DNA of 64,000 nucleotides, taken from assembly GCF_021129235.1 (NCBI RefSeq), contig NZ_JAJOMA010000016.1:1-64000 (forward strand). The letters are read 5' to 3'. The notes below the pieces were generated by a model. It searched no databases and was not told the DNA's origin. It saw nothing but the letters and a program-made list of their open reading frames with translations. A program made the translations under genes and the position numbers. Shown one piece after another: positions 1-64,000 of this stretch. How positions within the stretch are numbered: position 1 is the stretch's first letter; each line of letters starts with the position of its first letter. This stretch comes from Kineosporia mesophila. Its GTDB lineage: Bacteria; Actinomycetota; Actinomycetes; Actinomycetales; Kineosporiaceae.

Positions 1-2023
1 CGACCGACTCCCGCAGGGCGGCCGAACCGGTCTCGGCGTCCTCCTGCGTGGAGCTGGACCACTGGCTGGCGTCCTTGGTGCTCATCGAGATCGCCTCGAT
101 CGACTCGGTGAGCTGCTGCACCGCCATGCTCATGGCCTCGGTCTTGGCCTTGAGCCGCTGCTCCAGCTGCACCTGGTCGGTGATGTCGTACGCGTACTTG
201 ATCACCTTCACCGGCTGACCGCTCAGGTCGAGGATCGGGTTGTAACTGGCCTGGATCCACACGTCGCGCCCGTACTTACCCACCCGGTGGAACCGGCCGG
301 ACCGGAACTCCCCGCGCTGCAGACGCAGCCAGAAGTCGCGGTACTCCTCGGAGGTCACGTACTCCGGACTGCAGAACATGCTGTGGTGCTGGTCGAGGAT
401 CTCGCGCAGGGTGTAGCCGACGGTCTTGAGGAAGTTGTCGTTCGCCGAGAGGATCCGGCCCTCGAGATCGAACTCGATCACCGCCTGGGCCCGGTCGAGG
501 GCCGCGACCCGGCCGGCGTAGTCGGCGTTGCGCAGCTTTTCGGCGGTCACGTCGGTGGCGAACTTGACCACCTTGAAGGGTTTTCCGTCGGAATTCAGGA
601 TCGGGTTGTAGGTGGCGCGGATCCACACCTCGCGCCCGTCCTTGCCCACCCGCAGATACTCCCCGGAATCGTACTCACCCCGCGCCAGCTGGTCCCAGAA
701 CCTCTGGTAACCAGCGCTGCTCGCCTCTTCCGGCTTCACGAAGAGCCGGTGGTGGCGGCCCACGATCTCCTCCAGGCGATAGCCCAGCAGGTCGCAGAAG
801 GCGCCGTTCGCGGCGAGCACCACCCCCTCGAGGTCGAACTCGATCACGGCCTGGGACCGGTTGATCGCATCGATCTTGCCCTCGAAGTCGGCGTTGCGAA
901 CGTTGGCCGCCGTGATGTCGACCGCGAACTTGACGACCTTCCAGGGTTTTCCGTCAATGTCGAGGATCGGGTTGTAGATGGCCTGGAGCCAGACGTCGCG
1001 ACCGCCCCGGGCCACCCGGTGGAACTCCCCGGAGATGAACTCCCCCTCCCGCAGCCGCCGCCAGAAGTTCTGGTACTCCTCGGACTTCTCCTCACCCGGA
1101 AGCACGAACATGCTGTGGTGCTTGCCCACCACCTCGCTGCGGTCGTACCCCATCGTCTGCAGGAAGTTGTCGTTCGCGACCTGGACGATGCCGTTCAGGT
1201 CGAACTCGATCACCGCCTGCGAGCGGTCGATCGCGGCCACCTTGCCCTCGAAGTCGGCGTTGCGGCGCTTGGCGTCCGTCACGTCGACGGCGAACTTGAC
1301 CACCTTCCAGGGCTTTCCGTCAATGTCGAGGATCGGGCTGTAAACGGCCTGCAACCAGACGTCCCGGCCGCCCTTGCCCACCCGGTGGAACTCCCCGGCG
1401 ACGAACTCACCCTCGCTGAGCCGCTGCCAGAACTGCCGGTAGGCGGCCGACCGCGCCTCGTCGGGCGCCACGAACAGGCGGTGGTGCCGGCCGATCACCT
1501 CGTCGCGGGTGTATCCCATGACCTGCATGAAATTGTCGTTGGCCTCGATCACCACACCGCTCAGGTCGAACTCGATCACGGCCTGGGAGCGGCTGATCGC
1601 GGCGATCTTCCCCTCGGCGTCGGCCGCGGCCCGCTTGGCGGCGGTGATGTCGAGCGCGTACTCGATCACCTTCACCACGTCGCCGGCCGCGTTGCGCACC
1701 GGGGTCCAGGTGGAGCGGATCCACAGGTCCCGCTTGCCCTGCCAGACGCGACGGAACTCACCGTACGGGTTCCCGCCGGCCCGCAGCTCCTCCCAGAGTT
1801 CCTCGTACTCCGGCGACTGCACCACCTCGGCCGGCACCAATGCACTGTGGTGCCGCCCGACCAGGTCGACGGGCGCGTAGCCGACCAGGTCGGCGAACTG
1901 CTCGTTCACCGCGATCACGGTGCCGCTGCGGTCGTACTCGGCCCGGGCCTGCCCACGTCCGTAGGCCTCCACCTGGCTCCGTAGTTCCGCCAGTTCGTCC
2001 TCGACCCCGGATGTGTCCGACAC
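1..2023 (-). CDS. Cytosolic five-PAS methyl-accepting chemotaxis protein (3' end outside window)
   Basis: This is a soluble chemoreceptor that would signal to CheA through its C-terminal MCP helices. Five PAS domains (about residues 9-616) repeat at a constant 122-residue spacing. Four of them share the pattern D-V-W-(L/I)-Q/R-A-x-Y-x-P-I-L-(D/N), typical of Aer-like or haem/flavin-type PAS receptors. After residue 620 the protein continues into helical MCP signalling sequence (QLTESIEAISMSTKDASQWS) and leaves the window. The GTG start at 2023 is chosen because a GAGGGGG ribosome site lies just upstream. No membrane segment is visible. The ligand cannot be read from the sequence. The near-identity of the PAS copies at DNA level points to recent internal duplication. 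Confidence 0.88.
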   Translation of the reverse strand, partial: MSDTSGVEDELAELRSQVEAYGRGQARAEYDRSGTVIAVNEQFADLVGYAPVDLVGRHHSALVPAEVVQSPEYEELWEELRAGGNPYGEFRRVWQGKRDLWIRSTWTPVRNAAGDVVKVIEYALDITAAKRAAADAEGKIAAISRSQAVIEFDLSGVVIEANDNFMQVMGYTRDEVIGRHHRLFVAPDEARSAAYRQFWQRLSEGEFVAGEFHRVGKGGRDVWLQAVYSPILDIDGKPWKVVKFAVDVTDAKRRNADFEGKVAAIDRSQAVIEFDLNGIVQVANDNFLQTMGYDRSEVVGKHHSMFVLPGEEKSEEYQNFWRRLREGEFISGEFHRVARGGRDVWLQAIYNPILDIDGKPWKVVKFAVDITAANVRNADFEGKIDAINRSQAVIEFDLEGVVLAANGAFCDLLGYRLEEIVGRHHRLFVKPEEASSAGYQRFWDQLARGEYDSGEYLRVGKDGREVWIRATYNPILNSDGKPFKVVKFATDVTAEKLRNADYAGRVAALDRAQAVIEFDLEGRILSANDNFLKTVGYTLREILDQHHSMFCSPEYVTSEEYRDFWLRLQRGEFRSGRFHRVGKYGRDVWIQASYNPILDLSGQPVKVIKYAYDITDQVQLEQRLKAKTEAMSMAVQQLTESIEAISMSTKDASQWSSSTQEDAETGSAALRESV

Positions 2024-2132
2024 CGCGCCCCCTCTGTCCGGCCTGCCTGTCTGCCGGAACGGTCGACGTGGCGCCGCGGGCGCTTGAGCAGGCGCCGTCC
2101 TCAGCCACCCACCCGGGCTCTAGAGTTTCCGG

Positions 2133-2621
2133 GTGGTACGCGGCCTGATCACCCATTCCACCGGTTTCACAGCCTTGGTCGCCCTGATCAGGCTCGAAAT
2201 CCTGCTGCGCCGCCGGCACTGCGCCGGCAGCACCCGGGCCCCGGTGCTCCTGCTCGGCCTCGTCGTGCTGGGCGACCTCGCCCTCACCCTGCCGGGCACC
2301 GATCCGCAGGTCGGGCTGTACTGGGCCCGGGCGCCCTTCAGCACATTCGGCGAGTACGACCGCACCGGCACCGAGATCATCGGCAACCTGCTGATGTTCG
2401 TCCCGGTCGGGGCGCTGGTGTACTTCCTGTCGCGCCGCCTGCTGACGGTTCTCGCACTCGGCGGCGGGTTCTCCTTCGCCATCGAGCTCTACCAGTGTCT
2501 CGATCGTCAGGGCCGGGTCACGTCCACCGACGACGTCCTGCTCAATCTCGGCGGGGCGGCGATCGGCGTGCTCATGACGCTGTCGGCCACACGCTGGGCC
2601 GCGCCACCAGACGGTCGATGA
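2133..2621 (+). CDS. VanZ-like family membrane protein
   Basis: The 162-residue protein has about four hydrophobic segments (roughly 36-53, 81-98, 102-120 and 134-150). It carries the VanZ-like signature N-L-L-M-F-V-P-x-G, then an E-x-x-Q motif (ELYQ) and D-D-V-L-L-N-L-G-G near the C-terminus. VanZ relatives are small integral membrane proteins. VanZ itself gives low-level teicoplanin resistance, but the role of most homologues is unknown and no van genes are nearby. The start is a GTG. The last 50 bases overlap the 3' end of the convergent ROK gene, so one of the two C-termini may be slightly mis-set, although both reading frames stay open. Confidence 0.75.
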   Translation: MVRGLITHSTGFTALVALIRLEILLRRRHCAGSTRAPVLLLGLVVLGDLALTLPGTDPQVGLYWARAPFSTFGEYDRTGTEIIGNLLMFVPVGALVYFLSRRLLTVLALGGGFSFAIELYQCLDRQGRVTSTDDVLLNLGGAAIGVLMTLSATRWAAPPDGR

Positions 2622-3756
2622 CGGTGAGGGCCGCCCCGGTCATGGCCGCGTAATCACCGGCCCGGGCCCGGGTCACGGCGACCGGCACCCAGTCGCTGAA
2701 CACCACCAGCTCGGCCAGCGCGGCCTCGACCGGCCCGGCCACGGTGTCGAAGAGGGCCGCGAAGGTGCCGCCCAGCACCGCCTCGTCGATGTCGGAGATG
2801 TGGGCCACGGCGGCCAGCGCGATGCCCAGGGCCCGGCCGGCCTGCCGCACCGCGGCCACCGCCGGCGGGGCACCCTGCGTGACCGCCTCCACCAGATCGC
2901 TGAAGGGTGCGCCCTCCGGCAGTTGCGCGTTCCGCATCAGGGCCCGCTGGCCGGCCACATCTTCCAGACGGGTCAGCGAAGTCGGCGAGGAACCGACCAC
3001 CACATGCCCCACCTCCCCGGCCCAGCCGTGGCTCCCGGCACTCAGGGCACCGCCCAGCACCCGCGCCCCACCGATCCCGATCTCCCCGGAGACGTAGAAG
3101 AAGCTCGGCTTCCCGTCGTCCGGCCGGCGGGCCCGGATCTCCGCCCGGGCCGCCAGGTCGGCCTCGTTCGCGACCGTGAAACCGACGGCGCCGCCCACCA
3201 GTTCGGCGGGGAGCAGCCCGATCGCGTCCAGGTCGCGCCAGCCCAGGTTGGGCGCGGTACGCAACACCGACGAGGAGTCGAGCAGGCCCGGCAGCGCCAG
3301 CGTCGAACCGGCGATGCGCGCCCCCAGCGCGACCGCCCGGGCCCGCACCTCCCCCGCCACTCGCCCCAGCCGCGCAGCGACCACCGCCGGCTCGGAACCG
3401 CGCAGGTCGGCGTGCAGCACCTGCTCGGCGATCACCTCACCGGTCAGGTCGACGGCCCGGACCCCCAGGTAGTCGACGTTGACCTCGAGACCGAGCGCGG
3501 CGACGGTACGGGCGACGGGGACCAGGGGAACGGACGGACGGCCGCGCTGGAGCGCCACGGGTGCGAGTTCACGCACCAGGCCGGCTTCCACCAGACGGTC
3601 GACGAGGTTGGTCACCGCGGCCCGGGAGAGACCGGTGCGGGCGGCGACCTGAGCCCGCGACACCGGCTCGGAGGCATCCAGCACGGCGGAGAGCGTGAGC
3701 GAGAGGTTGTGCTCGCGCATCCAGTCCTGCCTGACCGGCGCAACCGGAGGTGCCAT
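2572..3756 (-). CDS. ROK-family transcriptional regulator (XylR/NagC type)
   Basis: The 394-residue protein has an N-terminal MarR-like winged helix-turn-helix (about residues 15-75; SRAQVAARTGLSRAAVTNLV). A ROK sugar-kinase-like domain follows, with the ROK signature G-W-A-G-E-V-G-H. The zinc-binding CxCGxxGCxE motif of ROK kinases is absent, which fits a regulator rather than an active kinase. It is transcribed divergently from xylA with 80 bases between the start codons. By family precedent it most likely represses xylose genes and responds to xylose. The ATG at 3756 is used. Confidence 0.88.
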   Translation of the reverse strand: MAPPVAPVRQDWMREHNLSLTLSAVLDASEPVSRAQVAARTGLSRAAVTNLVDRLVEAGLVRELAPVALQRGRPSVPLVPVARTVAALGLEVNVDYLGVRAVDLTGEVIAEQVLHADLRGSEPAVVAARLGRVAGEVRARAVALGARIAGSTLALPGLLDSSSVLRTAPNLGWRDLDAIGLLPAELVGGAVGFTVANEADLAARAEIRARRPDDGKPSFFYVSGEIGIGGARVLGGALSAGSHGWAGEVGHVVVGSSPTSLTRLEDVAGQRALMRNAQLPEGAPFSDLVEAVTQGAPPAVAAVRQAGRALGIALAAVAHISDIDEAVLGGTFAALFDTVAGPVEAALAELVVFSDWVPVAVTRARAGDYAAMTGAALTVIDRLVARPSVWPTAS

Positions 3757-3773
3757 GTCTTGACCCTATCCCC

Positions 3774-3818
3774 ATCCATGGATAAATTCACGGCGTAGAT
3801 TAAATGCTTCCGCGAAGC
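3774..3818. promoter_or_regulatory. Candidate operators between the ROK regulator and xylA
   Basis: The short divergent gap holds a perfect 10-base palindrome ATCCATGGAT (3774-3783) and a hairpin-like repeat GCTTC-CGC-GAAGC (3806-3818). Between them are the A/T-rich direct elements GATAAAT and GATTAAAT. These are natural places for a ROK repressor and promoter elements to sit. Which one is bound cannot be decided from one sequence. Confidence 0.4.
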
Positions 3819-3836
3819 GAACTGGAGTGATCCGCG

Positions 3837-5027
3837 ATGACGCGTACCCCTATCCCCGCAGACCGTTTCTCCTTCGGGCTCTGGACCGTCGGATGGCGTG
3901 CGCAGGACCAGTTCGGCAGCGCCAGCCGCCCGTGGCTCGACCCGGTCGAGTCGGTGACGAAGCTGGCCGAGCTCGGCGCCGCCCACGTCACGTTCCACGA
4001 CGACGACGTGGTGCCGTTCGGCAGCAGCGCCTTCGACCGGGAGAAGATCCTGGAGCGGTTCAAGGGCGCACTGGCCGACACCGGCATCACCGTCGAGATG
4101 GTCACCACCGACACCTTCAGCCACCCGATCTTCAAGGACGGCGCGTTCACGTCCAACGACCGCCGGGTGCGGCGCTACGGCCTGCGCAAGGTCGTGCGCA
4201 ACGTCGACCTGGCCGCCGAGCTGGGCGCCACCACGTTCGTGATGTGGGGTGGCCGCGAGGGCGCCGAGTACGACAGCGCCAAGGACCTGAACGCGGCCCA
4301 CGCCCGCTACGCCGAGGGCATCGACACGGTCGCCGCCTACATCAAGGAGAAGGGCTACGACCTCCGCATCGCGATCGAGCCCAAGCCGAACGAGCCGCGC
4401 GGCGACATCCTGCTGCCGACCCTGGGCCACGCCCTGGGTTTCATCGCCCAGCTGGAGCACGGCGACATCGTGGGCCTCAACCCGGAGGTCGGCCACGAGC
4501 AGATGGCCGGGCTGAACTACACCACCGGCATCGCGCAGGCCCTGTGGGCGGGCAAGCTCTTCCACATCGACCTGAACGGCCAGCGCACCATCAAGTTCGA
4601 CCAGGACCTGGTGTTCGGCCACGGCGACCTGTTCTCCGCGTTCGCCACGGTCGACCTGCTGGAGAACGGTTTTCCCGGTGGCGGCCCGACGTACGACGGC
4701 CCCCGGCACTTCGACTACAAGCCCTCACGCACCGAGGACAAGCAGGGTGTGTGGGACTCGGCCGCCGCGAACATGTCCAGCTACATCCTGCTCGCCGAGC
4801 GGGCCAAGGCGTTCCGCGCCGACCCCGAGGTGCAGGAGGCGCTGGAGTACTCCGGCGTGCTCGAGCTCTCGCAGCCGACCCTGGCCGAGGGTGAGTCCCT
4901 GGCCGACCTGCTCGCCGACACCAGCGCCTACGAAGACCTCGATGTGGACGCCGTCGCCGAGCGCGGTTTCGGGTTCGTGCGGCTGAACCAGCTGGCGATG
5001 GAGCACGCGATCGGCGCCCGCTCCTAA
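3837..5027 (+). CDS. xylA: Xylose isomerase
   Basis: Converts D-xylose to D-xylulose in the cytoplasm using two divalent metals, feeding the pentose phosphate pathway. The 396-residue length and sequence match the actinobacterial (class I) enzymes. The N-terminal F-x-F-G-L-W-T-V-G-W block is present. The catalytic pair His54/Asp57 is in TFHDDD. The metal-site segments [11 protein letters not shown] and [13 protein letters not shown] are intact. A GGAG ribosome site lies 9 bases before the ATG. No xylulokinase is adjacent. The gene is divergent from a ROK regulator that probably controls it, and its stop codon overlaps the end of a small convergent gene by four bases. Confidence 0.96.
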
Positions 5028-5185
5028 TCCTCCGATCTCCGGGGTGGTGCGGTCTCGAAGGTTTCCAGGAACTCGCTGCCCTCGTCACTGATGCGGCGGC
5101 TGTTCCGGGCGTCTCGTCGATACAGGCTGATCACGGTTACCACGGCCACGGCCGTGACGAACAGGCACACGATGGTGAAGATCAC
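5024..5185 (-). CDS. Small single-span membrane protein, 53 aa
   Basis: A short reading frame starts with GTG at 5185, preceded by a perfect GGAGG ribosome site eight bases upstream. It encodes one hydrophobic N-terminal helix (about residues 1-21, [20 protein letters not shown]) followed by a short basic then acidic tail ([10 protein letters not shown] ... [10 protein letters not shown]). Topology would be a membrane anchor with a cytoplasmic charged tail. No family is recognised. It converges on xylA with a four-base overlap. The strong ribosome site and clear membrane pattern make it likely to be real despite its size. Confidence 0.55.
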
Positions 5186-5330
5186 CGCTGGCACCTCCTT
5201 CACGCGGAAACCCCCGGTGAAGACCCCAGGCTAGGAGAAGAGCTCCGGGCGAACGCCCCGTAAACGGATACGCCGGGCACGGATTCACCCGGCCCCGGTA
5301 ATCCGTTCGGCGGCCCGGGCACCCCACGAC

Positions 5331-5366
5331 GAACGGCCGCACCCCGGGCAGTGGGTGCGGCCGTTC
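5331..5366 (-). terminator. Hairpin terminator after the GH26-like gene
   Basis: A 14-base perfect stem (GAACGGCCGCACCC with its complement) encloses an 8-base loop. It lies 16 bases past the stop of the minus-strand glycosidase. There is no long U-tract, as is common in high-GC actinobacteria. Confidence 0.75.
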
Positions 5367-5381
5367 TTGTGGTGCCGGTTA

Positions 5382-6953
5382 CTACGGGGTACTGGTCGTC
5401 TCCGCCGGTTCCTCGGAGTCGGCCGCGGCGATCAGGGTCTGGTACTCACCCGCCGCCTTCGGGATCTGCGTGGGCTGGAAGATGGCTCCGGCGTAGTACG
5501 AGGCGTTCTCGTTGAAGTAGGCCTCGTAGGCCAGGTCCGAGCCCATGCTGGTGAAGAACTCGACCATCTTCTCGATGTAGAAGGCGTTGTCCCCGCCGTT
5601 GTTGCCGGCGTGAGCGGTGCCCGGGTAGCAGCCCCACTCCGGAACACTCATCTTCTTGCCGTGCTTCTTGGCGAAGTCGGCCCAGAACTTCAGGCCGAAG
5701 TCACCGTTGAGGTGCTCGTCCCAGGTCTGGTCGCTGGCTGCACCGGGCCACATGTCGTAGGAGTCGACACCGACGATGTCGACGAACTCATCCCCCGGGT
5801 AGGCCTGGGTGGCGTCGGCGAGACCCGCACTGACACCGCGGTTCACGGTCCAGTCCCACTTCAGGTCGGGAGCCGTGGTGCGCGCCGAGGTGACGATCTG
5901 ACGCCAGCACTGCGCGAACTGCCCCGGGTTGCTGGCGCTCCACAGGTACCAGTTGCCGTTGAACTCCCAGCCGAGCCGGATGATCGAGTCACCCATGCCG
6001 TTGTCGGCGAAGTTCTTGCCGAACTGCTTCCACTTGTCGTTGTACTGCCCGGCCGCACAGCCCGCCATGGTGGCACTGCTGTCGCCCTCCGGGATCGGCG
6101 CCACACCCAGCGCCTTCATGTAGGGCGTGTCCTTCCAGGCGTCGAAGATCCAGGTCGGGTTGATGACGTCGTCCCAGGTCTGGCGCGCGGGCCAGTCCAC
6201 GACCACGTCGACCGGGGCACCCCGCCAGGCCGCGAAGGCCTCGGCGTTGGCGGCGCTGCTGCCCGCCATGTAGAGGCCGCTGGCGCCCCACGGCAGACCC
6301 GAGCGGTTCGTCGTCGAGCACGGGTTCATGGCGCTGCCGTCGCTCGAGCCGGTGGTCTTGGTACTGGTGGACGTCGTGGTCGCCTCGGTGGAACCCTCCG
6401 CCGGAGCGGTGGTTTCGGTAGCAGTGGGCGTTGAGCACAGCGCGGGAACGGATGCCGTCGCGCTCGAGGTCGGCGCCCCCGTGGTCGCCGTACCGGTTGC
6501 CGTACCCGTCGCGGTGGCCGTCACGGTCGGGGCGCTGGTCGTCGTCGTGCTCGGGGTGCCCGTCGCACTGCTGGACGAGGTCGAATTGCCCGCTGTGTAG
6601 CCCGATTCCGTCGTGCTGGAGGGGCCACTCGGGGCAGGGATGACCGACTCGGAGGTCGCGGTGCTGGGGCCGGTCTGCCCCGGCGCGACCTCTTCCGGGC
6701 CGACCTCGTCCTGCCAGCGGCCGGGCCAGTTACCTGTGCTGTGCTTGTGGTCCCGGCGCCACTTCTTGCTCTTGGGCATGTCCGAGTAGTCGGAGATGTA
6801 GGCGGCGCCGTCCGTGCTCGTCCAGGAGACGGCCGGCCCGACCGCAGTTCTTTCCGGTTTCGGATCCTGGCCGGCGATCGCCGGCACGGTCCCGATTGCA
6901 GCAGCAACAACCACCAGTGCGGTCGCCGCCACAACCCGCTTCTTGGTCAGCAC
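5382..6953 (-). CDS. Secreted GH26-like glycoside hydrolase
   Basis: The protein has a basic N-terminus and a hydrophobic signal segment (KKRVVAATALVVVAAAIG ... AIAG), then a long low-complexity Ser/Thr/Ala linker of about 130 residues. A C-terminal TIM-barrel-type domain follows. The putative acid/base Glu330 (GWEFNGNW) and nucleophile Glu439 (VPEWG) are spaced as in GH26 mannanase-like enzymes. Substrate is probably a beta-glycan, but GH26 includes several specificities, so no gene name is given. The GTG at 6953 is preferred over the ATG at 6974: an AGGGGAG site sits nine bases before it and it yields a cleaner signal peptide. The unusual N-terminal segment before the linker (about residues 30-75) is unassigned. 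Confidence 0.82.
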   Translation of the reverse strand: MLTKKRVVAATALVVVAAAIGTVPAIAGQDPKPERTAVGPAVSWTSTDGAAYISDYSDMPKSKKWRRDHKHSTGNWPGRWQDEVGPEEVAPGQTGPSTATSESVIPAPSGPSSTTESGYTAGNSTSSSSATGTPSTTTTSAPTVTATATGTATGTATTGAPTSSATASVPALCSTPTATETTAPAEGSTEATTTSTSTKTTGSSDGSAMNPCSTTNRSGLPWGASGLYMAGSSAANAEAFAAWRGAPVDVVVDWPARQTWDDVINPTWIFDAWKDTPYMKALGVAPIPEGDSSATMAGCAAGQYNDKWKQFGKNFADNGMGDSIIRLGWEFNGNWYLWSASNPGQFAQCWRQIVTSARTTAPDLKWDWTVNRGVSAGLADATQAYPGDEFVDIVGVDSYDMWPGAASDQTWDEHLNGDFGLKFWADFAKKHGKKMSVPEWGCYPGTAHAGNNGGDNAFYIEKMVEFFTSMGSDLAYEAYFNENASYYAGAIFQPTQIPKAAGEYQTLIAAADSEEPAETTSTP

Positions 6954-7456
6954 GCCTTGCCACTCCCCTGTCATATGGCTCGTCCGAACCGTCCACGCCT
7001 AGTTGGCGCAGGTAACAGGGTGCAGTCACGCAATTGTCTAAATCTTAAAGAGACGTCAAGTTCAAACAGTTTCACCACTCAGTGTCACTGTTCATGACGG
7101 ATAGGGAGAGTCTGCTGTTCAGAGTGGGATTGAGGTGGTGCCAGCATCTCGTCACCGTGTCCTTTTACAACCCATCCTCCAGGGGTGCATCGACCCTGCG
7201 CAGGAGAATTTCAGCAGATCAGTCGGGAGATTTGACGACTCCGGAGCGTGTACGGGGAGACAAAGGGCACCAAGAGGGCAGTACCCGGCCCCCGCCAATC
7301 GATGATCAAGAATGTTAGGTCCGTGACTCCAGCAAATTCACTCCGTGATCATGCAGCACAACCCGTCGTGATCATGCGAACCTTCCCCTGAGACCCGGAA
7401 CACAGCCCTCCACGGCGAACGGGCGCGCTCCGGAAGACCGTGTTAGACCTGGCCTC
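6954..7456. other. Intergenic region, no convincing gene
   Basis: About 500 bases lie between the divergent GH26-like and CDF genes. The part nearest the glycosidase (7030-7085) is clearly A/T-richer than its surroundings and probably holds that gene's promoter. It includes the 13-mer TTTCACCACTCAG (7070-7082), which recurs at 46090-46102. Two degenerate copies of TGATCATGC occur at 7343-7380, related to the hairpin family elsewhere in the window. A 78-codon frame at 7082 has no supporting features. Confidence 0.6.
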
Positions 7457-8482
7457 ATGCCTGGTGATCCGCTGAACGAGTCCCTACCCGCACGCGGCGA
7501 CCAGGTACCCGAAACGGCGATCGTGCACGTCCCGCTGGAACTCACCGGTGACGACGGCGGCAACGAGAGCACCCTTACCGTCGCCATCGCCTTCGCCGCG
7601 AATCTGGTGATCGCGATAGCGAAATCGATCGCGGCGGTGCTCACCGGCTCGGCGTCGATGGTGGCCGAGGCGGCGCACTCCTGGGCCGACACCGGCAACG
7701 AGATCTTCCTGGTGATCGCGAACCGGCGGGCCGGCCGGGCCCCCGACGAGACGCATCCGCACGGTTTCGGCCGCGAGGCCTACGTCTGGTCCATGTTCGC
7801 GGCGCTGGGCCTGTTCGTCGCCGGGGCCGCGGTCTCCGTGACCCACGGCGTGCAGGAGCTCTTCACCCAGGAGGAGGCCGGCGACTTCATCATCGGCTAC
7901 ATCGTGCTGGGCGTCTCGTTCCTGCTCGAGGGCACCTCGTTCCTGCAGTCGCTGCGTCAGGCCCGGCCCGAGGCCGCCTCGATGCAGCGCGACGTGTTCG
8001 AGCACGTGCTGGCCACGTCCGACCCCACCCTGCGAGCCGTGTTCTTCGAGGACTCCGCCGCTCTGGTCGGCATCCTCATCGCGGCCGGGGCCCTGGGCCT
8101 GCACCAGATCACCGGGTCACCGATCCCCGACGCGATCGGCTCGATCCTGGTCGGCCTGGTGCTGGGTGTGGTCGCGCTCGTGCTGATCCAGCGCAACCGC
8201 AGCTTCCTCATCGGCCAGGAGGCCGATCCCCGGGTGCGTTCCCAGGTGATCGGCGCCCTGCTGGAACTGCCCGAGGTCAGCCGCATCACCTACCTGCGCA
8301 TCGAGATCATCGGGCCGCGCATGGTCACCCTGGTCGGCGACGTGGACCTGGACGGGAACGACGTGGAGTCGCACGTGGCGGTGCGGCTGCGGGCGCTGGA
8401 GGCGAAGATCGCCGCCTCCCCCGCCGTGGCCGGCGTGGTGCTCAGCCTCTCCTCCCCCGACGAGAAGTCGCTGGTGCCCTGA
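7457..8482 (+). CDS. Cation diffusion facilitator (CDF) metal transporter
   Basis: The 341-residue protein would export divalent metal (Zn, Co, Fe or Mn) in exchange for protons. It has an N-terminal acidic tail, then multiple membrane segments. The CDF metal site is His74/Asp78 in HSWADTGNE, and the HPHGFGRE loop begins at His100. A cytoplasmic C-terminal domain of about 90 residues (ITYLRIEIIGPRMVTLVGDV) matches the ZT-dimer fold. The missing canonical first-site Asp pair makes exact metal choice uncertain. It stands alone, without an adjacent metal regulator, and ends in a hairpin that includes its stop codon. Confidence 0.9.
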   Translation: MPGDPLNESLPARGDQVPETAIVHVPLELTGDDGGNESTLTVAIAFAANLVIAIAKSIAAVLTGSASMVAEAAHSWADTGNEIFLVIANRRAGRAPDETHPHGFGREAYVWSMFAALGLFVAGAAVSVTHGVQELFTQEEAGDFIIGYIVLGVSFLLEGTSFLQSLRQARPEAASMQRDVFEHVLATSDPTLRAVFFEDSAALVGILIAAGALGLHQITGSPIPDAIGSILVGLVLGVVALVLIQRNRSFLIGQEADPRVRSQVIGALLELPEVSRITYLRIEIIGPRMVTLVGDVDLDGNDVESHVAVRLRALEAKIAASPAVAGVVLSLSSPDEKSLVP

Positions 8483-8499
8483 CCTCCTCAGGGCACCAG
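8471..8499. terminator. Bidirectional hairpin between CDF and hydrolase genes
   Basis: A 12-base perfect stem (CTGGTGCCCTGA and its complement) with a 5-base loop includes the CDF stop codon. It lies nine bases before the end of the convergent hydrolase, so it can end transcription from both sides. Confidence 0.75.
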
Positions 8500-8507
8500 C
8501 AGCACCC

Positions 8508-9227
8508 TCAGAGCTTCAGCAACGCGGCCGTGACCTCGTCGGGGTGGGTCAGCATCGACTGGTGCCCGCCGGTGAGCATCACCGGAGTGAGCCCCAGCCG
8601 GGCCGCGAACTCGGTGCCCGGCCGGGCCAGCGCCTGATCGTTCTCACTGAGCAGATAGTGGACGTCGGTGCCCACCTCGGTCAGCAGCGGCGCCTCGAGA
8701 GCGTCGGTGAAGTAGGCACCCGGCTGCGGCGCGAGCAGATCGAAGAACAGGTCGCTCAGATCCGGCGTGGCATCGGGCAGGAGTATCGGCACCCGCTCGG
8801 GGACGACCGAGATGGTGCCGTCGGGTGCGGCGTCGATCGCGGCCCGGATCATCTCCGCATAGGCCTGGTTCTCGTCGACCATGGCCGTACCGGGTTCCGG
8901 CACCACGGCGTTGTAGTAGACGACCCGGTCGACCGTATCCCGGCCGAGCCGGTGCGCGGCGCCGGTGACGACGTAGCCGCCCCAGCTGTGGCCGACCAGG
9001 GTGACCGGCCTCCCCGGTTCCGTCAGCTCCGTCACGGTGCTGACCACGTGGTCGATCGCGTCGGACAAGCGCAGCCCGGTGCGGTCGTCACCGTCGCCCA
9101 GCCCGGGAAGGGTCACCGTGACGGCTCGGGCACCGGCCGCCCGCAGCCTCCGGGCGACCGGGGTCCAGGCCCAGCCGCCCTGCCAGGCGCCGGGTATCAG
9201 AACATAGGTGGTGTCACTGACTGACAT
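8508..9227 (-). CDS. Alpha/beta hydrolase
   Basis: The 239-residue cytoplasmic hydrolase has the oxyanion region IPGAWQGGWAW at the N-terminus and the nucleophile elbow G-H-S-W-G-G (Ser81). A late Asp region (LLSENDQAL) and a C-terminal His in LTGGHQSM complete the triad. It resembles the salicylate esterase/MenH-like group of small esterases with no large lid. It lies 90 bases downstream of an ECF sigma gene on the same strand and may be co-transcribed with it. The natural substrate cannot be read. Confidence 0.85.
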   Translation of the reverse strand: MSVSDTTYVLIPGAWQGGWAWTPVARRLRAAGARAVTVTLPGLGDGDDRTGLRLSDAIDHVVSTVTELTEPGRPVTLVGHSWGGYVVTGAAHRLGRDTVDRVVYYNAVVPEPGTAMVDENQAYAEMIRAAIDAAPDGTISVVPERVPILLPDATPDLSDLFFDLLAPQPGAYFTDALEAPLLTEVGTDVHYLLSENDQALARPGTEFAARLGLTPVMLTGGHQSMLTHPDEVTAALLKL

Positions 9228-9317
9228 CGCTGTGTAGCCTTCCGCATCTTCTGGAACGGGGGATCACCCACACGATGCGGAGAGCGCCGGAAAGTTCGCT
9301 CACCGGCGGAACTGTTT

Positions 9318-10256
9318 TCAGGCCGTCTTCCCGCGCGGCTCGTGGAACAGCCGGAGCTGATCGGCCCGCCCGTTCTCCAGACGCAGCAGCCACGCGACGC
9401 CCGGCGGACAGTGGTCCGGGTTCTCCGCCGGGTTCAGCGTCTGCGTCTCGCAGACCACGATGTCCCGGCCGGCCACCAGGTTGACCACGCGCAGCCCGAC
9501 CCCGGCACCGGCACTGCGGTCGATTAGTCCCACCACCGGTTCCAGACCGACCGTGCGCCGGGTGGAGTCCCAGACCGTCTCCATCCGCGGGTGGAGTTCC
9601 TGATGCAGCCCAGCCATCGAGCGGGTGCCGCCGGCCAGGTCGGAGAACAGCTCCCGGTACCGCTGCCAGGTCTCCAGATCGGGTCCCTGATAACGCGACT
9701 CGCCCGTTGCCAGCAGCAGCCCGGCCAGCGTCGCGCGGGCCTTGCTCAGCCGGCTGCGCACGGTGCCGACCGGCACCCCGCACAACGCCGCGATCTGCTC
9801 GTAGCCGGTGGTGCGCGTGAAGTACCGCAGCAGCACCACCACCCTCAGCGGAGGGGAGAGCTGGTCCAGCGCGTGCCAGATCCAGTCCCGGGCCACGTGC
9901 CGCTCGATCAGCCGGGCCGGATCACTCTCGGGATCCGCCGCCAGGTCAGGCATGCCACCCACCGGAGGCCGGGCCCGCAGGCGCATGCGACAGCCGTTGC
10001 GCACAATCATCTTCAGCCAGGGTCCGACAGCCCGGGGGTCCCGGAGGTCGCCGATCCGGGTCAGCGCGATCAGGGCGGCATCCTGCACGGCATCCTCGGC
10101 GTCGGCCGGCTCGGACAGAAAGCTCAGCGCCACCGCGAGCATGGCCGGGCGGTGCTCGGCGAGCAGCGTGCCCAGCGCAGCCACGTCTCCGGCCTGGGCG
10201 GCCAGCACCAGCTCAGAGGGGTCCCGAGCCACCGACCCGCCAGCCGGAACACTCAT
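9318..10256 (-). CDS. ECF sigma factor with C-terminal SnoaL-like extension
   Basis: The 312-residue protein has sigma region 2 (about 15-90, including the EDAVQDAALIALTRI helix) and region 4 (about 125-180, YEQIAALCGVPVGTVRSRLSKAR). An extension of about 120 residues has a SnoaL/NTF2-like pattern (MAGLHQELHPRMETVW ... GRADQLRLFHEP). Sigma factors of this layout, such as the ECF41/ECF56 type, use the extension in place of a separate anti-sigma factor, and no anti-sigma gene is seen here. The adjacent hydrolase gene is the obvious candidate target. The ATG at 10256 is used. Confidence 0.88.
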   Translation of the reverse strand: MSVPAGGSVARDPSELVLAAQAGDVAALGTLLAEHRPAMLAVALSFLSEPADAEDAVQDAALIALTRIGDLRDPRAVGPWLKMIVRNGCRMRLRARPPVGGMPDLAADPESDPARLIERHVARDWIWHALDQLSPPLRVVVLLRYFTRTTGYEQIAALCGVPVGTVRSRLSKARATLAGLLLATGESRYQGPDLETWQRYRELFSDLAGGTRSMAGLHQELHPRMETVWDSTRRTVGLEPVVGLIDRSAGAGVGLRVVNLVAGRDIVVCETQTLNPAENPDHCPPGVAWLLRLENGRADQLRLFHEPRGKTA

Positions 10257-10313
10257 GCCCAGCAGTCTCGCACGGAGCTACGAGCCCTCGTAGCTGGTCC
10301 TACGTGGTCCTAC

Positions 10314-10353
10314 GTGACTCAAACCGGACGCCCGTGACTCAAACCGGACGCCG
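10314..10353. repeat. Direct repeat, 20-base unit, two copies
   Basis: GTGACTCAAACCGGACGCC occurs twice, at 10314 and 10334, one base apart. It is preceded by a doubled TGGTCCTACG. It lies just upstream of the minus-strand ECF sigma start codon, so it could affect that promoter. Confidence 0.8.
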
Positions 10354-10480
10354 CCGGACGGCCCACCGGGTGCCTCCGCGGTAGGCGATGGCGCATGAGG
10401 CAGGCACCAGGACGGTGACCGCGAATGTCGCCGGCTTCGGGCAGGCCGGTGGTGCCCGACGCGTGAGGCGGCGGGTATCC

Positions 10481-10530
10481 GTTGTGTACACCTGGTACAT
10501 CCGGTACCGCGTGTACCAGGTGTACACAAC
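10481..10530. repeat. 19-base-pair perfect inverted repeat
   Basis: GTTGTGTACACCTGGTACA (10481-10499) and its exact complement (10512-10530) flank a 12-base loop that itself contains the palindrome GGTACC. There is no T-tract and no gene end nearby. It may be a regulator-binding site, a transposon-like remnant or a structured RNA. Confidence 0.8.
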
Positions 10531-10570
10531 GCGACGGCCGTTCTGCCATAGATCGTGCGAGCAAAGCCGC

Positions 10571-10612
10571 ACCGAGGGCCCCACCGAGGGCCCCACCGAG
10601 GGCCCCACCGAG
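10571..10612. repeat. 12-base tandem repeat, three copies plus partial
   Basis: The unit ACCGAGGGCCCC is repeated head to tail with no changes. It is part of the same repeat-rich locus as the 15-base array downstream. Confidence 0.8.
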
Positions 10613-10695
10613 CCCGGCGCATGTCCCTGGCCATCGCGCCGGCGGCCGGTGTGAGAGCAGGTGCATTCGTTGCGCCCCACCCGCGAGCCGACTCC

Positions 10696-10958
10696 ATGTG
10701 CCCACCAAGATGTGCCCACCGACATGTGCCCACCGACATGTGCCCACCCGACATGCGTTCACCCGACATAGGGCCACCCGACATGTGGCTACCGACATGC
10801 GGCCACCCGACATGCGCCCACCCGACATGCGGCCACCCGACATAGGGCCACCCGACATAGGGCCACCCGACATAGGGCCACCCGACATAGGGCCACCCGA
10901 CATAGGGCCACCCGACATAGGGCCACCCGACATAGGGCCACCCGACATGTGCCCACCC
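10696..10958. repeat. 14-15-base tandem array, about 18 units
   Basis: The core unit is CCGACATAGGGCCAC. Seven identical units run from 10836 to 10940, flanked on both sides by units that have diverged at the same few positions (CATGTGCCCAC, CATGCGGCCAC). Some outer units are 14 bases, so any protein frame would shift. Perfect copies in the centre and decayed edges are typical of slippage expansion. There are no unique spacers, so this is not a CRISPR array. Confidence 0.9.
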
Positions 10959-11155
10959 GACTCCGAGTGCCCGAACGACTCCCGATCCCGTCCCTTTCGT
11001 CCGCACTGGCCACTCTGCGGTGGCGGATCCGTCACCACGGGCTTACTACTGGTTAACGCGCTCCCTAGAACTGAATTCTGAATCCCGGTCACGGGCGGGG
11101 GACGCCGCGGAGGGCGCCCGGCCGCGCCCTGGCCCCGGCTGGAAGAGGTGCCCTG

Positions 11156-12631
11156 ATGGCCCTGCCCCCACGCCTGACCGCTCTCGTCGACAGCACCCGG
11201 GCGCCCGTCGCCCACATGACCACGCGCCGCTCCCTCGAGAATCTGGTCGCCGAAACGGAATCCGGTGACGGCCAGCTGAAACGGGCGGTCGGCGCCACCC
11301 AGCTGACCGCGCTCGGCATCGGCGGCACCATCGGCACCGGCATCTTCGTGGTGATCGGCGAAGGCGTCGGGAAGGCCGGCCCCGCGGTCGTGCTCTCGTT
11401 CGCGCTGGCCGCCGTGGCCTGCATGTTCTCCGCCCTGTCCTACGCCGAGCTGGCCTCCAGCATCCCGGTCTCGGGCAGCGCCTACACCTACTCCTACGCC
11501 ACCCTCGGCGAGCTGGTGGCCTGGATCATCGGGTGGGACCTGATCCTGGAGTACGGGGTCTCGGTCGCGGGTATCGCGGTCGGCTGGGGCGGGAACTGGA
11601 ACGAGTTCCTGGACAGCACCTTCGGCTGGCAGATGCCCGACGCCATCGCGAAATCGCCCGAGGACGGCGGCATTCTGAACCTACCCGCGGTCTTCATCGT
11701 GCTCGCCATCACCCTGGTCCTGGTGCTCGGCGTACGCGAGAGCGCCCGGGTGAACCTGGTGATGGTGGGCATCAAGCTGGCGATCCTGGTCTTCTTCATC
11801 ATCGTCGCCTTCGCCAACTTCAAGTCCGGCAACCTGCACCCGTTCGCCCCCGCGGGCCGCGACGGGGTGGTCGGCGCCGCGTCGCTGATCTTCTTCGCCT
11901 TCATCGGTTTCGACGCGATATCCACCGGCAGCGAGGAGGCCCGCAACCCCAAGCGCGACCTGCCCATCGCCATCCTCGCCTCGCTGGCCATCGTCACCGT
12001 GTTCTACGTGCTGGTCTCGCTCGGTGCGGTCGGCCTGGCCAGCGCCGACCAGCTCAGCGGCAGCGACGCCCCCCTGGCCGCCGCTCTCGACGACGGCGCG
12101 GGCATCACCTGGGCCGCGTCCCTGCTCTCGTTCGGGGCCCTGGTCGCCATCACCAGCGTCTGCCTGGTGATCCTGTTCGGCCAGACCCGCATCTTCTACT
12201 CGATGTGCCGCGACGGTCTGCTACCGAAGGGCCTGGCCCGCATCAGCCCGCGATTCGGCACCCCGGCCCTGCTGACGGTCATGCTCGGTCTGCTGGTGGC
12301 GATCCTGGCCGCGCTGGTGCCGCTGAGCGAGATCGTCAAGCTGGTCAACATCGGCACCCTGTTCGCGTTCGTCCTGGTCAACACCGGTGTGATCATCCTG
12401 AAGTACAAGCAGCCCGACTTCCCCCGGGCCTATCGGGTGCCCCTCAACCCGCTGCTGCCGCTGCTCGGCATCGGCTTCGCGATCTACCTGATGACCACGC
12501 TGGAGGCCCAGACCTGGATCCGGTTCATCGTCTGGCTGATCGTCGGCATCGTCATCTACGCCGCCTACGGGTACCGGCACTCGCGCCTGCGCAGCGAGCC
12601 GGAGCGCGCCGCGGGTCCGATCATCGAATAA
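11156..12631 (+). CDS. APC-superfamily amino-acid permease
   Basis: The 491-residue protein has about 12 membrane segments. It shows the APC first-helix signature GIGGTIGTGIFVVIGEG, then SALSYAELASSIPVSGSAYT and FFAFIGFDAISTGSEEARNP. These are characteristic of the cationic amino acid transporter (CAT/YfnA-like) branch. It would import amino acids with protons. An AGAGG ribosome site precedes the ATG. It stands alone, with a strong terminator after it, and no amino-acid catabolic gene is adjacent to suggest a particular substrate. Confidence 0.92.
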   Translation: MALPPRLTALVDSTRAPVAHMTTRRSLENLVAETESGDGQLKRAVGATQLTALGIGGTIGTGIFVVIGEGVGKAGPAVVLSFALAAVACMFSALSYAELASSIPVSGSAYTYSYATLGELVAWIIGWDLILEYGVSVAGIAVGWGGNWNEFLDSTFGWQMPDAIAKSPEDGGILNLPAVFIVLAITLVLVLGVRESARVNLVMVGIKLAILVFFIIVAFANFKSGNLHPFAPAGRDGVVGAASLIFFAFIGFDAISTGSEEARNPKRDLPIAILASLAIVTVFYVLVSLGAVGLASADQLSGSDAPLAAALDDGAGITWAASLLSFGALVAITSVCLVILFGQTRIFYSMCRDGLLPKGLARISPRFGTPALLTVMLGLLVAILAALVPLSEIVKLVNIGTLFAFVLVNTGVIILKYKQPDFPRAYRVPLNPLLPLLGIGFAIYLMTTLEAQTWIRFIVWLIVGIVIYAAYGYRHSRLRSEPERAAGPIIE

Positions 12632-12642
12632 GAGCCATCACG

Positions 12643-12692
12643 AAAATTGAGGACGCGTGTGCGCACCGGTGCGCATACGCGTCCTCAATTTT
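12643..12692 (+). terminator. Rho-independent terminator after the permease
   Basis: A 50-base nearly perfect palindrome has two 25-base arms (AAAATTGAGGACGCGT ... ACGCGTCCTCAATTTT) with a single mismatch that allows a G-U pair. It ends in TTTT on the plus strand, 12 bases past the permease stop. Confidence 0.88.
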
Positions 12693-12789
12693 GCTGGTCA
12701 CCCGTGTCGAGAACCCGGATACGGCTCCGACCAGGGGGTGAGAACGGCAGGATGGCCGTTCTCCAGAGAACCCGGCGAAGGAGATCGAC

Positions 12790-13206
12790 ATGGCGAAGTA
12801 CCTGTTGCTCAAGCACTACGGTCACGGGCCCGAGCGGATGCCCAGCCACGTCCCGATGACCGAGTGGGCACCGGAAGACGTGGACGCGCACATCGCCTTC
12901 CAGATCCAGCTCGCCGACGAGCTGCGCGAGAGCGGCGAGTTCGTCGACGCGCAGGCCATCGGGCCGGAGGTCTCCTACGCGCGGTTCGGCGGCACCGGCC
13001 AGGCCCCGGTGGTCACCGACGGCCCGTACCCGGAGTCCGGTGAGCTGGTGGCCGGCTGGTTCCTCGTCGACGTCGAGTCGCGGGAGCGGGCCGTCGAGAT
13101 CGCCGCCCGCGCCTCCTCCGCCCCGGCCAAGGACGGCAAGCCGTTGTTCGAGTGGATCGAGGTGCGGCAGATCCTGGAGATGGATCCGCCCTCGGCCGAC
13201 GCCTGA
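12790..13206 (+). CDS. YCII-related (DGPF) domain protein
   Basis: The 138-residue protein has the DGPF/YciI-like layout (MAKYLLLKHYG ... VVTDGPYPESGELVAGWFLVDV ... IEVRQI) with the V-T-D-G-P-Y signature. The fold is ferredoxin-like and the activity is unknown. It ends 25 bases before a sigma factor gene. Genes for this domain are typically found directly upstream of ECF42-type sigma factors, where they are thought to belong to the regulon or to sense the signal. Confidence 0.85.
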   Translation: MAKYLLLKHYGHGPERMPSHVPMTEWAPEDVDAHIAFQIQLADELRESGEFVDAQAIGPEVSYARFGGTGQAPVVTDGPYPESGELVAGWFLVDVESRERAVEIAARASSAPAKDGKPLFEWIEVRQILEMDPPSADA

Positions 13207-13231
13207 TCCGACGCCGATCCGAGGACTGATC

Positions 13232-14401
13232 GTGGAACAACTCCTGCGGGACCTCTCCCCGCAGGTGCTGGCCGTCCTCGTCCGCCGCGGCACCCCGTTC
13301 GCGGCGGCCGAGGACGCCTTGCAGGAAGCGTTGCTACAGGCCTGGTCCCGGTGGCCGGAGACCGGCGAACCCGACAACCCCCGGGCCTGGCTGATCACCG
13401 TGGCCTCCCGGCGCCTGGTCGACAGCACCCGCTCGGAGGTGTCGCGGCGGCGGCGTGAAGATCTCGTGGCGCTGGAACCCGAACCGGGCCCGACCGAGCA
13501 GAACGACGACACCCTGCGCCTGCTGTTCCTCTGCTGTCACGAGTCGCTGAGCCCACCCTCGGCGGTGGCCCTGACCCTGCGAGCCGTCGGCGGGCTGACC
13601 ACCCAGCAGATCGCCACGGCCTTCATGGTACCCGAAAGCACTATGGCGCAGCGTATCTCACGGGCGAAGAAGTCCCTGACGGGCGTGCGTTTCGGAGCGC
13701 CCGGCGACCTGGCCCTGGTGCTGCGGGTGCTGTACCTGATCTTCAACGAGGGCCATCGCGGGTCGGTCGACCTGGTGGCCGAGGCCATCCGCCTGACCCG
13801 TCTGCTGGTGCGCCCCTCGCGTTCCGAACCGGAGGTGCTCGGGTTACTGGCCCTGATGCTGCTGCACGACGCCCGGCGTCCGGCGCGGTATCTCGCGAAC
13901 GGTTCGCTGGTACCCCTCGACCACCAGGACCGTTCGCGCTGGAACACCGCCCGCATCGAAGAGGGGGTGCTGGCCCTGCAGACCGCCCTGGCCGCCGACC
14001 GGCTGGGCGAGTACCAGGCGCAGGCCGCGATCGCGGCCCTCCACGACGACGCCGCCACCCCGGAAGAGACCGACTGGCCGCAGATCCTGTCCTGGTACGA
14101 CGAACTCCTGGCAATCCACGACACCCCGGCCGCAGCCCTCTCCCGGGCCGTGGCGGTGGGCGAGGTGGACGGACCCCAGGCCGGCCTGGCCTCGCTCTCG
14201 GCCGTGGAACCCCGCCTACCCGCGTGGCACCACCGGCTCCACGCGGTCCGGGGACACCTGCTGGAACGTTCCGGTGACAAGGAAGGCGCCGCAACGGCCT
14301 ACGCCCGGGCCGCGACGCAGGCCACGAACATCGCCGAGCGGGACCACCTCACCCGGCAGGCGGCCCGTCTGCAAGCACCACCAACAACAACCCCGCCGTG
14401 A
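13232..14401 (+). CDS. ECF42-type sigma factor with C-terminal TPR-like extension
   Basis: The 389-residue protein has sigma region 2 (residues 15-75, FAAAEDALQEALLQAWSRWP) and region 4 (about 110-160, TTQQIATAFMVPESTMAQRISRAK). A helical C-terminal domain of about 200 residues follows (DUF6596/SigK-like; YLIFNEGHRGS, LAADRLGEYQAQAAIAALHDDA). Such factors have no anti-sigma partner and the extension is needed for activity. The GTG at 13232, preceded by GAGGA, fits the family N-terminus and is preferred to an open frame running upstream through the YCII gene. The stop codon lies inside the left arm of a long hairpin. Confidence 0.9.
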   Translation: MEQLLRDLSPQVLAVLVRRGTPFAAAEDALQEALLQAWSRWPETGEPDNPRAWLITVASRRLVDSTRSEVSRRRREDLVALEPEPGPTEQNDDTLRLLFLCCHESLSPPSAVALTLRAVGGLTTQQIATAFMVPESTMAQRISRAKKSLTGVRFGAPGDLALVLRVLYLIFNEGHRGSVDLVAEAIRLTRLLVRPSRSEPEVLGLLALMLLHDARRPARYLANGSLVPLDHQDRSRWNTARIEEGVLALQTALAADRLGEYQAQAAIAALHDDAATPEETDWPQILSWYDELLAIHDTPAAALSRAVAVGEVDGPQAGLASLSAVEPRLPAWHHRLHAVRGHLLERSGDKEGAATAYARAATQATNIAERDHLTRQAARLQAPPTTTPP

Positions 14402-14480
14402 TCATGCAAAACCTCCCCCGAGTTCTAGAACTCTCATCTCCACAGTTCTAGAACACCGGGGAGGTTTTGCATGATCACGG
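14396..14480. terminator. Long palindrome, TGATCATGCAAAACCTCCCC family
   Basis: Outer arms of 23 bases pair perfectly (14396-14418 with 14458-14480). The interior holds two copies of the palindrome GTTCTAGAAC. It begins at the sigma gene stop codon and ends 37 bases before the TetR gene, so it may act as a terminator. The same outer arm is present at 51594-51676 and, with one variant base, at 22184-22239. Confidence 0.8.
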
Positions 14481-14517
14481 AGAGGTTTGAACCCTTCCTC
14501 GTGAGAGGCTGGGCGCC

Positions 14518-15141
14518 GTGACCAGCGCCGCCGTACCCGAACCCGCGACACCGCGGCGGCGGGGGCGGCCCGGCTACGACCAGGCCACGATTCTGCGCAC
14601 GGCCGTGGATCTGTTCAACCGGCGCGGCTACGACGCCACGAGCATGGGCGACCTGGCCAGGGAGCTCGGGCTGACCAAGGCCGCGATCTACCACCACGTC
14701 GACGGCAAGGAACAGCTGCTCTCGGCCGCCCTCGACGACGCGCTCGACGAACTCACCGCCGCCGTCACCGAGGCCACGCAACCCACGTCGGACCTCAGCG
14801 CCTACGAACGGCTGCGGTCGGTGGTGCGGCGCAGCGTCGAGGTGCTGATGGCGCACCAGTCCAGCGTCACGTTGCTCCTGCGGGTGCGGGGCAACAGCGA
14901 GGTCGAGCTGGCCGCGCTGCAACGCCGGCGGTGGCTCGACGACCAGCTCGCCGAACTGGTCGCCCAGGCCGCGCGGGAGGGTTCGCTGCGCGCCGACATC
15001 CCGCCCCGCCTGGTCAGCCGTCTGCTCTTCGGCATGGTCAACTCGCTGGTCGAGTGGTACCACGCCGACGGCACCTACGATCCCGGCACGGTGGCCGACG
15101 CCGTGACCGACCTGGCCTTCGACGGGCTCAGGGCTCGCTGA
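14518..15141 (+). CDS. TetR-family regulator next to the phenylacetate cluster (PaaR-like)
   Basis: The 207-residue protein has an N-terminal helix-turn-helix (about residues 20-70, TSMGDLARELGLTKAAIYHHVDGKEQL) and a ligand domain of TetR type (LLFGMVNSLVEWYHADG). Position beside paaI and the presence of a TetR-style palindrome ACCGATCGGT before paaA suggest that it represses the paa genes and is released by phenylacetyl-CoA, as known for actinobacterial PaaR. The GTG start is 37 bases after a hairpin. Its stop codon falls in the first unit of a 12-base tandem repeat shared with the convergent paaI gene. Confidence 0.85.
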   Translation: MTSAAVPEPATPRRRGRPGYDQATILRTAVDLFNRRGYDATSMGDLARELGLTKAAIYHHVDGKEQLLSAALDDALDELTAAVTEATQPTSDLSAYERLRSVVRRSVEVLMAHQSSVTLLLRVRGNSEVELAALQRRRWLDDQLAELVAQAAREGSLRADIPPRLVSRLLFGMVNSLVEWYHADGTYDPGTVADAVTDLAFDGLRAR

Positions 15142-15640
15142 TCGGCTCGCTGATCGGCTCGCTGATCGGCTCGCTGATCGGCTCGCTGATCGGCTCGCTG
15201 ATCGGCTCGCTGATCGGTTTCCCGAGAGACCGGCTGCGCCCGCGGAACTCGGCGATGACGGTCTCGGAGGCGGCGGCGGTGGCCCGGCGCACCACCGTGA
15301 CGTCGTAGACCCCGGACCTTCCACGCCGGGCCCGCTCTTCGGCCCGGGCCTCGAGATGATCTCCCAGTCGCGCGGATTCGAGGAAGGTGATGTCGAATCC
15401 GGCCGCCACCGTCACATCCCCGTAGGTGTTGCAGGCGGCGGCGAACGCGGTATCGGCGACCGCGGCGATCAGCCCGCCGTGACAGATCTGATAACCGTTG
15501 GTCATGTCCGGGCGCACCAGCATGGACATGACGGCCCGCCCCGGCGCCACCGACTCCAGCCGCATCCCGAGCGCAGCACTGGCCCGGTCACCGGCCAGCA
15601 TGGCGGCCACACTCCGCTCCGCCACCTCGAGCTCACGCAT
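15128..15640 (-). CDS. paaI: Phenylacetate-pathway hotdog thioesterase
   Basis: The 170-residue protein has the hotdog thioesterase motif G-Y-Q-I-C-H-G-G-L-I-A-A-V-A-D-T-A-F-A (about 50-68). In PaaI this hydrolyses ring-hydroxylated phenylacetyl-CoA or stalled CoA intermediates, freeing CoA. Its start overlaps the paaE end by eight bases, which supports an operon. The natural domain ends near residue 141. The remaining tail is seven repeats of Ile-Ser-Glu-Pro, produced by a perfect 12-base tandem repeat, which is not part of the family and probably varies in length between strains. Confidence 0.9.
   Translation of the reverse strand: MRELEVAERSVAAMLAGDRASAALGMRLESVAPGRAVMSMLVRPDMTNGYQICHGGLIAAVADTAFAAACNTYGDVTVAAGFDITFLESARLGDHLEARAEERARRGRSGVYDVTVVRRATAAASETVIAEFRGRSRSLGKPISEPISEPISEPISEPISEPISEPISEP
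15132..15215. repeat. 12-base tandem repeat, seven perfect copies
   Basis: The unit GGCTCGCTGATC is repeated seven times without a mismatch at the junction of the convergent tetR and paaI genes. The first unit supplies the tetR stop codon. All units encode the Ile-Ser-Glu-Pro tail of PaaI. Because the unit is 12 bases, gain or loss of copies keeps the PaaI frame. Confidence 0.95.
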
Positions 15641-16685
15641 CGAAGTCCACCGTCACCCCGTCACTCACCGGAAAACTCTGACAGGTCAGCACGAAACCGG
15701 CCTCCACCTCGGCCGGTTCGAGGGCGTAGTTACGCCGCATGTCCACCTCCCCCTCCCGCACCACCGCCCGGCAGGTCCCGCACACGCCGCCCTTGCAGGC
15801 GAACGGCAGATCGGCCCGGGTCGCCTGAGCACCGTCCAGAATCGCGACATCCCGCGAGACCACGGCGGTCGAGCGAAGACCGTCGAGCACAGTGGTCAGT
15901 TCCGTGGTAGCCCCCTCCGGAACCGCGCAGGCCCGAAGAGGTGGCGGCGGCGGGGCATCCGCGTAGAACAGCTCGACGTGAATCTTGCCGGCGGCAACCC
16001 CGAGAGAAGCCAGTACCTTACGGGACGACTCCACCAGTTCCAGCGGACCGCACAGCCAGATCTGGTCGAAGTTCTCCACCGGCACGAGTTCGGTGAGCAG
16101 GCGGCGCACCCGTTCCGCGTCGAGGCGTCCGGAGAACAGTTCCACGTCGCGGGGTTCACGGCTGAGCACATGAACGATCTGCACCTGGGACCCGTGCGCA
16201 TTCTTCAGGTCGGCCAGCTCCTCCGCGAACATCACCGTGCGGCTGGTGCGGTTGCCGTAGAGCAGCGACACCTGGGCGCCCGGATGCCGCAACACCGTCG
16301 ATGCCACCGAAAGCATCGGTGTGATACCGGATCCGGCGGCGATACAGAGATGACGCTCCCCCGGTCCCGGATCGGCACGCCAGGACCCGGCCGGCGGAGA
16401 CACCTCGATCTGGTCCCCGGGCCGCACCTGACGCACGAGCCAGGACGAGAACATTCCGTCCGGGATCTCCCGCACCCCGATCCGCAGAGGTTCACCCACC
16501 GCCGAGCAGATCGAGTACGAGCGGCGGTGGTCCACACCGTCGACCATCCGGCGCAGGGTCACAGACTGTCCGGCCCGGAAGGCGAAAGTCTCTTTCAGCG
16601 AGGGAGGTACGTCGAACGTGACCGCCGCGGCATCGTCACACAGCTGCCCCACACCCCGCACCCGCAGCCCGTGGAACCCGGCCAT
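15633..16685 (-). CDS. paaE: Phenylacetyl-CoA epoxidase reductase subunit
   Basis: Passes electrons from NAD(P)H to the PaaABC epoxidase. The 350-residue protein has an FAD-binding domain (RRSYSICSA, about 55-63), a nucleotide domain (CIAAGSGITPML) and a C-terminal 2Fe-2S ferredoxin domain with C-K-G-G-V-C-G-T-C and a fourth Cys in LTCQS. The ATG at 16685 is chosen because it overlaps the paaD stop codon by one base and matches the family N-terminus. The frame extends 12 codons upstream without a ribosome site. Confidence 0.95.
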   Translation of the reverse strand: MAGFHGLRVRGVGQLCDDAAAVTFDVPPSLKETFAFRAGQSVTLRRMVDGVDHRRSYSICSAVGEPLRIGVREIPDGMFSSWLVRQVRPGDQIEVSPPAGSWRADPGPGERHLCIAAGSGITPMLSVASTVLRHPGAQVSLLYGNRTSRTVMFAEELADLKNAHGSQVQIVHVLSREPRDVELFSGRLDAERVRRLLTELVPVENFDQIWLCGPLELVESSRKVLASLGVAAGKIHVELFYADAPPPPPLRACAVPEGATTELTTVLDGLRSTAVVSRDVAILDGAQATRADLPFACKGGVCGTCRAVVREGEVDMRRNYALEPAEVEAGFVLTCQSFPVSDGVTVDFDA

Positions 16686-17164
16686 CAGATCTCCTTCACG
16701 TGCTCGAAGGGCTCGAGGCACTCATCGCAGCGGTACAGCGCCTTGCAGGCCGTGGCCCCGAACTCGGAGAGCAGCCGGGTCCGGGGTGATCCGCAGCGGG
16801 GGCAGTACAGGTTCCGCCGGGTGGGTCCGAGCGAAAGTCCCACAGAACGGCCGACGTTCCCGGGCTCCGAGAGCCCGTTCTCCCGGAGCGCCCGGCGGCC
16901 CCGATCGGTGATCCAGTCGCTCGACCACGGTGGATCGAGCTGCACCCGCACCTCGACCCGCCCGAAACCCGCATCGTTCAGCCGGTGGACCAGATCGTCC
17001 CGCATCGTCGCCATCGCCGGGCACCCCAGATAGGTGGGCGTGATCGATGCGACGACCACGTCGTCCTCCATCTCGACCGACCGCAGAACGCCGAGATCCA
17101 GGAGCGTGAGCATCGGCATCTCCGGATCGGTCACCCCGGCCGCCACCTCGGCAGGCGACGTCAC
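16685..17164 (-). CDS. paaD: Phenylacetyl-CoA epoxidase assembly protein
   Basis: The 159-residue protein has an N-terminal DUF59/SufT-like domain (VTDPEMPMLTLLDLGVLRSV, ITPTYLGCPAM) and a C-terminal Cys cluster (YCPRCGS ... YRCDEC) that probably binds zinc or iron. PaaD is thought to help insert the metal or Fe-S centre of the epoxidase complex. The GTG at 17164 overlaps the paaC stop codon in a GTGA and gives the normal family length. The much longer open frame upstream is antisense shadow. Confidence 0.93.
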   Translation of the reverse strand: MTSPAEVAAGVTDPEMPMLTLLDLGVLRSVEMEDDVVVASITPTYLGCPAMATMRDDLVHRLNDAGFGRVEVRVQLDPPWSSDWITDRGRRALRENGLSEPGNVGRSVGLSLGPTRRNLYCPRCGSPRTRLLSEFGATACKALYRCDECLEPFEHVKEI

Positions 17165-18057
17165 CAACGCCCCCTCGGATGCGCCCGCGCGACGACCTGC
17201 ATCTCGGCCAGCAGCAGACTCAGCGCCTCGGTGTGCACCCCGTCCCGGCCGAGACGACCACCGACACCGGCGAGCGGACCCCGTGAGGGCCGCTCCACCC
17301 CACTGGTGGCGAAAACTTCCCCGAGCACGGCGTCCACCGCTCCGGCGTACGTCGTCGGATCGACACCCACGCCCGCGTCGGCCAGGGCGAGATCGACAGC
17401 ACCACACCGCACCAGTTCGGCCTGGTACGGCCACAGTTCGTCGAGGGCGGAGATCAGCCGGCGCCGCGACTCCCCCGTCCCGCGGGCCAGTACGAGGAAC
17501 CACCGCGCCGACCAGTCCCGATGATAGGAAACCTCTTTCACGCCCCGCGCGGCCACGGCGGCAAGCACCTGGTCCCGGCTTCCGCGAAGCCGCTCCAGCA
17601 GCTCCCGACGGGCCACCGAGAAGAGCAGCAGACGGACGATGACGTGGGCGAAGTCGCCTCCCGGCACCTCGGCGAGGCGCACGTTGCGGAACTGGCCGGC
17701 GGAGCGGAAGAAGGCCAGGGCGTCTTCGGGCGGGACCGGGGACCCCTCAGGAAGAACCGGGACGACGGACGGGGAGGCCGCGGCGGCGCGGGCCAGCAGC
17801 AGCCGGGCCTGGCCGAGCAGGTCGAGCGCCAGGTTGGCCAGCGCCACATCGTCTTCCATCTCCGGCGCGCGGCTGCACCATTCGGACAGACGCTGCGACA
17901 TGATCAGCGCATCATCGGCGAGACCCAGGCAGTAGAGCGCCAGATCGTCGGCGACCACGTCGTCCACCATGGTGGTGTCGACCCCGGCCAGCGGATCCTC
18001 GAAATCCGTGCCGAACGCCCACTGCGACGAATCCCCGCCGAACAGATCGTCATTCAT
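17161..18057 (-). CDS. paaC: Phenylacetyl-CoA epoxidase structural subunit
   Basis: The 298-residue subunit is a ferritin-like helical protein that pairs with PaaA but lacks the iron ligands. Family sequence is clear (DDLALYCLGLADDALIMSQRLSEWCSRAPEMEDDVALANLALDLLGQAR in part, then VKEVSYHRDWSARWFLVLARGT and LWPYQ). An acidic extension of about 35 residues precedes the conserved region. Translation is coupled to paaD by a four-base overlap, and paaB ends nine bases upstream. Confidence 0.94.
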   Translation of the reverse strand: MNDDLFGGDSSQWAFGTDFEDPLAGVDTTMVDDVVADDLALYCLGLADDALIMSQRLSEWCSRAPEMEDDVALANLALDLLGQARLLLARAAAASPSVVPVLPEGSPVPPEDALAFFRSAGQFRNVRLAEVPGGDFAHVIVRLLLFSVARRELLERLRGSRDQVLAAVAARGVKEVSYHRDWSARWFLVLARGTGESRRRLISALDELWPYQAELVRCGAVDLALADAGVGVDPTTYAGAVDAVLGEVFATSGVERPSRGPLAGVGGRLGRDGVHTEALSLLLAEMQVVARAHPRGRW

Positions 18058-18066
18058 GAAGCTTCC

Positions 18067-18348
18067 TCACAGGTGCGGGACGCTACCGGGAATCGTGTAG
18101 AAGGTCGGGTGCCGGTAGACCTTGTCGCCGCTCGGGTCGAACAGGGAGTCCTTCTCGTCGGGACTGGAGGCCGTGATCGCGTCGGAACGCACCACCCAGA
18201 TGCTCACGCCCTCATTGCGCCGGGTGTACACGTCCCGGGCGTTGCGCAGGGCCGCCTCGTCGTCGGCGGCATGCAGCGAGCCGACGTGCACATGGTTCAG
18301 CCCGCGCTTACTCCGCACGAAGACCTCGTACAGCGGCCATTCACCCAT
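18067..18348 (-). CDS. paaB: Phenylacetyl-CoA epoxidase small subunit
   Basis: The 93-residue protein has the PaaB pattern [23 protein letters not shown], in which the basic patch and aromatic residues help hold the PaaAC core. The ATG at 18348 gives the standard length and overlaps the paaA 3' end by eight bases. The open frame upstream of it is not used. Confidence 0.95.
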
Positions 18349-19279
18349 GCCCGGGCTCTTCCTGGGCGGCGAACGCGGAGGCCGCCTCCCGCACCCACGC
18401 GCCGTCTTCGTGAGCCCGGCGGCGATGCGCGAGACGCTGGGTGTTGCAGGGACCGTCACCGCGGATCACGGCGAACAGCTCGTCCCAGTCAGGCTGCCCG
18501 AAATCGTGCTGCCCACGGTCGGCGTTCCAGGTCAGCGACGGGTCGGGCAGGCTCACCCCCAGTGCCTGCGCCTGCGGCACGGTCATGTCGACGAACTTCT
18601 GCCGCAGGTCGTCGTTCGAGTTCCGCTTGATGCCCCACGCCATCGACCGCTCGGTGTTGGGCGAACTTTCGTCCGGTGGCCCGAACATCATCAGGGAGGG
18701 CCACCAGAACCGATTCACCGACTCCTGCACCATGTCCCGCTGCTCCGGGGTACCGCGCATCATCGTCATCAGCAGTTCGTACCCCTGCCGCTGGTGGAAC
18801 GACTCCTCCTTGCAGATCCGGATCATCGCGCGCCCGTACGGCCCGTACGAGGTGCGGCACAGCGGCACCTGGTTGCAGATGGCCGCGCCGTCGACCAGCC
18901 AGCCGATCGTGCCGACGTCCGCGTAGCTCAGCGTGGGGTAATTGAAGATGGACGAGTACTTCTGCTTCCCGCTCAGGAGCATCGCGACCAGGTCGTCCCG
19001 GGAGACTCCCAGCGTCTCGGCCGCGGAGTAGAGGTACAGCCCGTGGCCGGCCTCGTCCTGCACCTTGGCCAGCAGGATCGCCTTGCGGCGCAACGAGGGC
19101 GCCCGGCTGATCCAGTTACCCTCCGGCTGCATCCCGATGATCTCGGAGTGGGCGTGCTGGGCGATCTGCCGCACCAGGGTGCGCCGGTAGGCATCGGGCA
19201 TCCAGTCGCGCGGTTCGATGCGGTCGTGACGGGCGATCACCTCGTCGAAGTGCGCCTGATGGTCGGCCTGGCCGGGCAT
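18341..19279 (-). CDS. paaA: Phenylacetyl-CoA epoxidase catalytic subunit
   Basis: Forms the ring 1,2-epoxide of phenylacetyl-CoA at a di-iron centre. Ligand motifs are visible: [13 protein letters not shown] (Glu, Glu-x-x-His) and [14 protein letters not shown] (Glu-x-x-x-His). The ATG at 19279 is preferred because a GGAGG ribosome site lies five bases upstream, whereas the two ATGs at 19294 and 19291 have only a weak site. This start gives 312 residues. It is the first gene of the minus-strand paa operon, and a TetR-type palindrome lies just before it. Confidence 0.95.
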
Positions 19280-19296
19280 CGTCGCCTCCATCATTT

Positions 19297-19314
19297 ACTT
19301 ACCGATCGGTCTGT
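19297..19314. promoter_or_regulatory. Candidate PaaR operator
   Basis: ACTTACCGATCGGTCTGT contains a perfect 10-base palindrome ACCGATCGGT with outer AC/GT symmetry. It sits in the gap between divergent paaA and paaZ and is where a TetR-type repressor would control both. The form resembles published actinobacterial PaaR sites; this is inference from pattern only. Confidence 0.6.
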
Positions 19315-19394
19315 ATTAACGTGACACGAGTCGGGCAGAAGCGCAACGGCATGGCGAAAAAGACATCTGGACAACGCTGTCGAGAGGATCTGGC

Positions 19395-21416
19395 GTGACC
19401 ACGCTGCTGGAGAGCTACGTCGCGGGGCATTGGTTCCGGGCCGATGACGACGGTGACCCCCTGCTCGACGCGACCACCGGTGACGAGGTCGCCCGCATCT
19501 GCGCCCGTGGGCTCGACTACGCGGCGATGGTGACCCACGCGCGCGAGGTCGGCGGACCGGCCGTGCGGGCCCTCACCTTCCATCAGCGGGCCAAGCTGCT
19601 GAAGACGCTGGCGCAGCATCTGAACGAGCACAAGCCGGAGCTGTACGACCTGAGCCTGCATACGGGCGCGACCACCCGCGACACGGCGGTGGACGTCGAC
19701 GGTGGCATCGGCACGCTGTTCAGTTACGCGAGCAAGGGCGTGCGGGAGCTGCCGAACGACACCATCGTGTTCGACGGCGCCCTGGAGACCCTCGGTCAGC
19801 AGGGCACTTTCGTCGGCCAGCACATCTACACCTCCCGGCCGGGCGTCACCGTCCAGATCAATGCCTTCAACTTCCCGGTCTGGGGCATGCTCGAGAAGCT
19901 CGCCCCGGCCTTCCTGGCCGGCCTGCCCACGATCGTGAAACCCGCGAGCCAGACGGCCTATCTGGCCGAGCGCGCGGTGCGACTGATCATTGCCTCGGGC
20001 ATCCTGCCGCCGGGTTCGCTGCAACTGGTCGCGGGCAGCGCCGGTTCCCTGCTCGACGAGCTGGGCGTGCACGACTCGGTCGCCTTCACCGGCTCCGCCC
20101 ACACCGCGGGCATCCTGCGCCGCCACCCCCACGTACTCGACGCGGGCGTGCACCTGGGGGTCGAGGCCGACTCGCTGAACTGCTCGGTGCTCGGGCCCGA
20201 CGTGACCGGTTCCGACCCGGAGTTCGATCTGTTCGTGAAGGGCGTCGTCACCGAGATGACGGTCAAGGCCGGGCAGAAATGCACGGCCATCCGCCGGGTG
20301 ATCGTCCCTTCCCTTATGGCAGCGAGTGTTTCGGACGCCATCGCGGAACGCCTGGCGAAGGTCCGGGTGGGCGATCCCCGCGATCCGCAGGTCCGGATGG
20401 GCGCCCTGGCGAGCATCGGGCAGAGGGACGAGGTACTCAAGGCGGTGGAGGCCCTACGGGCCGGGGCGGAAGTGGTCTTCGGTGACCCTTCACGGCCAAT
20501 CGGGGACGCCCGGGGTGCCTTTGTCTCGCCCCTCCTGTTGCGGGCCCACCCGGGAGCGCCCCAGCCGCACGAGGTGGAGCCCTTCGGCCCGGTCAGCACG
20601 GTGCTCACCTACGAGTCGCTCGACGAGGCCGTGGCCCTGGCGGCCCGGGGCCGGGGCAGCCTGGCCGGGTCGGTGATCACGCACTCCCCGGAGGTCGCCC
20701 GCCACCTGGTGCTGGGCCTGGCCCCGTGGCACGGCCGCATCCTCGTGCTCGACCGCGACGACGCCCGGGAGTCCACGGGCCACGGTTCCCCGCTGCCGAT
20801 GCTCGTGCACGGCGGCCCGGGACGCGCGGGCGGTGGTGAGGAACTCGGCGGCGTCCGGGGTGTGCTCGGCCATCTGCAGCGCACGGCGATCCAGTCCTCC
20901 CCCGACCTGCTCACGGCGGTCACCGGCCGCTGGACCCCGGGCTCGACGCGGATCACCCCGGAACAGCACCCCTTCCGCTACTCGCTCGCCGAACTGGAGA
21001 TCGGGCACAGCATCTCCACGGCCGCCCGCACCGTCACCCTCGACGACATCGAGCATTTCGCCGAGTTCACCGGTGACACCTTCTACGCCCACACCGATGC
21101 GCGGGCGGCGCAGCGGAACCCGCTCTTCGGCGGCATCGTGGCCCACGGCTACCTCGTGGTGTCGCTGGCCGCCGGCCTGTTCGTCGACCCGGCCCCGGGC
21201 CCGGTGCTGGCCAACTTCGGCGTCGACGGCCTGCGGTTCCTCACCCCGGTGAAGGCCGGCGACGCGATCTGCGTGCAGCTCACGGTGAAGCAGATCACGC
21301 CCCGCAACAGTGCCGACTACGGCGAGGTGCGGTGGGACGCGGTGGTCACCAACCAGAACGGCGACCCGGTGGCCACCTACGACGTGCTGACGCTGGTGGC
21401 GAAGGAGGCCCGATGA
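19395..21416 (+). CDS. paaZ: Bifunctional oxepin-CoA hydrolase / aldehyde dehydrogenase
   Basis: Opens the oxepin ring and oxidises the resulting semialdehyde. The 673-residue length matches PaaZ. The N-terminal aldehyde dehydrogenase domain (1 to about 515) shows NAFNFPVWG, GVEADSLN and the catalytic Cys296 in KAGQKCTA. The C-terminal MaoC-type hydratase domain (about 530-673) shows the Asp/His pair in TGDTFYAHTD and NPLFGGIVAHGY. It starts with GTG, preceded by GAGAGGA. It is divergent from paaA, and its stop overlaps the following hydratase gene in an ATGA. Confidence 0.96.
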   Translation: MTTLLESYVAGHWFRADDDGDPLLDATTGDEVARICARGLDYAAMVTHAREVGGPAVRALTFHQRAKLLKTLAQHLNEHKPELYDLSLHTGATTRDTAVDVDGGIGTLFSYASKGVRELPNDTIVFDGALETLGQQGTFVGQHIYTSRPGVTVQINAFNFPVWGMLEKLAPAFLAGLPTIVKPASQTAYLAERAVRLIIASGILPPGSLQLVAGSAGSLLDELGVHDSVAFTGSAHTAGILRRHPHVLDAGVHLGVEADSLNCSVLGPDVTGSDPEFDLFVKGVVTEMTVKAGQKCTAIRRVIVPSLMAASVSDAIAERLAKVRVGDPRDPQVRMGALASIGQRDEVLKAVEALRAGAEVVFGDPSRPIGDARGAFVSPLLLRAHPGAPQPHEVEPFGPVSTVLTYESLDEAVALAARGRGSLAGSVITHSPEVARHLVLGLAPWHGRILVLDRDDARESTGHGSPLPMLVHGGPGRAGGGEELGGVRGVLGHLQRTAIQSSPDLLTAVTGRWTPGSTRITPEQHPFRYSLAELEIGHSISTAARTVTLDDIEHFAEFTGDTFYAHTDARAAQRNPLFGGIVAHGYLVVSLAAGLFVDPAPGPVLANFGVDGLRFLTPVKAGDAICVQLTVKQITPRNSADYGEVRWDAVVTNQNGDPVATYDVLTLVAKEAR

Positions 21417-22180
21417 TCGTCGAACGAGACGGTGCGGTAGCAGTTCTCACGATCGACCGGCCGAAACGTCGCAACGCCCTCGACACGGAGGCCAAGAAGT
21501 CGCTCCGCACGGCCCTCGAATCGGTCGCGGCGGCACCCGACGTGCGCGCCGTGGTGCTGACCGGCGCCGGCGGATCCTTCTGCAGCGGCCAGGACCTCGC
21601 CGAGCACGCCGCGCTGCTGAAGGCCGACCCGGCGCACGCCACCGACACGGTGGAGGCCGACTACGCCCCGATCGTCAAGGCCCTGGCCAGCATGCCCAAG
21701 CCGGTGATCGCCGCGGTGCAGGGAACGTGCGTAGGAGCCGGGCTGGCGCTGGCCCTGGCCTGCGACCTGCGGGTGTTCGCCGACGACGCCCACCTGGCCA
21801 CAGCCTTCACCGCCATCGGATTTACCTGCGACACCGGCCTTTCCCTGACCCTGCCCGGTTCGGTGGGCGAGTCCCGGGCGAAAGAACTCCTGCTGCTGGG
21901 AGAGCCCTTCACCCCGGCCCAGGCGGTGACGTGGGGCATCGCCGGGCAGGTGGTGCCGGGGCCCGAGGTTCAGGAAAGGGCCCGGGCCCTGGCCGCGAAG
22001 CTGGCGGCCGGCCCCACCCGGGCCTACGCCGAGACCAAGCACCTCCTGAGCACGGCCCCCTTGTCGACGGTGCTGCACCACGAGGCCCAGGCCCAGGCCC
22101 GCCTGGCCCTGACCGCCGATCATGCCGAGGCGGTCACGGCCTTCGTGTCCAAGAGCAAGCCCGACTTCAGGGGTAACTGA
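21413..22180 (+). CDS. paaG: Enoyl-CoA hydratase/isomerase, PaaG-like
   Basis: The 255-residue crotonase-fold protein has oxyanion-hole segments SGQDLAEHAA and GTCVGAGLALALACDLR and a catalytic Asp in FTCDTGLSLTLP. In the PaaG group this isomerises the ring-epoxide to oxepin-CoA. Translational coupling to paaZ (ATGA overlap) supports this role. PaaF or other beta-oxidation hydratases have the same fold, so the symbol is by context. No paaF, paaH or paaJ is in the window. Confidence 0.85.
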   Translation: MIVERDGAVAVLTIDRPKRRNALDTEAKKSLRTALESVAAAPDVRAVVLTGAGGSFCSGQDLAEHAALLKADPAHATDTVEADYAPIVKALASMPKPVIAAVQGTCVGAGLALALACDLRVFADDAHLATAFTAIGFTCDTGLSLTLPGSVGESRAKELLLLGEPFTPAQAVTWGIAGQVVPGPEVQERARALAAKLAAGPTRAYAETKHLLSTAPLSTVLHHEAQAQARLALTADHAEAVTAFVSKSKPDFRGN

Positions 22181-22183
22181 ACC

Positions 22184-22239
22184 CGGGGAGGTCTTGCCTG
22201 ATCACGACCAGGAAAACGTGATCAGGCAAAACCTCCCCG
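22184..22239. terminator. Hairpin after paaG, TGATCATGC family variant
   Basis: Two 23-base arms (22184-22206 and 22217-22239) pair with one G-U and enclose a 10-base loop. The arm is the same as in the hairpins at 14396 and 51594 except TGCCTGATC in place of TGCATGATC. It starts four bases after the paaG stop. Confidence 0.8.
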
Positions 22240-22260
22240 TTAATCAAGCAAGCTCAATCC

Positions 22261-22802
22261 TCAGGCCAATCCACAGTGCACGGCCAGGGCTCTTTGTTCC
22301 CGCCCCGCCGCATCGGCGACCCGACCGCTCAGCAGTTGTGGACGTCCACCATTAATTCTTGCCGGACGCCAGGAGGTCTCGACCACGCCCCGACGATCGA
22401 CCACCACGCCGTAAACACCGGTCTGCGCACCCGCGCCGCCATCGGCGTAGAACACGAAATTACCGAGGCCGTAATGAACAGCCGTACGGCCCCGCTGCAC
22501 CGACGGCTCCAGGACATGGGCGTGACTGCCGACCACGACGCTCGCCCCCGCGTCCGTCAGAAGATCGCCCCCTGGAAGTGGACGTCGCCGGCGAAGGCCA
22601 GCCGTGCGCGTCCACTGCCGGAAATCTTCTTCATCACTTTTCCGGGCGACGCCGTCGGGCCCGGTGTCGCGGTCGTCACGGGAGTCCCGGGAATCAGAGT
22701 CCCGGGGGCTGCCTGCGACCAGACGTAGCCGCTGGAGGTCGAACAGGCCGCGACCAGCAGGGCTGAGCAGAGCACCGCTCGGGTCCGACGGCGTTTGCCC
22801 AC
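22261..22802 (-). pseudogene. Decayed CapA-like (PGA_cap) lipoprotein gene
   Basis: A GTG with a GGGGGAG ribosome site (22802) starts a lipoprotein N-terminus with lipobox-like ALLVAACS. It continues through a Thr/Pro linker to the conserved CapA opening RARLAFAGDVHFQGAI. The frame then stops at 22557. The neighbouring frame resumes at once with the C-terminal CapA signature GASVVVGSHAHVLEP and VHYGLGNFVFY, ending at 22261. About 200 residues of the metallophosphoesterase-like core that should lie between are absent, and the frame is shifted. The gene is therefore an internal-deletion remnant. Confidence 0.8.
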
Positions 22803-22936
22803 GTTTGCGCTCCCCCGCCGACGGCCCCACCCGATCAGCCCCTTCAGTGGGACTGCAGATGCATCGGTAGCGCCCTGATGCCGCTTGATCACGTGGGGTC
22901 CAGATTTCTCCCTGTCCGGACAGCACGCCGACACGC

Positions 22937-22952
22937 CTACTAGATCTAGTTG
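22937..22952. promoter_or_regulatory. Candidate NrdR box
   Basis: CTAGATCTAG with flanking A and T gives a perfect 12-base palindrome ACTAGATCTAGT (22939-22950). It fits the core of the NrdR consensus (C-w-A-t-A-T-a-T-w-G with two changes). It lies about 40 bases before the riboswitch of the nrd operon, where the promoter should be. A clear second box at the usual spacing is not seen. Confidence 0.4.
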
Positions 22953-22990
22953 TCGCGGGCACCCCCACCTACGGCATATGGTGCTGCCTG

Positions 22991-23182
22991 TTGCTGGTTC
23001 GCCCTTCCAGCCAGGGAGGGCGTCGCAAGAGGGAAGCCGGTGGAAATCCGGGACTGCCCCGCAGCGGTGAGTGGGAACGACCACCGTCAGACAGCACTGG
23101 GCCCGCGATTGCGGACCTGGGAAGCGACGGTCAGTAGGTGCGCTCACGGCGCATGCCTGCGAGTCCGAAGACCTGCCAGCAA
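22991..23182 (+). promoter_or_regulatory. Adenosylcobalamin (B12) riboswitch upstream of nrdHIEF
   Basis: The closing stem TTGCTGG (22991-22997) pairs with CCAGCAA (23176-23182). Inside are the conserved cobalamin-riboswitch core elements AAGAGGGAAGCCGGTG, GAAATCCGGGACTGCCCCGC and AGCGGTGA. CACTGGG and CTGGGAAG follow, and then the B12 box GCCTGCGAGTCCGAAGACC. About 140 bases of expression platform separate it from nrdH. By precedent (B12 control of class I reductases in Streptomyces), binding of cobalamin should turn the downstream operon off. Confidence 0.93.
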
Positions 23183-23323
23183 TGCGCGCACCCATCGTGG
23201 TGTGTGCGTCCGAGGTGCCGCGAGGGACGGAACCGGATGACTTCAGGCTGCCCGTTGGGGCCGGTCTGTGTTCACCCGGGCTCTCCACCGCGCACGAGGT
23301 TCTCGAAGATCGGGATGTGCGAG

Positions 23324-23557
23324 ATGACTATCACTGTTTACAGCAAGCCTTCCTGCGTTCAATGCGACGCAACGTACCGGGCGCTGGCGAAGACTGACCT
23401 GGAGTACCAGGTCGTTGACATCACGCAGGACGACGCGGCCCGCGACCACGTCATGTCGCTGGGTTACCTGCAGGCTCCCGTCGTGATCGCCGGCGACGAC
23501 CACTGGTCGGGCTACCGCCCCGACCGGATCAAGGCCCTGGTGGCGCAGACTGTCTGA
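23324..23557 (+). CDS. nrdH: Glutaredoxin-like protein NrdH
   Basis: The 77-residue redoxin reduces the class Ib ribonucleotide reductase. It has the typical C-V-Q-C active site ([21 protein letters not shown]), the APVV cis-Pro segment and a WSGYRPD C-terminal motif. The ATG at 23324 matches the family start; another ATG nine bases upstream is possible and the ribosome site is weak. It is the first gene after the cobalamin riboswitch. Confidence 0.95.
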
Positions 23558-23561
23558 TCGG

Positions 23562-23965
23562 ATGACCTCGCTGGTCTATTTCTCCAGCGCCTCCGACAAC
23601 ACGCACCGCTTCGTGCAGAAGCTGGATGTCGCCGCGGAACGGATTCCCCTCCGTCCCACCGACCCCTTCCTGCACGTGAGCGACCCGTACGTTCTGGTGG
23701 TACCGACGTACGGTGGGGGCAACGAGGGTGGAGCCGTGCCCCGTCAGGTGGTCCGGTTCCTCAACGACGAGGGCAACCGTTCGCTCATCCGGGGCGTGAT
23801 TGCCGCCGGTAACACGAATTTCGGTGAGGCCTACTGCATCGCCGGTGACATCATCGCGGCGAAGTGCCAGGTGCCTTACCTGTACGCCTTCGAACTCATG
23901 GGAACAGCAGAGGACGTCTCACGCGTCCGAGATGGATTGGAACGATTTTGGCAGCGACAGTCGGT

Positions 23966-23969
<4 letters not shown>
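23562..23969 (+). CDS. nrdI: Flavodoxin-like NrdI
   Basis: The 135-residue flavodoxin-like protein supplies the oxidant that assembles the dimanganese-tyrosyl radical cofactor of NrdF. FMN-loop sequences are visible: [29 protein letters not shown] and [13 protein letters not shown]. It starts four bases after nrdH and overlaps nrdE in an ATGA. Its presence together with the Nramp gene supports a manganese rather than iron form of the reductase. Confidence 0.96.
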
Positions 23970-27080
<3,111 letters not shown>

Positions 27081-27091
27081 GCGCGCCCGCA

Positions 27092-28288
27092 GTGGCGAGG
27101 CCGGGCCTGAGGAGCGTTGCGGCGCTCCTCGGCCCGGCCCTCGTGGCGTCCGCCGCCTACGTCGATCCCGGCAACGTGGCGACCAACACCGCGGCCGGGG
27201 CCACGTACGGATATCTCCTGGTCTGGGTGGTCGTCGGGGCCAACCTGATCGCGGCTCTGCTGCAGTTCCTCTCGGCCAAGCTCGGGATCGTCACCGGCCG
27301 GTCGCTGCCCGCCGTGCTGCGGGAGAAGCTCTCGGGCGGCTGGCGGATCGCGTACTGGGTCCAGGCCGAGGTGGTGGCCATGGCCACGGACCTCGCCGAG
27401 ATCGTCGGCGGCGCACTGGCCCTGTCGCTGCTGTTCGGTGTGCCGTTGCTCCCGGGTGCGCTGATCACCACGGCCGTGTCGGTGCTGATCCTCGGCTCGT
27501 CCCGCAACTTCCACCGCATCGTAGTGGCCATGCTGTGCGTGGTGTTCCTCGGCTTCACGGTGGGCCTGGTGTTCGCCCCGCCGTCGGCTCCCGGCGTGTT
27601 CTCCGGCCTGGTGCCCCGGCTCGAGGGCACCGACAGTCTGCTGCTGGCGGTCGGCATGCTCGGCGCCACGGTGATGCCCCACGCGATCTACGCGCACTCC
27701 GCCCTGGCGGCCGACCGGCACGGAAAGGTCTCTCCCGAGCGACTTCCCACCCTGCTGACCGCCACCCGCACCGATGTCGGCGTGGCTCTCCTGGCGGCCG
27801 GCGCGGTGAACCTGGCCCTTTTGCTGCTCGGGGCGACCGCGCTCTCCGGGGCCGGCGACATGACATCCATCGAGGGCGTGCACGCCGCGCTCGGCCACAC
27901 CCTGGGCCCGCTGGCGGCCCTGTTCTTCGCCGTGGCCCTGCTGTTCTCCGGCCTGGCCTCCACCGCGGTGGGCGGCTACGCCGGGGGTGTGATCATGGGT
28001 GGGCTGCTCGCCTGGGACATCCCGGTACTGGCCCGCCGCCTGATCACGGCCGTGCCCGCCGTGATCGTGCTGGCCCTGGGCGCCGACCCGACCACCGCCC
28101 TGATCTACTCGCAGGTGGTGCTGTCGTTCGGCATCCCCTTCGCCCTGATCCCCCTGCTCGTGCTCACCTCGAGCCGGTCGGTGATGGGACCGAACCGCAA
28201 CGGCCCCTGGACGACCCTCGCCGCCTCGGCCGCGTGCGTGCTCATCGTCGGGCTCAACCTGGTGCTGCTGGCGCTGACCTTCGGCTAG
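27092..28288 (+). CDS. mntH: Nramp-family manganese transporter
   Basis: The 398-residue membrane protein has about 11 segments with the Nramp metal-site motifs D-P-G-N-V-A-T-N in helix 1 and M-P-H-A-I-Y-A-H-S in helix 6. These motifs predict proton-coupled import of Mn(II) or Fe(II). It follows nrdF by 11 bases and appears to be the last gene of the riboswitch-controlled operon, which suggests manganese supply for NrdF. The GTG start has no obvious ribosome site, consistent with translational coupling. Its last 35 bases overlap the convergent XRE gene. Confidence 0.93.
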   Translation: MARPGLRSVAALLGPALVASAAYVDPGNVATNTAAGATYGYLLVWVVVGANLIAALLQFLSAKLGIVTGRSLPAVLREKLSGGWRIAYWVQAEVVAMATDLAEIVGGALALSLLFGVPLLPGALITTAVSVLILGSSRNFHRIVVAMLCVVFLGFTVGLVFAPPSAPGVFSGLVPRLEGTDSLLLAVGMLGATVMPHAIYAHSALAADRHGKVSPERLPTLLTATRTDVGVALLAAGAVNLALLLLGATALSGAGDMTSIEGVHAALGHTLGPLAALFFAVALLFSGLASTAVGGYAGGVIMGGLLAWDIPVLARRLITAVPAVIVLALGADPTTALIYSQVVLSFGIPFALIPLLVLTSSRSVMGPNRNGPWTTLAASAACVLIVGLNLVLLALTFG

Positions 28289-29135
28289 TTCTGGTCACCT
28301 TCAACGTGGCCAGGAGCTGCAGACGGTCGGCGTCGGCGCTGCCCGGTTCCGCGGTGAAGACGAGCATCACCGGCCCCGGATTTCCCGGCAGCGGGTAGGT
28401 GTCCCAGTCCAGTGCGATGTCGCCGACCTCGGGCACCCGGAAGGTCTTGGTGCCGCTGACCGACTCGCGCACGTCGTGCCGGGCCCACAGCCGCCGGAAG
28501 TCGTCGCTGCGGATGCTCAGTTCGCCGACGATCGCGGTGGCGCGGGGATGTGTGGGATCGGAGCCGACGGCGGAGCGCATCATGGCGATGTAGTCGAGGG
28601 CCTGCTGTTCCCAGCCCGGGCAGGTCCGTTCCCGGGTCAGGGTGTGGTCGAACAGCAGCAGGAGCATATTGAGCCGGTCGGGTGCGTGGTCGGCCGGATC
28701 GCCGAACAGCGCCTGGGCCATCGGGTTCCAGGCGAGCAGGTCCAGGTGCCGGCCGAGCACGAGCGCCGGGGTGTCCATCAGCCGCAGCAGTCGCCGGGTG
28801 CTCTCCGGGACGTGCTCCGGGCCCCGGTCCGGGTGGGTGGGCACCGGGCGGCGGGCCGCGTGGGCCAGGCCGAACAGGTGCCGGCGTTCCTCGTCGTCCA
28901 GGCCGAGCGCACCGGCGAGCGCATCCAGCACGTCGTCGGACGGGCGCACCTCCCGGCCCTGCTCCATGCGCTGGTAGTAGTCGGTGCTCAGCCCGGCGAG
29001 CAGGGCCAGTTCCTCGCGGCGCAGACCGCTCACCTTGCGCCGCCCGCCCGGTTCCAGGCCGACGTCGTGCGGGTGCAGCCGGTTGCGGCGGGCCCTCAGG
29101 AAGTCGCCGAGTTCCTGGGCGTACGGATGGCTCAT
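28254..29135 (-). CDS. XRE regulator with MmyB-type ligand domain
   Basis: The 293-residue protein has an N-terminal helix-turn-helix (about 10-75, VSGLRREELALLAGLSTDYYQRMEQG). A MmyB-like ligand-binding domain follows (LLRLMDTPALVLGRHLDLLAWNPMAQALFGD ... FRRLWARHDV). The LLAWNPMA segment is characteristic. Regulators of this kind usually control a divergent oxidoreductase gene, and here an SDR gene starts 123 bases away on the other strand. The C-terminus runs into mntH. Confidence 0.9.
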   Translation of the reverse strand: MSHPYAQELGDFLRARRNRLHPHDVGLEPGGRRKVSGLRREELALLAGLSTDYYQRMEQGREVRPSDDVLDALAGALGLDDEERRHLFGLAHAARRPVPTHPDRGPEHVPESTRRLLRLMDTPALVLGRHLDLLAWNPMAQALFGDPADHAPDRLNMLLLLFDHTLTRERTCPGWEQQALDYIAMMRSAVGSDPTHPRATAIVGELSIRSDDFRRLWARHDVRESVSGTKTFRVPEVGDIALDWDTYPLPGNPGPVMLVFTAEPGSADADRLQLLATLKVTRTSRRSAPAAPG

Positions 29136-29258
29136 CCCGCCAGTCTGCGGCCGGGACCGGGTCGGCGGGTAGGTCTCGTGGACCTAGGTGACCGAGTGCG
29201 AGCGAATGCGCCGGCGCCCCTCCTAACGTCGTCAGCTCCCCCCTCTGAGGAGCAGCAG

Positions 29259-30158
29259 ATGTCCGGATGGACCGCAGAAAGCATTCCCGGCCAGCACGGC
29301 CGCATCGCCGTCGTGACCGGCGCGAACTCGGGTGTCGGCCTGGTCACCGCCACTGAGCTGGCCCGGCACGGTGCCCACGTGGTGCTCGCCGTGCGTAATC
29401 TCCGGGCCGGTGAGGAGGCCGCGCGCCGGATCGGCGGGGATGTCGAGGTCCGCGAGCTCGACCTGGCCTCCCTGGCCTCGGTGCGGGCCTTCGCGCAGGG
29501 CCTGACCGCTGACCACCCGGCGATCGACCTGCTGGTCAACAACGCCGGGGTGGTGCTGCTCGGCGAGCGCCGCACCACGGCCGACGGCTTCGAGCTACAG
29601 ATCGGCACCAACCTGCTGGGCCACTTCGCCCTGACCGGTCTGCTGCTGGGCACCCTGCGGCCGGGAGCGCGGGTGGTGAACCTGAGCTCGATCACCCACA
29701 AGACCGCCCACCTGGACTTCGACGACCTGATGTCCGAGCGTGACTTCCGGGCCTCCCCCGCCTACGGCCGGTCCAAGCTCGCCACCACGGTCTTCGGCCT
29801 CGAACTGCATCGCCGTCTGGAGGCTGCGGGGTCGCCGGTCATCAGCGTGCTGGCCCATCCCGGTCTCACCCGTACCAACCTGACCCCGCGGGCGTGGGAA
29901 CACCTCGGCCGCCCCGGCCGCGTCCTCTCGTGGATCGGGCTGCTGGCCACCCAGCCGGTGGAGCAGGGAGCCCGGCCGCAGCTATGTGCCGCGACCGACC
30001 CGGGCGTGCAGGGTGGCCAGTTCTTCGGCCCGGCCCGGCTCTGGGAGACGCGGGGTCGGGTGACGCACGCCCGCCTCAGCCCGGAAGCCACCGATCCGGC
30101 CGTGGGACAGCGGCTCTGGGCCGCATCCGAAGAGCTGACGGGCGTCCGCTACCTCTGA
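29259..30158 (+). CDS. Short-chain dehydrogenase/reductase
   Basis: The 299-residue Rossmann protein has T-G-A-N-S-G-V-G (nucleotide loop), N-N-A-G, a catalytic Ser in NLSSITHKTA and Y-G-R-S-K. Overall it resembles the retinol-dehydrogenase/WWOX-like group of bacterial SDRs. The ATG at 29259 follows a GAGGAG ribosome site. It is divergent from a MmyB-type XRE regulator, which probably controls it. The gap has the small palindrome ACCTAGGT (29182-29189). Substrate unknown. Confidence 0.9.
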   Translation: MSGWTAESIPGQHGRIAVVTGANSGVGLVTATELARHGAHVVLAVRNLRAGEEAARRIGGDVEVRELDLASLASVRAFAQGLTADHPAIDLLVNNAGVVLLGERRTTADGFELQIGTNLLGHFALTGLLLGTLRPGARVVNLSSITHKTAHLDFDDLMSERDFRASPAYGRSKLATTVFGLELHRRLEAAGSPVISVLAHPGLTRTNLTPRAWEHLGRPGRVLSWIGLLATQPVEQGARPQLCAATDPGVQGGQFFGPARLWETRGRVTHARLSPEATDPAVGQRLWAASEELTGVRYL

Positions 30159-30685
30159 CGCCCGTCCTCCAGGTGCTTGTGGAAGATCAGGTAGTCGCAC
30201 GGGGTGGCCAGACGGGGGGCCAGGGCCGGGTAGTCGGTGGCGAAGTCGCCCGTGCGCACCAGTTCGTAGCCGGCGCGCAGGTACCAGGCGCGCAGGAAGG
30301 CCTTGTCCGGGTGCTCCCACTCGGTCGGGAAGAGCACCTCCAGCTGCATGGTGCTCAGGCCCCGCTCCCGGGCCCAGGTCTCGGCGAAGGTCATCAGCTC
30401 ACTGCCGATGCCCGTGCCGCGGTGCGCCGGGTGAGCGGCGAGCATGCCGAACTCGGCCTCGCCGGTCGGGAGCTGCTGCACGCGGACCGATCCCACGAAC
30501 ACTCCGTCACGGTGGGCGACGGCGATCTCGCCGGCCTCCATGAACGACCGGATCTGCGCGGGGTCGGTGCGGGGTGTGCCGTCGGCCCAGATGCCCTTCT
30601 CACCGGCCTCGTACACCTCGTTGACGAGGGCCGTGACCTCGGCGACGACGTCATCCTGCGGGGCTACGAACTCGATGACCATCAT
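30149..30685 (-). CDS. GNAT-family N-acetyltransferase
   Basis: The protein (178 residues from ATG 30685) has the acetyl-CoA site pattern A-A-H-P-A-H-R-G-T-G-I-G-S-E-L (Q/R-x-x-G-x-G/A) with the preceding strand EFGMLAAHP. A late AWYLRAGYELV segment is typical of GNAT. A GGAGG ribosome site lies five bases before ATG 30685, so this start is used over one 12 bases upstream. The acceptor is unknown. It follows the kinase gene on the same strand by 70 bases and overlaps the convergent SDR end by ten bases. Confidence 0.88.
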   Translation of the reverse strand: MMVIEFVAPQDDVVAEVTALVNEVYEAGEKGIWADGTPRTDPAQIRSFMEAGEIAVAHRDGVFVGSVRVQQLPTGEAEFGMLAAHPAHRGTGIGSELMTFAETWARERGLSTMQLEVLFPTEWEHPDKAFLRAWYLRAGYELVRTGDFATDYPALAPRLATPCDYLIFHKHLEDGRQR

Positions 30686-30755
30686 GGTGACCTCCACAGA
30701 CCGGGTCGGGACGGACGTCCACCCAGGGGATGTTCCCGGACCCGCACGCTACAAC

Positions 30756-32504
30756 CTACGGAATACGCCAGGACTGGTTCTGATTGCCCGCGCAGTCCCA
30801 GAGCATCAGTGCGGCACCACTCTGCGGCACGTCGGTCGGCGTGGTCAGGCAACGTCCCGACGCCGCGTTCTGCAGCATGCTGTGCCCGTACCCGTCGTCC
30901 CCGTTCGCCTGGAAGATCTGGGCCGGCGTGCTGTTACAGCCCCAGACCTGGACCTGGTGACCGTTGCTCACATCACCCGCTCCCACGTCGAGGCACATAC
31001 CCTGCGCCGACAGGGCCCCCTCGGCCGTGTAGCTCCAGCGCTGCGCCGGTGACCCGTCGCAGGGCTGCATCGTGGGCAGATCACCGTTCGTCCGCGTGCC
31101 CGGGACCGCCACGCACACATCGCCCGGGCCGGTCAGGGTCTGCATGGCCTTCTGCTTGGCCTCCGCCTGGGCCTTCAGCTCGGCGGCCCGCTGCTCCCTC
31201 GCCTTCTGCCGGGCCGCCTTCCGCTTCTCCGCCTTCTCCCGCGCCGCCTTCTCCCGCGCGGCTTCCTCGGCCTCGGCCTCCGCGGTCTCCTCGACCGGGG
31301 CCGTCTCCTCGGCCGCCGTCTCCTCGGCGGCCGCCGCGTCCGGCGTCGAGATCGCGACCGGGGTCAGGTCCGGCTCCTTGCCACCGACCAGGTTCATCGC
31401 GGCAACCACTCCGACGATGACCAGCAGCACCGCGCCGACCGCCATCAGCGGGCCGTTCCGGAACCAGCTGCTCGGCTCCTCGAACTCCGCCGGCCGGGAA
31501 CGGGTCTGCCGCCAGTCCTCGGAGGGGGAGGCGGCCCGGGGGGCCCGGTCGTACGGCATCGCCGCGGGAGCCATCACCTCGGTGCGGTCCGGCCCGTAAT
31601 CCGGCGTGTATTCCGGGACGCGGGCGGGCACCTGGGCAGGAGCTCCGGACGAGGACGGAATGGAAGCAAGAAGGCTCTGGTAGGAAGGGTTCTCGATCAG
31701 CGATGTCTCCGGTCGGCAATGCGCCACGATCTGCCCGGCGCCGGGTCGCGAGCCGGGTTCGGCGGCGCTGCAGGCCCTGATCAGGGCGGCGAGATCCCCG
31801 GGTACCCCGTCCACGTCGACGTCGCCGCTCAGGCTGCGCTGACTGATCATGAAACCGCTGCCCCGGCCGTAGGGAGCTCTGCCCGTCGCGGCCGCCGCCA
31901 TCGTGGCGCCCAGCGCGAAGATGTCGGCCGCCGGTCCGGTCTCGTGACCGGACAGCGCCTCCGGGGCGGTGTATCCCGGCGTGCCGATCGCCATGCCGAC
32001 CTGCGTGACACCCGGCTGATCCGGGTCCCGGGCGATCCCGAAGTCGATCAGCTGCGGACCGGTGACGGAGAGGATGATGTTCTGCGGCTTCAGGTCCCGA
32101 TGAGACACGCGATGTGCGTGGATGTCGGCCAGCCCTTCGGCCAGGGCCGCGAACAGCCCCCGGCAGACGTCCGGGTCCAGCGCCCCGTGTTCCTCGATCA
32201 CCGCGGAAAGCGTCGGCCCCGGAACGTACTCCGTCGCCAGCCAGTACGGCGCCCGCTGCACGCCGGAATCGATCAGCGCCGCGGTGAAGGCGTTACGCAC
32301 CGTGCCGAGGATCTCCACCTCCCGCCGGAAGCGGGCCAGGCTCTCCGGGTGACGCTCGAATTCTCCGGCGATCACTTTGACCGCGACCGGGCGGCCCCCG
32401 GCGGTACGCCCGAGATAGACGCGGCCCATACCGCCCTGCCCCAGACGCCCGGCGAGACGGTACGGACCGACCGAGTCCGGATCGGACGCTTCCAACGGGT
32501 ACAC
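30756..32504 (-). CDS. Membrane Ser/Thr protein kinase with extracellular ricin-type lectin domain
   Basis: The 582-residue protein begins with a Hanks-type kinase domain (about 10-270): GRLGQGGMGRVYLG, VAVKVI, HRDLKPQNI, DFGIARD and an APEALSG loop. A disordered segment follows, then one membrane helix (about 351-373). Next is an extracellular Ala/Glu/Lys-rich coiled coil and a ricin B-type beta-trefoil (about 455-582) with Q-x-W-like repeats (QRWS, QSWRIP). It would phosphorylate cytoplasmic proteins in response to extracellular sugars or cell-wall material. The GTG at 32504 follows GAGGGGC. The upstream frame extension is not coding. Confidence 0.92.
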   Translation of the reverse strand: MYPLEASDPDSVGPYRLAGRLGQGGMGRVYLGRTAGGRPVAVKVIAGEFERHPESLARFRREVEILGTVRNAFTAALIDSGVQRAPYWLATEYVPGPTLSAVIEEHGALDPDVCRGLFAALAEGLADIHAHRVSHRDLKPQNIILSVTGPQLIDFGIARDPDQPGVTQVGMAIGTPGYTAPEALSGHETGPAADIFALGATMAAAATGRAPYGRGSGFMISQRSLSGDVDVDGVPGDLAALIRACSAAEPGSRPGAGQIVAHCRPETSLIENPSYQSLLASIPSSSGAPAQVPARVPEYTPDYGPDRTEVMAPAAMPYDRAPRAASPSEDWRQTRSRPAEFEEPSSWFRNGPLMAVGAVLLVIVGVVAAMNLVGGKEPDLTPVAISTPDAAAAEETAAEETAPVEETAEAEAEEAAREKAAREKAEKRKAARQKAREQRAAELKAQAEAKQKAMQTLTGPGDVCVAVPGTRTNGDLPTMQPCDGSPAQRWSYTAEGALSAQGMCLDVGAGDVSNGHQVQVWGCNSTPAQIFQANGDDGYGHSMLQNAASGRCLTTPTDVPQSGAALMLWDCAGNQNQSWRIP

Positions 32505-32813
32505 GACTTCGCCCCTCGCCACAGACCACACGGAACAAACGCCACCATTCGTACCAGTTCCCGCGACCGGCCGGGACCGAAGACCGGGCCTGTGACCCCG
32601 GCAAGGATCACTTTCTTCCCCGCGGGGCAGCGATCGGATGCTTCTGGTGATCACCCGATGATTCCCCGTGCCCGACGCGGGAGAGCCGGAGCTGCGCGGC
32701 CTCCCGTTCGGCGCTACGTCAAGAACTCCGTACCTGCGACCGAGGTCCGGCTGCCACCGGATGTAACCCTCGAAATCAGGCACGGGCCCCGGAGTTGTGA
32801 TGGAGGAACCCAC
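32505..32813. other. Intergenic region between divergent kinase and paaK genes
   Basis: About 310 bases with no convincing reading frame. It must hold both promoters. A GGAGG ribosome site lies just before paaK. No clear palindrome like the PaaR-type site before paaA was found. Confidence 0.5.
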
Positions 32814-34121
32814 ATGCTGGATCTGAGTCCCCGCAATGGCGACCTCGAGGCGATCGAGACCGCCTCGGTGGACGAGCTCAGGGCCCTGCAGATCGGGCGT
32901 CTGCGGTGGAGTATGCGTCACGCCTACGACCACGTGGCCCACTACCGGGCCGCGTTCGAGGCGGTGGGCGCGCATCCCGACGACCTGCACGAGCTCTCCG
33001 ACCTGGCCAGACTGCCGTTCACCACGAAGGAGGACCTGCGGCGGAACTATCCCTTCGGGATGTTCGCGGTGCCCCGGGAGGACGTCGTGCGCGTGCATGC
33101 GTCGAGCGGCACCACGGGACGCCCCACGGTGGTCGGGTACACGAAGGACGACCTGGGCATGTGGGCGGACGTGGTGGCCCGCTCGATCCGCGCCGCGGGC
33201 GGCCGGCGCGGCATGGTGCTGCACAACGCCTACGGCTACGGGCTGTTCACCGGCGGTCTGGGAGCGCACGCCGGGGCCGAACGGCTGGGCTGCACCGTCG
33301 TCCCGGTCTCCGGCGGCATGACCGAGCGTCAGGTGCAGCTGATCCAGGACTTCCGGCCCGACATCATCATGGTGACCCCCTCGTACATGCTCAACGTGAT
33401 CGACGAGATGGAACGTCAGGGCATCCGGCCCCGCTCCACCTCGCTGAAGATCGGGATCTTCGGCGCCGAGCCGTGGACCAACGAGCTGCGCCGCGAGATG
33501 GAGCAGCGGCTCGACCTGCACGCCGTGGACATCTACGGCCTGTCCGAGGTGATCGGGCCCGGCGTGGCCAGCGAGTGCGTCGAGACCAAGGACGGGCTGC
33601 ACGTCTGGGAGGACCACTTCTACCCCGAGGTGGTCGACCCCGTCACCGGTGACGTGCTGCCCGACGGCGCCGAGGGCGAGCTGGTCCTCACCTCGCTGAC
33701 CAAGCAGGCCATGCCGGTCGTCCGCTACCGCACGCGTGACCTCACCCGCCTGCTGCCCGGCACCGCCCGCACGATGCGCCGCCTGGAGAAGATCACCGGC
33801 CGCAGCGACGACATGATCATCCTGCGCGGCGTGAACCTCTTCCCGAGCCAGCTGGAGGAGCTGATCCTCGGCCTGCCCGCCCTCAGCCCCCACTTCCAGT
33901 GCGTGCTCGACCGGCGCGGCCACCTCGACTCACTGACGGTGCGTGTGGAACGCCGCGAGAACAGCACCCCGCAGGCCGCCACCACCGCGGGCGAGGCCCT
34001 GCGCCGGCTGGTGAAGGCCCGGATCGGTGTCTCGATCGAGGTCGATGTGATGGATCCGCACACCATCGAGCGCTCGGTGGGCAAGATGCGCCGCCTGGTA
34101 GATCACCGCCCTCACCGCTGA
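32814..34121 (+). CDS. paaK: Phenylacetate-CoA ligase
   Basis: Activates phenylacetate with ATP and CoA, the entry step of the pathway encoded at 14.5-22.2 kb. The 435-residue length is normal. Adenylate-forming motifs are intact: H-A-S-S-G-T-T-G-R-P-T, IFGAEPWTNELR, DIYGLSEVIGPGVASEC, and the C-terminal lid RSDDMIILRGVNLFPSQ. A GGAGG ribosome site precedes the ATG. It lies 10.6 kb from the end of the main paa cluster and has no paa gene beside it. Confidence 0.95.
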   Translation: MLDLSPRNGDLEAIETASVDELRALQIGRLRWSMRHAYDHVAHYRAAFEAVGAHPDDLHELSDLARLPFTTKEDLRRNYPFGMFAVPREDVVRVHASSGTTGRPTVVGYTKDDLGMWADVVARSIRAAGGRRGMVLHNAYGYGLFTGGLGAHAGAERLGCTVVPVSGGMTERQVQLIQDFRPDIIMVTPSYMLNVIDEMERQGIRPRSTSLKIGIFGAEPWTNELRREMEQRLDLHAVDIYGLSEVIGPGVASECVETKDGLHVWEDHFYPEVVDPVTGDVLPDGAEGELVLTSLTKQAMPVVRYRTRDLTRLLPGTARTMRRLEKITGRSDDMIILRGVNLFPSQLEELILGLPALSPHFQCVLDRRGHLDSLTVRVERRENSTPQAATTAGEALRRLVKARIGVSIEVDVMDPHTIERSVGKMRRLVDHRPHR

Positions 34122-34204
34122 CATCGCTGGTCAGAGGCCTCCGTCCCAGCCCACTGAAGGCCGATTCGGAGCATCGGGTCCGGCGGTGCTAGTCTTTTCT
34201 CGTT

Positions 34205-34278
34205 GGGGCTATAGCGCAGTCTGGTAGCGCACCTCGTTCGCATCGAGGGGGTCTAGGGTTCAAATCCCTATAGCTCCA
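34205..34278 (+). tRNA. tRNA-Ala, anticodon CGC
   Basis: The 74-base cloverleaf has the acceptor stem GGGGCTA/TAGCTCC with the G3-U70 pair that is the alanine identity element. The anticodon arm is CCTCG-TTCGCAT-CGAGG (anticodon CGC), and the T arm is TAGGG-TTCAAAT-CCCTA. The 3' CCA is not fully encoded (A then CC). A hairpin terminator follows seven bases later. Confidence 0.95.
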
Positions 34279-34284
34279 CCGCAG

Positions 34285-34324
34285 GTCAGGGGCGGTTTCC
34301 CACTCTCGGGAAGCCGCCCCTGAC
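34285..34324 (+). terminator. Terminator after tRNA-Ala
   Basis: Two 17-base arms (GTCAGGGGCGGTTTCCC and its near complement, one G-U pair) enclose a 6-base loop, followed by GGCTTTG. It lies immediately downstream of the tRNA. Confidence 0.85.
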
Positions 34325-34362
34325 GGCTTTGTACAGCACCGCACCCATGAAGGGCAGACAAG

Positions 34363-34569
34363 ATGTCAGCTCAGGTAACTCTCGGCTTCGGCGCGTTCTT
34401 CGCGGTGCTGACGGTCGTACGCCTCAGCGACCTGCTGAGCGGAAGCTCCGACGCGAACATCTGGAGCTGGCTCGTGGTCGTCGTGACCGCCACCACGGCG
34501 GGCCTGGCCTTCTGGAGCGGCTACGAGTCGTGGAAGAAGGAGAAGCGGGAGAAGCAGCAGGCCCCCTGA
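34363..34569 (+). CDS. Small two-span membrane protein, 68 aa
   Basis: The protein has two hydrophobic helices (about residues 7-26 and 32-52) and a strongly basic C-terminal tail ESWKKEKREKQQ. This predicts a small inner-membrane hairpin with the tail in the cytoplasm. It is not assigned to a family. It lies between the tRNA terminator and hipA (convergent), and its start has only a weak ribosome site. Confidence 0.55.
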   Translation: MSAQVTLGFGAFFAVLTVVRLSDLLSGSSDANIWSWLVVVVTATTAGLAFWSGYESWKKEKREKQQAP

Positions 34570-34592
34570 CCGGAAGCCGAGCGTCCTGCGGC

Positions 34593-35849
34593 TCAGGCGT
34601 TGTCGTAGAAGATGTATGGGTTGAGAAATTCACGGCCCCACAGACTCGCCCTCTCGGCACCGGTCAGTAGCGCCTCGTCGCTTACCTCGTCCCAGGTCTT
34701 CTCAATCGTCGAGACGGTGTGATCGATGATGTCGTCCGCGTCGGAAGAGCTCAGATGGAACTCCGGTGCGACCTGACGACAGAGACGCAGCTGGCTCGCT
34801 CTCTCTCCGTTCGAGGTGATCCCGATGGCATGCGTGGCGACCTGTGTGGAGCGGGGCTGTGGGGCGAGATCGTAAGCCGGCGTGAGTGTCGCGTTCGCCC
34901 CGTCCCAGAAGACAGCATGGTTGCGCAGATGGTCATCCGTATTGCCGACACAGACGTTGAACACGAGACGTAGGTACAGCTCTTGCAAGGTGTCGTCGGG
35001 CGCCGTCCACGCACCGGCCCGCACCACGCGGGCGATCTCGGCGTAGCTACTGTGCCGTGACTCCATCTCGGACAGGCCGAGGACCGTCAGTGCTGACAGG
35101 ACCAGGCGCCGGGTGCCATTCCCGGGCCTGTCGAAGCGCTCGACGAGAAGCACATCCTTGCCATTGACCGTTCGCAGGGCGACTGGGGCGACATCGACAC
35201 CGACCCGGGCCGCCATCAGCATGGAAGCGGCCTCGGCCTTGACCACCGGTCGCGTGTCGGTGGTCGAGGAGAACTTGGCGATCAGATGTCGATCCCCGTC
35301 CGACAGCAAGGCCTTGGGACGGGCACCTCCGATGGACGTGCCGTGTCCAGCCGCCGCGAGAAGCCCTTCAGGCAGGCTCTGTCCAGCTTCGATCAACTCG
35401 GCGGCCTCGATGAGCTGATCGAGTGTGGCTCCCTCTCCACGATGCTCATACCGGGTCGGCGAATCCTGGAAGTCCAAGGCCCCGATACGGTCGCTCCCGC
35501 TGCCGGCCAGGTAGGTCAACTCGGAGAGCTCAGCTTCCGGATTGCCCGCCAGCCTGAGGTTGATGACCCTCCGCCCCCACGCATCCGGAGCAGCGTCTCG
35601 CAGACAGCTATGCATCGGCAGAGGACTGCGGCGCCTCCCGAGCGCATCAGCAGGGGGCCAGCCACTGCCTGTGGGATCGAAAGTGCCGGTCCCTATGGGT
35701 AGTTCGGAGCCGAACAGGGAGATCGCGCGCTCCCGCTCGCGATAGCTGCGCGCGTAGGTGAACAGCAGCACTTCCTGCCCTTGAAACGTCGCCCCGCTCC
35801 GGTTCACAGAGCCGGCGACGACCGGTTCAGTCGCACCCGGCAACCACAC
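34593..35849 (-). CDS. hipA: HipA-family Ser/Thr kinase toxin
   Basis: The 418-residue protein has the HipA N-terminal subdomain and the kinase core motifs. These are the ATP-loop-like T-S-I-G-G-A-R-P-K-A, catalytic N-T-D-D-H-L-R-N-H and Mg-binding Y-D-L-A-P. Known HipA kinases phosphorylate glutamyl-tRNA synthetase or related targets, and this activity is blocked by HipB. The GTG at 35849 is the first possible start after an in-frame stop; the ribosome site (GGGAG) is 15 bases away. It lies 25 bases after hipB. All key residues are present, so it is probably functional. Confidence 0.9.
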   Translation of the reverse strand: MWLPGATEPVVAGSVNRSGATFQGQEVLLFTYARSYRERERAISLFGSELPIGTGTFDPTGSGWPPADALGRRRSPLPMHSCLRDAAPDAWGRRVINLRLAGNPEAELSELTYLAGSGSDRIGALDFQDSPTRYEHRGEGATLDQLIEAAELIEAGQSLPEGLLAAAGHGTSIGGARPKALLSDGDRHLIAKFSSTTDTRPVVKAEAASMLMAARVGVDVAPVALRTVNGKDVLLVERFDRPGNGTRRLVLSALTVLGLSEMESRHSSYAEIARVVRAGAWTAPDDTLQELYLRLVFNVCVGNTDDHLRNHAVFWDGANATLTPAYDLAPQPRSTQVATHAIGITSNGERASQLRLCRQVAPEFHLSSSDADDIIDHTVSTIEKTWDEVSDEALLTGAERASLWGREFLNPYIFYDNA

Positions 35850-35874
35850 CCAGACGAAGAGCTACTCCCGGGAC

Positions 35875-36207
35875 CTAGAAGTCGTCACTGATCTGGACCC
35901 TTTCGCGGCGGATCCGGGCAGGCAGGAGAGCGAGTCGCCGGCGTTCGCCAATGGCCAGGTCTTCCAGATCGGCTGGGTCGACGCTGAACAGCGGGACCCC
36001 GCAGAGCACGGCGGCCTCGAACACAGTGCCGATGGCGGTGCCCGGAACCCCGCGCTCGATCTTGCCGACCAACGGAGCGCTTACCCCCAGCCGCTCGGCC
36101 AGGTCGGCAGCCGTCCAGCCACGCTCACGCCTGGCCACGGCAATCTGCGCACCGAACGCCGCCAGAGCATGCTCGGTGGTCGGTAGATACGACCTGGCCT
36201 TCTTCAC
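35875..36207 (-). CDS. hipB: HipB-like XRE antitoxin
   Basis: The 110-residue protein has one XRE helix-turn-helix (about 20-75, GWTAADLAERLGVSAPLVGKIERG), followed by a charged tail (RRERVQISDDF). It should bind and inhibit the downstream HipA and repress its own promoter. A 36-base symmetric element lies 11 bases upstream of its start, as expected for autoregulation. Confidence 0.88.
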   Translation of the reverse strand: MKKARSYLPTTEHALAAFGAQIAVARRERGWTAADLAERLGVSAPLVGKIERGVPGTAIGTVFEAAVLCGVPLFSVDPADLEDLAIGERRRLALLPARIRRERVQISDDF

Positions 36208-36217
36208 CCGACCTCGC

Positions 36218-36253
36218 TTAAAACAACTTTTAGAGCTCTAACTGCCGTTTTAA
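36218..36253. promoter_or_regulatory. Candidate HipB operator: two concentric inverted repeats
   Basis: The perfect palindrome TTAGAGCTCTAA (36230-36241) is flanked at equal 5-base distances by TTAAAAC (36218-36224) and its complement GTTTTAA (36247-36253). Both repeats share one centre at 36235.5. The A/T content is far above background. Its position just before hipB fits an autorepressor site. Confidence 0.65.
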
Positions 36254-36316
36254 CGACGGTACGACCTCCATGGTCAGATGCAAGACCGTAAGCCCTCAGC
36301 TCGCCGAAGAGCCGGG

Positions 36317-36526
36317 TCAGCGGTTCGCGAGGTGAGTGAACTCGCCCCGGCGAGCGCCTTCCAGCCACGAGGCGATCGCCCGCGGAGCCAGGGTCAGGGT
36401 CGGCCCTTCACCTCGGTCCTTGGTGTCGCGGATCTCGATCGCGCCCCGATGACGACGCATCTCGACGCAGTTGCCGTTCGCATCGCTGGCGGTCGCCTTG
36501 ACCCAGGGGGTATCCATCATGGTCAC
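36317..36526 (-). CDS. DUF397 domain protein
   Basis: The 69-residue protein shows the DUF397 pattern: W-V-K-A-x-A-S-D-A-N-G-N-C-V-E at the N-terminus, then I-R-D-T-K-D and W-L-E-G-A-R-R-G-E-F near the end. DUF397 proteins are small partners of Scr1-type XRE regulators and act as morphogen or antitoxin-like factors in actinomycetes. The GTG start overlaps the stop of the preceding XRE gene in a GTGA, so the two are translationally coupled. Confidence 0.88.
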   Translation of the reverse strand: MTMMDTPWVKATASDANGNCVEMRRHRGAIEIRDTKDRGEGPTLTLAPRAIASWLEGARRGEFTHLANR

Positions 36527-37407
36527 GTCACGAACTCCTTGATCGGGACAGAATTACTCATAATGATGCCCCACCGCTCCTCGAAGTCGGAAAGCACTTG
36601 AGGATCTTCACTGCACTCGGCTCCCTGGTAGCCCTCGGCATAGGAGAACGGGGGCTCCGACGCCTCCACCGGGAAATTGAGCAGGGTGAACTCTCCTCGC
36701 CCGCCGGGATGCGCACCAGCCGAAGCAGGCCGGACAAGGACGTCCGTGTGGTCGGTCGCATGCTGGGCCAGGAGGTACGCAATTTGTTCTTCCATCACTT
36801 CCGACCCACCGACCTGAAGCTGAAGGGCCGCCTCCGAAAGCACAGCGATACAGCGTTTTCTCTGCGCTTCGCGAACGGCCTGCCGCCCGGCCCGCACGTC
36901 GGCCTGCCGTTCGGCGTTCCTGGTCGTGAGCCCCGGAGCTACTTCGAAGATCGCCCGCTGGTAGGCCGCCGTCTGCAACAGCCCCGGAACCAGGATCGGC
37001 GCGAAGATACGGATGCGGCAGGCGATTTCTTCGAGCTCGAGCATCGTCGTGAAGCCCGGCGTATACCCTAGGCTGCCGATCTCCTGCTCGTACCAGGTGG
37101 GCCGGGCCCCGTCATGCGCCCGGGTCGCCAGATCGATCATGCGGTCGGCCAGCTCCCGCTCGACCCCGAGCTTCTGGCAGATCCAGGCCACGGTCGAATC
37201 TTTCGGCAGAGCCTGGCGCTTGCGCCAGCGGTCCCACGAGGAACGCCGGGCCAGCCCCATCCCGGCCAGTTGTTCGTAGGTCTTCCCCGAGTCCAGGCGG
37301 ACCTTCTCCAGATGCCGGGACAGCGCTCGACGCGCACTCCCGACCCTTCTCGCTACGGCCGCTGCCTCGACAGCGCCCCCCGTTCCCATCCCCGTCATGC
37401 CGATCAA
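36523..37407 (-). CDS. XRE regulator of the Scr1/DUF5753 type
   Basis: The 294-residue protein has an N-terminal DNA-binding region (about 25-85, KTYEQLAGMGLARRSSWDRWRKRQ). A DUF5753 domain follows, with the typical WYEQEIGSLGYTPGFTTM ... RIFAPILVPGLLQTAAYQRAIF and SYAEGYQGAE segments. It is paired with the DUF397 gene downstream, as in the many Scr1/Scr2-like pairs of actinomycetes. The exact start among several Met codons in the first 15 residues is uncertain. Confidence 0.85.
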   Translation of the reverse strand: MIGMTGMGTGGAVEAAAVARRVGSARRALSRHLEKVRLDSGKTYEQLAGMGLARRSSWDRWRKRQALPKDSTVAWICQKLGVERELADRMIDLATRAHDGARPTWYEQEIGSLGYTPGFTTMLELEEIACRIRIFAPILVPGLLQTAAYQRAIFEVAPGLTTRNAERQADVRAGRQAVREAQRKRCIAVLSEAALQLQVGGSEVMEEQIAYLLAQHATDHTDVLVRPASAGAHPGGRGEFTLLNFPVEASEPPFSYAEGYQGAECSEDPQVLSDFEERWGIIMSNSVPIKEFVT

Positions 37408-37571
37408 GCGTAGGCGAAAATCGCGATTTCCCCCATTGGGCGCAGAAGGATCCGTATCGCGAAAGACGTCCCGTGCGGTGCGGCACCTGATGGGACAGTG
37501 ACAGATTCAGAGCCCTCTCGGCATCGTAGGACGCAGGCCGGCAACCATCGGGACCGATGGGCCGGCCGGAA

Positions 37572-37636
37572 GGACGGCCCGGCGTCGCCCCGCCCCTTCC
37601 CGGGCGGAGCCGCAACGGGGAAGCGCCGGGCCGTCC
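37572..37636 (+). promoter_or_regulatory. Structured leader before a hypothetical gene
   Basis: GGACGGCCCGGCG (37572-37584) and its exact complement (37624-37636) flank a 39-base interior that contains a second small hairpin CCGCCC-CTTCCC-GGGCGG. It ends 20 bases before a GGGAGGAC ribosome site. It could be an attenuator, a regulator-binding RNA or a terminator of an upstream transcript. Confidence 0.4.
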
Positions 37637-37672
37637 GGCTCCATAGCTTCTTCCGCGGGAGGACTTTCCGTC

Positions 37673-37996
37673 ATGCGCCAGATTCAGCACCCCCAGGGGC
37701 ATCGCTGGGTAACTACTTCTGTCGTCGACGAGGAGGCCATCGATCATGAGCGGACGATCGGCGTCGTGGCCGTCACCGGGGACGAGGTATCGGTCCGCGT
37801 GGCCCAGCGCATCGATTTCGATCTGACGGCCGTGCCGGTCAGCATCCGGGCGAGCGCACCTCGGATCACTCTGGGCGCGCTCTTCGAGATGACACCACAC
37901 CAGACCCGGGAGCTGGCCCACCATCTCTGGAAGGCCGCTTCCTTTGCCGAGGAGACCACCGGCGTCCTTCGTCCGAAACTCGTCATCGGCGCCTGA
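37673..37996 (+). CDS. Hypothetical protein, 107 aa
   Basis: Not assigned to a family. The protein has a beta-rich middle (RTIGVVAVTGDEVSVRVAQRIDFDLTAVPVSIRA) and an amphipathic helix near the C-terminus (MTPHQTRELAHHLWKAASFAEETTG). This resembles the small uncharacterised partners often found beside Scr1/DUF397 loci. No signal or membrane segment is seen. A strong GGGAGGAC ribosome site lies nine bases before the ATG. Confidence 0.6.
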   Translation: MRQIQHPQGHRWVTTSVVDEEAIDHERTIGVVAVTGDEVSVRVAQRIDFDLTAVPVSIRASAPRITLGALFEMTPHQTRELAHHLWKAASFAEETTGVLRPKLVIGA

Positions 37997-38073
37997 ACCG
38001 GGGACGAAGCAGCTCCGGAGCGATGCCGTTCACTACTTCCTCCGCCTATGCCGCCGCAGCTACACTCCGCCCC

Positions 38074-38292
38074 ATGGCTAAGAGATTCCCTGTGGTCGCG
38101 CGCGGTTTCGACACCCGCCAGGTCGACGACCTGTTCGACCGCGTGGAAGCGGCGATCGCGGGCGGCGACGCCACCGCGAAGGCCGCTGTGCGGCAGGAAC
38201 TCAGCGGCACCGTGTTCGAGTTCGCGGCGAAGGGGTACTCCCCCACCGATGTCGCGATGGGCGTGGATCAGCGGCTGTCCGCGCTGTCCTGA
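38074..38292 (+). CDS. Small DivIVA-domain-like protein, 72 aa
   Basis: The protein has a duplicated DivIVA N-terminal-type motif. F-P-V-V-A-R-G-F-D-T-R-Q-V-D-D-L-F-D appears near the start and KGYSPTDVAMGVDQRLSAL near the end. This resembles the F-x-x-x-x-R-G-Y-D-x-x-x-V-D-x-F pattern of DivIVA/Wag31 membrane-binding heads, without the coiled coil. A TACACT -10-like box lies 8 bases before ATG 38074, so the transcript may be leaderless. The frame extends 17 codons upstream without support. Confidence 0.6.
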   Translation: MAKRFPVVARGFDTRQVDDLFDRVEAAIAGGDATAKAAVRQELSGTVFEFAAKGYSPTDVAMGVDQRLSALS

Positions 38293-38301
38293 ACCGAACC
38301 C

Positions 38302-38353
38302 CAGAATGAGGGACGCCCCACACACCTGGGTGTGTGGGGCGTCCCTCATTCTG
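38302..38353. terminator. 25-base-pair perfect hairpin between convergent genes
   Basis: Arms 38302-38326 and 38329-38353 are exact complements (AGAATGAGGGACGCCCC at the base) with an almost closed loop. It sits nine bases from each convergent gene end (the DivIVA-like gene and carbonic anhydrase), so it probably ends transcription in both directions. Confidence 0.85.
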
Positions 38354-38361
38354 TTCGGGAC

Positions 38362-39108
38362 TCAGGAGGCGGGAACCGACCGCACCAGGCCGCTACCCAG
38401 CTCGTAGGTGGCGGCAACGATCCCGAGGCCGTTCTTCTCCACGGCGTCTCGCACGATGCCGGATCGATTCTGCAGGAGCTCCGCGGTGGAGCGGGCGTGG
38501 TGGCGGGACAGGTCGTCGAGGCTGGTCAGGCCGGACTGCTGGCCGCTGGCGATGTCGCAGGACAGGCGCTCCACGATGTCGCGGATGTAGCCGCCGGGCA
38601 CCGTGCCCTGACCGAGGGTCTTGGCGGTGGCCGCCACCGCGCCGCAGCTGTCGTGACCGAGCACGACCACCAGGTCGACCCCGAGCACGGCCACGGCGTA
38701 CTCGACCGATCCGAGCACGGCGTCGTCGACCGCGTGACCGGCGGTGCGGACCACGAAGATGTCCCCCAGGCCCTGGTCGAACAGCAGCTCGGTGGGCAGC
38801 CGGGAGTCGGCGCAGCCGAGCACCATCGCGAACGGGGCCTGCCCCTGCACGAGGCTCGCCCGGCGCTCGGGGGTGCGGGAGAGCGCCGCCCCACTGAGAC
38901 CGCTGGCCCAGCGCTGGTTACCCTCCTCCAGCCGCTGCCACGCCGCGTTGGCCCGCTGCTGGTCCGGAGCCTGCTGCTCCGGCGCCTGCTCCGGTGCCCG
39001 CCGCGGGCCGGGAACCGATTTCGACCCCTTGGCCTTCGCCTTGGACTTGTCCGCCTTCTTGGCCGACTTTCCCTTGACCGAATCGGTCTTCGTGCTTGCG
39101 GGGGTCAT
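38362..39108 (-). CDS. Beta-class carbonic anhydrase
   Basis: Interconverts CO2 and bicarbonate. The zinc-site motifs C-A-D-S-R (Cys, Asp, Arg) and G-H-D-S-C-G-A (His, Cys) are present, with FVVRTAGHAVDD between them. The 248-residue protein carries an N-terminal extension of about 50 residues. It is very rich in Lys and Pro (KGKSAKKADKSKAKAKGSK) and is absent from typical family members; it may bind nucleic acid or membranes. It is a single gene downstream of a chemoreceptor on the same strand. Confidence 0.92.
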   Translation of the reverse strand: MTPASTKTDSVKGKSAKKADKSKAKAKGSKSVPGPRRAPEQAPEQQAPDQQRANAAWQRLEEGNQRWASGLSGAALSRTPERRASLVQGQAPFAMVLGCADSRLPTELLFDQGLGDIFVVRTAGHAVDDAVLGSVEYAVAVLGVDLVVVLGHDSCGAVAATAKTLGQGTVPGGYIRDIVERLSCDIASGQQSGLTSLDDLSRHHARSTAELLQNRSGIVRDAVEKNGLGIVAATYELGSGLVRSVPAS

Positions 39109-39194
39109 GTATTTTTTCGCCCTTCAGGGTCGGGAGTCGGAGAACAGGGCCGGCGGGTCGTCGGGCCTGAAAGGTCGGAAGATTCAGGGACAGG

Positions 39195-40748
39195 TCATTC
39201 GAGGATGGTGCGGGTCATGTTGGCCTGGTCGCTGAGAACGCCCTGGATCAGTTGCTGGGTCTGGTTGATCTCGTCGACGGCGTGGTGGATGTCGGCCAGC
39301 GAGCTGATGACGGCCTGCACCCGGTTCTGGATGGTGTTGACCCGCTCGCTGACGTTGGTCGTGGCCCGCTCGGTCTCGCCCGAGAGGTCCTTGACCTCCT
39401 CGGCGACGACCGCGAACCCCTTGCCCGACTGACCCGCCCGCGCGGCCTCGATGGTGGCGTTCAGCGCCAGCAGCTTGGTCTGCGCGGCGATGGTCTGGAT
39501 GTCCTGCACCACCTTGTTGATCTCGGCGCTGGCCTGCCCGAGCGCGGCGACCTGGGTGTTGGCCTCCTCGGTGAGCTGACCGCCCCGCGAGGCGACCTCG
39601 GAGGCGGAGACGACGTTGCGCTCCACCTCGCCGATCGACTCCATCAGCCGCGCACCGGCGCTCTTCAGCTGCCGACTGGCGCCGAACCGCTCCATCGCCT
39701 GACCGATCAGGAAGGCGGTGTTGCGCAGCGCCATCTCGCGGCTCTTGGCCATGATCAGGGTGCGGGTGGCGAAGAAGTCGATGGTGCCGATGAACCGGCC
39801 GTTGACCGTGATCGGGAGACAGACACCCGATTTCACTCCGGCTCGTTGCGCGGCCGGACTCCGAACGCAGTCGGTCAGCTCGCCGAGGTCCTCGACGAAG
39901 ACGAAGTCGTTGCGGGCCCAGGCCCGGCCCGAGAGCCCGATGCCCTGGGCGAACGACGCCGACATGGTCACGTCGCGGAACTCCGAGTTGACGTCGCCGG
40001 ACTCCTTCGCGAATCGCAGCACCTGCGCCTCCTCGTCCAGGCGCCAGAACGAGCCGTACTGCCAGTCGAAGTCACGCCGGACGGCCTCCATCGCCACCCG
40101 CAGGGCATCGTCGTCGCTGGTGGCGGTGGTCAGCTCCCGGATGACCGTGGAGACCAGATCGACGTCCTGGGCCGCCTTCTCCTGACGCACGGCCTCGTGC
40201 AGACGCTCCAGGGCCGACGAGACCAGCACGCCGATCGACCGCAGCACCGCCAGACGGTCCTCGGACAGAGTCAGCACCTCGTTGGTGAAGAAGTCCATCG
40301 TGCCGACCACGTCACCCTGCTCGAACAGGGGAAAGCAGATACCGCTCCGCACACCCTGTTTCATCGCGATGGGAGCGCGGACGCAGTCGGTCATGGTGCC
40401 GAGGTCCTCGACGAACACCAGGTCACGCTGCCGCCAGGCCCGGCCGGAGAGGCCGACACCCTCGGCGAAGGACGCCTCCAGCGTGACCGACTTGAACTCC
40501 GGGCCGACGTCGCCGCTGTCCAGCGCGAACCGCAACACCTCAGCCGTGGCGTCACGCACCCAGTAGGACCCGTAAGCCCATCCGAAGTGCTGACGCACGA
40601 CCTCGAGCGAGGTCTTGACCGCCTGCTCAGGGGTGCTCGCCTGACCAAGCTTGATCACCATGTCGGTAACAGCCACGACATCCGCGTGCGCCTCGCGGGC
40701 CGACTGCTGGACCGACACGGCCGAGTTCTTGGGCGATCGCTTGAACAC
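39195..40748 (-). CDS. GAF-GAF methyl-accepting chemotaxis protein
   Basis: The 517-residue soluble receptor has two GAF domains (about 30-185 and 205-350). Each has the same layout with VTLEASFAEGVGLSGRAW / VTMSASFAQGIGLSGRAW and F-V-E-D-L-G. The C-terminal MCP signalling helix pair with the hairpin tip AAQTKLLALNATIEAARAG and EEVKDLSGETERAT follows. The GAF ligand is unknown. Together with the PAS receptor at the window start it shows that the organism has a chemotaxis system. GTG start with a GGAG site. Confidence 0.93.
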   Translation of the reverse strand: MFKRSPKNSAVSVQQSAREAHADVVAVTDMVIKLGQASTPEQAVKTSLEVVRQHFGWAYGSYWVRDATAEVLRFALDSGDVGPEFKSVTLEASFAEGVGLSGRAWRQRDLVFVEDLGTMTDCVRAPIAMKQGVRSGICFPLFEQGDVVGTMDFFTNEVLTLSEDRLAVLRSIGVLVSSALERLHEAVRQEKAAQDVDLVSTVIRELTTATSDDDALRVAMEAVRRDFDWQYGSFWRLDEEAQVLRFAKESGDVNSEFRDVTMSASFAQGIGLSGRAWARNDFVFVEDLGELTDCVRSPAAQRAGVKSGVCLPITVNGRFIGTIDFFATRTLIMAKSREMALRNTAFLIGQAMERFGASRQLKSAGARLMESIGEVERNVVSASEVASRGGQLTEEANTQVAALGQASAEINKVVQDIQTIAAQTKLLALNATIEAARAGQSGKGFAVVAEEVKDLSGETERATTNVSERVNTIQNRVQAVISSLADIHHAVDEINQTQQLIQGVLSDQANMTRTILE

Positions 40749-40951
40749 TCACTGCTCCACTCAAAGAGGGCGGACCCCTGCCTGGATCTCCTGCATCCTT
40801 CGGCGTCACCCGGTCGGCCCTGAGCCAAACCGGCCCCCGTTTTTCGGCCAAGGGGCCCGCCGGAGCCGCAGTCAGCCCCGTGATCCACCCGTTCGGCCCC
40901 CGGGCATAACCCCGCCGTAGCCATGGTTGAGTGCGTCGGCCACAATGTAGT

Positions 40952-40965
40952 TGATTACTCAATCA
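40952..40965. promoter_or_regulatory. Candidate operator/promoter element before the LLM gene
   Basis: TGATT-ACTC-AATCA is an inverted repeat in an A/T-rich pocket 16 bases before the LLM oxidoreductase start, next to a GGAGGA ribosome site. Its position over the promoter suggests a regulator site. The regulator is not known, since no regulator gene is adjacent. Confidence 0.35.
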
Positions 40966-40981
40966 TCAGGAGGACAGCGTC

Positions 40982-42010
40982 ATGAGCGAGCTCGTCATGG
41001 GTCTCGACACCTTCGGCGAGGTGCCGGTGGACGACCGTGGGGTCCTGGTCTCCCAGGCCGCGGCGATCCGGCAGGTCCTCGACGAGGCGGTCATCGCCGA
41101 CCAGACCGGCGTGGACGTCATCGCGCTCGGCGAGCACCACCGCTCCGAGTACGCGATCTCCAGCCCGGAGACGCTGCTGGCCGGCATCGCGACCCGCACC
41201 GAGCGGATCAAGCTGGCCACCGCCGTGACCGTGCTCAGCTCCGACGACCCGGTGCGCGTGTTCCAGCGGTTCGCCACCGTCGACGCGCTCAGCAACGGAC
41301 GCGCGCAGGCGATCCTCGGGCGGGGCTCCTTCACCGAGTCCTTCCCCCTGTTCGGCTACGACCTCGCCGACTACGACGTGCTGTTCGAGGAGAAGCTCGA
41401 CCTGTTCGTGAAGCTCCTCGACGAGAAGCCGGTCGACTGGAGCGGCACCACGCGCCCCGCCCTGAAGAACGCCGACGTGTTCCCGAAGACCGAGGGCCGC
41501 CTGGACACCTGGGTCGGCGTCGGCGGCTCCCCGCAGTCGGTCGTGCGCACCGCGCAGTACGGCCTCAAGCTGATGCTCGCCATCATCGGGGGCCCGGCCG
41601 AGCGGTTCGCGCCCTACGTCGACCTGTACCAGAGGGCGGCGCAGGAGCTCGGCACCACCGCCCACCCCGTCGGTATGCACTCGCACGGCTTCATCGCCGA
41701 CACCGACGAGCAGGCCAAGGAGCTGTACTACGGCCCGTACAAGGCCGGGCGCGACAAGATCGGCGCCGACCGGGGCTGGCCGCCCGTGACCCGGGCCCAG
41801 TTCGAGTCCGAGGTCGAGGGCGGTTCCCTCTACCTGGGCTCCCCCGAGACCGTCGCCCGCCGCATCGCCGCCTCCGTCAAGGCGCTCGGCGTGGGCCGTT
41901 TCGACCTGACCTACACCGGTGGCCCGCTGCCGGCGAGCGCCCGCTCCCGCACCGTGGAGCTTTATGGCACCAAGGTCGTCCCCATGGTCCGCGACATGCT
42001 GGAAGGCTAG
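40982..42010 (+). CDS. LLM-class flavin-dependent oxidoreductase
   Basis: The 342-residue TIM-barrel protein of the bacterial-luciferase-like family shows [25 protein letters not shown] near the N-terminus. [12 protein letters not shown] and the C-terminal [22 protein letters not shown] are also present. It uses FMN or F420. The downstream gene belongs to the F420/NADP oxidoreductase fold and could supply reduced cofactor. A strong GGAGGA ribosome site lies about eight bases upstream. Confidence 0.9.
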
Positions 42011-42014
42011 GACA

Positions 42015-42686
42015 ATGACCACCATCGGCATCCTGGGCGCCGGGAAGGTCGGCACCGTGCTGGCCCGCCTGGCCGTCGCGGCCGGCTACGAGGTGCTCAT
42101 CTCCGGGTCGGGCGACCCGGCGAAGATCTCGCTCATCGTCGGTGTCCTCGCGCCCGGCGCCCAGGCGGCCACCTCGGAAGAGGTGGCCCGGCGCGCCGAG
42201 ATCGCCGTGCTGGCCCTGCCTCTGGGCAAGTACCGGACCGTTCCGGCAGACGCGTTGCGCGGCAAGCTGGTCGTGGACGCCATGAACTACTGGTGGGAGG
42301 TGGACGGGGTGCGGGACGACCTCACCGACCCGCGCACCACCTCCAGTGAGGTCGTGCAGGCGTACCTGCCCACCTCCAGGGTGGTGAAAGCCTTCAATCA
42401 CATGGGCTATCACGACCTGGAGGGCGGTTCGCGGCCCGCCGGCAGCCCCGACCGCAAGGCGATCGCGCTGGCGGGCGACCTGGAGGACGACGTGCGTACC
42501 GTCGCTTCTCTGGTGGACGACCTGGGTTTCGACCCGGTCGAGGTGGGCCCGCTCGCCCAGGGCGTGCGACTGCAGCCGGGTACCTCCCTGTTCGGGGCCG
42601 ACACCGACGCCGCCACGATCCGGGCCCTGCTGGCGGAGCCCTTCGAGCGGACGACCCAGCCGACCGTGCCCGAAGACCTCCGCTGA
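42015..42686 (+). CDS. NAD(P)-binding oxidoreductase (F420_oxidored fold)
   Basis: The 223-residue protein starts with the Rossmann motif [14 protein letters not shown]. It continues with the pattern of NADPH-dependent F420 reductase-like proteins ([45 protein letters not shown]). The ATG at 42015 lies four bases after the LLM gene, so the two form an operon. A true F420 reductase or another NADP-linked reductase are both possible. Confidence 0.88.
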
Positions 42687-42693
42687 CGTCGCT

Positions 42694-42732
42694 ACGGCCG
42701 AATCATGCCTCGTCGAAGCATGATTCGGCCGT
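42694..42732 (+). terminator. Hairpin terminator after the LLM operon
   Basis: Fifteen-base perfect arms (ACGGCCGAATCATGC and complement) with a 9-base loop, followed by TTCC. It stands between the end of the LLM operon and the convergent DoxX gene. Confidence 0.85.
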
Positions 42733-42738
42733 TTCCGG

Positions 42739-43086
42739 TCAGGCGCTGAGCACCCGCAGCACCACGGCCACGACCGCGATCAGGCCGATCACGACCGCCG
42801 GCTGCCACTCCGGGTCGCCGCTGCGGATGTGCGCGATCACGGCGCCGGCGAAGTAGAGCACCACGCCGATCCCGGCGGCGACCCCGAGCGGCCACCAGGA
42901 CAGGCCGATGACCAGGCCCGCGGCACCGGCCACCTCGAGCAGACCGAGCACCCAGAGCAGGTTCTCCGGCCAGCCGACCGTGCGGGAGACCTTGAGCCCC
43001 ATCTCGCCGCGGGTGAACTTGCCGTAGGAAGAGGCGATCAGGAGAACGGCGAGGAGCACCGAGACGACTGCGGTGGCGATGAACAT
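42739..43086 (-). CDS. DoxX-family membrane protein
   Basis: The 115-residue protein has four membrane helices. The DoxX pattern is clear: LLIASSYGKFTRG in helix 1, then LLWVLGLLEVAGAAGLVIGL, a short loop, AAGIGVVLYFAGAVIAHIR and the final helix. The ATG at 43086 has an AAGGA site. It is divergent from a TetR gene, and the gap holds two copies of an 18-base operator, so it is very likely the regulated target. Confidence 0.9.
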   Translation of the reverse strand: MFIATAVVSVLLAVLLIASSYGKFTRGEMGLKVSRTVGWPENLLWVLGLLEVAGAAGLVIGLSWWPLGVAAGIGVVLYFAGAVIAHIRSGDPEWQPAVVIGLIAVVAVVLRVLSA

Positions 43087-43121
43087 CAGGCGGGTTCCTT
43101 CACGGACGAGGTGGCGGCGAT

Positions 43122-43139
43122 CTGGAGTGGCCACTCCAG
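43122..43139. promoter_or_regulatory. TetR operator copy 1
   Basis: CTGGAGTGGCCACTCCAG is a perfect 18-base palindrome in the gap between doxX and tetR. A second copy with two changes lies 37 bases away. Confidence 0.8.
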
Positions 43140-43158
43140 TTGATGATGGCGAGCATAA

Positions 43159-43176
43159 CTGGAGTGGCCTATCCAG
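43159..43176. promoter_or_regulatory. TetR operator copy 2
   Basis: CTGGAGTGGCCTATCCAG matches the perfect copy at 43122-43139 except for two adjacent bases in the right arm. It is 29 bases before the tetR start codon, well placed for autorepression. Confidence 0.75.
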
Positions 43177-43204
43177 ATATTCCGGACCCCGGTAATCTGT
43201 TTCC

Positions 43205-43819
43205 GTGACGAGGGCAGACGCCGTACGCAACCGGGAGCGGATCATCTCCGCCGCCGCCCTGGCCTTCGCCGACCTGGGCCTGGACGCGTCGATGAACGAG
43301 ATCGCCCGTCGCGCCGGCGTGGGCATCGCCACCACGCTGCGCAACTTCGCCCACCGCGACGAGCTGATCGCCACGGTGTTCAGCGACCGGATGCGCCGCT
43401 ACGCCGACATCACCGAGGCCGCCGCCGCCCGGCCCGATCCGTGGCAGGGCTTCCAGCAGTGCGTCACCGAGGTGTTCGAGCTACAGGCCAGCGACCGGGG
43501 CTTCTCCCAGGTCCTGATCGGCAGCTTCCCCGCCGCACCCGCGTTCGAGGCCGAACGGGCCCGCGCCTACCGAACTTTCGACGCCCTTACGCGACGCGCC
43601 CAGGCCGCGGGCAAGCTCCGCGCCGACTTCGTGCCCAACGACATGCCGCTGATGCTCATGGCCAACGCCGGGGTGATCAGCCACACGATCGATCAGGCGC
43701 CGGGCGCCTGGCGCCGCCTGACGGCCTACTTCCTGCAGTCGCTGTCGGCCGAGCACGCGCAGCCGCTGCCCGCACCGGTGCCGACGCGCCGGCTCTACCT
43801 GTCCATGACGAAGACCTAA
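43205..43819 (+). CDS. TetR-family regulator of doxX
   Basis: The 204-residue protein has an N-terminal helix-turn-helix (about 10-60, RIISAAALAFADLGLDASMNEIARRAGVGIATTLRNFAHRDELI in part). The C-terminal ligand domain resembles the SbtR-like TetR group. The GTG start is near two palindromic operators that it shares with divergent doxX. It ends in a 4-base overlap with the convergent HxlR gene. Confidence 0.9.
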   Translation: MTRADAVRNRERIISAAALAFADLGLDASMNEIARRAGVGIATTLRNFAHRDELIATVFSDRMRRYADITEAAAARPDPWQGFQQCVTEVFELQASDRGFSQVLIGSFPAAPAFEAERARAYRTFDALTRRAQAAGKLRADFVPNDMPLMLMANAGVISHTIDQAPGAWRRLTAYFLQSLSAEHAQPLPAPVPTRRLYLSMTKT

Positions 43820-44202
43820 GAGTTCGCAGCGTCCCAGGCCTGGCCGTGGTCGTCGATCTCGCGCATGTTCGTCTCGGCCCAATCCCGCAGCACCGCCAGC
43901 GGACCGTCGAGCGAGAGACCGCGCGCCGTGAGGCCGTAGTGCACGCTCGGCGGCACGGTGGCCTCCACCCGGCGGGTCACCAGTCCGTCGCGCACCAGGC
44001 CGCGCAGCGTCACCGAGAGCATCTTCTGCGAGACCCCCGGCACCCGGCGGCGCAGTTCCGCGAAACGCACCTCGGCCGGATGGGCCTCGGCGAGCACCTT
44101 CACGATCATCGACGTCCACTTGTCGCCGATCCGGTCGAGCAGATGACGTGTCGGGCAGAGCGGACTGAACAGGTCACCCCGTGGTTTCACCGGGCTCACC
44201 AC
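43816..44202 (-). CDS. HxlR-family regulator
   Basis: The 128-residue winged-helix protein has the family features: C-P-T-R-H-L-L-D-R-I-G-D-K-W with an early Cys, FAELRRRVPGVSQKMLSVTLRGLVRDGLV, and a wing ending VHYGLTARG. It is divergent from an alpha/beta hydrolase gene with 86 bases between the starts and probably regulates it. HxlR proteins often sense quinones or electrophiles through the Cys. GTG start; two further GTGs downstream leave the exact start open. Confidence 0.88.
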   Translation of the reverse strand: MVSPVKPRGDLFSPLCPTRHLLDRIGDKWTSMIVKVLAEAHPAEVRFAELRRRVPGVSQKMLSVTLRGLVRDGLVTRRVEATVPPSVHYGLTARGLSLDGPLAVLRDWAETNMREIDDHGQAWDAANS

Positions 44203-44288
44203 CTTCCCCGGAAGTGCCTTCTTGGCAACCCCGGTCTCCTACGGTGTGCTGGTCTCTGATGGTAACCGCCCCTGACGAGGAGACTCTT

Positions 44289-45101
44289 GTGCGCATCCCG
44301 GTGAACGGCATCGAGATCAACGTGACGGTGGAGGGCTCGGGCGAGCCGGTCGTGCTGCTGCACGGCTGGCCGCACACCTGGCGGGTCTGGAGCGAGGTGA
44401 TCCCGGAGCTCGCCGGGCGCCACCAGGTGCTCGCCCCGGACCTGCGGGGCCTGGGCGACAGCGACCGCCCGGCCGGCGGGTACGACCTGAACACGCTGGC
44501 GGACGATGTGCTCTCCCTTCTCGATGCCCACGGGTTACGCACGGCGCACCTGGTGGGCATCGATCTGGGCGCACCGATCGCCTTCTTCACGGCCCTGCGC
44601 GATCCCGGCCGGGTCAGCCGCCTGGTGCTGACCGAGGGCCTGATCGGAACCCTGCCCGGGGCCGAGAATTTCGCGCCCCCGTGGTGGTTCGGCTTCCACC
44701 GGGTGCCCGGCCTGGCCGAGACCGTGCTGCCCGGCCACGAGGCCGAGTACCTGAACTGGTTCTACCGTTCGGGCACACTGGGACGCGGCCTGCCGGCACA
44801 CATTGAAGACGCGTTCGTGCGCGCCTACAGCGGCACCGAGGGTTTGCGGGGTGGTTTCGAACACTACCGGGCCATGCCCGGGAATGCTTCCCTGATAGCC
44901 GATCTCGCGTCGAAGCGGCGTCTGACCGTACCCACCGCGGTAATCGGCGGGGCCACGGTCGGCGAGGCGACGGCGAACCAGGTGCGGCCCCTGGCCGACG
45001 ATCTACAGGCCTTCCGGATCCCGGACGGTGGCCACATCCTCCCGCTGGACCGCCCGCGAGAGCTGCTGGAGATCATGGTCCCGTTCTTGGGCCGGGCCTA
45101 G
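44289..45101 (+). CDS. Alpha/beta hydrolase, epoxide-hydrolase-like
   Basis: The 270-residue protein has the H-G-W-P-H-T-W oxyanion segment. The nucleophile elbow G-I-D-L-G-A has Asp as nucleophile, as in epoxide hydrolases and dehalogenases. A lid with two Tyr regions (LNWFYRSG, FEHYRAMPG) and a C-terminal His in DGGHILPLDRP are also visible. The GTG at 44289 follows a GAGGAG site. The open frame extends upstream into the HxlR gene without support. It is probably controlled by the divergent HxlR regulator. Confidence 0.87.
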   Translation: MRIPVNGIEINVTVEGSGEPVVLLHGWPHTWRVWSEVIPELAGRHQVLAPDLRGLGDSDRPAGGYDLNTLADDVLSLLDAHGLRTAHLVGIDLGAPIAFFTALRDPGRVSRLVLTEGLIGTLPGAENFAPPWWFGFHRVPGLAETVLPGHEAEYLNWFYRSGTLGRGLPAHIEDAFVRAYSGTEGLRGGFEHYRAMPGNASLIADLASKRRLTVPTAVIGGATVGEATANQVRPLADDLQAFRIPDGGHILPLDRPRELLEIMVPFLGRA

Positions 45102-45345
45102 CCGACGGGCTTGCCGATCCCGTCCCGCTCGAGCCGGTGCCGCAGGCCGGAGAAAACCTCACCCGGCCGGGACAGCTCGGGCCCACCCAGGCCGAGCAGC
45201 TCGTCCAGTCGTTCCTGGGAGATCTGACGGGACCGGTCCACCATCTCCTCCCCCGCCTCCGTCACCTCCAGCAGGGACGAGCGCCGGTCGGCCGGATTGG
45301 GCACCCGCCGCACCCAGCCGAGCGTCTCCAGCCGGTCGACCCCCG
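45098..45345 (-). pseudogene. MarR regulator remnant (C-terminal part only)
   Basis: The conserved MarR wing and C-terminal helices are present: VDRLETLGWVRRVPNPADRR, LLEVTEAGEEMVDRSRQ and LDELLGLGGPELSR. The first half, with the dimerisation helix and most of the recognition helix, is missing. Upstream of PPSG the frame runs antisense into an esterase gene. The break lies near 45340, where a likewise beheaded divergent esterase begins. Confidence 0.75.
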
Positions 45346-46058
45346 AGGGCGGGAGCCGGCCGGGCACGATCCTGTACTTCCACGGCGGCTCGTGGGTGGT
45401 CGGATCCCCCGCGACCGCGCTCGGCCTCACCGCGAACCTGTTGGTGCGCAACGGAATCCGGGCCCTGTCGGTGGACTACCGGCTGGCCCCGGAGCACCCG
45501 TTCCCGGCCGCGGTCGACGACGGTCCGGCCGCCTACCGCGAACTGCTCGAGCGCGGCGAGGAGGCGTCGTCCATCGCCTTCGCCGGCGACTCGGCGGGTG
45601 GCGGTCTGGCCGTCAGCACCTGCCTGGCCGCCCGCGCCGCCGGACTACCCCAGCCGGCGGCCGTCGTGGCCTTCTCGCCGGGACTGGACTTCACGATGAG
45701 CGGCGACAGCATGACCACGAAGGCGGGCATCGACCCGATCTTCACCCGCAACGACCTGGTCCCAATGAAAGCCCTGTACCCGAACGGGCAGGACCCGAAG
45801 CAGGAACTGCTGAGCCCGGCGATCGTGGGCGACCTCACCGGACTGCCGCCGCTCCTGCTGCAGGCCGGCACGAATGAGGTGCTGCTCGACGACTCCACCC
45901 GGGTCGCGGAGCGGGCGCGGGCCGCCGGGGTGGACGTGGTGCTCGACGTCGTCGCGGGCGTACCGCACGTGTTCCAGGCCTTCACCGACGTACTGGACGA
46001 GGCCGGTGCCGCCCTGGACCGGGCAGCCCTCTTCCTCACCCAGCACCTCGATGGCTGA
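45340..46058 (+). pseudogene. HSL-type esterase remnant (N-terminal cap lost)
   Basis: From GSRPGTILYFHGGSWVVG onward this is a hormone-sensitive-lipase-type alpha/beta hydrolase with the HGGS oxyanion motif, YRLAPEHPFPAA, the nucleophile elbow G-D-S-A-G-G and a C-terminal His in VPHVFQAF. Family members have about 60-80 residues before this point, forming the cap and start. Here that part is replaced by antisense MarR sequence with no ribosome site. A TTG at 45297 could start a chimeric N-terminus, so weak expression cannot be excluded. Confidence 0.7.
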
Positions 46059-46243
46059 ACGATGTAGCCAGGGATCACACTCTGACCATTTTCACCACTC
46101 AGGGTGACGTAGCAGTTGCTGATCATCTATGGTGTGTGTGCTGGGCCACAGCCACTCCGGGCCGAGAGCGCTGGGAAATCCCCGTGCCTCGGGCGCATTC
46201 GCCAATGCCGGGGACCCTTTGTGTCATTGGCTCCGGAGACGAC

Positions 46244-46705
46244 ATGTCCACCACCTTCCTTGGCCCCCTGCTGTCCCCACCCCGTGGCGAGATGGCCCTG
46301 CCCACCTCCCCGGCCCACCGGCGCGACGATTCCCCGGACCAGCAGGACCAGACCACCACGCAGGGCGCCCTGCTGGTGGTCGGGCTCGTCAGGACCCCGG
46401 ACGACACCCCCCTGGAGCACAAGCTCACCGAACTCCTGCTGCCCCACTACCTGAAACGGCTCACCCAGGCCGTCCGCCGGGGAGATACCCTGTGCAGGAT
46501 CGGTAGCACCCGAATCGGCGTGGTCTGCCTGGGAGTTTCCGGCTGGTCACCGCTGAGCGAACTGCTCACCCGGCTGAACCGGGCCGTAGGCCCGGCCGTT
46601 CCGCTCCCGGGCGCTGAAGGGTACGCCGCCGTTTCGATCACGGCCGTTCTCACCGACGACGCCATCCGGCACCTGAAATCTCTGCACCAGTCCGAGACGG
46701 AGTAG
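46244..46705 (+). CDS. Degenerate GGDEF-domain protein
   Basis: The 153-residue protein follows the GGDEF fold: L-x-x-x-L-T-Q-A-V-R-R-G-D-T-L-C-R-I-G. It then reads S-T-R-I-G-V-V-C-L where an active diguanylate cyclase has G-G-D-E-F-A-V-L. The catalytic site is therefore lost, and the domain may bind nucleotide or act as a protein platform. A disordered segment of about 45 residues precedes it. It lies 13 bases upstream of the first GAF-ANTAR gene and is probably co-transcribed. Confidence 0.65.
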   Translation: MSTTFLGPLLSPPRGEMALPTSPAHRRDDSPDQQDQTTTQGALLVVGLVRTPDDTPLEHKLTELLLPHYLKRLTQAVRRGDTLCRIGSTRIGVVCLGVSGWSPLSELLTRLNRAVGPAVPLPGAEGYAAVSITAVLTDDAIRHLKSLHQSETE

Positions 46706-46718
46706 GGAGCCCCGCACG

Positions 46719-47474
46719 ATGACCCACGATCCCGAGGACGACCTCCGGGAAAGCCTGGCCGCCCTGGCCGGGGCCCTGACCGGCGCCCAGCCCCTGACCG
46801 CGACACTGCAGCACGTGGCTTCGCTCGCGGTCATGGCCGTTCCGGGGGCCGGCGGTGCCGGGCTGACGCTGCTCGAGCAGAGCCGTCCCGACACCGTCGT
46901 CGCCAGCGCGGGATTCGTGGAAGAGGTCGACGCCGTGCAGTACGGCGTCGGCGAGGGTCCCTGCCTGCTCGCCGTGCAGACACGCACCACCCAGTGGTCC
47001 GGGTCGCTCGGCGGCGAGGAGGCCCGCTGGCCCCGCTTCGGGCCCCAGGCCGGGCGGATGGGCGTGCACAGTGCCCTGTCCGTGCCCCTGCTGCTCTCCG
47101 ATCAGGTGGTCGGAGCCCTGAACATCTACTCCCACGAGCGGAACGCCTTCGACGAGCGGTCGGTGGCGATCGGCGAGAAGTTCTCCCGGCCTGCGGCCGT
47201 CACCGCCTCGCACGCCCTTCTCCTGGAAGAGAGCCGCCGGATGACGGCTCAGCTTCAACAGGCTCTCACCAGCCGGGCGACCATCGACCAGGCCATCGGG
47301 ATCGTCCTGAGCCGCACGGGCAAGACCCCGGACGAGGCGTTCGAGGTTCTGCGGCGCCAGAGCCAGCAGGACCACGTCAAGCTCAGCGAGGTCGCCGCCC
47401 AGGTCGTCGATCAGGCCATGTCCCGGGCCCGGGCCCGGCTGAGAATCCCGGGCCCGGCGGCACGGGGTGACTGA
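46719..47474 (+). CDS. GAF-ANTAR antitermination regulator, copy 1
   Basis: The 251-residue protein has an N-terminal GAF domain (about 25-170, VGEGPCLLAVQTRTTQWSGS, GVHSALSVPLLL). A C-terminal ANTAR RNA-binding domain (about 180-235) with ATIDQAIGIVLSRTG and DEAFEVLRRQSQ follows. ANTAR proteins bind paired RNA hexaloop hairpins to prevent termination. Nearby RNA targets were not identified. It is about 65% similar by eye to the next gene, indicating tandem duplication. Confidence 0.9.
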   Translation: MTHDPEDDLRESLAALAGALTGAQPLTATLQHVASLAVMAVPGAGGAGLTLLEQSRPDTVVASAGFVEEVDAVQYGVGEGPCLLAVQTRTTQWSGSLGGEEARWPRFGPQAGRMGVHSALSVPLLLSDQVVGALNIYSHERNAFDERSVAIGEKFSRPAAVTASHALLLEESRRMTAQLQQALTSRATIDQAIGIVLSRTGKTPDEAFEVLRRQSQQDHVKLSEVAAQVVDQAMSRARARLRIPGPAARGD

Positions 47475-47558
47475 TAGGACTACGGTCTCCTCAGGAGACC
47501 TGCATCGACGGCCGGCCACCGGAGCAAGGCAGAACCGGCCCTAGGGGAACGAGACGAC

Positions 47559-48293
47559 ATGACAGCAGATCCCGAACGGGACCTGCAGGACAGCGTGGCC
47601 GGGCTGGCCCGGATCCTGACCGGCACCCAGCCGTTGACGCAGACCCTGCTCCAGGTGGCCACGTTCGCCGTCTCCGCCATCCCGGGGGCCGACGGTGCCG
47701 GTGTCACGGTGCTGGAACGCCAGGGTCCCGACACGATCGTGGCCAGCAACGAGCTCGTGCGCGCGGTCGATGCCGTGCAGTACGGCATCGGTGAGGGTCC
47801 GTGTCTGCTCGCCGTACAGTCACGGTCCACCCAGCGTTCCGGATCGCTCGACGGCGAGTCACGCTGGCCGAGCTTCGGGCCGCAGGCGGGCCGGCTGGGC
47901 GTGCACAGTGCCCTGTCACTGCCCCTGCTCATCGCCGGTCAGCCGGTCGGGGCCCTGAACGTCTACGGCCGCGCGCACAACGCCTTCGACGAGCAGTCGG
48001 CCTTCATCGGCGAGGCCTTCGCCCGGCCGGCGGCCGTCACGGCGTCCCAGGCTCTCCTCCTGGAGGAGAGCCGGCGGGTGGCGGCCCAGCTGGAGCAGGC
48101 CATGACCGCCCGGACGACCATCGATCGGGCCGTCGGCATCCTGATGAGCCGGACCGGGAAGACAGCCGACGAGGCGTACGAGACTCTTCGGCAGAGGAGT
48201 ACGCAGGACGGCATCGACATCGGCGAACTCGCCACCCAGATCGTGGTCCAGGCGCTCGCCCGGGCCCGCGCCCGTCGGAAGAACCCGGAATAG
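47559..48293 (+). CDS. GAF-ANTAR antitermination regulator, copy 2
   Basis: The 244-residue paralogue of the preceding gene has the same GAF (VDAVQYGIGEGPCLLAVQSRSTQRSGS) and ANTAR (TTIDRAVGILMSRTG, DEAYETLRQRS) layout. It lies 84 bases downstream of copy 1. A ribosome-like GGGGAACGAGA precedes the ATG. Separate ligands for the two copies are likely but cannot be read. Confidence 0.9.
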   Translation: MTADPERDLQDSVAGLARILTGTQPLTQTLLQVATFAVSAIPGADGAGVTVLERQGPDTIVASNELVRAVDAVQYGIGEGPCLLAVQSRSTQRSGSLDGESRWPSFGPQAGRLGVHSALSLPLLIAGQPVGALNVYGRAHNAFDEQSAFIGEAFARPAAVTASQALLLEESRRVAAQLEQAMTARTTIDRAVGILMSRTGKTADEAYETLRQRSTQDGIDIGELATQIVVQALARARARRKNPE

Positions 48294-48417
48294 CCCCTCC
48301 CATACAGAACGAACACGGGCACCACTCCTGCCCGTCGCCGCAAACAGACCGGGCTCGGCGTGCTCCGCGGTGCCGGCCCGGTAATAGGCACCCACCGTGC
48401 CTCGGGAAGAGCAATTT

Positions 48418-49014
48418 ATGGATCTGGCCGACGACACCGTGACCCGGCTGACCGAACTCGCCGAGCTCAGCGGTGCAGACCTCGTGCTGCAGTTCCGCGA
48501 TCTCGTGCGCTCCGCCGTGGCCTCGAGTTCGTCCTGTGTCGCGGTGATCATCAGCCTCGGCCAGGAGCCGCCGTTCTACGCGCTCGACGACCGGCTCCGC
48601 ACCGGGGCCACCACGGTGCGTTCCTCGCTGCGCGCCCAGATCGCCGCCACCGGCCCCGGGCAGCCCGTTCACCAGATCGTCCTCCTCGCCGAGACCCCCT
48701 CCGAGTACAGCCACCTGACCCCCCTCCCGCTCGGCGGCTTCGCCTCGTCCACGGGCAAAATCGACTGGCTGGTGATCGACGGCGACCTGGACGCCGCGGC
48801 CCACCTGCTCACTGACGACCCCCCGATCACCGGACCACCGAAGATGCCCACCGAACGGCTGCGCACGATCAATCAGGCCATCGGCTTCCTGCTCGACCGG
48901 GGCCTGACCCCCGACGAAGGGCACCGGGAACTGGCCGAACGGGCCCGGATCGACGGCAACGACATTTACGACCAGGCTCTCGCGGTGCTGGGCCGCGCCG
49001 ACAAAGAACCCTGA
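48418..49014 (+). CDS. ANTAR-domain protein with a divergent sensor region
   Basis: The 198-residue protein has a C-terminal ANTAR-like domain (about 140-195, RLRTINQAIGFLLDRGLTPDEGHRELAERARI). The N-terminal 130 residues do not resemble the GAF domains of its neighbours in length or in conserved Gly-Pro-Cys segment and are unassigned. The ATG at 48418 is used because a GGGAAGAG site lies six bases upstream; a GTG 21 bases earlier is less likely. It is third in a run of ANTAR genes. Confidence 0.78.
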   Translation: MDLADDTVTRLTELAELSGADLVLQFRDLVRSAVASSSSCVAVIISLGQEPPFYALDDRLRTGATTVRSSLRAQIAATGPGQPVHQIVLLAETPSEYSHLTPLPLGGFASSTGKIDWLVIDGDLDAAAHLLTDDPPITGPPKMPTERLRTINQAIGFLLDRGLTPDEGHRELAERARIDGNDIYDQALAVLGRADKEP

Positions 49015-49021
49015 GAAGGCT

Positions 49022-51400
<2,379 letters not shown>

Positions 51401-51733
51401 CGAGTCTCCCGATCGGTCGGCCTACCTCGGGGAGCATCGTTCCATGACAGCGCGCTGCTCCCCGATCACGCCACGACGCTAGTCGATGACCGCGACCCGG
51501 ACTTCTCGATTCGTGATCAGACTTCCGGCTCACGCATCGCACGGCCTCGACCACGTCCATGGCCACGGAACGGTCAACCCCCAAACCCCCATCCGTGATC
51601 ATGCAAAACCTCCCCGGAGTTCTAGAACTCTGGCGGCGAGAGTTCTAGAACTCCGGGGAGGTTTTGCATGATCACGAACAAGGAGGAGGCGGCCCCCCAC
51701 ACAAAAAGGGGGTGGGGGCGGCAGGATCGTGGG
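51401..51733. other. Intergenic region with long hairpin
   Basis: The gap between the divergent uvrA-like and phosphotransferase genes holds no coding frame. Its main feature is the perfect 38-base inverted repeat described separately. Since both genes start away from this point, the hairpin is not at a gene end here, unlike its relatives. Confidence 0.6.
51594..51676. repeat. 38-base-pair perfect inverted repeat, TGATCATGCAAAACCTCCCC family
   Basis: Arms 51594-51631 and 51639-51676 are exact complements around a 7-base loop. They contain TGATCATGCAAAACCTCCCC followed by GGAGTTCTAGAACTC. This is the most perfect member of the family seen at 14396-14480 and 22184-22239. It lies between divergent genes, so a plain terminator role does not explain it. 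Confidence 0.92.
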
Positions 51734-52630
51734 GTGCACACGGATCAGATCGCCATTGAAGCGGCCCAGGTCTCGGGGCTGGTCTCGTCGCAGTTTCCCC
51801 GGTGGGCGGGGTTGCCCGTGCGGCGGTTGTCGACGGAGGGCACCGTCAATGCCGTCTTCCGGATCGGGGACGGGCTGGCGGCGCGGTTTCCGTTACGGCC
51901 CGGCGACCCGCAGGAGATTGCGGAGGGGTTTGCCCAGGAGGCCGAGGCTGCGCGGAAAATAGCTGAGCACATCCGGTTCCGGGTTTCTCAGCAGCTTGCC
52001 CAGGGGGAGCCGGGATGGGGGTATCCCCTGCCGTGGGCGGTGCAGACCTGGGTCGACGGGTGCACTGCGAGCGAGGCCGACCCCTCCGGCAGCGTCGGGT
52101 TCGCCGAGGATCTGGTCGAACTCGTCCGGGATCTGCGCGGCATCGACACCGGCGGGCGGGAATTCACCGGATCCGGGCGCGGCGGGAATCTTCCTGACCA
52201 CGACGACTGGATGGAGAAGTGCTTCGCGAAGAGCGGCGACATTCTCGATGTGCCCTCGTGGCGGCGGCGTTGGGAATTCTGGCGGGAATTACCGAGAACC
52301 GCGCCCGACATCATGAATCACGGTGACCTGATTCCCGGGAATGTTCTGGTCTCGCCGGAAGGGCGGCTCACCGGGGTGCTCGACGTCGGTGGTCTTGGAC
52401 CGGCCGATCCCGCACTTGACCTGATCTCCGCCTGGAGCCTGCTGAGCGCGCAGACCCGGCCGATCCTGCGCGCGGGCCTGGACTGCGACGACCTGACCTG
52501 GGAACGCAGCCGGGCCTGGGCCTTCGAGCAGGCCATGGGCCTGGGCTGGTACTACGCGACGAGCAACCCGGGGATGAGCCGGCTCGGTCTGCGCATGCTC
52601 GGCCGGCTCGTCGAAACGTCTGACCTTTAG
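51734..52630 (+). CDS. Aminoglycoside phosphotransferase-family kinase
   Basis: The 298-residue APH-fold protein has the catalytic H-G-D-L-I-P-G-N and the Mg-binding D-V-G-G-L-G-P-A-D-P-A-L-D-L, where the usual first residues D-F-G/W are changed. The nucleotide part shows NAVFRIGDGLAARFPL with the conserved Arg/Lys region. Members phosphorylate aminoglycosides, macrolides or metabolites, so resistance should not be assumed. GTG 51734 is preferred over ATG 51668, which lies inside the hairpin arm. Confidence 0.85.
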   Translation: MHTDQIAIEAAQVSGLVSSQFPRWAGLPVRRLSTEGTVNAVFRIGDGLAARFPLRPGDPQEIAEGFAQEAEAARKIAEHIRFRVSQQLAQGEPGWGYPLPWAVQTWVDGCTASEADPSGSVGFAEDLVELVRDLRGIDTGGREFTGSGRGGNLPDHDDWMEKCFAKSGDILDVPSWRRRWEFWRELPRTAPDIMNHGDLIPGNVLVSPEGRLTGVLDVGGLGPADPALDLISAWSLLSAQTRPILRAGLDCDDLTWERSRAWAFEQAMGLGWYYATSNPGMSRLGLRMLGRLVETSDL

Positions 52631-52885
52631 GGGTTATCCATCGAAAAGCGCCACGCCCCAAGATCACGGGACGTCACCAAATCGAGAGATCCGGGCCCGG
52701 CTATTACCTAGGGTTCCGATAAACCGACACCTGGCGCAGAATTCGGTTCGATGTCCGGCCGGAAAATGCCAGGTGATCCGCCGGACCGGCACCAGCCGCG
52801 TGGTAGCTTTCAGCGCCCATCCGCCGGACCGGTGCTTTTCGGTGCGGCCATTCTTCTTTCACCGCCGAAAGGACACGTGCGCCCG

Positions 52886-53122
52886 ATGACAACCCGCCGG
52901 GGCCTCCTTGCCTCCATCGTCACCGTGGCCGTGATCGCGGGCGGCCTGGTGATCTGGCAGCAGGTCCGTTCCACCTGCCCCGACGCCTACAGCGCCGCAG
53001 CCACCTATCTACCCGACGACGAGGTGACGTTCAACGGCCGCGTCTGGCGCGCGACCCGCAGCACGATCAGCGACAACCCGAGCACCCGGGGTACGGCCTG
53101 GGCCGACGCCGGCACCTGCTGA
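52886..53122 (+). CDS. Small anchored protein with CBM5/12-like domain
   Basis: The 78-residue protein has an N-terminal signal or anchor helix (about 8-25, LLASIVTVAVIAGGLVIW). A domain of about 45 residues follows, with the pattern Y-x(4)-E-V-T-F-N-G-R-V-W-R-A-T ... W-x-D-A-G-T-C. This recalls the small chitin-binding CBM5/12 fold of the kind found at the LPMO C-terminus nearby. No catalytic domain. The ATG at 52886 follows AAAGGA. It may display a carbohydrate binder at the cell surface. Confidence 0.55.
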   Translation: MTTRRGLLASIVTVAVIAGGLVIWQQVRSTCPDAYSAAATYLPDDEVTFNGRVWRATRSTISDNPSTRGTAWADAGTC

Positions 53123-53162
53123 GCAGCAGAAACCAGCGCCGGCCCGCAGTCACCGGCTCAGG

Positions 53163-53816
53163 TCAGGACGCGTCCGACAGCAGCTTCAGCATCTGCTGCA
53201 CCTGGGCCGACCGGGACTCGTCGATCCGCCCGGCCAGTTCGAGCACCCCGCCGTTCTCACCGTTCCCGGTGCCGTACTGGGCGATCTCGGCCCCGTTGCC
53301 CTGCTGGGCGAGCAGCAGGTTCAGGAACGTGGTCTGGAACGTGCTGCCGGAGGCCGACTTCAGGGCCTTGATGTCGGCCTTGGTCAGCGTGCTGACCCCA
53401 CCGTGCTCGGCGTGCAGGTCGCCTCCGGCCTCGAGCGGCTCACCCCAGGCCCTGAGCCAGCCCGACATCTCCGCCCGCTCGTCGTTCTCCGTGGTGCTGA
53501 TGGCCTCGATCAGCGCCTCGGCCTCCTTCGACAGGGTGCCCTCGCCGGCCAGGGCCGCCAGCTTCGCCGTCTCCACCTCCCGCGCGACCATCATCTGCAG
53601 GAACATCACGTCGGCGGCGTTGTGCCCGGTCTCCCCTCCGTCACCGGACTCGGTGGCCGGCGCCGTGGCGGGCGCCGCGTGCCCACCCGAAGAGATCGAC
53701 GCCGGGCCCGGGCCCGTGCTGATCGTGACGCCGTCCAGCGCGCCGCATCCCCCGAGCAGCAACGCGCACCCGGCCACCAGTGTGGCCACCGTCGAATCCC
53801 GCGCCGGACGCCTCAC
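53163..53816 (-). CDS. DUF305 lipoprotein coupled to the LPMO gene
   Basis: The 217-residue protein has a lipobox (LLLGGCG) and a DUF305 helical domain with the signature H-N-A-A-D-V-M-F-L-Q-M-M. The domain is duplicated in the usual way (about 70-120 and 150-200). DUF305 proteins such as cyanobacterial CopM bind copper in the periplasm. Here the second-position His residues of the canonical M-I-x-H-H are replaced (VAREVE). The GTG start overlaps the LPMO stop in a GTGA, implying linked expression with a copper enzyme. Confidence 0.85.
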   Translation of the reverse strand: MRRPARDSTVATLVAGCALLLGGCGALDGVTISTGPGPASISSGGHAAPATAPATESGDGGETGHNAADVMFLQMMVAREVETAKLAALAGEGTLSKEAEALIEAISTTENDERAEMSGWLRAWGEPLEAGGDLHAEHGGVSTLTKADIKALKSASGSTFQTTFLNLLLAQQGNGAEIAQYGTGNGENGGVLELAGRIDESRSAQVQQMLKLLSDAS

Positions 53817-54640
53817 TTCGGCAGCCACAGCGCGAGCACCGCGGAGGGCTCCCAGCCCGGCAGGGTGGTGTGCGACTGGCGGCACTCGTAGGTCACACCC
53901 TCGTAGGTCACCGTGTCGCCGCGGTCGTACCAGGTCCAGTCCTTCCACGCCGACCCGTCGGCCGGCATCCCGGTCTCGGTGGGCGTCTTGGTGGCAGTGG
54001 CAGTGGCAGTAGCAGTAGCAGTAGCAGTAGCAGTGGGCACCGGTGCTGAGGGCGCGGTGGTGGTCCTGTCCGGCGTCGGGGTAGATGTCGAGGTGGGTTT
54101 CGGGGTGGGTGCGGTCGAACCCCCGCCCGAGCCGCCGATGTTCACGTCGACGCAGTTGTAGAAGGCATTGACGGTGTCGGCGATGTTCCAGACCGCGAGA
54201 ACTGTGTGCTCTCCGGAGTAGTCACTGAGGTCGACGTCGTGCGAGACCGTCGCGTTGGGCTTGGCCCCCTTGTCGTCGAACGAGGCCACCTGCTGACCGT
54301 CGACGTAGTACACCCAGGTACTCGTCGAGTGCCGCGCGGTGAGGGTCCAGTTGAAGGTGACGTCGCCACGGACGTCGGTGGCCGGCCAGTGGCGCGACTC
54401 GTCGTCCAGCACAGCGAAGTTCGCATTGCCCCCGCTGCACTTCTTCGACCCCTTGGGGGCCTCCACGCTCTGCGGCTCGTACTGGATCGGGCCGCAGTCG
54501 GCGACGGCGCCACCGGCACACAGGGCCTGCCGGCTGGGTGGGGACGAGATGTAACCGTGAGCACTGGCCGGGCCGGCGAGAGCCACGCCGGCCAGGGCCG
54601 TGACCGTCGTCGCCAGCGGGAGGACGATCTTTTTGCGCAT
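53813..54640 (-). CDS. AA10 lytic polysaccharide monooxygenase with CBM5/12
   Basis: A secreted copper enzyme that cuts crystalline chitin or cellulose oxidatively. A signal peptide ends at ASA before His28, the first copper ligand. The second His of the brace is His104 in TARHSTSTW, with the axial Phe in NAFYNCVD. A linker of about 60 residues is rich in Thr, Ala and Pro and has hexanucleotide repeats. A C-terminal CBM5/12 (about 228-275, WYDRGDTVTYEGVTYEC) follows. It is the first gene of a coupled pair with the DUF305 lipoprotein. Confidence 0.94.
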   Translation of the reverse strand: MRKKIVLPLATTVTALAGVALAGPASAHGYISSPPSRQALCAGGAVADCGPIQYEPQSVEAPKGSKKCSGGNANFAVLDDESRHWPATDVRGDVTFNWTLTARHSTSTWVYYVDGQQVASFDDKGAKPNATVSHDVDLSDYSGEHTVLAVWNIADTVNAFYNCVDVNIGGSGGGSTAPTPKPTSTSTPTPDRTTTAPSAPVPTATATATATATATATKTPTETGMPADGSAWKDWTWYDRGDTVTYEGVTYECRQSHTTLPGWEPSAVLALWLPK

Positions 54641-55190
54641 GGTGAAGCACTCCTGTCAGGGATGGAGTGACCGGCGGATCGGGCCGGACAGGCACCATCG
54701 TTCTCAGTCCAGGCCACCGATCTCAAGCCGACAACGATCATTTAAAGGGGCCTTGACCAGGCAATGAGCCTGGCGTACCCCTGGTGACACTTCGGGGCCG
54801 AAATCCCGCAACCCCCGGTGACCCATCCGGCACCCGACGTGACCGCGCGCAGATCAGGGACCGATTCGGATCCGCAGGCCGGGGCAATCAGCCAGGCTGG
54901 GGCACGAGCGGTCGAAAGGTTGCCCGGGCCGGTGGGAAATCTTCCCCCGGATTTACGTTATGCACGCATCGGGTTCATCGCCACCAACGCATTCTTGACA
55001 CTCCCCGGACCTGCCCATGACCTGTTCCCGGGCAACCTTTTCGGTGTTTGACAGGCCATATCAAGCTGACGAGGATTCACGACGCCACCCCACGGAATCG
55101 AAAAGTTCTCCCCGGCAGCATCACTGCCCGGGGTGATTCCGTACGTCCGCCCCCGGGTGGCAACCGATGATCGGTGAGAGAAGGAATCCC
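54641..55190. other. Intergenic region between divergent polysaccharide-attack genes
   Basis: About 550 bases separate the LPMO and rhamnogalacturonan lyase starts. Near the LPMO the sequence becomes A/T-rich (CCTTTAAATGATC on the minus strand, 54738-54750), a probable promoter. A weak hairpin CCGGTGGGAAATCTTCCCCC occurs near 54930. No riboswitch class could be matched and no gene is supported. Confidence 0.5.
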
Positions 55191-57065
55191 GTGAGCCAAC
55201 GTCGTCACCCCAACCGGCGCCGCACCGTCGCGATCGCCGCCGGGATCGCCGTGACCGGCAGCCTCGCAGCCGCCGGCACCAGTTTCGCCGTCGGGCGCTC
55301 CCCGAGCACGACCACCGCAGCCTCCACCTCGTCCTCCATTTCCGCTGCCGCCACTAAGGTGACCGTCGCCGGGCACCAGCTGGAGACACTGGGCCGGGGC
55401 GCGATCAGCGTGCACTCCAGCACCGGGAACCTGGTCAGCTGGCGGCTCCTGGCCACCGACTCCAAGACCGCGTCGTTCGACGTCTACCGCAACGGCACGC
55501 TGGTCAAGTCGGGTATCACCGGTTCCACGAACTACCTGGACAAGGGCGCTGCGGCCACGGCCACCTATACGGTGAAGACCGGCTCGGAGACGGCAACGGT
55601 GCGAAACCTGTCGGACGGGTCGCTGCGGGTGCCGCTGAAGAAGCCGGCCGGCGGGACCACCAAGGACGGTGTCGCGTACACCTACACAGCCAACGACGCC
55701 TCGGTGGCCGACCTGGACGGCGACGGCGAGTTCGAGATCGTGCTCAAGTGGGACCCGACCAACTCCAAGGACAACTCCCAGTCGGGCTACACGGGCAACG
55801 TCTACGTGGACGCGTACGAGCTCGACGGAACCCAGCTGTGGCGCATCGACCTGGGCAGGAACATCCGGGCCGGCGCGCACTACACACAGTTCCAGGCCTA
55901 CGACTACGACGGTGACGGCAAGGCCGAGGTCGCGATGAAGACGGCCGACGGCACCAAGGACGGCAAGGGCACGGTGATCGGCAGCTCGAGCGCCGACTAC
56001 CGCAACAGCAGCGGTTACATCCTCACCGGTCCCGAGTACCTGACCATGTTCAACGGCCAGACCGGCGCCGCCGCCTCGACCGTCGACTACACGCCCGCCC
56101 GCGGCACGGTCTCCAGCTGGGGTGACAGTTACGGCAACCGCGTCGACCGCTTCCTGGCCGGCACCGCCTACCTCAGCGGCAGCACGCCCAGCCTGATCGA
56201 GGCGCGCGGTTACTACACCCGCTCGGTCGTCACGGCCTGGGACTACAAGGGCGGAAAGCTCACCCAGCGCTGGCAGTTCGACTCGAGCAAGCAGACCACG
56301 CCGGCCAACTGGGCGGGTCAGGGCAATCACCAGCTCTCCGTGGCCGACGTGGACAGCGACGGCAAGGACGAGATCATCTACGGCTCGATGGCTCTCGACG
56401 ACACCGGCAAGGGCCTGTGGACGACGAAGCTGGGCCACGGCGACACCCTGCACGTGGGTGACCTGATCCCGACCCGCGCCGGCCTCGAGGTGTTCAAGGT
56501 CCGCGAGGAGAAGAACAGCGGCCCGGCCGACTTCATCGCCGACGCGGCCACCGGCGCGATCATCAGCAAGTCGGCCAGCTGCGGCTGCGACACCGGTCGC
56601 GGCGTGGCGGAAGACATCTACGCGGGCAGCCCGGGCGCCGAGCAGTGGTCGTCCAGCGTCGACGGTGTGCGCAACACCAGCGGCACCAAGATCGGCTCCA
56701 AGCCCAGCTCCACCAACTTCCTGGTGTGGTGGGACGGCGACCTCTCCCGCGAGCTGCTCGACAGCAACAAGATCAGCAAGTGGACGCCGACCGGCGAGAC
56801 CCGTCTGCTGACCGCCTCGGGCGTTCACTCCAACAACAGCACCAAGGCCACGCCGTCCCTCTCGGGCGACATCCTCGGTGACTGGCGTGAGGAAGTGATT
56901 CTGCCGGAGTCGGACGACACCGCACTGCGCATCTTCAGCACGCCGATCGAGACCTCCACCCGCCTGGTCACCCTCACCCAGGACTCGATGTACCGGGTGG
57001 CGCTGGCCTGGCAGAACACCGCCTACAACCAGCCGCCGCACCTGAGCTACGCCCTCCAGAAGTAA
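55191..57065 (+). CDS. Rhamnogalacturonan lyase, PL11 family
   Basis: The 624-residue secreted enzyme splits the pectin rhamnogalacturonan backbone. It has a Tat-like or Sec signal (NRRRTVAIAAGIAVTGSLAAAG), then an eight-bladed propeller domain. The repeated calcium loops of PL11 are visible: DLDGDGEFEIVLKWDPTN, YDYDGDGKAEVAMKTADGT and VDSDGKDEIIYGSMALDD. Near the C-terminus are FLVWWDGDLSRELLD and GDILGDWREEVILP. The GTG at 55191 follows an AAGGA site. It is followed after 20 bases by an unusual sigma factor gene. Confidence 0.94.
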   Translation: MSQRRHPNRRRTVAIAAGIAVTGSLAAAGTSFAVGRSPSTTTAASTSSSISAAATKVTVAGHQLETLGRGAISVHSSTGNLVSWRLLATDSKTASFDVYRNGTLVKSGITGSTNYLDKGAAATATYTVKTGSETATVRNLSDGSLRVPLKKPAGGTTKDGVAYTYTANDASVADLDGDGEFEIVLKWDPTNSKDNSQSGYTGNVYVDAYELDGTQLWRIDLGRNIRAGAHYTQFQAYDYDGDGKAEVAMKTADGTKDGKGTVIGSSSADYRNSSGYILTGPEYLTMFNGQTGAAASTVDYTPARGTVSSWGDSYGNRVDRFLAGTAYLSGSTPSLIEARGYYTRSVVTAWDYKGGKLTQRWQFDSSKQTTPANWAGQGNHQLSVADVDSDGKDEIIYGSMALDDTGKGLWTTKLGHGDTLHVGDLIPTRAGLEVFKVREEKNSGPADFIADAATGAIISKSASCGCDTGRGVAEDIYAGSPGAEQWSSSVDGVRNTSGTKIGSKPSSTNFLVWWDGDLSRELLDSNKISKWTPTGETRLLTASGVHSNNSTKATPSLSGDILGDWREEVILPESDDTALRIFSTPIETSTRLVTLTQDSMYRVALAWQNTAYNQPPHLSYALQK

Positions 57066-57085
57066 GCCTCACAAGGGAAAAGACC

Positions 57086-59089
57086 ATGCAAGAGGACGAA
57101 CCGGGTCTGGTGCGCGATGCCCAGGCCGGTGATCACGACGCCCTTCGGGAACTCCTGGCCCGGTACGTTCCTCTCGTCTACAACCTCGTCGGCCGGTCGG
57201 TGAGCCGGCCGGCCGACGTGGACGACGTGACACAGGAAGTCCTGCTGCGCGTCGTGCGCGACCTGCCCGGTCTGGAGAGCCCGGCCAGTTTCCGGTCGTG
57301 GCTCGTGACCATCACCGTGCACCAGATCGGTGATCACTTCCGTCGTCCCGTCACCGAGGTGCCCGCTCCGGTGAGCGACGACTGGCTTGTGGACGTCGGT
57401 GGGCGCGGCGAGATCTCTCTGGAGTTCGAGGATCTCGCCGTGCTCTGGCTGGACCTCAAGGGTCAGCACCGGGATCTGGTGCGGGCCGGTCAATGGCTCG
57501 ACCAGGAGCACCGCGCGCTGCTCGCCCTCTGGTGGGAGGAGTGCGCCGGGCGGATCACCCGCACCGAGATCGCCGCCTCGCTGGACCTGGGCGAGGCCCA
57601 CACCGCGGTGCGTCTGCAACGCATGCGGGAACAGCTGGAGCAGTGCCGGGTCGCGGTGGTCGCGCTGGAACGCCGACCGCTCTGCGAGGGCCTGGCCGCG
57701 ATCGTCACCGACTGGGACGGCGATCCGAACACGCTGTGGCGCAAGCGGATCACCAAGCATGTGCGCACCTGCGTGGTGTGCCTGCGGGAGGCCGAGCACC
57801 AGGTCCCGACCTCACGGCTGATCGCCGGGCTGCAGCTGCTGCCGCTGCCCGCCGCGCTCATCGCCGCGCTGGTGGAGAAGGGCCTGCTGACGGCGGAGCA
57901 GTGGGAGGACGCCGAACTGGTGGCCGCCTCCACCGCCGACCCCGACAACCCCGACGACCCCCGGCACGACCTGCCCGGGGACCACACTGCCTGGAGCACC
58001 GTGCGCTGGGCCGGGCGGGTCGCCACCGTGACCACCGCCGCCACCCTGCTGCTCTTCGTCGGTGGCTTCCTCTACGACGTGAGCCAGACACCGCCGGTGC
58101 GGCAGGAGGTGCCCCGTGACACCACGGCCGTGAGCGCCGCGATGTCGACGATCTCCCCCACCCCGGCACCGGCCACGACCTCGGCCGCCACCTCGGTGAG
58201 CCCGACACCCGAACCGACGAAAACGTCCATTCGCAAGAAAGCAGTGGCCACCGACCGCTGCGCCCGCACGGGCGCCCCCGACGCGGTGTGGGCCGGCTGG
58301 ACCATGCCGAACTCCGGTGAGGGGCTACCGGACCAGCACCGCTACACGGTGCGCCAGGACGGCACGGTGGTGGACGAGGTGACCTGTCTGGTCTGGCAGC
58401 GCTCGAGCGCGGCGAACTCCTACACCTATGCGGGTGCCCAGAGTTACTGCAAGAACCTGAAGCTCGCGGACGGTGACTGGAGCGTGCCGACCCGGGTCGA
58501 GCTGACCTCGCTGATCGACACCACCCGCTCCGGCCCGGCGATCGACACCAAGGCCTTCCCCGACACCCCCGTGGCCTTCTTCTGGACGTCGTCCCCGTGG
58601 GCCACGGAGCACGATCCGGCCTTCGCCTGGATCGTGAACTTCTTCGAGGGACTGACCAGCAACGCGGCCGAGGAGTCGGGCAAGTTCTCGGTGCGCTGCG
58701 TGCAGTCCGCCGGCGGCTCCGGCGCGGCGAAGTACACGATCGCCGACGGTCAGGTGAAAGACCCGATGACCGGGCTGGTCTGGCAGCGCAGCAGCTCGAG
58801 CGCGATGGCCGCCCCGAAGGCCTCCGGCTACTGCTCGAACCTCGCCCTGGGCGGTGAGAAGTGGCGTCTGCCGGGGGTTCAGGAGCTCGCCACGCTGGTC
58901 GACGAGTCACTGGTCGGCCCGGCGATCAACCGGAAGGCCTTCCCCGACACCCCGGCCCGCGGCTGGTACTGGGCCGCGAACCGGGCTGCCCCGGAGGAGG
59001 GTTCACGCTGGGCGCTGAACTACGACGACGGGTACTCGAACTACCGGGACCTGACGTCGGGTGTGGTGCGCTGCGTCAGAACTGCCTGA
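57086..59089 (+). CDS. ECF sigma factor fused to ZAS-like motif, membrane helix and two extracellular DUF1566 domains
   Basis: The 667-residue protein begins with sigma region 2 (about 10-85, PADVDDVTQEVLLRVVRDL) and region 4 (about 150-200, ITRTEIAASLDLGEAHTAVRLQRMR). A His225-x3-Cys229-x2-Cys232 motif follows, identical in spacing to zinc-binding anti-sigma domains. One membrane helix (about 312-331) and a Thr/Pro linker come next. Two DUF1566/Lcl-type domains (about 419-540 and 549-667), each with G-L-V-W-Q-R-S and W-(S/R)-(V/L)-P-x-x-x-E-L, end the protein. It is likely an outside-in regulator held at the membrane, co-transcribed with the pectin lyase. Confidence 0.88.
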   Translation: MQEDEPGLVRDAQAGDHDALRELLARYVPLVYNLVGRSVSRPADVDDVTQEVLLRVVRDLPGLESPASFRSWLVTITVHQIGDHFRRPVTEVPAPVSDDWLVDVGGRGEISLEFEDLAVLWLDLKGQHRDLVRAGQWLDQEHRALLALWWEECAGRITRTEIAASLDLGEAHTAVRLQRMREQLEQCRVAVVALERRPLCEGLAAIVTDWDGDPNTLWRKRITKHVRTCVVCLREAEHQVPTSRLIAGLQLLPLPAALIAALVEKGLLTAEQWEDAELVAASTADPDNPDDPRHDLPGDHTAWSTVRWAGRVATVTTAATLLLFVGGFLYDVSQTPPVRQEVPRDTTAVSAAMSTISPTPAPATTSAATSVSPTPEPTKTSIRKKAVATDRCARTGAPDAVWAGWTMPNSGEGLPDQHRYTVRQDGTVVDEVTCLVWQRSSAANSYTYAGAQSYCKNLKLADGDWSVPTRVELTSLIDTTRSGPAIDTKAFPDTPVAFFWTSSPWATEHDPAFAWIVNFFEGLTSNAAEESGKFSVRCVQSAGGSGAAKYTIADGQVKDPMTGLVWQRSSSSAMAAPKASGYCSNLALGGEKWRLPGVQELATLVDESLVGPAINRKAFPDTPARGWYWAANRAAPEEGSRWALNYDDGYSNYRDLTSGVVRCVRTA

Positions 59090-60308
59090 GGCGCACGGGA
59101 AGGGTGGACGAGCTGTTCGAGAACAGCGACGGGATCGGGATCAGGTCGTTCTCGTCCACGGCCAGTTCGATACCCGGGAACCGCTCGAACACCGCGGGGA
59201 TCGCGATGTTTCCCTCCATCCGGCCGAGCGCGGCGCCCACGCAGACGTGCGCGCCCCCGCCGAAGGCCAGGTTCCGGCGCTGTTCCCGGGTGATGTCGAA
59301 CTCGCCGGCGTCGGCACCGTGCTGCTTCTCGTCGCGGCCGACGGCGCTGTAGGGCGCCATGACGGCCTCGCCCTTCGGGATCGTGACCCCGGCGATCTCG
59401 ACGTCTTCCAGGGGATAGCGGAACGGGAAGTTGCCGATCGGCGCGTCCCACCGCAGCGTCTCCTCGACCACCCCGGCCCATTCCCGGGGCCCTCCGGACA
59501 CCGCGATCTTCCGCTGGTCGGGGTGGGTGCACAGGGCCCGCACGGCGTTGGTGATCAGGGCGACCGTGGTCTCCTGGCCGGCGCCGAGCATGATCAGCAG
59601 GGTGCCGACCAGTTCCTCGTCGCTCACGGCCTGCGGGTCTTCGGCCTGGGTCGCGATCAGGGCGCTGGTCAGATCGGCACCCGGGTTGTCGCGCCGGTAC
59701 TGCACCTGGCCCGCCAGCAGCTGGTACAGGCCCATCTGGTTGGCCAGCACCTGCCCGGGGGTGAGGTCGGACCGGAAGACGTTGTCCATGAACGCCTTCA
59801 GAGCGGGCCGGGACTCCTCGGGCAGACCCATCAGCTCGGAGATCACCAGTACCGGCACCACGTCGGAGTAGTACTTGCGGAAGTCGACCACCCCGTCCTC
59901 GTCGACGTGGCCGGGCAGCTCGTCGAGCAGGCGGGTGACGATCTCCTCGACGCGCGGGCGCAGCGCCTCGACCCGGCGCGGGGTGAGCGTGCCGGTGACC
60001 AGCTTGCGCAGACGGCGGTGCTCGGAGCCGTCGGCGGTGAGCATGTTCGTCACCTTGACCATGCCGATCAGCGGCCAGTCGTCGCCCACGTGCCCGGACT
60101 TGATGTCGTTCCAGTTCTGCCAGTTCTTGCTGAACCGGTGGTCGTTGATCACCTCGGTGAGCAACGCGTGGTCGGCGATGCTCCAGGCGATCACGTCGCC
60201 GGGGAGCCTGACCCGCACCACCGGGCCGAGTTCCCGTAGGCGGGCCGCCTCGCCCTGGTGGTCACGGCCGGCCGGGTCGAGTTCGATCAAGGGAACGGTT
60301 TCGGACAC
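59076..60308 (-). CDS. Cytochrome P450, second of the conservon pair
   Basis: The 410-residue P450 has the I-helix A-G-Q-E-T-T, the E-x-x-R in EETLR and a normal haem loop F-G-G-G-A-H-V-C-V-G-A-A-L-G-R. It lies 57 bases after the first P450 on the same strand, with its own GGAGG site before GTG 60308. In conservons the P450 is thought to be controlled by or work with the GTPase signalling proteins. Substrate and redox partners are unknown. It overlaps the convergent sigma-fusion gene by 14 bases. Confidence 0.93.
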   Translation of the reverse strand: MSETVPLIELDPAGRDHQGEAARLRELGPVVRVRLPGDVIAWSIADHALLTEVINDHRFSKNWQNWNDIKSGHVGDDWPLIGMVKVTNMLTADGSEHRRLRKLVTGTLTPRRVEALRPRVEEIVTRLLDELPGHVDEDGVVDFRKYYSDVVPVLVISELMGLPEESRPALKAFMDNVFRSDLTPGQVLANQMGLYQLLAGQVQYRRDNPGADLTSALIATQAEDPQAVSDEELVGTLLIMLGAGQETTVALITNAVRALCTHPDQRKIAVSGGPREWAGVVEETLRWDAPIGNFPFRYPLEDVEIAGVTIPKGEAVMAPYSAVGRDEKQHGADAGEFDITREQRRNLAFGGGAHVCVGAALGRMEGNIAIPAVFERFPGIELAVDENDLIPIPSLFSNSSSTLPVRLRQF

Positions 60309-60365
60309 AGTGGCCTCCTGGCAAGGGTGAATTCCTCGGTGGTCCGGGCTCTTCCGTGAGCTCGA

Positions 60366-61622
60366 TCAGGTACGGGCCAGTGGTGCGCCCAGGGCCACCG
60401 TGGAGAACTCGACCGGCAGGGCCGTGGGAACCCGGGTCCAGGGGGAGGGGAACCAGGTGAGTTCTTCCGCGGGAATGCTCAGGCGCATGTCGGGCAGCAG
60501 GTTCAGCACGGTTCCGACCGCCGTGCGCACGATCACCCGGGCCGGCACCCGGGCCGGGCAGGAGTGCGGTCCGGCGGCGAAGGCCAGGTGGGCGCGGTTG
60601 CCCGGTTCGGCGAACGGGCCGTGGCCGGTCTGCATCACCGGGTCGTCGACGACGGCGCCCAGCCCGAGCACCACCACGTCACCCTTCAGAATCTTCTGGC
60701 CGCCGAGTTCGGTGTCGTGCAGGGCGTAACGAGCGGGCATGACGTTCATCGGGGGTTCCCGCCAGAGCGCCTCGTCCAGGGCGTCGTCCACCCCCAGGCT
60801 GCCGCCGCGCAGCTGGGCCGAGAACCGCGGGTCGGTGAGCAGCAGGCGCAGCGTGTGCGCGATCCACGAGGTCATCGTCTCGTTGCCGGCCCCGATCAGC
60901 GGGACCAGCGACTGCACGCGTTCCTCGAGGCTCGTCATCGACTCGTGCCGCACGATCACGCTGGTGACGTCGCCCCGGGCCGGGCCGTCCTGACGGCTCT
61001 GCACCAGGTCGACGAGGATCTGGTCGAACGCGCGGTCACCGAGCTGCGAGTCGGTCTGGCTGCCGAACAACGCGATCAGGGCGCGGCGCAGCTCCTGGCC
61101 GCCCTCCCGGTCGAGCCCGAACAGGCTGGCCAGGGCCAGGGTGGGGATCACCTGGGCGTACTCGGAGATCAGGTCGGCCGCACCGCGCTCGGAGAACCCG
61201 GCGATCAGGTCGGCGCACATCTCCTCCACCTCGCGGCGGATCGCCCGCTGGTCGATGCCCGCGACCGCCTCGTCGACGGGGCGGCGCAGCCGGCGGTGTT
61301 CCTCGCCGTCGGCCTGGAAGAGGTTGGGACGCCAGCCCATCATCGGCAGCAGACCCGAGTCCGGTGCCACCACACCGTCGTTCAGGTCGCGCCAGTTGCG
61401 GGCGTCGTGGCTGAACAGGCGTTCGTCGCGGGTGACCGTGAGCAGCTCGCGATAGCCCATCACCAGCCAGGCCGGCACGCCCGGCTCCAGCTCGACCTTC
61501 ACCACCGGGCCGTGCTCGTCGCGCAGACGGCGGAAGACGACGCGGTGGTCGGGCGCACCGGTGGCCTCGATCAGGGGCGTGTGCGCGTGGGCCGGGCAGC
61601 CGGGCGGCGGGGACGTGGTCAC
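60366..61622 (-). CDS. Cytochrome P450 of the conservon (CvnE-like)
   Basis: The 418-residue P450 has the I-helix G-A-G-N-E-T-M-T and a haem loop F-A-A-G-P-H-S-C-P-A-R-V. It is unusual in having Pro after the Cys in place of Ile/Val-Gly. This loop form is typical of the conservon P450 subgroup. The GTG start overlaps the cvnD stop in a GTGA, so the gene is the direct continuation of the conservon operon. Confidence 0.92.
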   Translation of the reverse strand: MTTSPPPGCPAHAHTPLIEATGAPDHRVVFRRLRDEHGPVVKVELEPGVPAWLVMGYRELLTVTRDERLFSHDARNWRDLNDGVVAPDSGLLPMMGWRPNLFQADGEEHRRLRRPVDEAVAGIDQRAIRREVEEMCADLIAGFSERGAADLISEYAQVIPTLALASLFGLDREGGQELRRALIALFGSQTDSQLGDRAFDQILVDLVQSRQDGPARGDVTSVIVRHESMTSLEERVQSLVPLIGAGNETMTSWIAHTLRLLLTDPRFSAQLRGGSLGVDDALDEALWREPPMNVMPARYALHDTELGGQKILKGDVVVLGLGAVVDDPVMQTGHGPFAEPGNRAHLAFAAGPHSCPARVPARVIVRTAVGTVLNLLPDMRLSIPAEELTWFPSPWTRVPTALPVEFSTVALGAPLART

Positions 61623-62227
61623 GTGGCGTACTCCTGGGAGGAACGCGGATCGTGGGCGGCGACGTACTCGACCAGGGCGAGCAGGGCACCGGCGGACGAC
61701 TTACGGTCGCGGGCGTCGCAGTCGACGACCGGGGTGCCGGGCAGCAGGTCGAGTGCGGCCCCGACCTCGTCCAGCGTGACGTCCGGGCTGTCGGGGAAGC
61801 GGTTGACCGCCACCGCGAACGGCAGGTCCCGTTCCTCCAGCTGCTCCAGGACGTCGAAACTCTCTTCCAGCCGCCGCACGTCGACCATCACCAGCACCCC
61901 GATGGCGCCCACGGCGAGGTCGGTCCAGAGGTCCCAGAACCGCCGCTGGCCGGGCGCGCCGAACAGGTAGAGCACCAGTTCGGCGTTGATCGTGATCCGG
62001 CCGAAGTCCATCGCGACGGTGGTGGTGCGCTTGTCGCTGCGGCCGCGCAGATCGTCCACGCCGACGCTGGCCTCGGTCATCACCTCCTCGGTGCGCAGCG
62101 GGGTGATCTCGCTGACCGAGCCGACAAGGGTGGTCTTGCCGACGCCGAACGCACCGACGACGAGGATCTTCGCGGAGCGGGTGACGGTGTCGGGCAGATA
62201 CCGGTCAGCGGAACCCGCGGAGTCCAT
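61619..62227 (-). CDS. cvnD: Conservon Ras-like GTPase
   Basis: The 202-residue protein has Walker A G-A-F-G-V-G-K-T-T, the GAPGQ (switch II-like) segment in LYLFGAPGQRRFWDLW and the base motif region VNRFPDSPDV. Family members bind GTP and act with the roadblock protein and the sensor ATPase in an assembly resembling eukaryotic G-protein switches. GGAGG precedes the ATG. It overlaps cvnC by 23 bases. Confidence 0.95.
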   Translation of the reverse strand: MDSAGSADRYLPDTVTRSAKILVVGAFGVGKTTLVGSVSEITPLRTEEVMTEASVGVDDLRGRSDKRTTTVAMDFGRITINAELVLYLFGAPGQRRFWDLWTDLAVGAIGVLVMVDVRRLEESFDVLEQLEERDLPFAVAVNRFPDSPDVTLDEVGAALDLLPGTPVVDCDARDRKSSAGALLALVEYVAAHDPRSSQEYAT

Positions 62228-62573
62228 GCAGCACCTCCAACAGGAGCTGGGAGTCGGGAGCGGCCTGCTTCGGGGTGCCCGAGCGGGCCGAGAGGTATCC
62301 GGCGTCGATGAGGTCGGAGGCCAGCACGCCGACCAGGCTCACCGGTAGGTCGAGATGGGCCGAGGCCTCGACCAGGGAGATCAGGCGGGCGCACATCTGC
62401 ACCAGGGCCCGCTCCTCCCGGGAGGCCGTGACCGGCAGCTCCCGGGTGGGATCGGGTGCGATGAGCAGGGTCTCCACCCCGACGGTGTTGCGGGTGGCGC
62501 GGGCCCGGCCCCGGGTGATGACGTAGGGACGCAGGGCCCGCGCGCAGAAGTCCGGTTCCCCAGACCTCGTCAC
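62205..62573 (-). CDS. cvnC: Conservon DUF742 protein
   Basis: The 122-residue DUF742 protein has the conserved RPYVITRGRARAT segment near the N-terminus, then an uncharacterised winged-helix-like region (LCARLIS-type MCARLISLVEASAHLDLPVSLVGVLASDL) with a C-terminal LLEVLHGLR. The GTG start overlaps cvnB by four bases. The role in the conservon is probably to link roadblock protein and GTPase. Confidence 0.93.
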   Translation of the reverse strand: MTRSGEPDFCARALRPYVITRGRARATRNTVGVETLLIAPDPTRELPVTASREERALVQMCARLISLVEASAHLDLPVSLVGVLASDLIDAGYLSARSGTPKQAAPDSQLLLEVLHGLRGFR

Positions 62574-62986
62574 TGGACGGGTTCCTGGCGGGCCGGACTG
62601 CTGAGGTTCGCGGCACCGATCTTGAGCACCTGCGCCTGCATCGCGCGGGCCACCTGGCGGGGGTCGACCACCGGGTCGGCGACGACGGCCAGATGGGCCC
62701 CGTCGGCGCTGCGCAGGAACAGGAAACCACCGTCGAACTCGATCATCTGGTGGCGTACGAGGCCGTCGCCGGTGCCGAACTCGTGGCCGAGGGCACGCCC
62801 CAGCGACTGGAGCCCGGAACAGGTCGCGGCCAGTCGCTCGGCCCGGTCGCGCGCGAGGCCCGGTGAGCCGGCCAGGAGCAGGCCGTCCACGCTGAAGACC
62901 ACGACGTCTCGCACGCCCGGGACGATGCTCACCTCGGCGATCATCCAGCCGCGATCCTGCTGTCCGTAGTTCTGCGAGTCGCTCAT
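62570..62986 (-). CDS. cvnB: Conservon roadblock/LC7 protein
   Basis: The 138-residue protein of the roadblock/LC7 fold has the conserved PGVRDVVVFSVDGLLLAGSPGL and a MIEFDGGFLFLRSADGAHLAVVAD core. It would form a dimer that regulates the CvnD GTPase. The ATG overlaps the cvnA stop codon in an ATGA, and its own stop overlaps cvnC. Confidence 0.95.
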   Translation of the reverse strand: MSDSQNYGQQDRGWMIAEVSIVPGVRDVVVFSVDGLLLAGSPGLARDRAERLAATCSGLQSLGRALGHEFGTGDGLVRHQMIEFDGGFLFLRSADGAHLAVVADPVVDPRQVARAMQAQVLKIGAANLSSPARQEPVQ

Positions 62987-64000
62987 CCCTGGGCGGCGTC
63001 CTTCCCGGCGGTCGAGGGTTTCACGTTCCCCCCGAGATCGGAGTCATGCGTGGTCGGGGTGCTCGTGGGTGCCGGCGACAGGTTCTCCGCCGGTTCGGCA
63101 CCGGCCGGAGCGGCGGGGGTCACCGGGATCGGCTGGGACCCCTCGAAGAACCGCTCCATCCAGTCGCCGGCCTCTTCGGGGGCGACCTCGGGGGCGGACG
63201 GGACCACGGGCCGGGGTCGGCCGGCCGCAGTTTCTCCTCCGGGACGGCCCGCGTCTTTACGCCGGGCCGAACGTCGTTGCGGCAGGCGTACTTCCGAACC
63301 GTCCAGCCCATCCGGGGGCGTGGGGTCGGCCGGTGGGTCGACGCGGGTGTCGATGAGGTCCGCAGCGGCGGGCGGTGCGGCTTCCGTCGTGGGTTCCAGC
63401 GCGGCTTCCGTCGTGGGTTCCGGATCACGGACGGACGCGGGGGCCGGCAGTTCGACCGTCTCCACCAGGGTGGCGGGAACCAGCACCACGGCCCGCACCC
63501 CGCCGTAGGGCGAGATGCCCAGGTCGACGGTGAAACCGTGACGGCGGGCGAAGCGCCCGACGACGGCGAAGCCGGTCTGCGGGATCTCGCCGACGTCACC
63601 GACGCCGAGCGGACGGCGGCCGGAGACGATCTCCCGGGCCTCGGCCAGGCGGTACTCGTCGAGACCGAAACCGCTGTCGTCGATCTCGATCACGGCGCCG
63701 CGCTGCACGCCGCGCACCGCCACGGTGACCGGGGCGGAGGGCGCGGAGTACTCGGTGGCGTTGGCCAGCAGCTCGGCCACCAGGTGGATGAGCGGCTCGA
63801 CGACGGACGGGACGACAGCCGCGGTCTGGTCGCCGGTCACCTGCACCCGGCTGAAGGCGACGATGCGACCCGAGGCGGCGCGCACCACGTCGACCAGGGC
63901 CAGCGCGGCGGGCCACTGCTGGCCGGGCCACTCGTCACACAGCACCTTCACGCTCTGGGCGTGGCGGGCCTGCTGGGTGGCGGCGTGGTCGACGCGCATC
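62983..64000 (-). CDS. cvnA: Conservon sensor histidine kinase-like ATPase (5' end outside window)
   Basis: The visible 339 residues contain the end of the helical dimer region and the HATPase_c domain: N-box ELLANATEYSAPSAPV, G1 EIDDSGFGLDEYRLAEA and G2-like GFAVVGRFARRHG. A Pro- and Ala-rich C-terminal tail of about 160 residues follows (ending PSTAGKDAAQG). The N-terminal sensor and any membrane helices lie beyond the window. It is the first known gene of the coupled cvnABCD-P450 operon. Confidence 0.92.
   Translation of the reverse strand, partial: MRVDHAATQQARHAQSVKVLCDEWPGQQWPAALALVDVVRAASGRIVAFSRVQVTGDQTAAVVPSVVEPLIHLVAELLANATEYSAPSAPVTVAVRGVQRGAVIEIDDSGFGLDEYRLAEAREIVSGRRPLGVGDVGEIPQTGFAVVGRFARRHGFTVDLGISPYGGVRAVVLVPATLVETVELPAPASVRDPEPTTEAALEPTTEAAPPAAADLIDTRVDPPADPTPPDGLDGSEVRLPQRRSARRKDAGRPGGETAAGRPRPVVPSAPEVAPEEAGDWMERFFEGSQPIPVTPAAPAGAEPAENLSPAPTSTPTTHDSDLGGNVKPSTAGKDAAQG

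Follow-up and report, generated by a model that had tools for sequence, protein, structure and literature searches.

The window, the entire 64,000-nucleotide stretch of DNA analyzed here, encodes a protein in which an ECF sigma factor, a putative zinc anti-sigma segment, a predicted membrane helix, and two Lcl_C (DUF1566) domains are joined in one chain directly downstream of a PL11 rhamnogalacturonan lyase gene. By sequence, it belongs to an actinobacterial family that combines a constant core with exchangeable ectodomains, and it is the form that carries Lcl_C. We consider it fairly probable that the protein is both a polysaccharide receptor and a transcription factor. The sigma part would stay bound to the membrane, with the fused zinc anti-sigma segment keeping it silent, and the two outside Lcl_C domains probably recognize rhamnogalacturonan-I or fragments released by PL11. 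Ligand binding may then set the sigma part free, regulated cleavage being the likeliest route, and once freed it would drive its own operon (PL11 and itself) in a positive loop. The architecture, its conservation, the operon, the family, the exchange of ectodomains, and a promoter type shared among paralogs are all apparent at the sequence level.

Table 1. Features of the PL11–sigma operon and its upstream region, in window coordinates.
Feature	Position	Strand	Support or remark
Divergent AA10 LPMO gene with CBM5/12	53813–54640	−	LPMO_10 E = 2.1e-26; neighbor cluster CL6
Inverted GGGCAACCTTT facing the divergent LPMO gene	54915–54925	−	
CGTTATG, possible −35 element akin to family TGTTATC	54956–54962	+	best profile site upstream of PL11
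GGGCAACCTTT facing PL11	55030–55040	+	common to other pectin genes and the stand-alone SigE-family sigma gene
PL11 rhamnogalacturonan lyase gene (GTG start) with N-terminal signal-like segment	55191–57065	+	RGL11_C E = 4e-233; RGI_lyase E = 2.1e-22
Fused ECF sigma/anti-sigma/membrane/Lcl_C protein, 667 aa	57086–59089	+	
Sigma region 2, residues 23–87	57152–57346	+	PF04542 (Sigma70_r2) E = 2.8e-14
Sigma region 4, about residues 137–186	57494–57643	+	TIGR02937 over 18–186; modelled helices at 140–195
Zinc anti-sigma motif C200-x24-H225-x3-C229-x2-C232	57683–57781	+	
Predicted membrane helix, residues 312–330	58019–58075	+	hydropathy 1.78
P/S/T-rich linker, presumed outside	58076–58360	+	
First Lcl_C (DUF1566) domain	58361–58702	+	PF07603 E = 9.5e-27
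Second Lcl_C domain	58751–59080	+	PF07603 E = 1.2e-22

The preliminary description had proposed that a sigma factor, its likely inhibitor, and an outside domain share one chain, and the domain searches, the invariant zinc ligands, the helix, and the Lcl_C pair all support this arrangement. A Pfam search for region 4 of the fused sigma factor gave no match at E ≤ 0.1. The TIGR02937 match and the matches to solved structures span this region, and a sigma factor lacking region 4 was therefore rejected; the family core profile aligns with the solved ECF sigma factor 6in7_B over positions 2–184. With PF04542 and TIGR02937 above cut-off and solved full-length ECF sigma factors matched by profile, the protein is of the ECF type (regions 2 and 4 only). 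The H-x3-C-x2-C motif with anti-sigma spacing is present as described, accompanied by a fourth zinc ligand, C200, and all four ligands are invariant in two alignments of relatives (23/23 and 39/39 rows). This is the pattern of a zinc anti-sigma (ZAS) domain, four Cys/His ligands ending in H-x3-C-x2-C, from which row L037 deviates with H-x4-C. We called the zinc domain from motif and conservation because Pfam gave no zf-HC2 match in the fused protein at E ≤ 0.1.

Hydropathy and the structural model agree with the earlier proposal that the helix at residues 312–331 spans the membrane, as a predicted topology. AlphaFold renders residues 301–330 as a single helix at low confidence. A second hydrophobic stretch (residues 245–263) exceeds the helix in hydropathy (2.19) but contains prolines and is broken into short helices in the model; from the model and hydropathy, two membrane crossings, at 245–263 and 312–330, were judged unlikely. 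Among 132 family members, K/R content is richer before the helix than after it in 90, equal in 33, and poorer in 9, a bias that fits a single crossing with the sigma part predicted to lie inside. It is the CAP type (6.84 vs 1.16) that dominates the family average, and the bias is weak in the six Lcl-type members (2.5 vs 2.17). In these six members, the 61 residues following the helix have a mean P+S+T content of 0.47. The two DUF1566 domains previously noted are clear matches to PF07603, with bit scores of 96.2 and 83.1 that both exceed the curated cut-off of 34.9, and they are 40% identical to one another. Six cysteines (392, 434, 455, 538, 583, and 663) lie in the ectodomain. In a sequence search, no solved structure matched the ectodomain better than E = 0.24, and in the AlphaFold model of the whole protein this part is of low confidence because the window row alone covers it.

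Orthologs in all six genomes of the genus retain the sigma, zinc, helix, and Lcl_C architecture, so the fusion is not a product of chance. The PL11 gene directly precedes the sigma ortholog in 6/6 genomes, and its GTG start and GAGGAAT leader are conserved in 6/6 orthologs. In the window, the gap between the PL11 stop codon and the sigma gene is exactly 20 bases, as first reported. In genome G003, the ortholog has a single Lcl_C domain and an insertion of 24 residues, and its region 2 matches weakly (E = 3e-4), with PL11 still adjoining. The AA10 LPMO gene divergent to PL11 is also present in 6/6 genomes and is a possible member of the regulon of the PL11 operon.

We classified 132 family members: 66 of the 75 that were called across 80 contig loci, 45 of the 47 high-scoring members in a class sample, and 21 hand-labelled members from the genus and family. 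Excluded were the remaining nine and two, whose tails were cut or unclassified, 10 distant fused sigma factors with low scores, five contig loci in which no gene was called, the two L053 members, and the one in L009/L052. Called gene starts are rough because a GC3-based script was used, and the counts include orthologs and near-copies and are thus non-independent. Ectodomains in other members include AbfB, Pel9A-like, GH99-like, and GH128-like domains, and several seem to suit the enzyme encoded alongside. The beta-helix type adjoins a pectinesterase-PL1 (pectate lyase) gene in 6/6 cases in the genus by cluster (Pfam on 2) and in 1/3 outside it. The AbfB type adjoins GH10, GH62, or GH43 genes (GH10 and GH62 being arabinoxylanases) in 4/4 cases in the genus by cluster (Pfam on 3) and in 21/28 outside, and the D-type adjoins alginate-lyase-family genes in 4/4 (by cluster; Pfam on 2) and 2/10, respectively. 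The single GH99-like member adjoins an alpha-1,3-glucanase gene (1/1). The D-type ectodomain was modelled with a pLDDT of 51, and Foldseek returned no match to it at E ≤ 0.001. The CAP type, the commonest (51/132 members), has a neighbor from the enzyme library in only 3/51 cases and the GH128-like type in 0/15; as a rule, these two types lack a matching neighbor enzyme. Library matches fall from 32 of 220 genes at distance 1 from a family sigma gene to 7 of 847 at distances ≥4, a test that is partly circular and leaves other enzyme families uncounted because the library was built from neighbors of family members.

The family promoter consists of TGTTATC followed by GTC or GAC. It was found upstream of 44/132 family sigma genes (within 450 bases of the core start), compared with 9/262 adjacent genes and 2/1542 others (within 360 bases around the called start); only 2/32 AbfB-type sigma genes have it. 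Genome-wide in six genus genomes, TGTTATC-N-GACTAC gave five matches (control, 1), four at the pectinesterase-PL1 gene and one at an unlinked pectinesterase gene. We dropped the idea that all six genomes carry the same pectinesterase promoter, as the exact pattern occurs in four and the other two have TGTTATT and GGTTATG. In 12 genomes of one genus, TGTTATC-N-GTCTCC gave 13 matches (control, 0), nine at family sigma genes and four unlinked, the latter in exactly the four genomes whose fetched family genes include the D-type. Two of these unlinked matches precede alginate-lyase-family genes, and the other two precede a homologue (54–55% identity) of the gene adjoining another D-type sigma gene. 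Judged from these matches, a genome-wide search with the family promoter turns up unlinked genes for the kind of enzyme expected. GATAAC words in aligned intergenic regions are the other strand of TGTTATC. The AbfB-type promoter pattern has one match in genome G000, with no gene called around the site.

In place of an exact family promoter, the window operon has a candidate variant, CGTTATG, that is weaker than the promoters in front of paralogs. The best family-profile site lies at about the same place upstream of PL11 in 5/6 genus genomes, its −10 element is not conserved, and shuffling gave p = 0.02–0.11 for four genomes, the window among them at 0.02; another genome had 0 of 200, and G003 had p = 0.3. 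The longer word TTTACGTTATS occurs once in G000. The sensor-sigma reading of the preliminary description retains its one-chain architecture and its link with polysaccharide genes, evident both in the orthologs that follow PL11 and in the paralogs, which neighbor genes for other polysaccharide enzymes and have a promoter type in common with them; it is altered in that the protein belongs to a family with exchangeable ectodomains and has a weaker family promoter at its operon.

A second element, GGGCAACCTTT, is invariant upstream of PL11 in 6/6 genomes and points to a second ECF sigma factor possibly driving the operon too. It occurs in 5–12 copies per genus genome, versus 0–2 for the reversed word. 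Among the genes that follow a copy are those for a PL3 pectate lyase and a GH5-CBM2 protein, one for a PL9 lyase in G003, and that of a stand-alone SigE-family sigma factor. Its presence before the stand-alone sigma gene, in 6/6 genus genomes and in one other genus, weakens the idea that GGGCAACCTTT is the fused sigma factor's own promoter. The stand-alone sigma factor could instead switch on the PL11 operon within a wider pectin regulon, in which case the fused sigma factor would be a downstream target that acts on other genes. We regard this account, favored by the distribution of GGGCAACCTTT, as unlikely on balance, since the −10 element of the stand-alone sigma gene (CGAC, 16 bases past GGGCAACCTTT) is missing at PL11 and paralogous fused sigma factors have promoters in common with their neighboring enzymes. 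Control by the stand-alone and the fused sigma factor can coexist.

The closest known kind is that of the ECF52 and ECF53 fused sigma factors. Like ECF52 (SCO4117 of Streptomyces coelicolor), as described in passages of PMC5826349, the window protein is actinobacterial and combines an ECF sigma factor, zinc finger, membrane helix, proline-rich stretch, and outside domain in one chain; the zinc finger, helix, and proline-rich stretch recur in its family. It is not ECF52 proper. Five SCO4117-like proteins score 35–43 bits on the family core profile (A1) compared to >250 for members, on which basis membership was rejected, and the two matched by blastp are about 28% identical over the sigma part. 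The outside domain of ECF52 is NPCBM (smart00776) rather than Lcl_C, no NPCBM match was found anywhere in G000, and SCO4117 is described as a developmental regulator. The family fits the description of ECF53 in passages of PMC8999054 and PMC10766802: actinobacterial sigma factors whose C-terminal portion comprises an anti-sigma segment and a membrane part, with carbohydrate-binding or glycosyl hydrolase domains in some of them. SigI/RsgI of Clostridium thermocellum offer paralogous sigma/anti-sigma sensor sets with polysaccharide-sensing outside domains and matching enzymes in their regulons (passages of PMC10766802), but as two separate proteins and with another sigma family.

Release of the sigma part by cleavage has precedent in IutY (ECF243) of Pseudomonas putida, a cleavage-activated sigma factor and membrane anti-sigma in one chain (passages of PMC8999054), although IutY lacks a sugar domain and responds to iron-siderophore via an outer-membrane receptor. 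Autoregulation and cleavage have been proposed for ECF52 (passages of PMC5826349), and cleavage is the published expectation for ECF48, ECF52, and ECF53 (passages of PMC8999054). Given these relatives, it seems distinctly unlikely that the ligand simply pulls the anti-sigma segment off by a conformational change, leaving the sigma factor active while tethered.

The ectodomain shares its PF07603 fold family with the C-terminal domain of Legionella Lcl, which binds sulphated glycans and glycosaminoglycans; Lcl differs in being a secreted adhesin with a single domain, reportedly without disulphides (passages of PMC11162425). These passages do not record rhamnogalacturonan-I as an Lcl_C ligand. 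They describe the Lcl C-terminal domain as trimeric and leave the general role of DUF1566 open, sugar binding is not known for the CAP ectodomain, and in two loci CAP-type genes have as neighbor a papain-family gene that shares their promoter type; still, the carbohydrate-related ectodomains of other members and the constant PL11 adjacency make it quite improbable that Lcl_C is a mere anchor or trimer former relaying a mechanical, redox, or proteolytic signal. Published work on DUF1566 and on sigma factors fused to sugar domains, searched with few subscription papers within reach, gave no report of a sigma-Lcl_C protein in the passages covered. Outside G000 there were 55 Lcl_C matches; 28 of them were viewed in loci with about 1.5 kb on each side, and none of these 28 has the family core.

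Our preferred reading of the window protein as a one-chain receptor extends, more tentatively and short of an even chance, to the whole family: one core would carry retired enzymes, sugar-binding modules, or lectin-like domains, each reading the polymer cut by its own target enzyme, such that the regulon could be predicted from the ectodomain and the ligand from the regulon, with the window protein as the Lcl_C receptor for rhamnogalacturonan-I. Concrete triplets of ectodomain, enzyme, and promoter are in hand for arabinoxylan, pectin, an alginate-lyase-family substrate, alpha-1,3-glucan, and rhamnogalacturonan, and ligand and target are therefore both testable in cultured actinomycetes. A plant-polysaccharide ligand is thereby proposed for Lcl_C/DUF1566. 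The family would give an actinobacterial one-gene counterpart to SigI/RsgI, its promoters would allow the substrates of unknown ectodomains to be guessed, and its members would offer single-gene sugar-to-transcription switches for engineering.

The fused sigma gene starts 20 bases past the gene for a PL11 rhamnogalacturonan lyase, and its product carries two Lcl_C (DUF1566, PF07603) domains scoring 96.2 and 83.1 bits (cut-off 34.9), which bears out the preliminary description. Sigma regions 2 and 4 had also been placed in this one chain. Region 2 matches PF04542 (E = 2.8e-14), residues 18–186 match the ECF model TIGR02937 above its cut-off, and the core profile aligns to solved full-length ECF sigmas (6in7_B, positions 2–184), in agreement with that reading; region 4 goes unmatched in Pfam at E ≤ 0.1. 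Structure prediction is confident over most of residues 1–86 and 115–240. The H-x3-C-x2-C anti-sigma motif described earlier corresponds to H225, C229, and C232, which together with C200 are invariant in aligned relatives (23/23 and 39/39 in two alignments). After these zinc-ligand residues come a hydrophobic helix, a P/S/T-rich linker, and the Lcl_C pair; a second hydrophobic stretch (residues 245–263) is interrupted by prolines. Charge bias across the 132 family members favors a single membrane crossing, weakly for the Lcl type.

Features of the lyase–sigma region and of one further gene in the window
Feature	Position	Strand	Remark
Secreted-looking protein	5382-6974	-	GH26 match, E = 4.2e-9
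DUF305 protein	53163-53948	-	Divergent from PL11 operon in 6/6 genus genomes
AA10 LPMO with CBM5/12	53813-54640	-	Divergent from PL11 operon in 6/6 genus genomes
Inverted GGGCAACCTTT	54915-54925	-	Faces divergent AA10 LPMO gene
CGTTATG	54956-54962		Best match to family -35 profile upstream of PL11
GGGCAACCTTT	55030-55040	+	Faces PL11; kept in 6/6 genomes
PL11 rhamnogalacturonan lyase gene	55191-57065		
Fused sigma gene	57086-59089		667-residue product
Predicted membrane helix	residues 312-330		Within fused sigma

We searched for orthologs in 58 genomes of the order, including six of the genus counting K. mesophila itself. Full-length or nearly full-length orthologs occur in all six genus genomes, each with a PL11 gene immediately upstream in the same direction (6/6). 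Among 394 genomes of the class, 26 contain an Lcl_C match; a sigma core lay near none of the 28 loci checked, out of 55 such matches outside K. mesophila, and no sigma–Lcl_C fusion was seen outside the genus in this set. The ortholog in genome G003 has only one Lcl_C domain, a weak region 2 (E = 3e-4, under the Pfam cut-off), and a 24-residue G/D/S/N-rich insertion between C200 and H225 in the zinc segment. This gene (L044, 8277–9866), which also lacks the CGTTATG site, is perhaps decaying.

The same core carries other ectodomains. Three further classes occur in the genus, with a right-handed beta-helix weakly similar to Pel9A, an AbfB domain, or domain D; the D ectodomain (C-terminal 220 residues of L121, L149, and L156) gave no Pfam hit in any member scanned, and a low-confidence model consists mostly of beta strands. 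Core matches at E ≤ 1e-20 were found in 58 of the 394 class genomes, and a contig scan retained 80 loci from Streptomyces, Lentzea, Actinoplanes, Micromonospora, Catellatospora, Nonomuraea, and others. Scores are bimodal, with members above 250 bits versus a distant set at 77–130 bits (two split matches apart) whose tails are S/T-rich or Ig-like. The 132 classified members comprise 51 CAP, 32 AbfB, 15 with the PF11790 catalytic-core domain, which we take to be GH128-like, 14 D, 10 beta-helix, 6 Lcl_C, 3 of a second CAP-like type, and 1 GH99-like. On a quick core tree the ectodomain labels change 15 times (outgroup label counted, and with near-copies contributing to the low count) versus a shuffled mean of 74; core and ectodomain therefore mostly travel together, with some exchange.

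For several classes the adjoining enzyme gene fits the ectodomain. Within the genus, where neighbors were counted as sequence clusters and Pfam was run on two beta-helix, three AbfB, and two D loci, beta-helix sigmas adjoin a divergent pectinesterase-RicinB-PL1 gene (6/6), AbfB sigmas a GH10 gene (4/4; fused to GH62 in one scanned case), and D sigmas an alginate-lyase-family gene (4/4). Outside it, GH10, GH62, or GH43 adjoins 21/28 AbfB sigmas, the alginate-lyase family 2/10 D sigmas, and PL1 followed by pectinesterase 1/3 beta-helix sigmas; the single GH99-like sigma adjoins an alpha-1,3-glucanase. With PL11 at 6/6 and AbfB at 21/28, the supposed link of homologues with polysaccharide genes stands. 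AbfB sigmas are divergent from the enzyme gene in the genus and downstream in the same direction in 17/24 contig loci; since orientation varies by genus, the association has outlasted rearrangement. Enzyme-library matches fall from 32/220 genes at distance 1 to 4/428 at distance 2–3 and 7/847 at distance ≥4, a test that controls for position only because the library derives from such neighbors. Enzyme neighbors are found for 3/51 CAP sigmas (GH6), 0/15 GH128-like sigmas, and 0/3 of the second CAP type. At L139 (11775–12779) and L157 (10403–11404), a CAP fused sigma adjoins a papain-family protease gene with the same promoter type, and the signal read by CAP sigmas may not be a sugar. At L053 (5949–13872, genome G008), a CBM2-PL11 gene has a fused sigma on either side: one is of the beta-helix kind, and the other combines AbfB with a GH32/43-like segment.

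TGTTATC with a GTC-like element 14–18 bases further precedes 44/132 family sigma genes, 9/262 adjacent genes, and 2/1542 other genes at the same loci. The second element is GTCTCC for the CAP, GH128-like, and D types, GTCGC on both the sigma and GH10 sides of genus AbfB loci, and GACTAC on the pectinesterase side of beta-helix loci. TGTTATC-N13-18-GACTAC has five matches across the six genomes of the genus, against 1 for the reversed control; four belong to the pectinesterase-PL1 gene, and the fifth (G002) lies before an unlinked pectinesterase. In 12 genomes of one genus, TGTTATC-N15-18-GTCTCC has 13 matches, against none for the control. Nine lie at family sigma genes; the other four are unlinked and occur in exactly the 4/12 genomes with a known D-type sigma. 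Two of these four precede alginate-lyase-family genes (Pfam on one; the other ~91% identical), and two precede a protein 54–55% identical to the neighbor of the D-type sigma at L149. The unlinked genes (L374, L375, L366, and L371) thus comprise alginate-lyase-family enzymes and the L149-neighbor homologue, a repeat protein. Of four TTGTTATC-N16-18-GTCGC matches across the six genomes of the genus (none for the control), three lie in the gap that separates an AbfB sigma gene from GH10, and one, in K. mesophila, has no gene called around it; the TGTTATC word precedes 2/32 AbfB sigma genes overall and is mostly absent from those outside the genus. Although predicted from sequence, these promoters connect each class of sigma with a class of enzyme without relying on gene order.

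The Lcl-type sigma gene, second in its operon, has no family promoter of its own directly before it (0/6). Upstream of PL11, a CGTTATG-type site lies at about the same place in 5/6 genomes and is absent in G003 (shuffle p = 0.02 in the window, 0/200 to 0.11 in the other four, 0.3 in G003). TTTACGTTATS occurs six times across the six genomes, against 1 for the control: this operon accounts for five, and the remaining match lies elsewhere in G004; no conserved -10 follows CGTTATG. That the site is missing where the sigma is altered is suggestive, though a single case. The other word kept upstream of PL11, GGGCAACCTTT, has 5–12 copies per genus genome versus 0–2 for the reversed word. It precedes genes for a PL3 pectate lyase, a GH5-CBM2 protein, and a PL9 lyase (G003), as well as a stand-alone SigE-family sigma gene in 6/6 genus genomes and one other genus. 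At that sigma gene two copies lie ~1.7 kb apart; loci bearing the word include L306, L309, L310, L316, L317, L320, and L321. Judged from its distribution, GGGCAACCTTT likely marks a second ECF regulon for the plant cell wall, covering pectin and cellulose enzyme genes. With both elements upstream of PL11, the operon may be under the control of two sigma factors.

ECF52 proteins such as SCO4117 are described as having the same order of parts but an NPCBM-type domain (PMC5826349). Five SCO4117-like proteins score only 35–43 bits on the family profile, which rules out ECF52 proper for the window protein. The family matches ECF53, compared by description: sigma joined to anti-sigma and a membrane part, in some members also to glycosyl hydrolase or binding domains, a group reported as not yet validated (PMC10766802). 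The closest working analogue in published accounts is SigI/RsgI, but there two proteins do what one chain would do here.

A one-chain receptor is the most likely scheme for the fused sigma. The zinc segment would silence the sigma part at the membrane, and the outside Lcl_C pair would read rhamnogalacturonan or its fragments. The sigma part would then be released, and once freed could activate the lyase operon in a positive feedback loop. For fusions of this kind the literature expects release by cleavage, which is reported as shown for IutY (PMC8999054). Legionella Lcl is described as binding sulphated glycans via its Lcl_C domain, whose role, in the authors' view, may be to recognize carbohydrate, to form trimers, or both (PMC11162425). 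How ectodomain, enzyme, and promoter pair up across this family can be tested.
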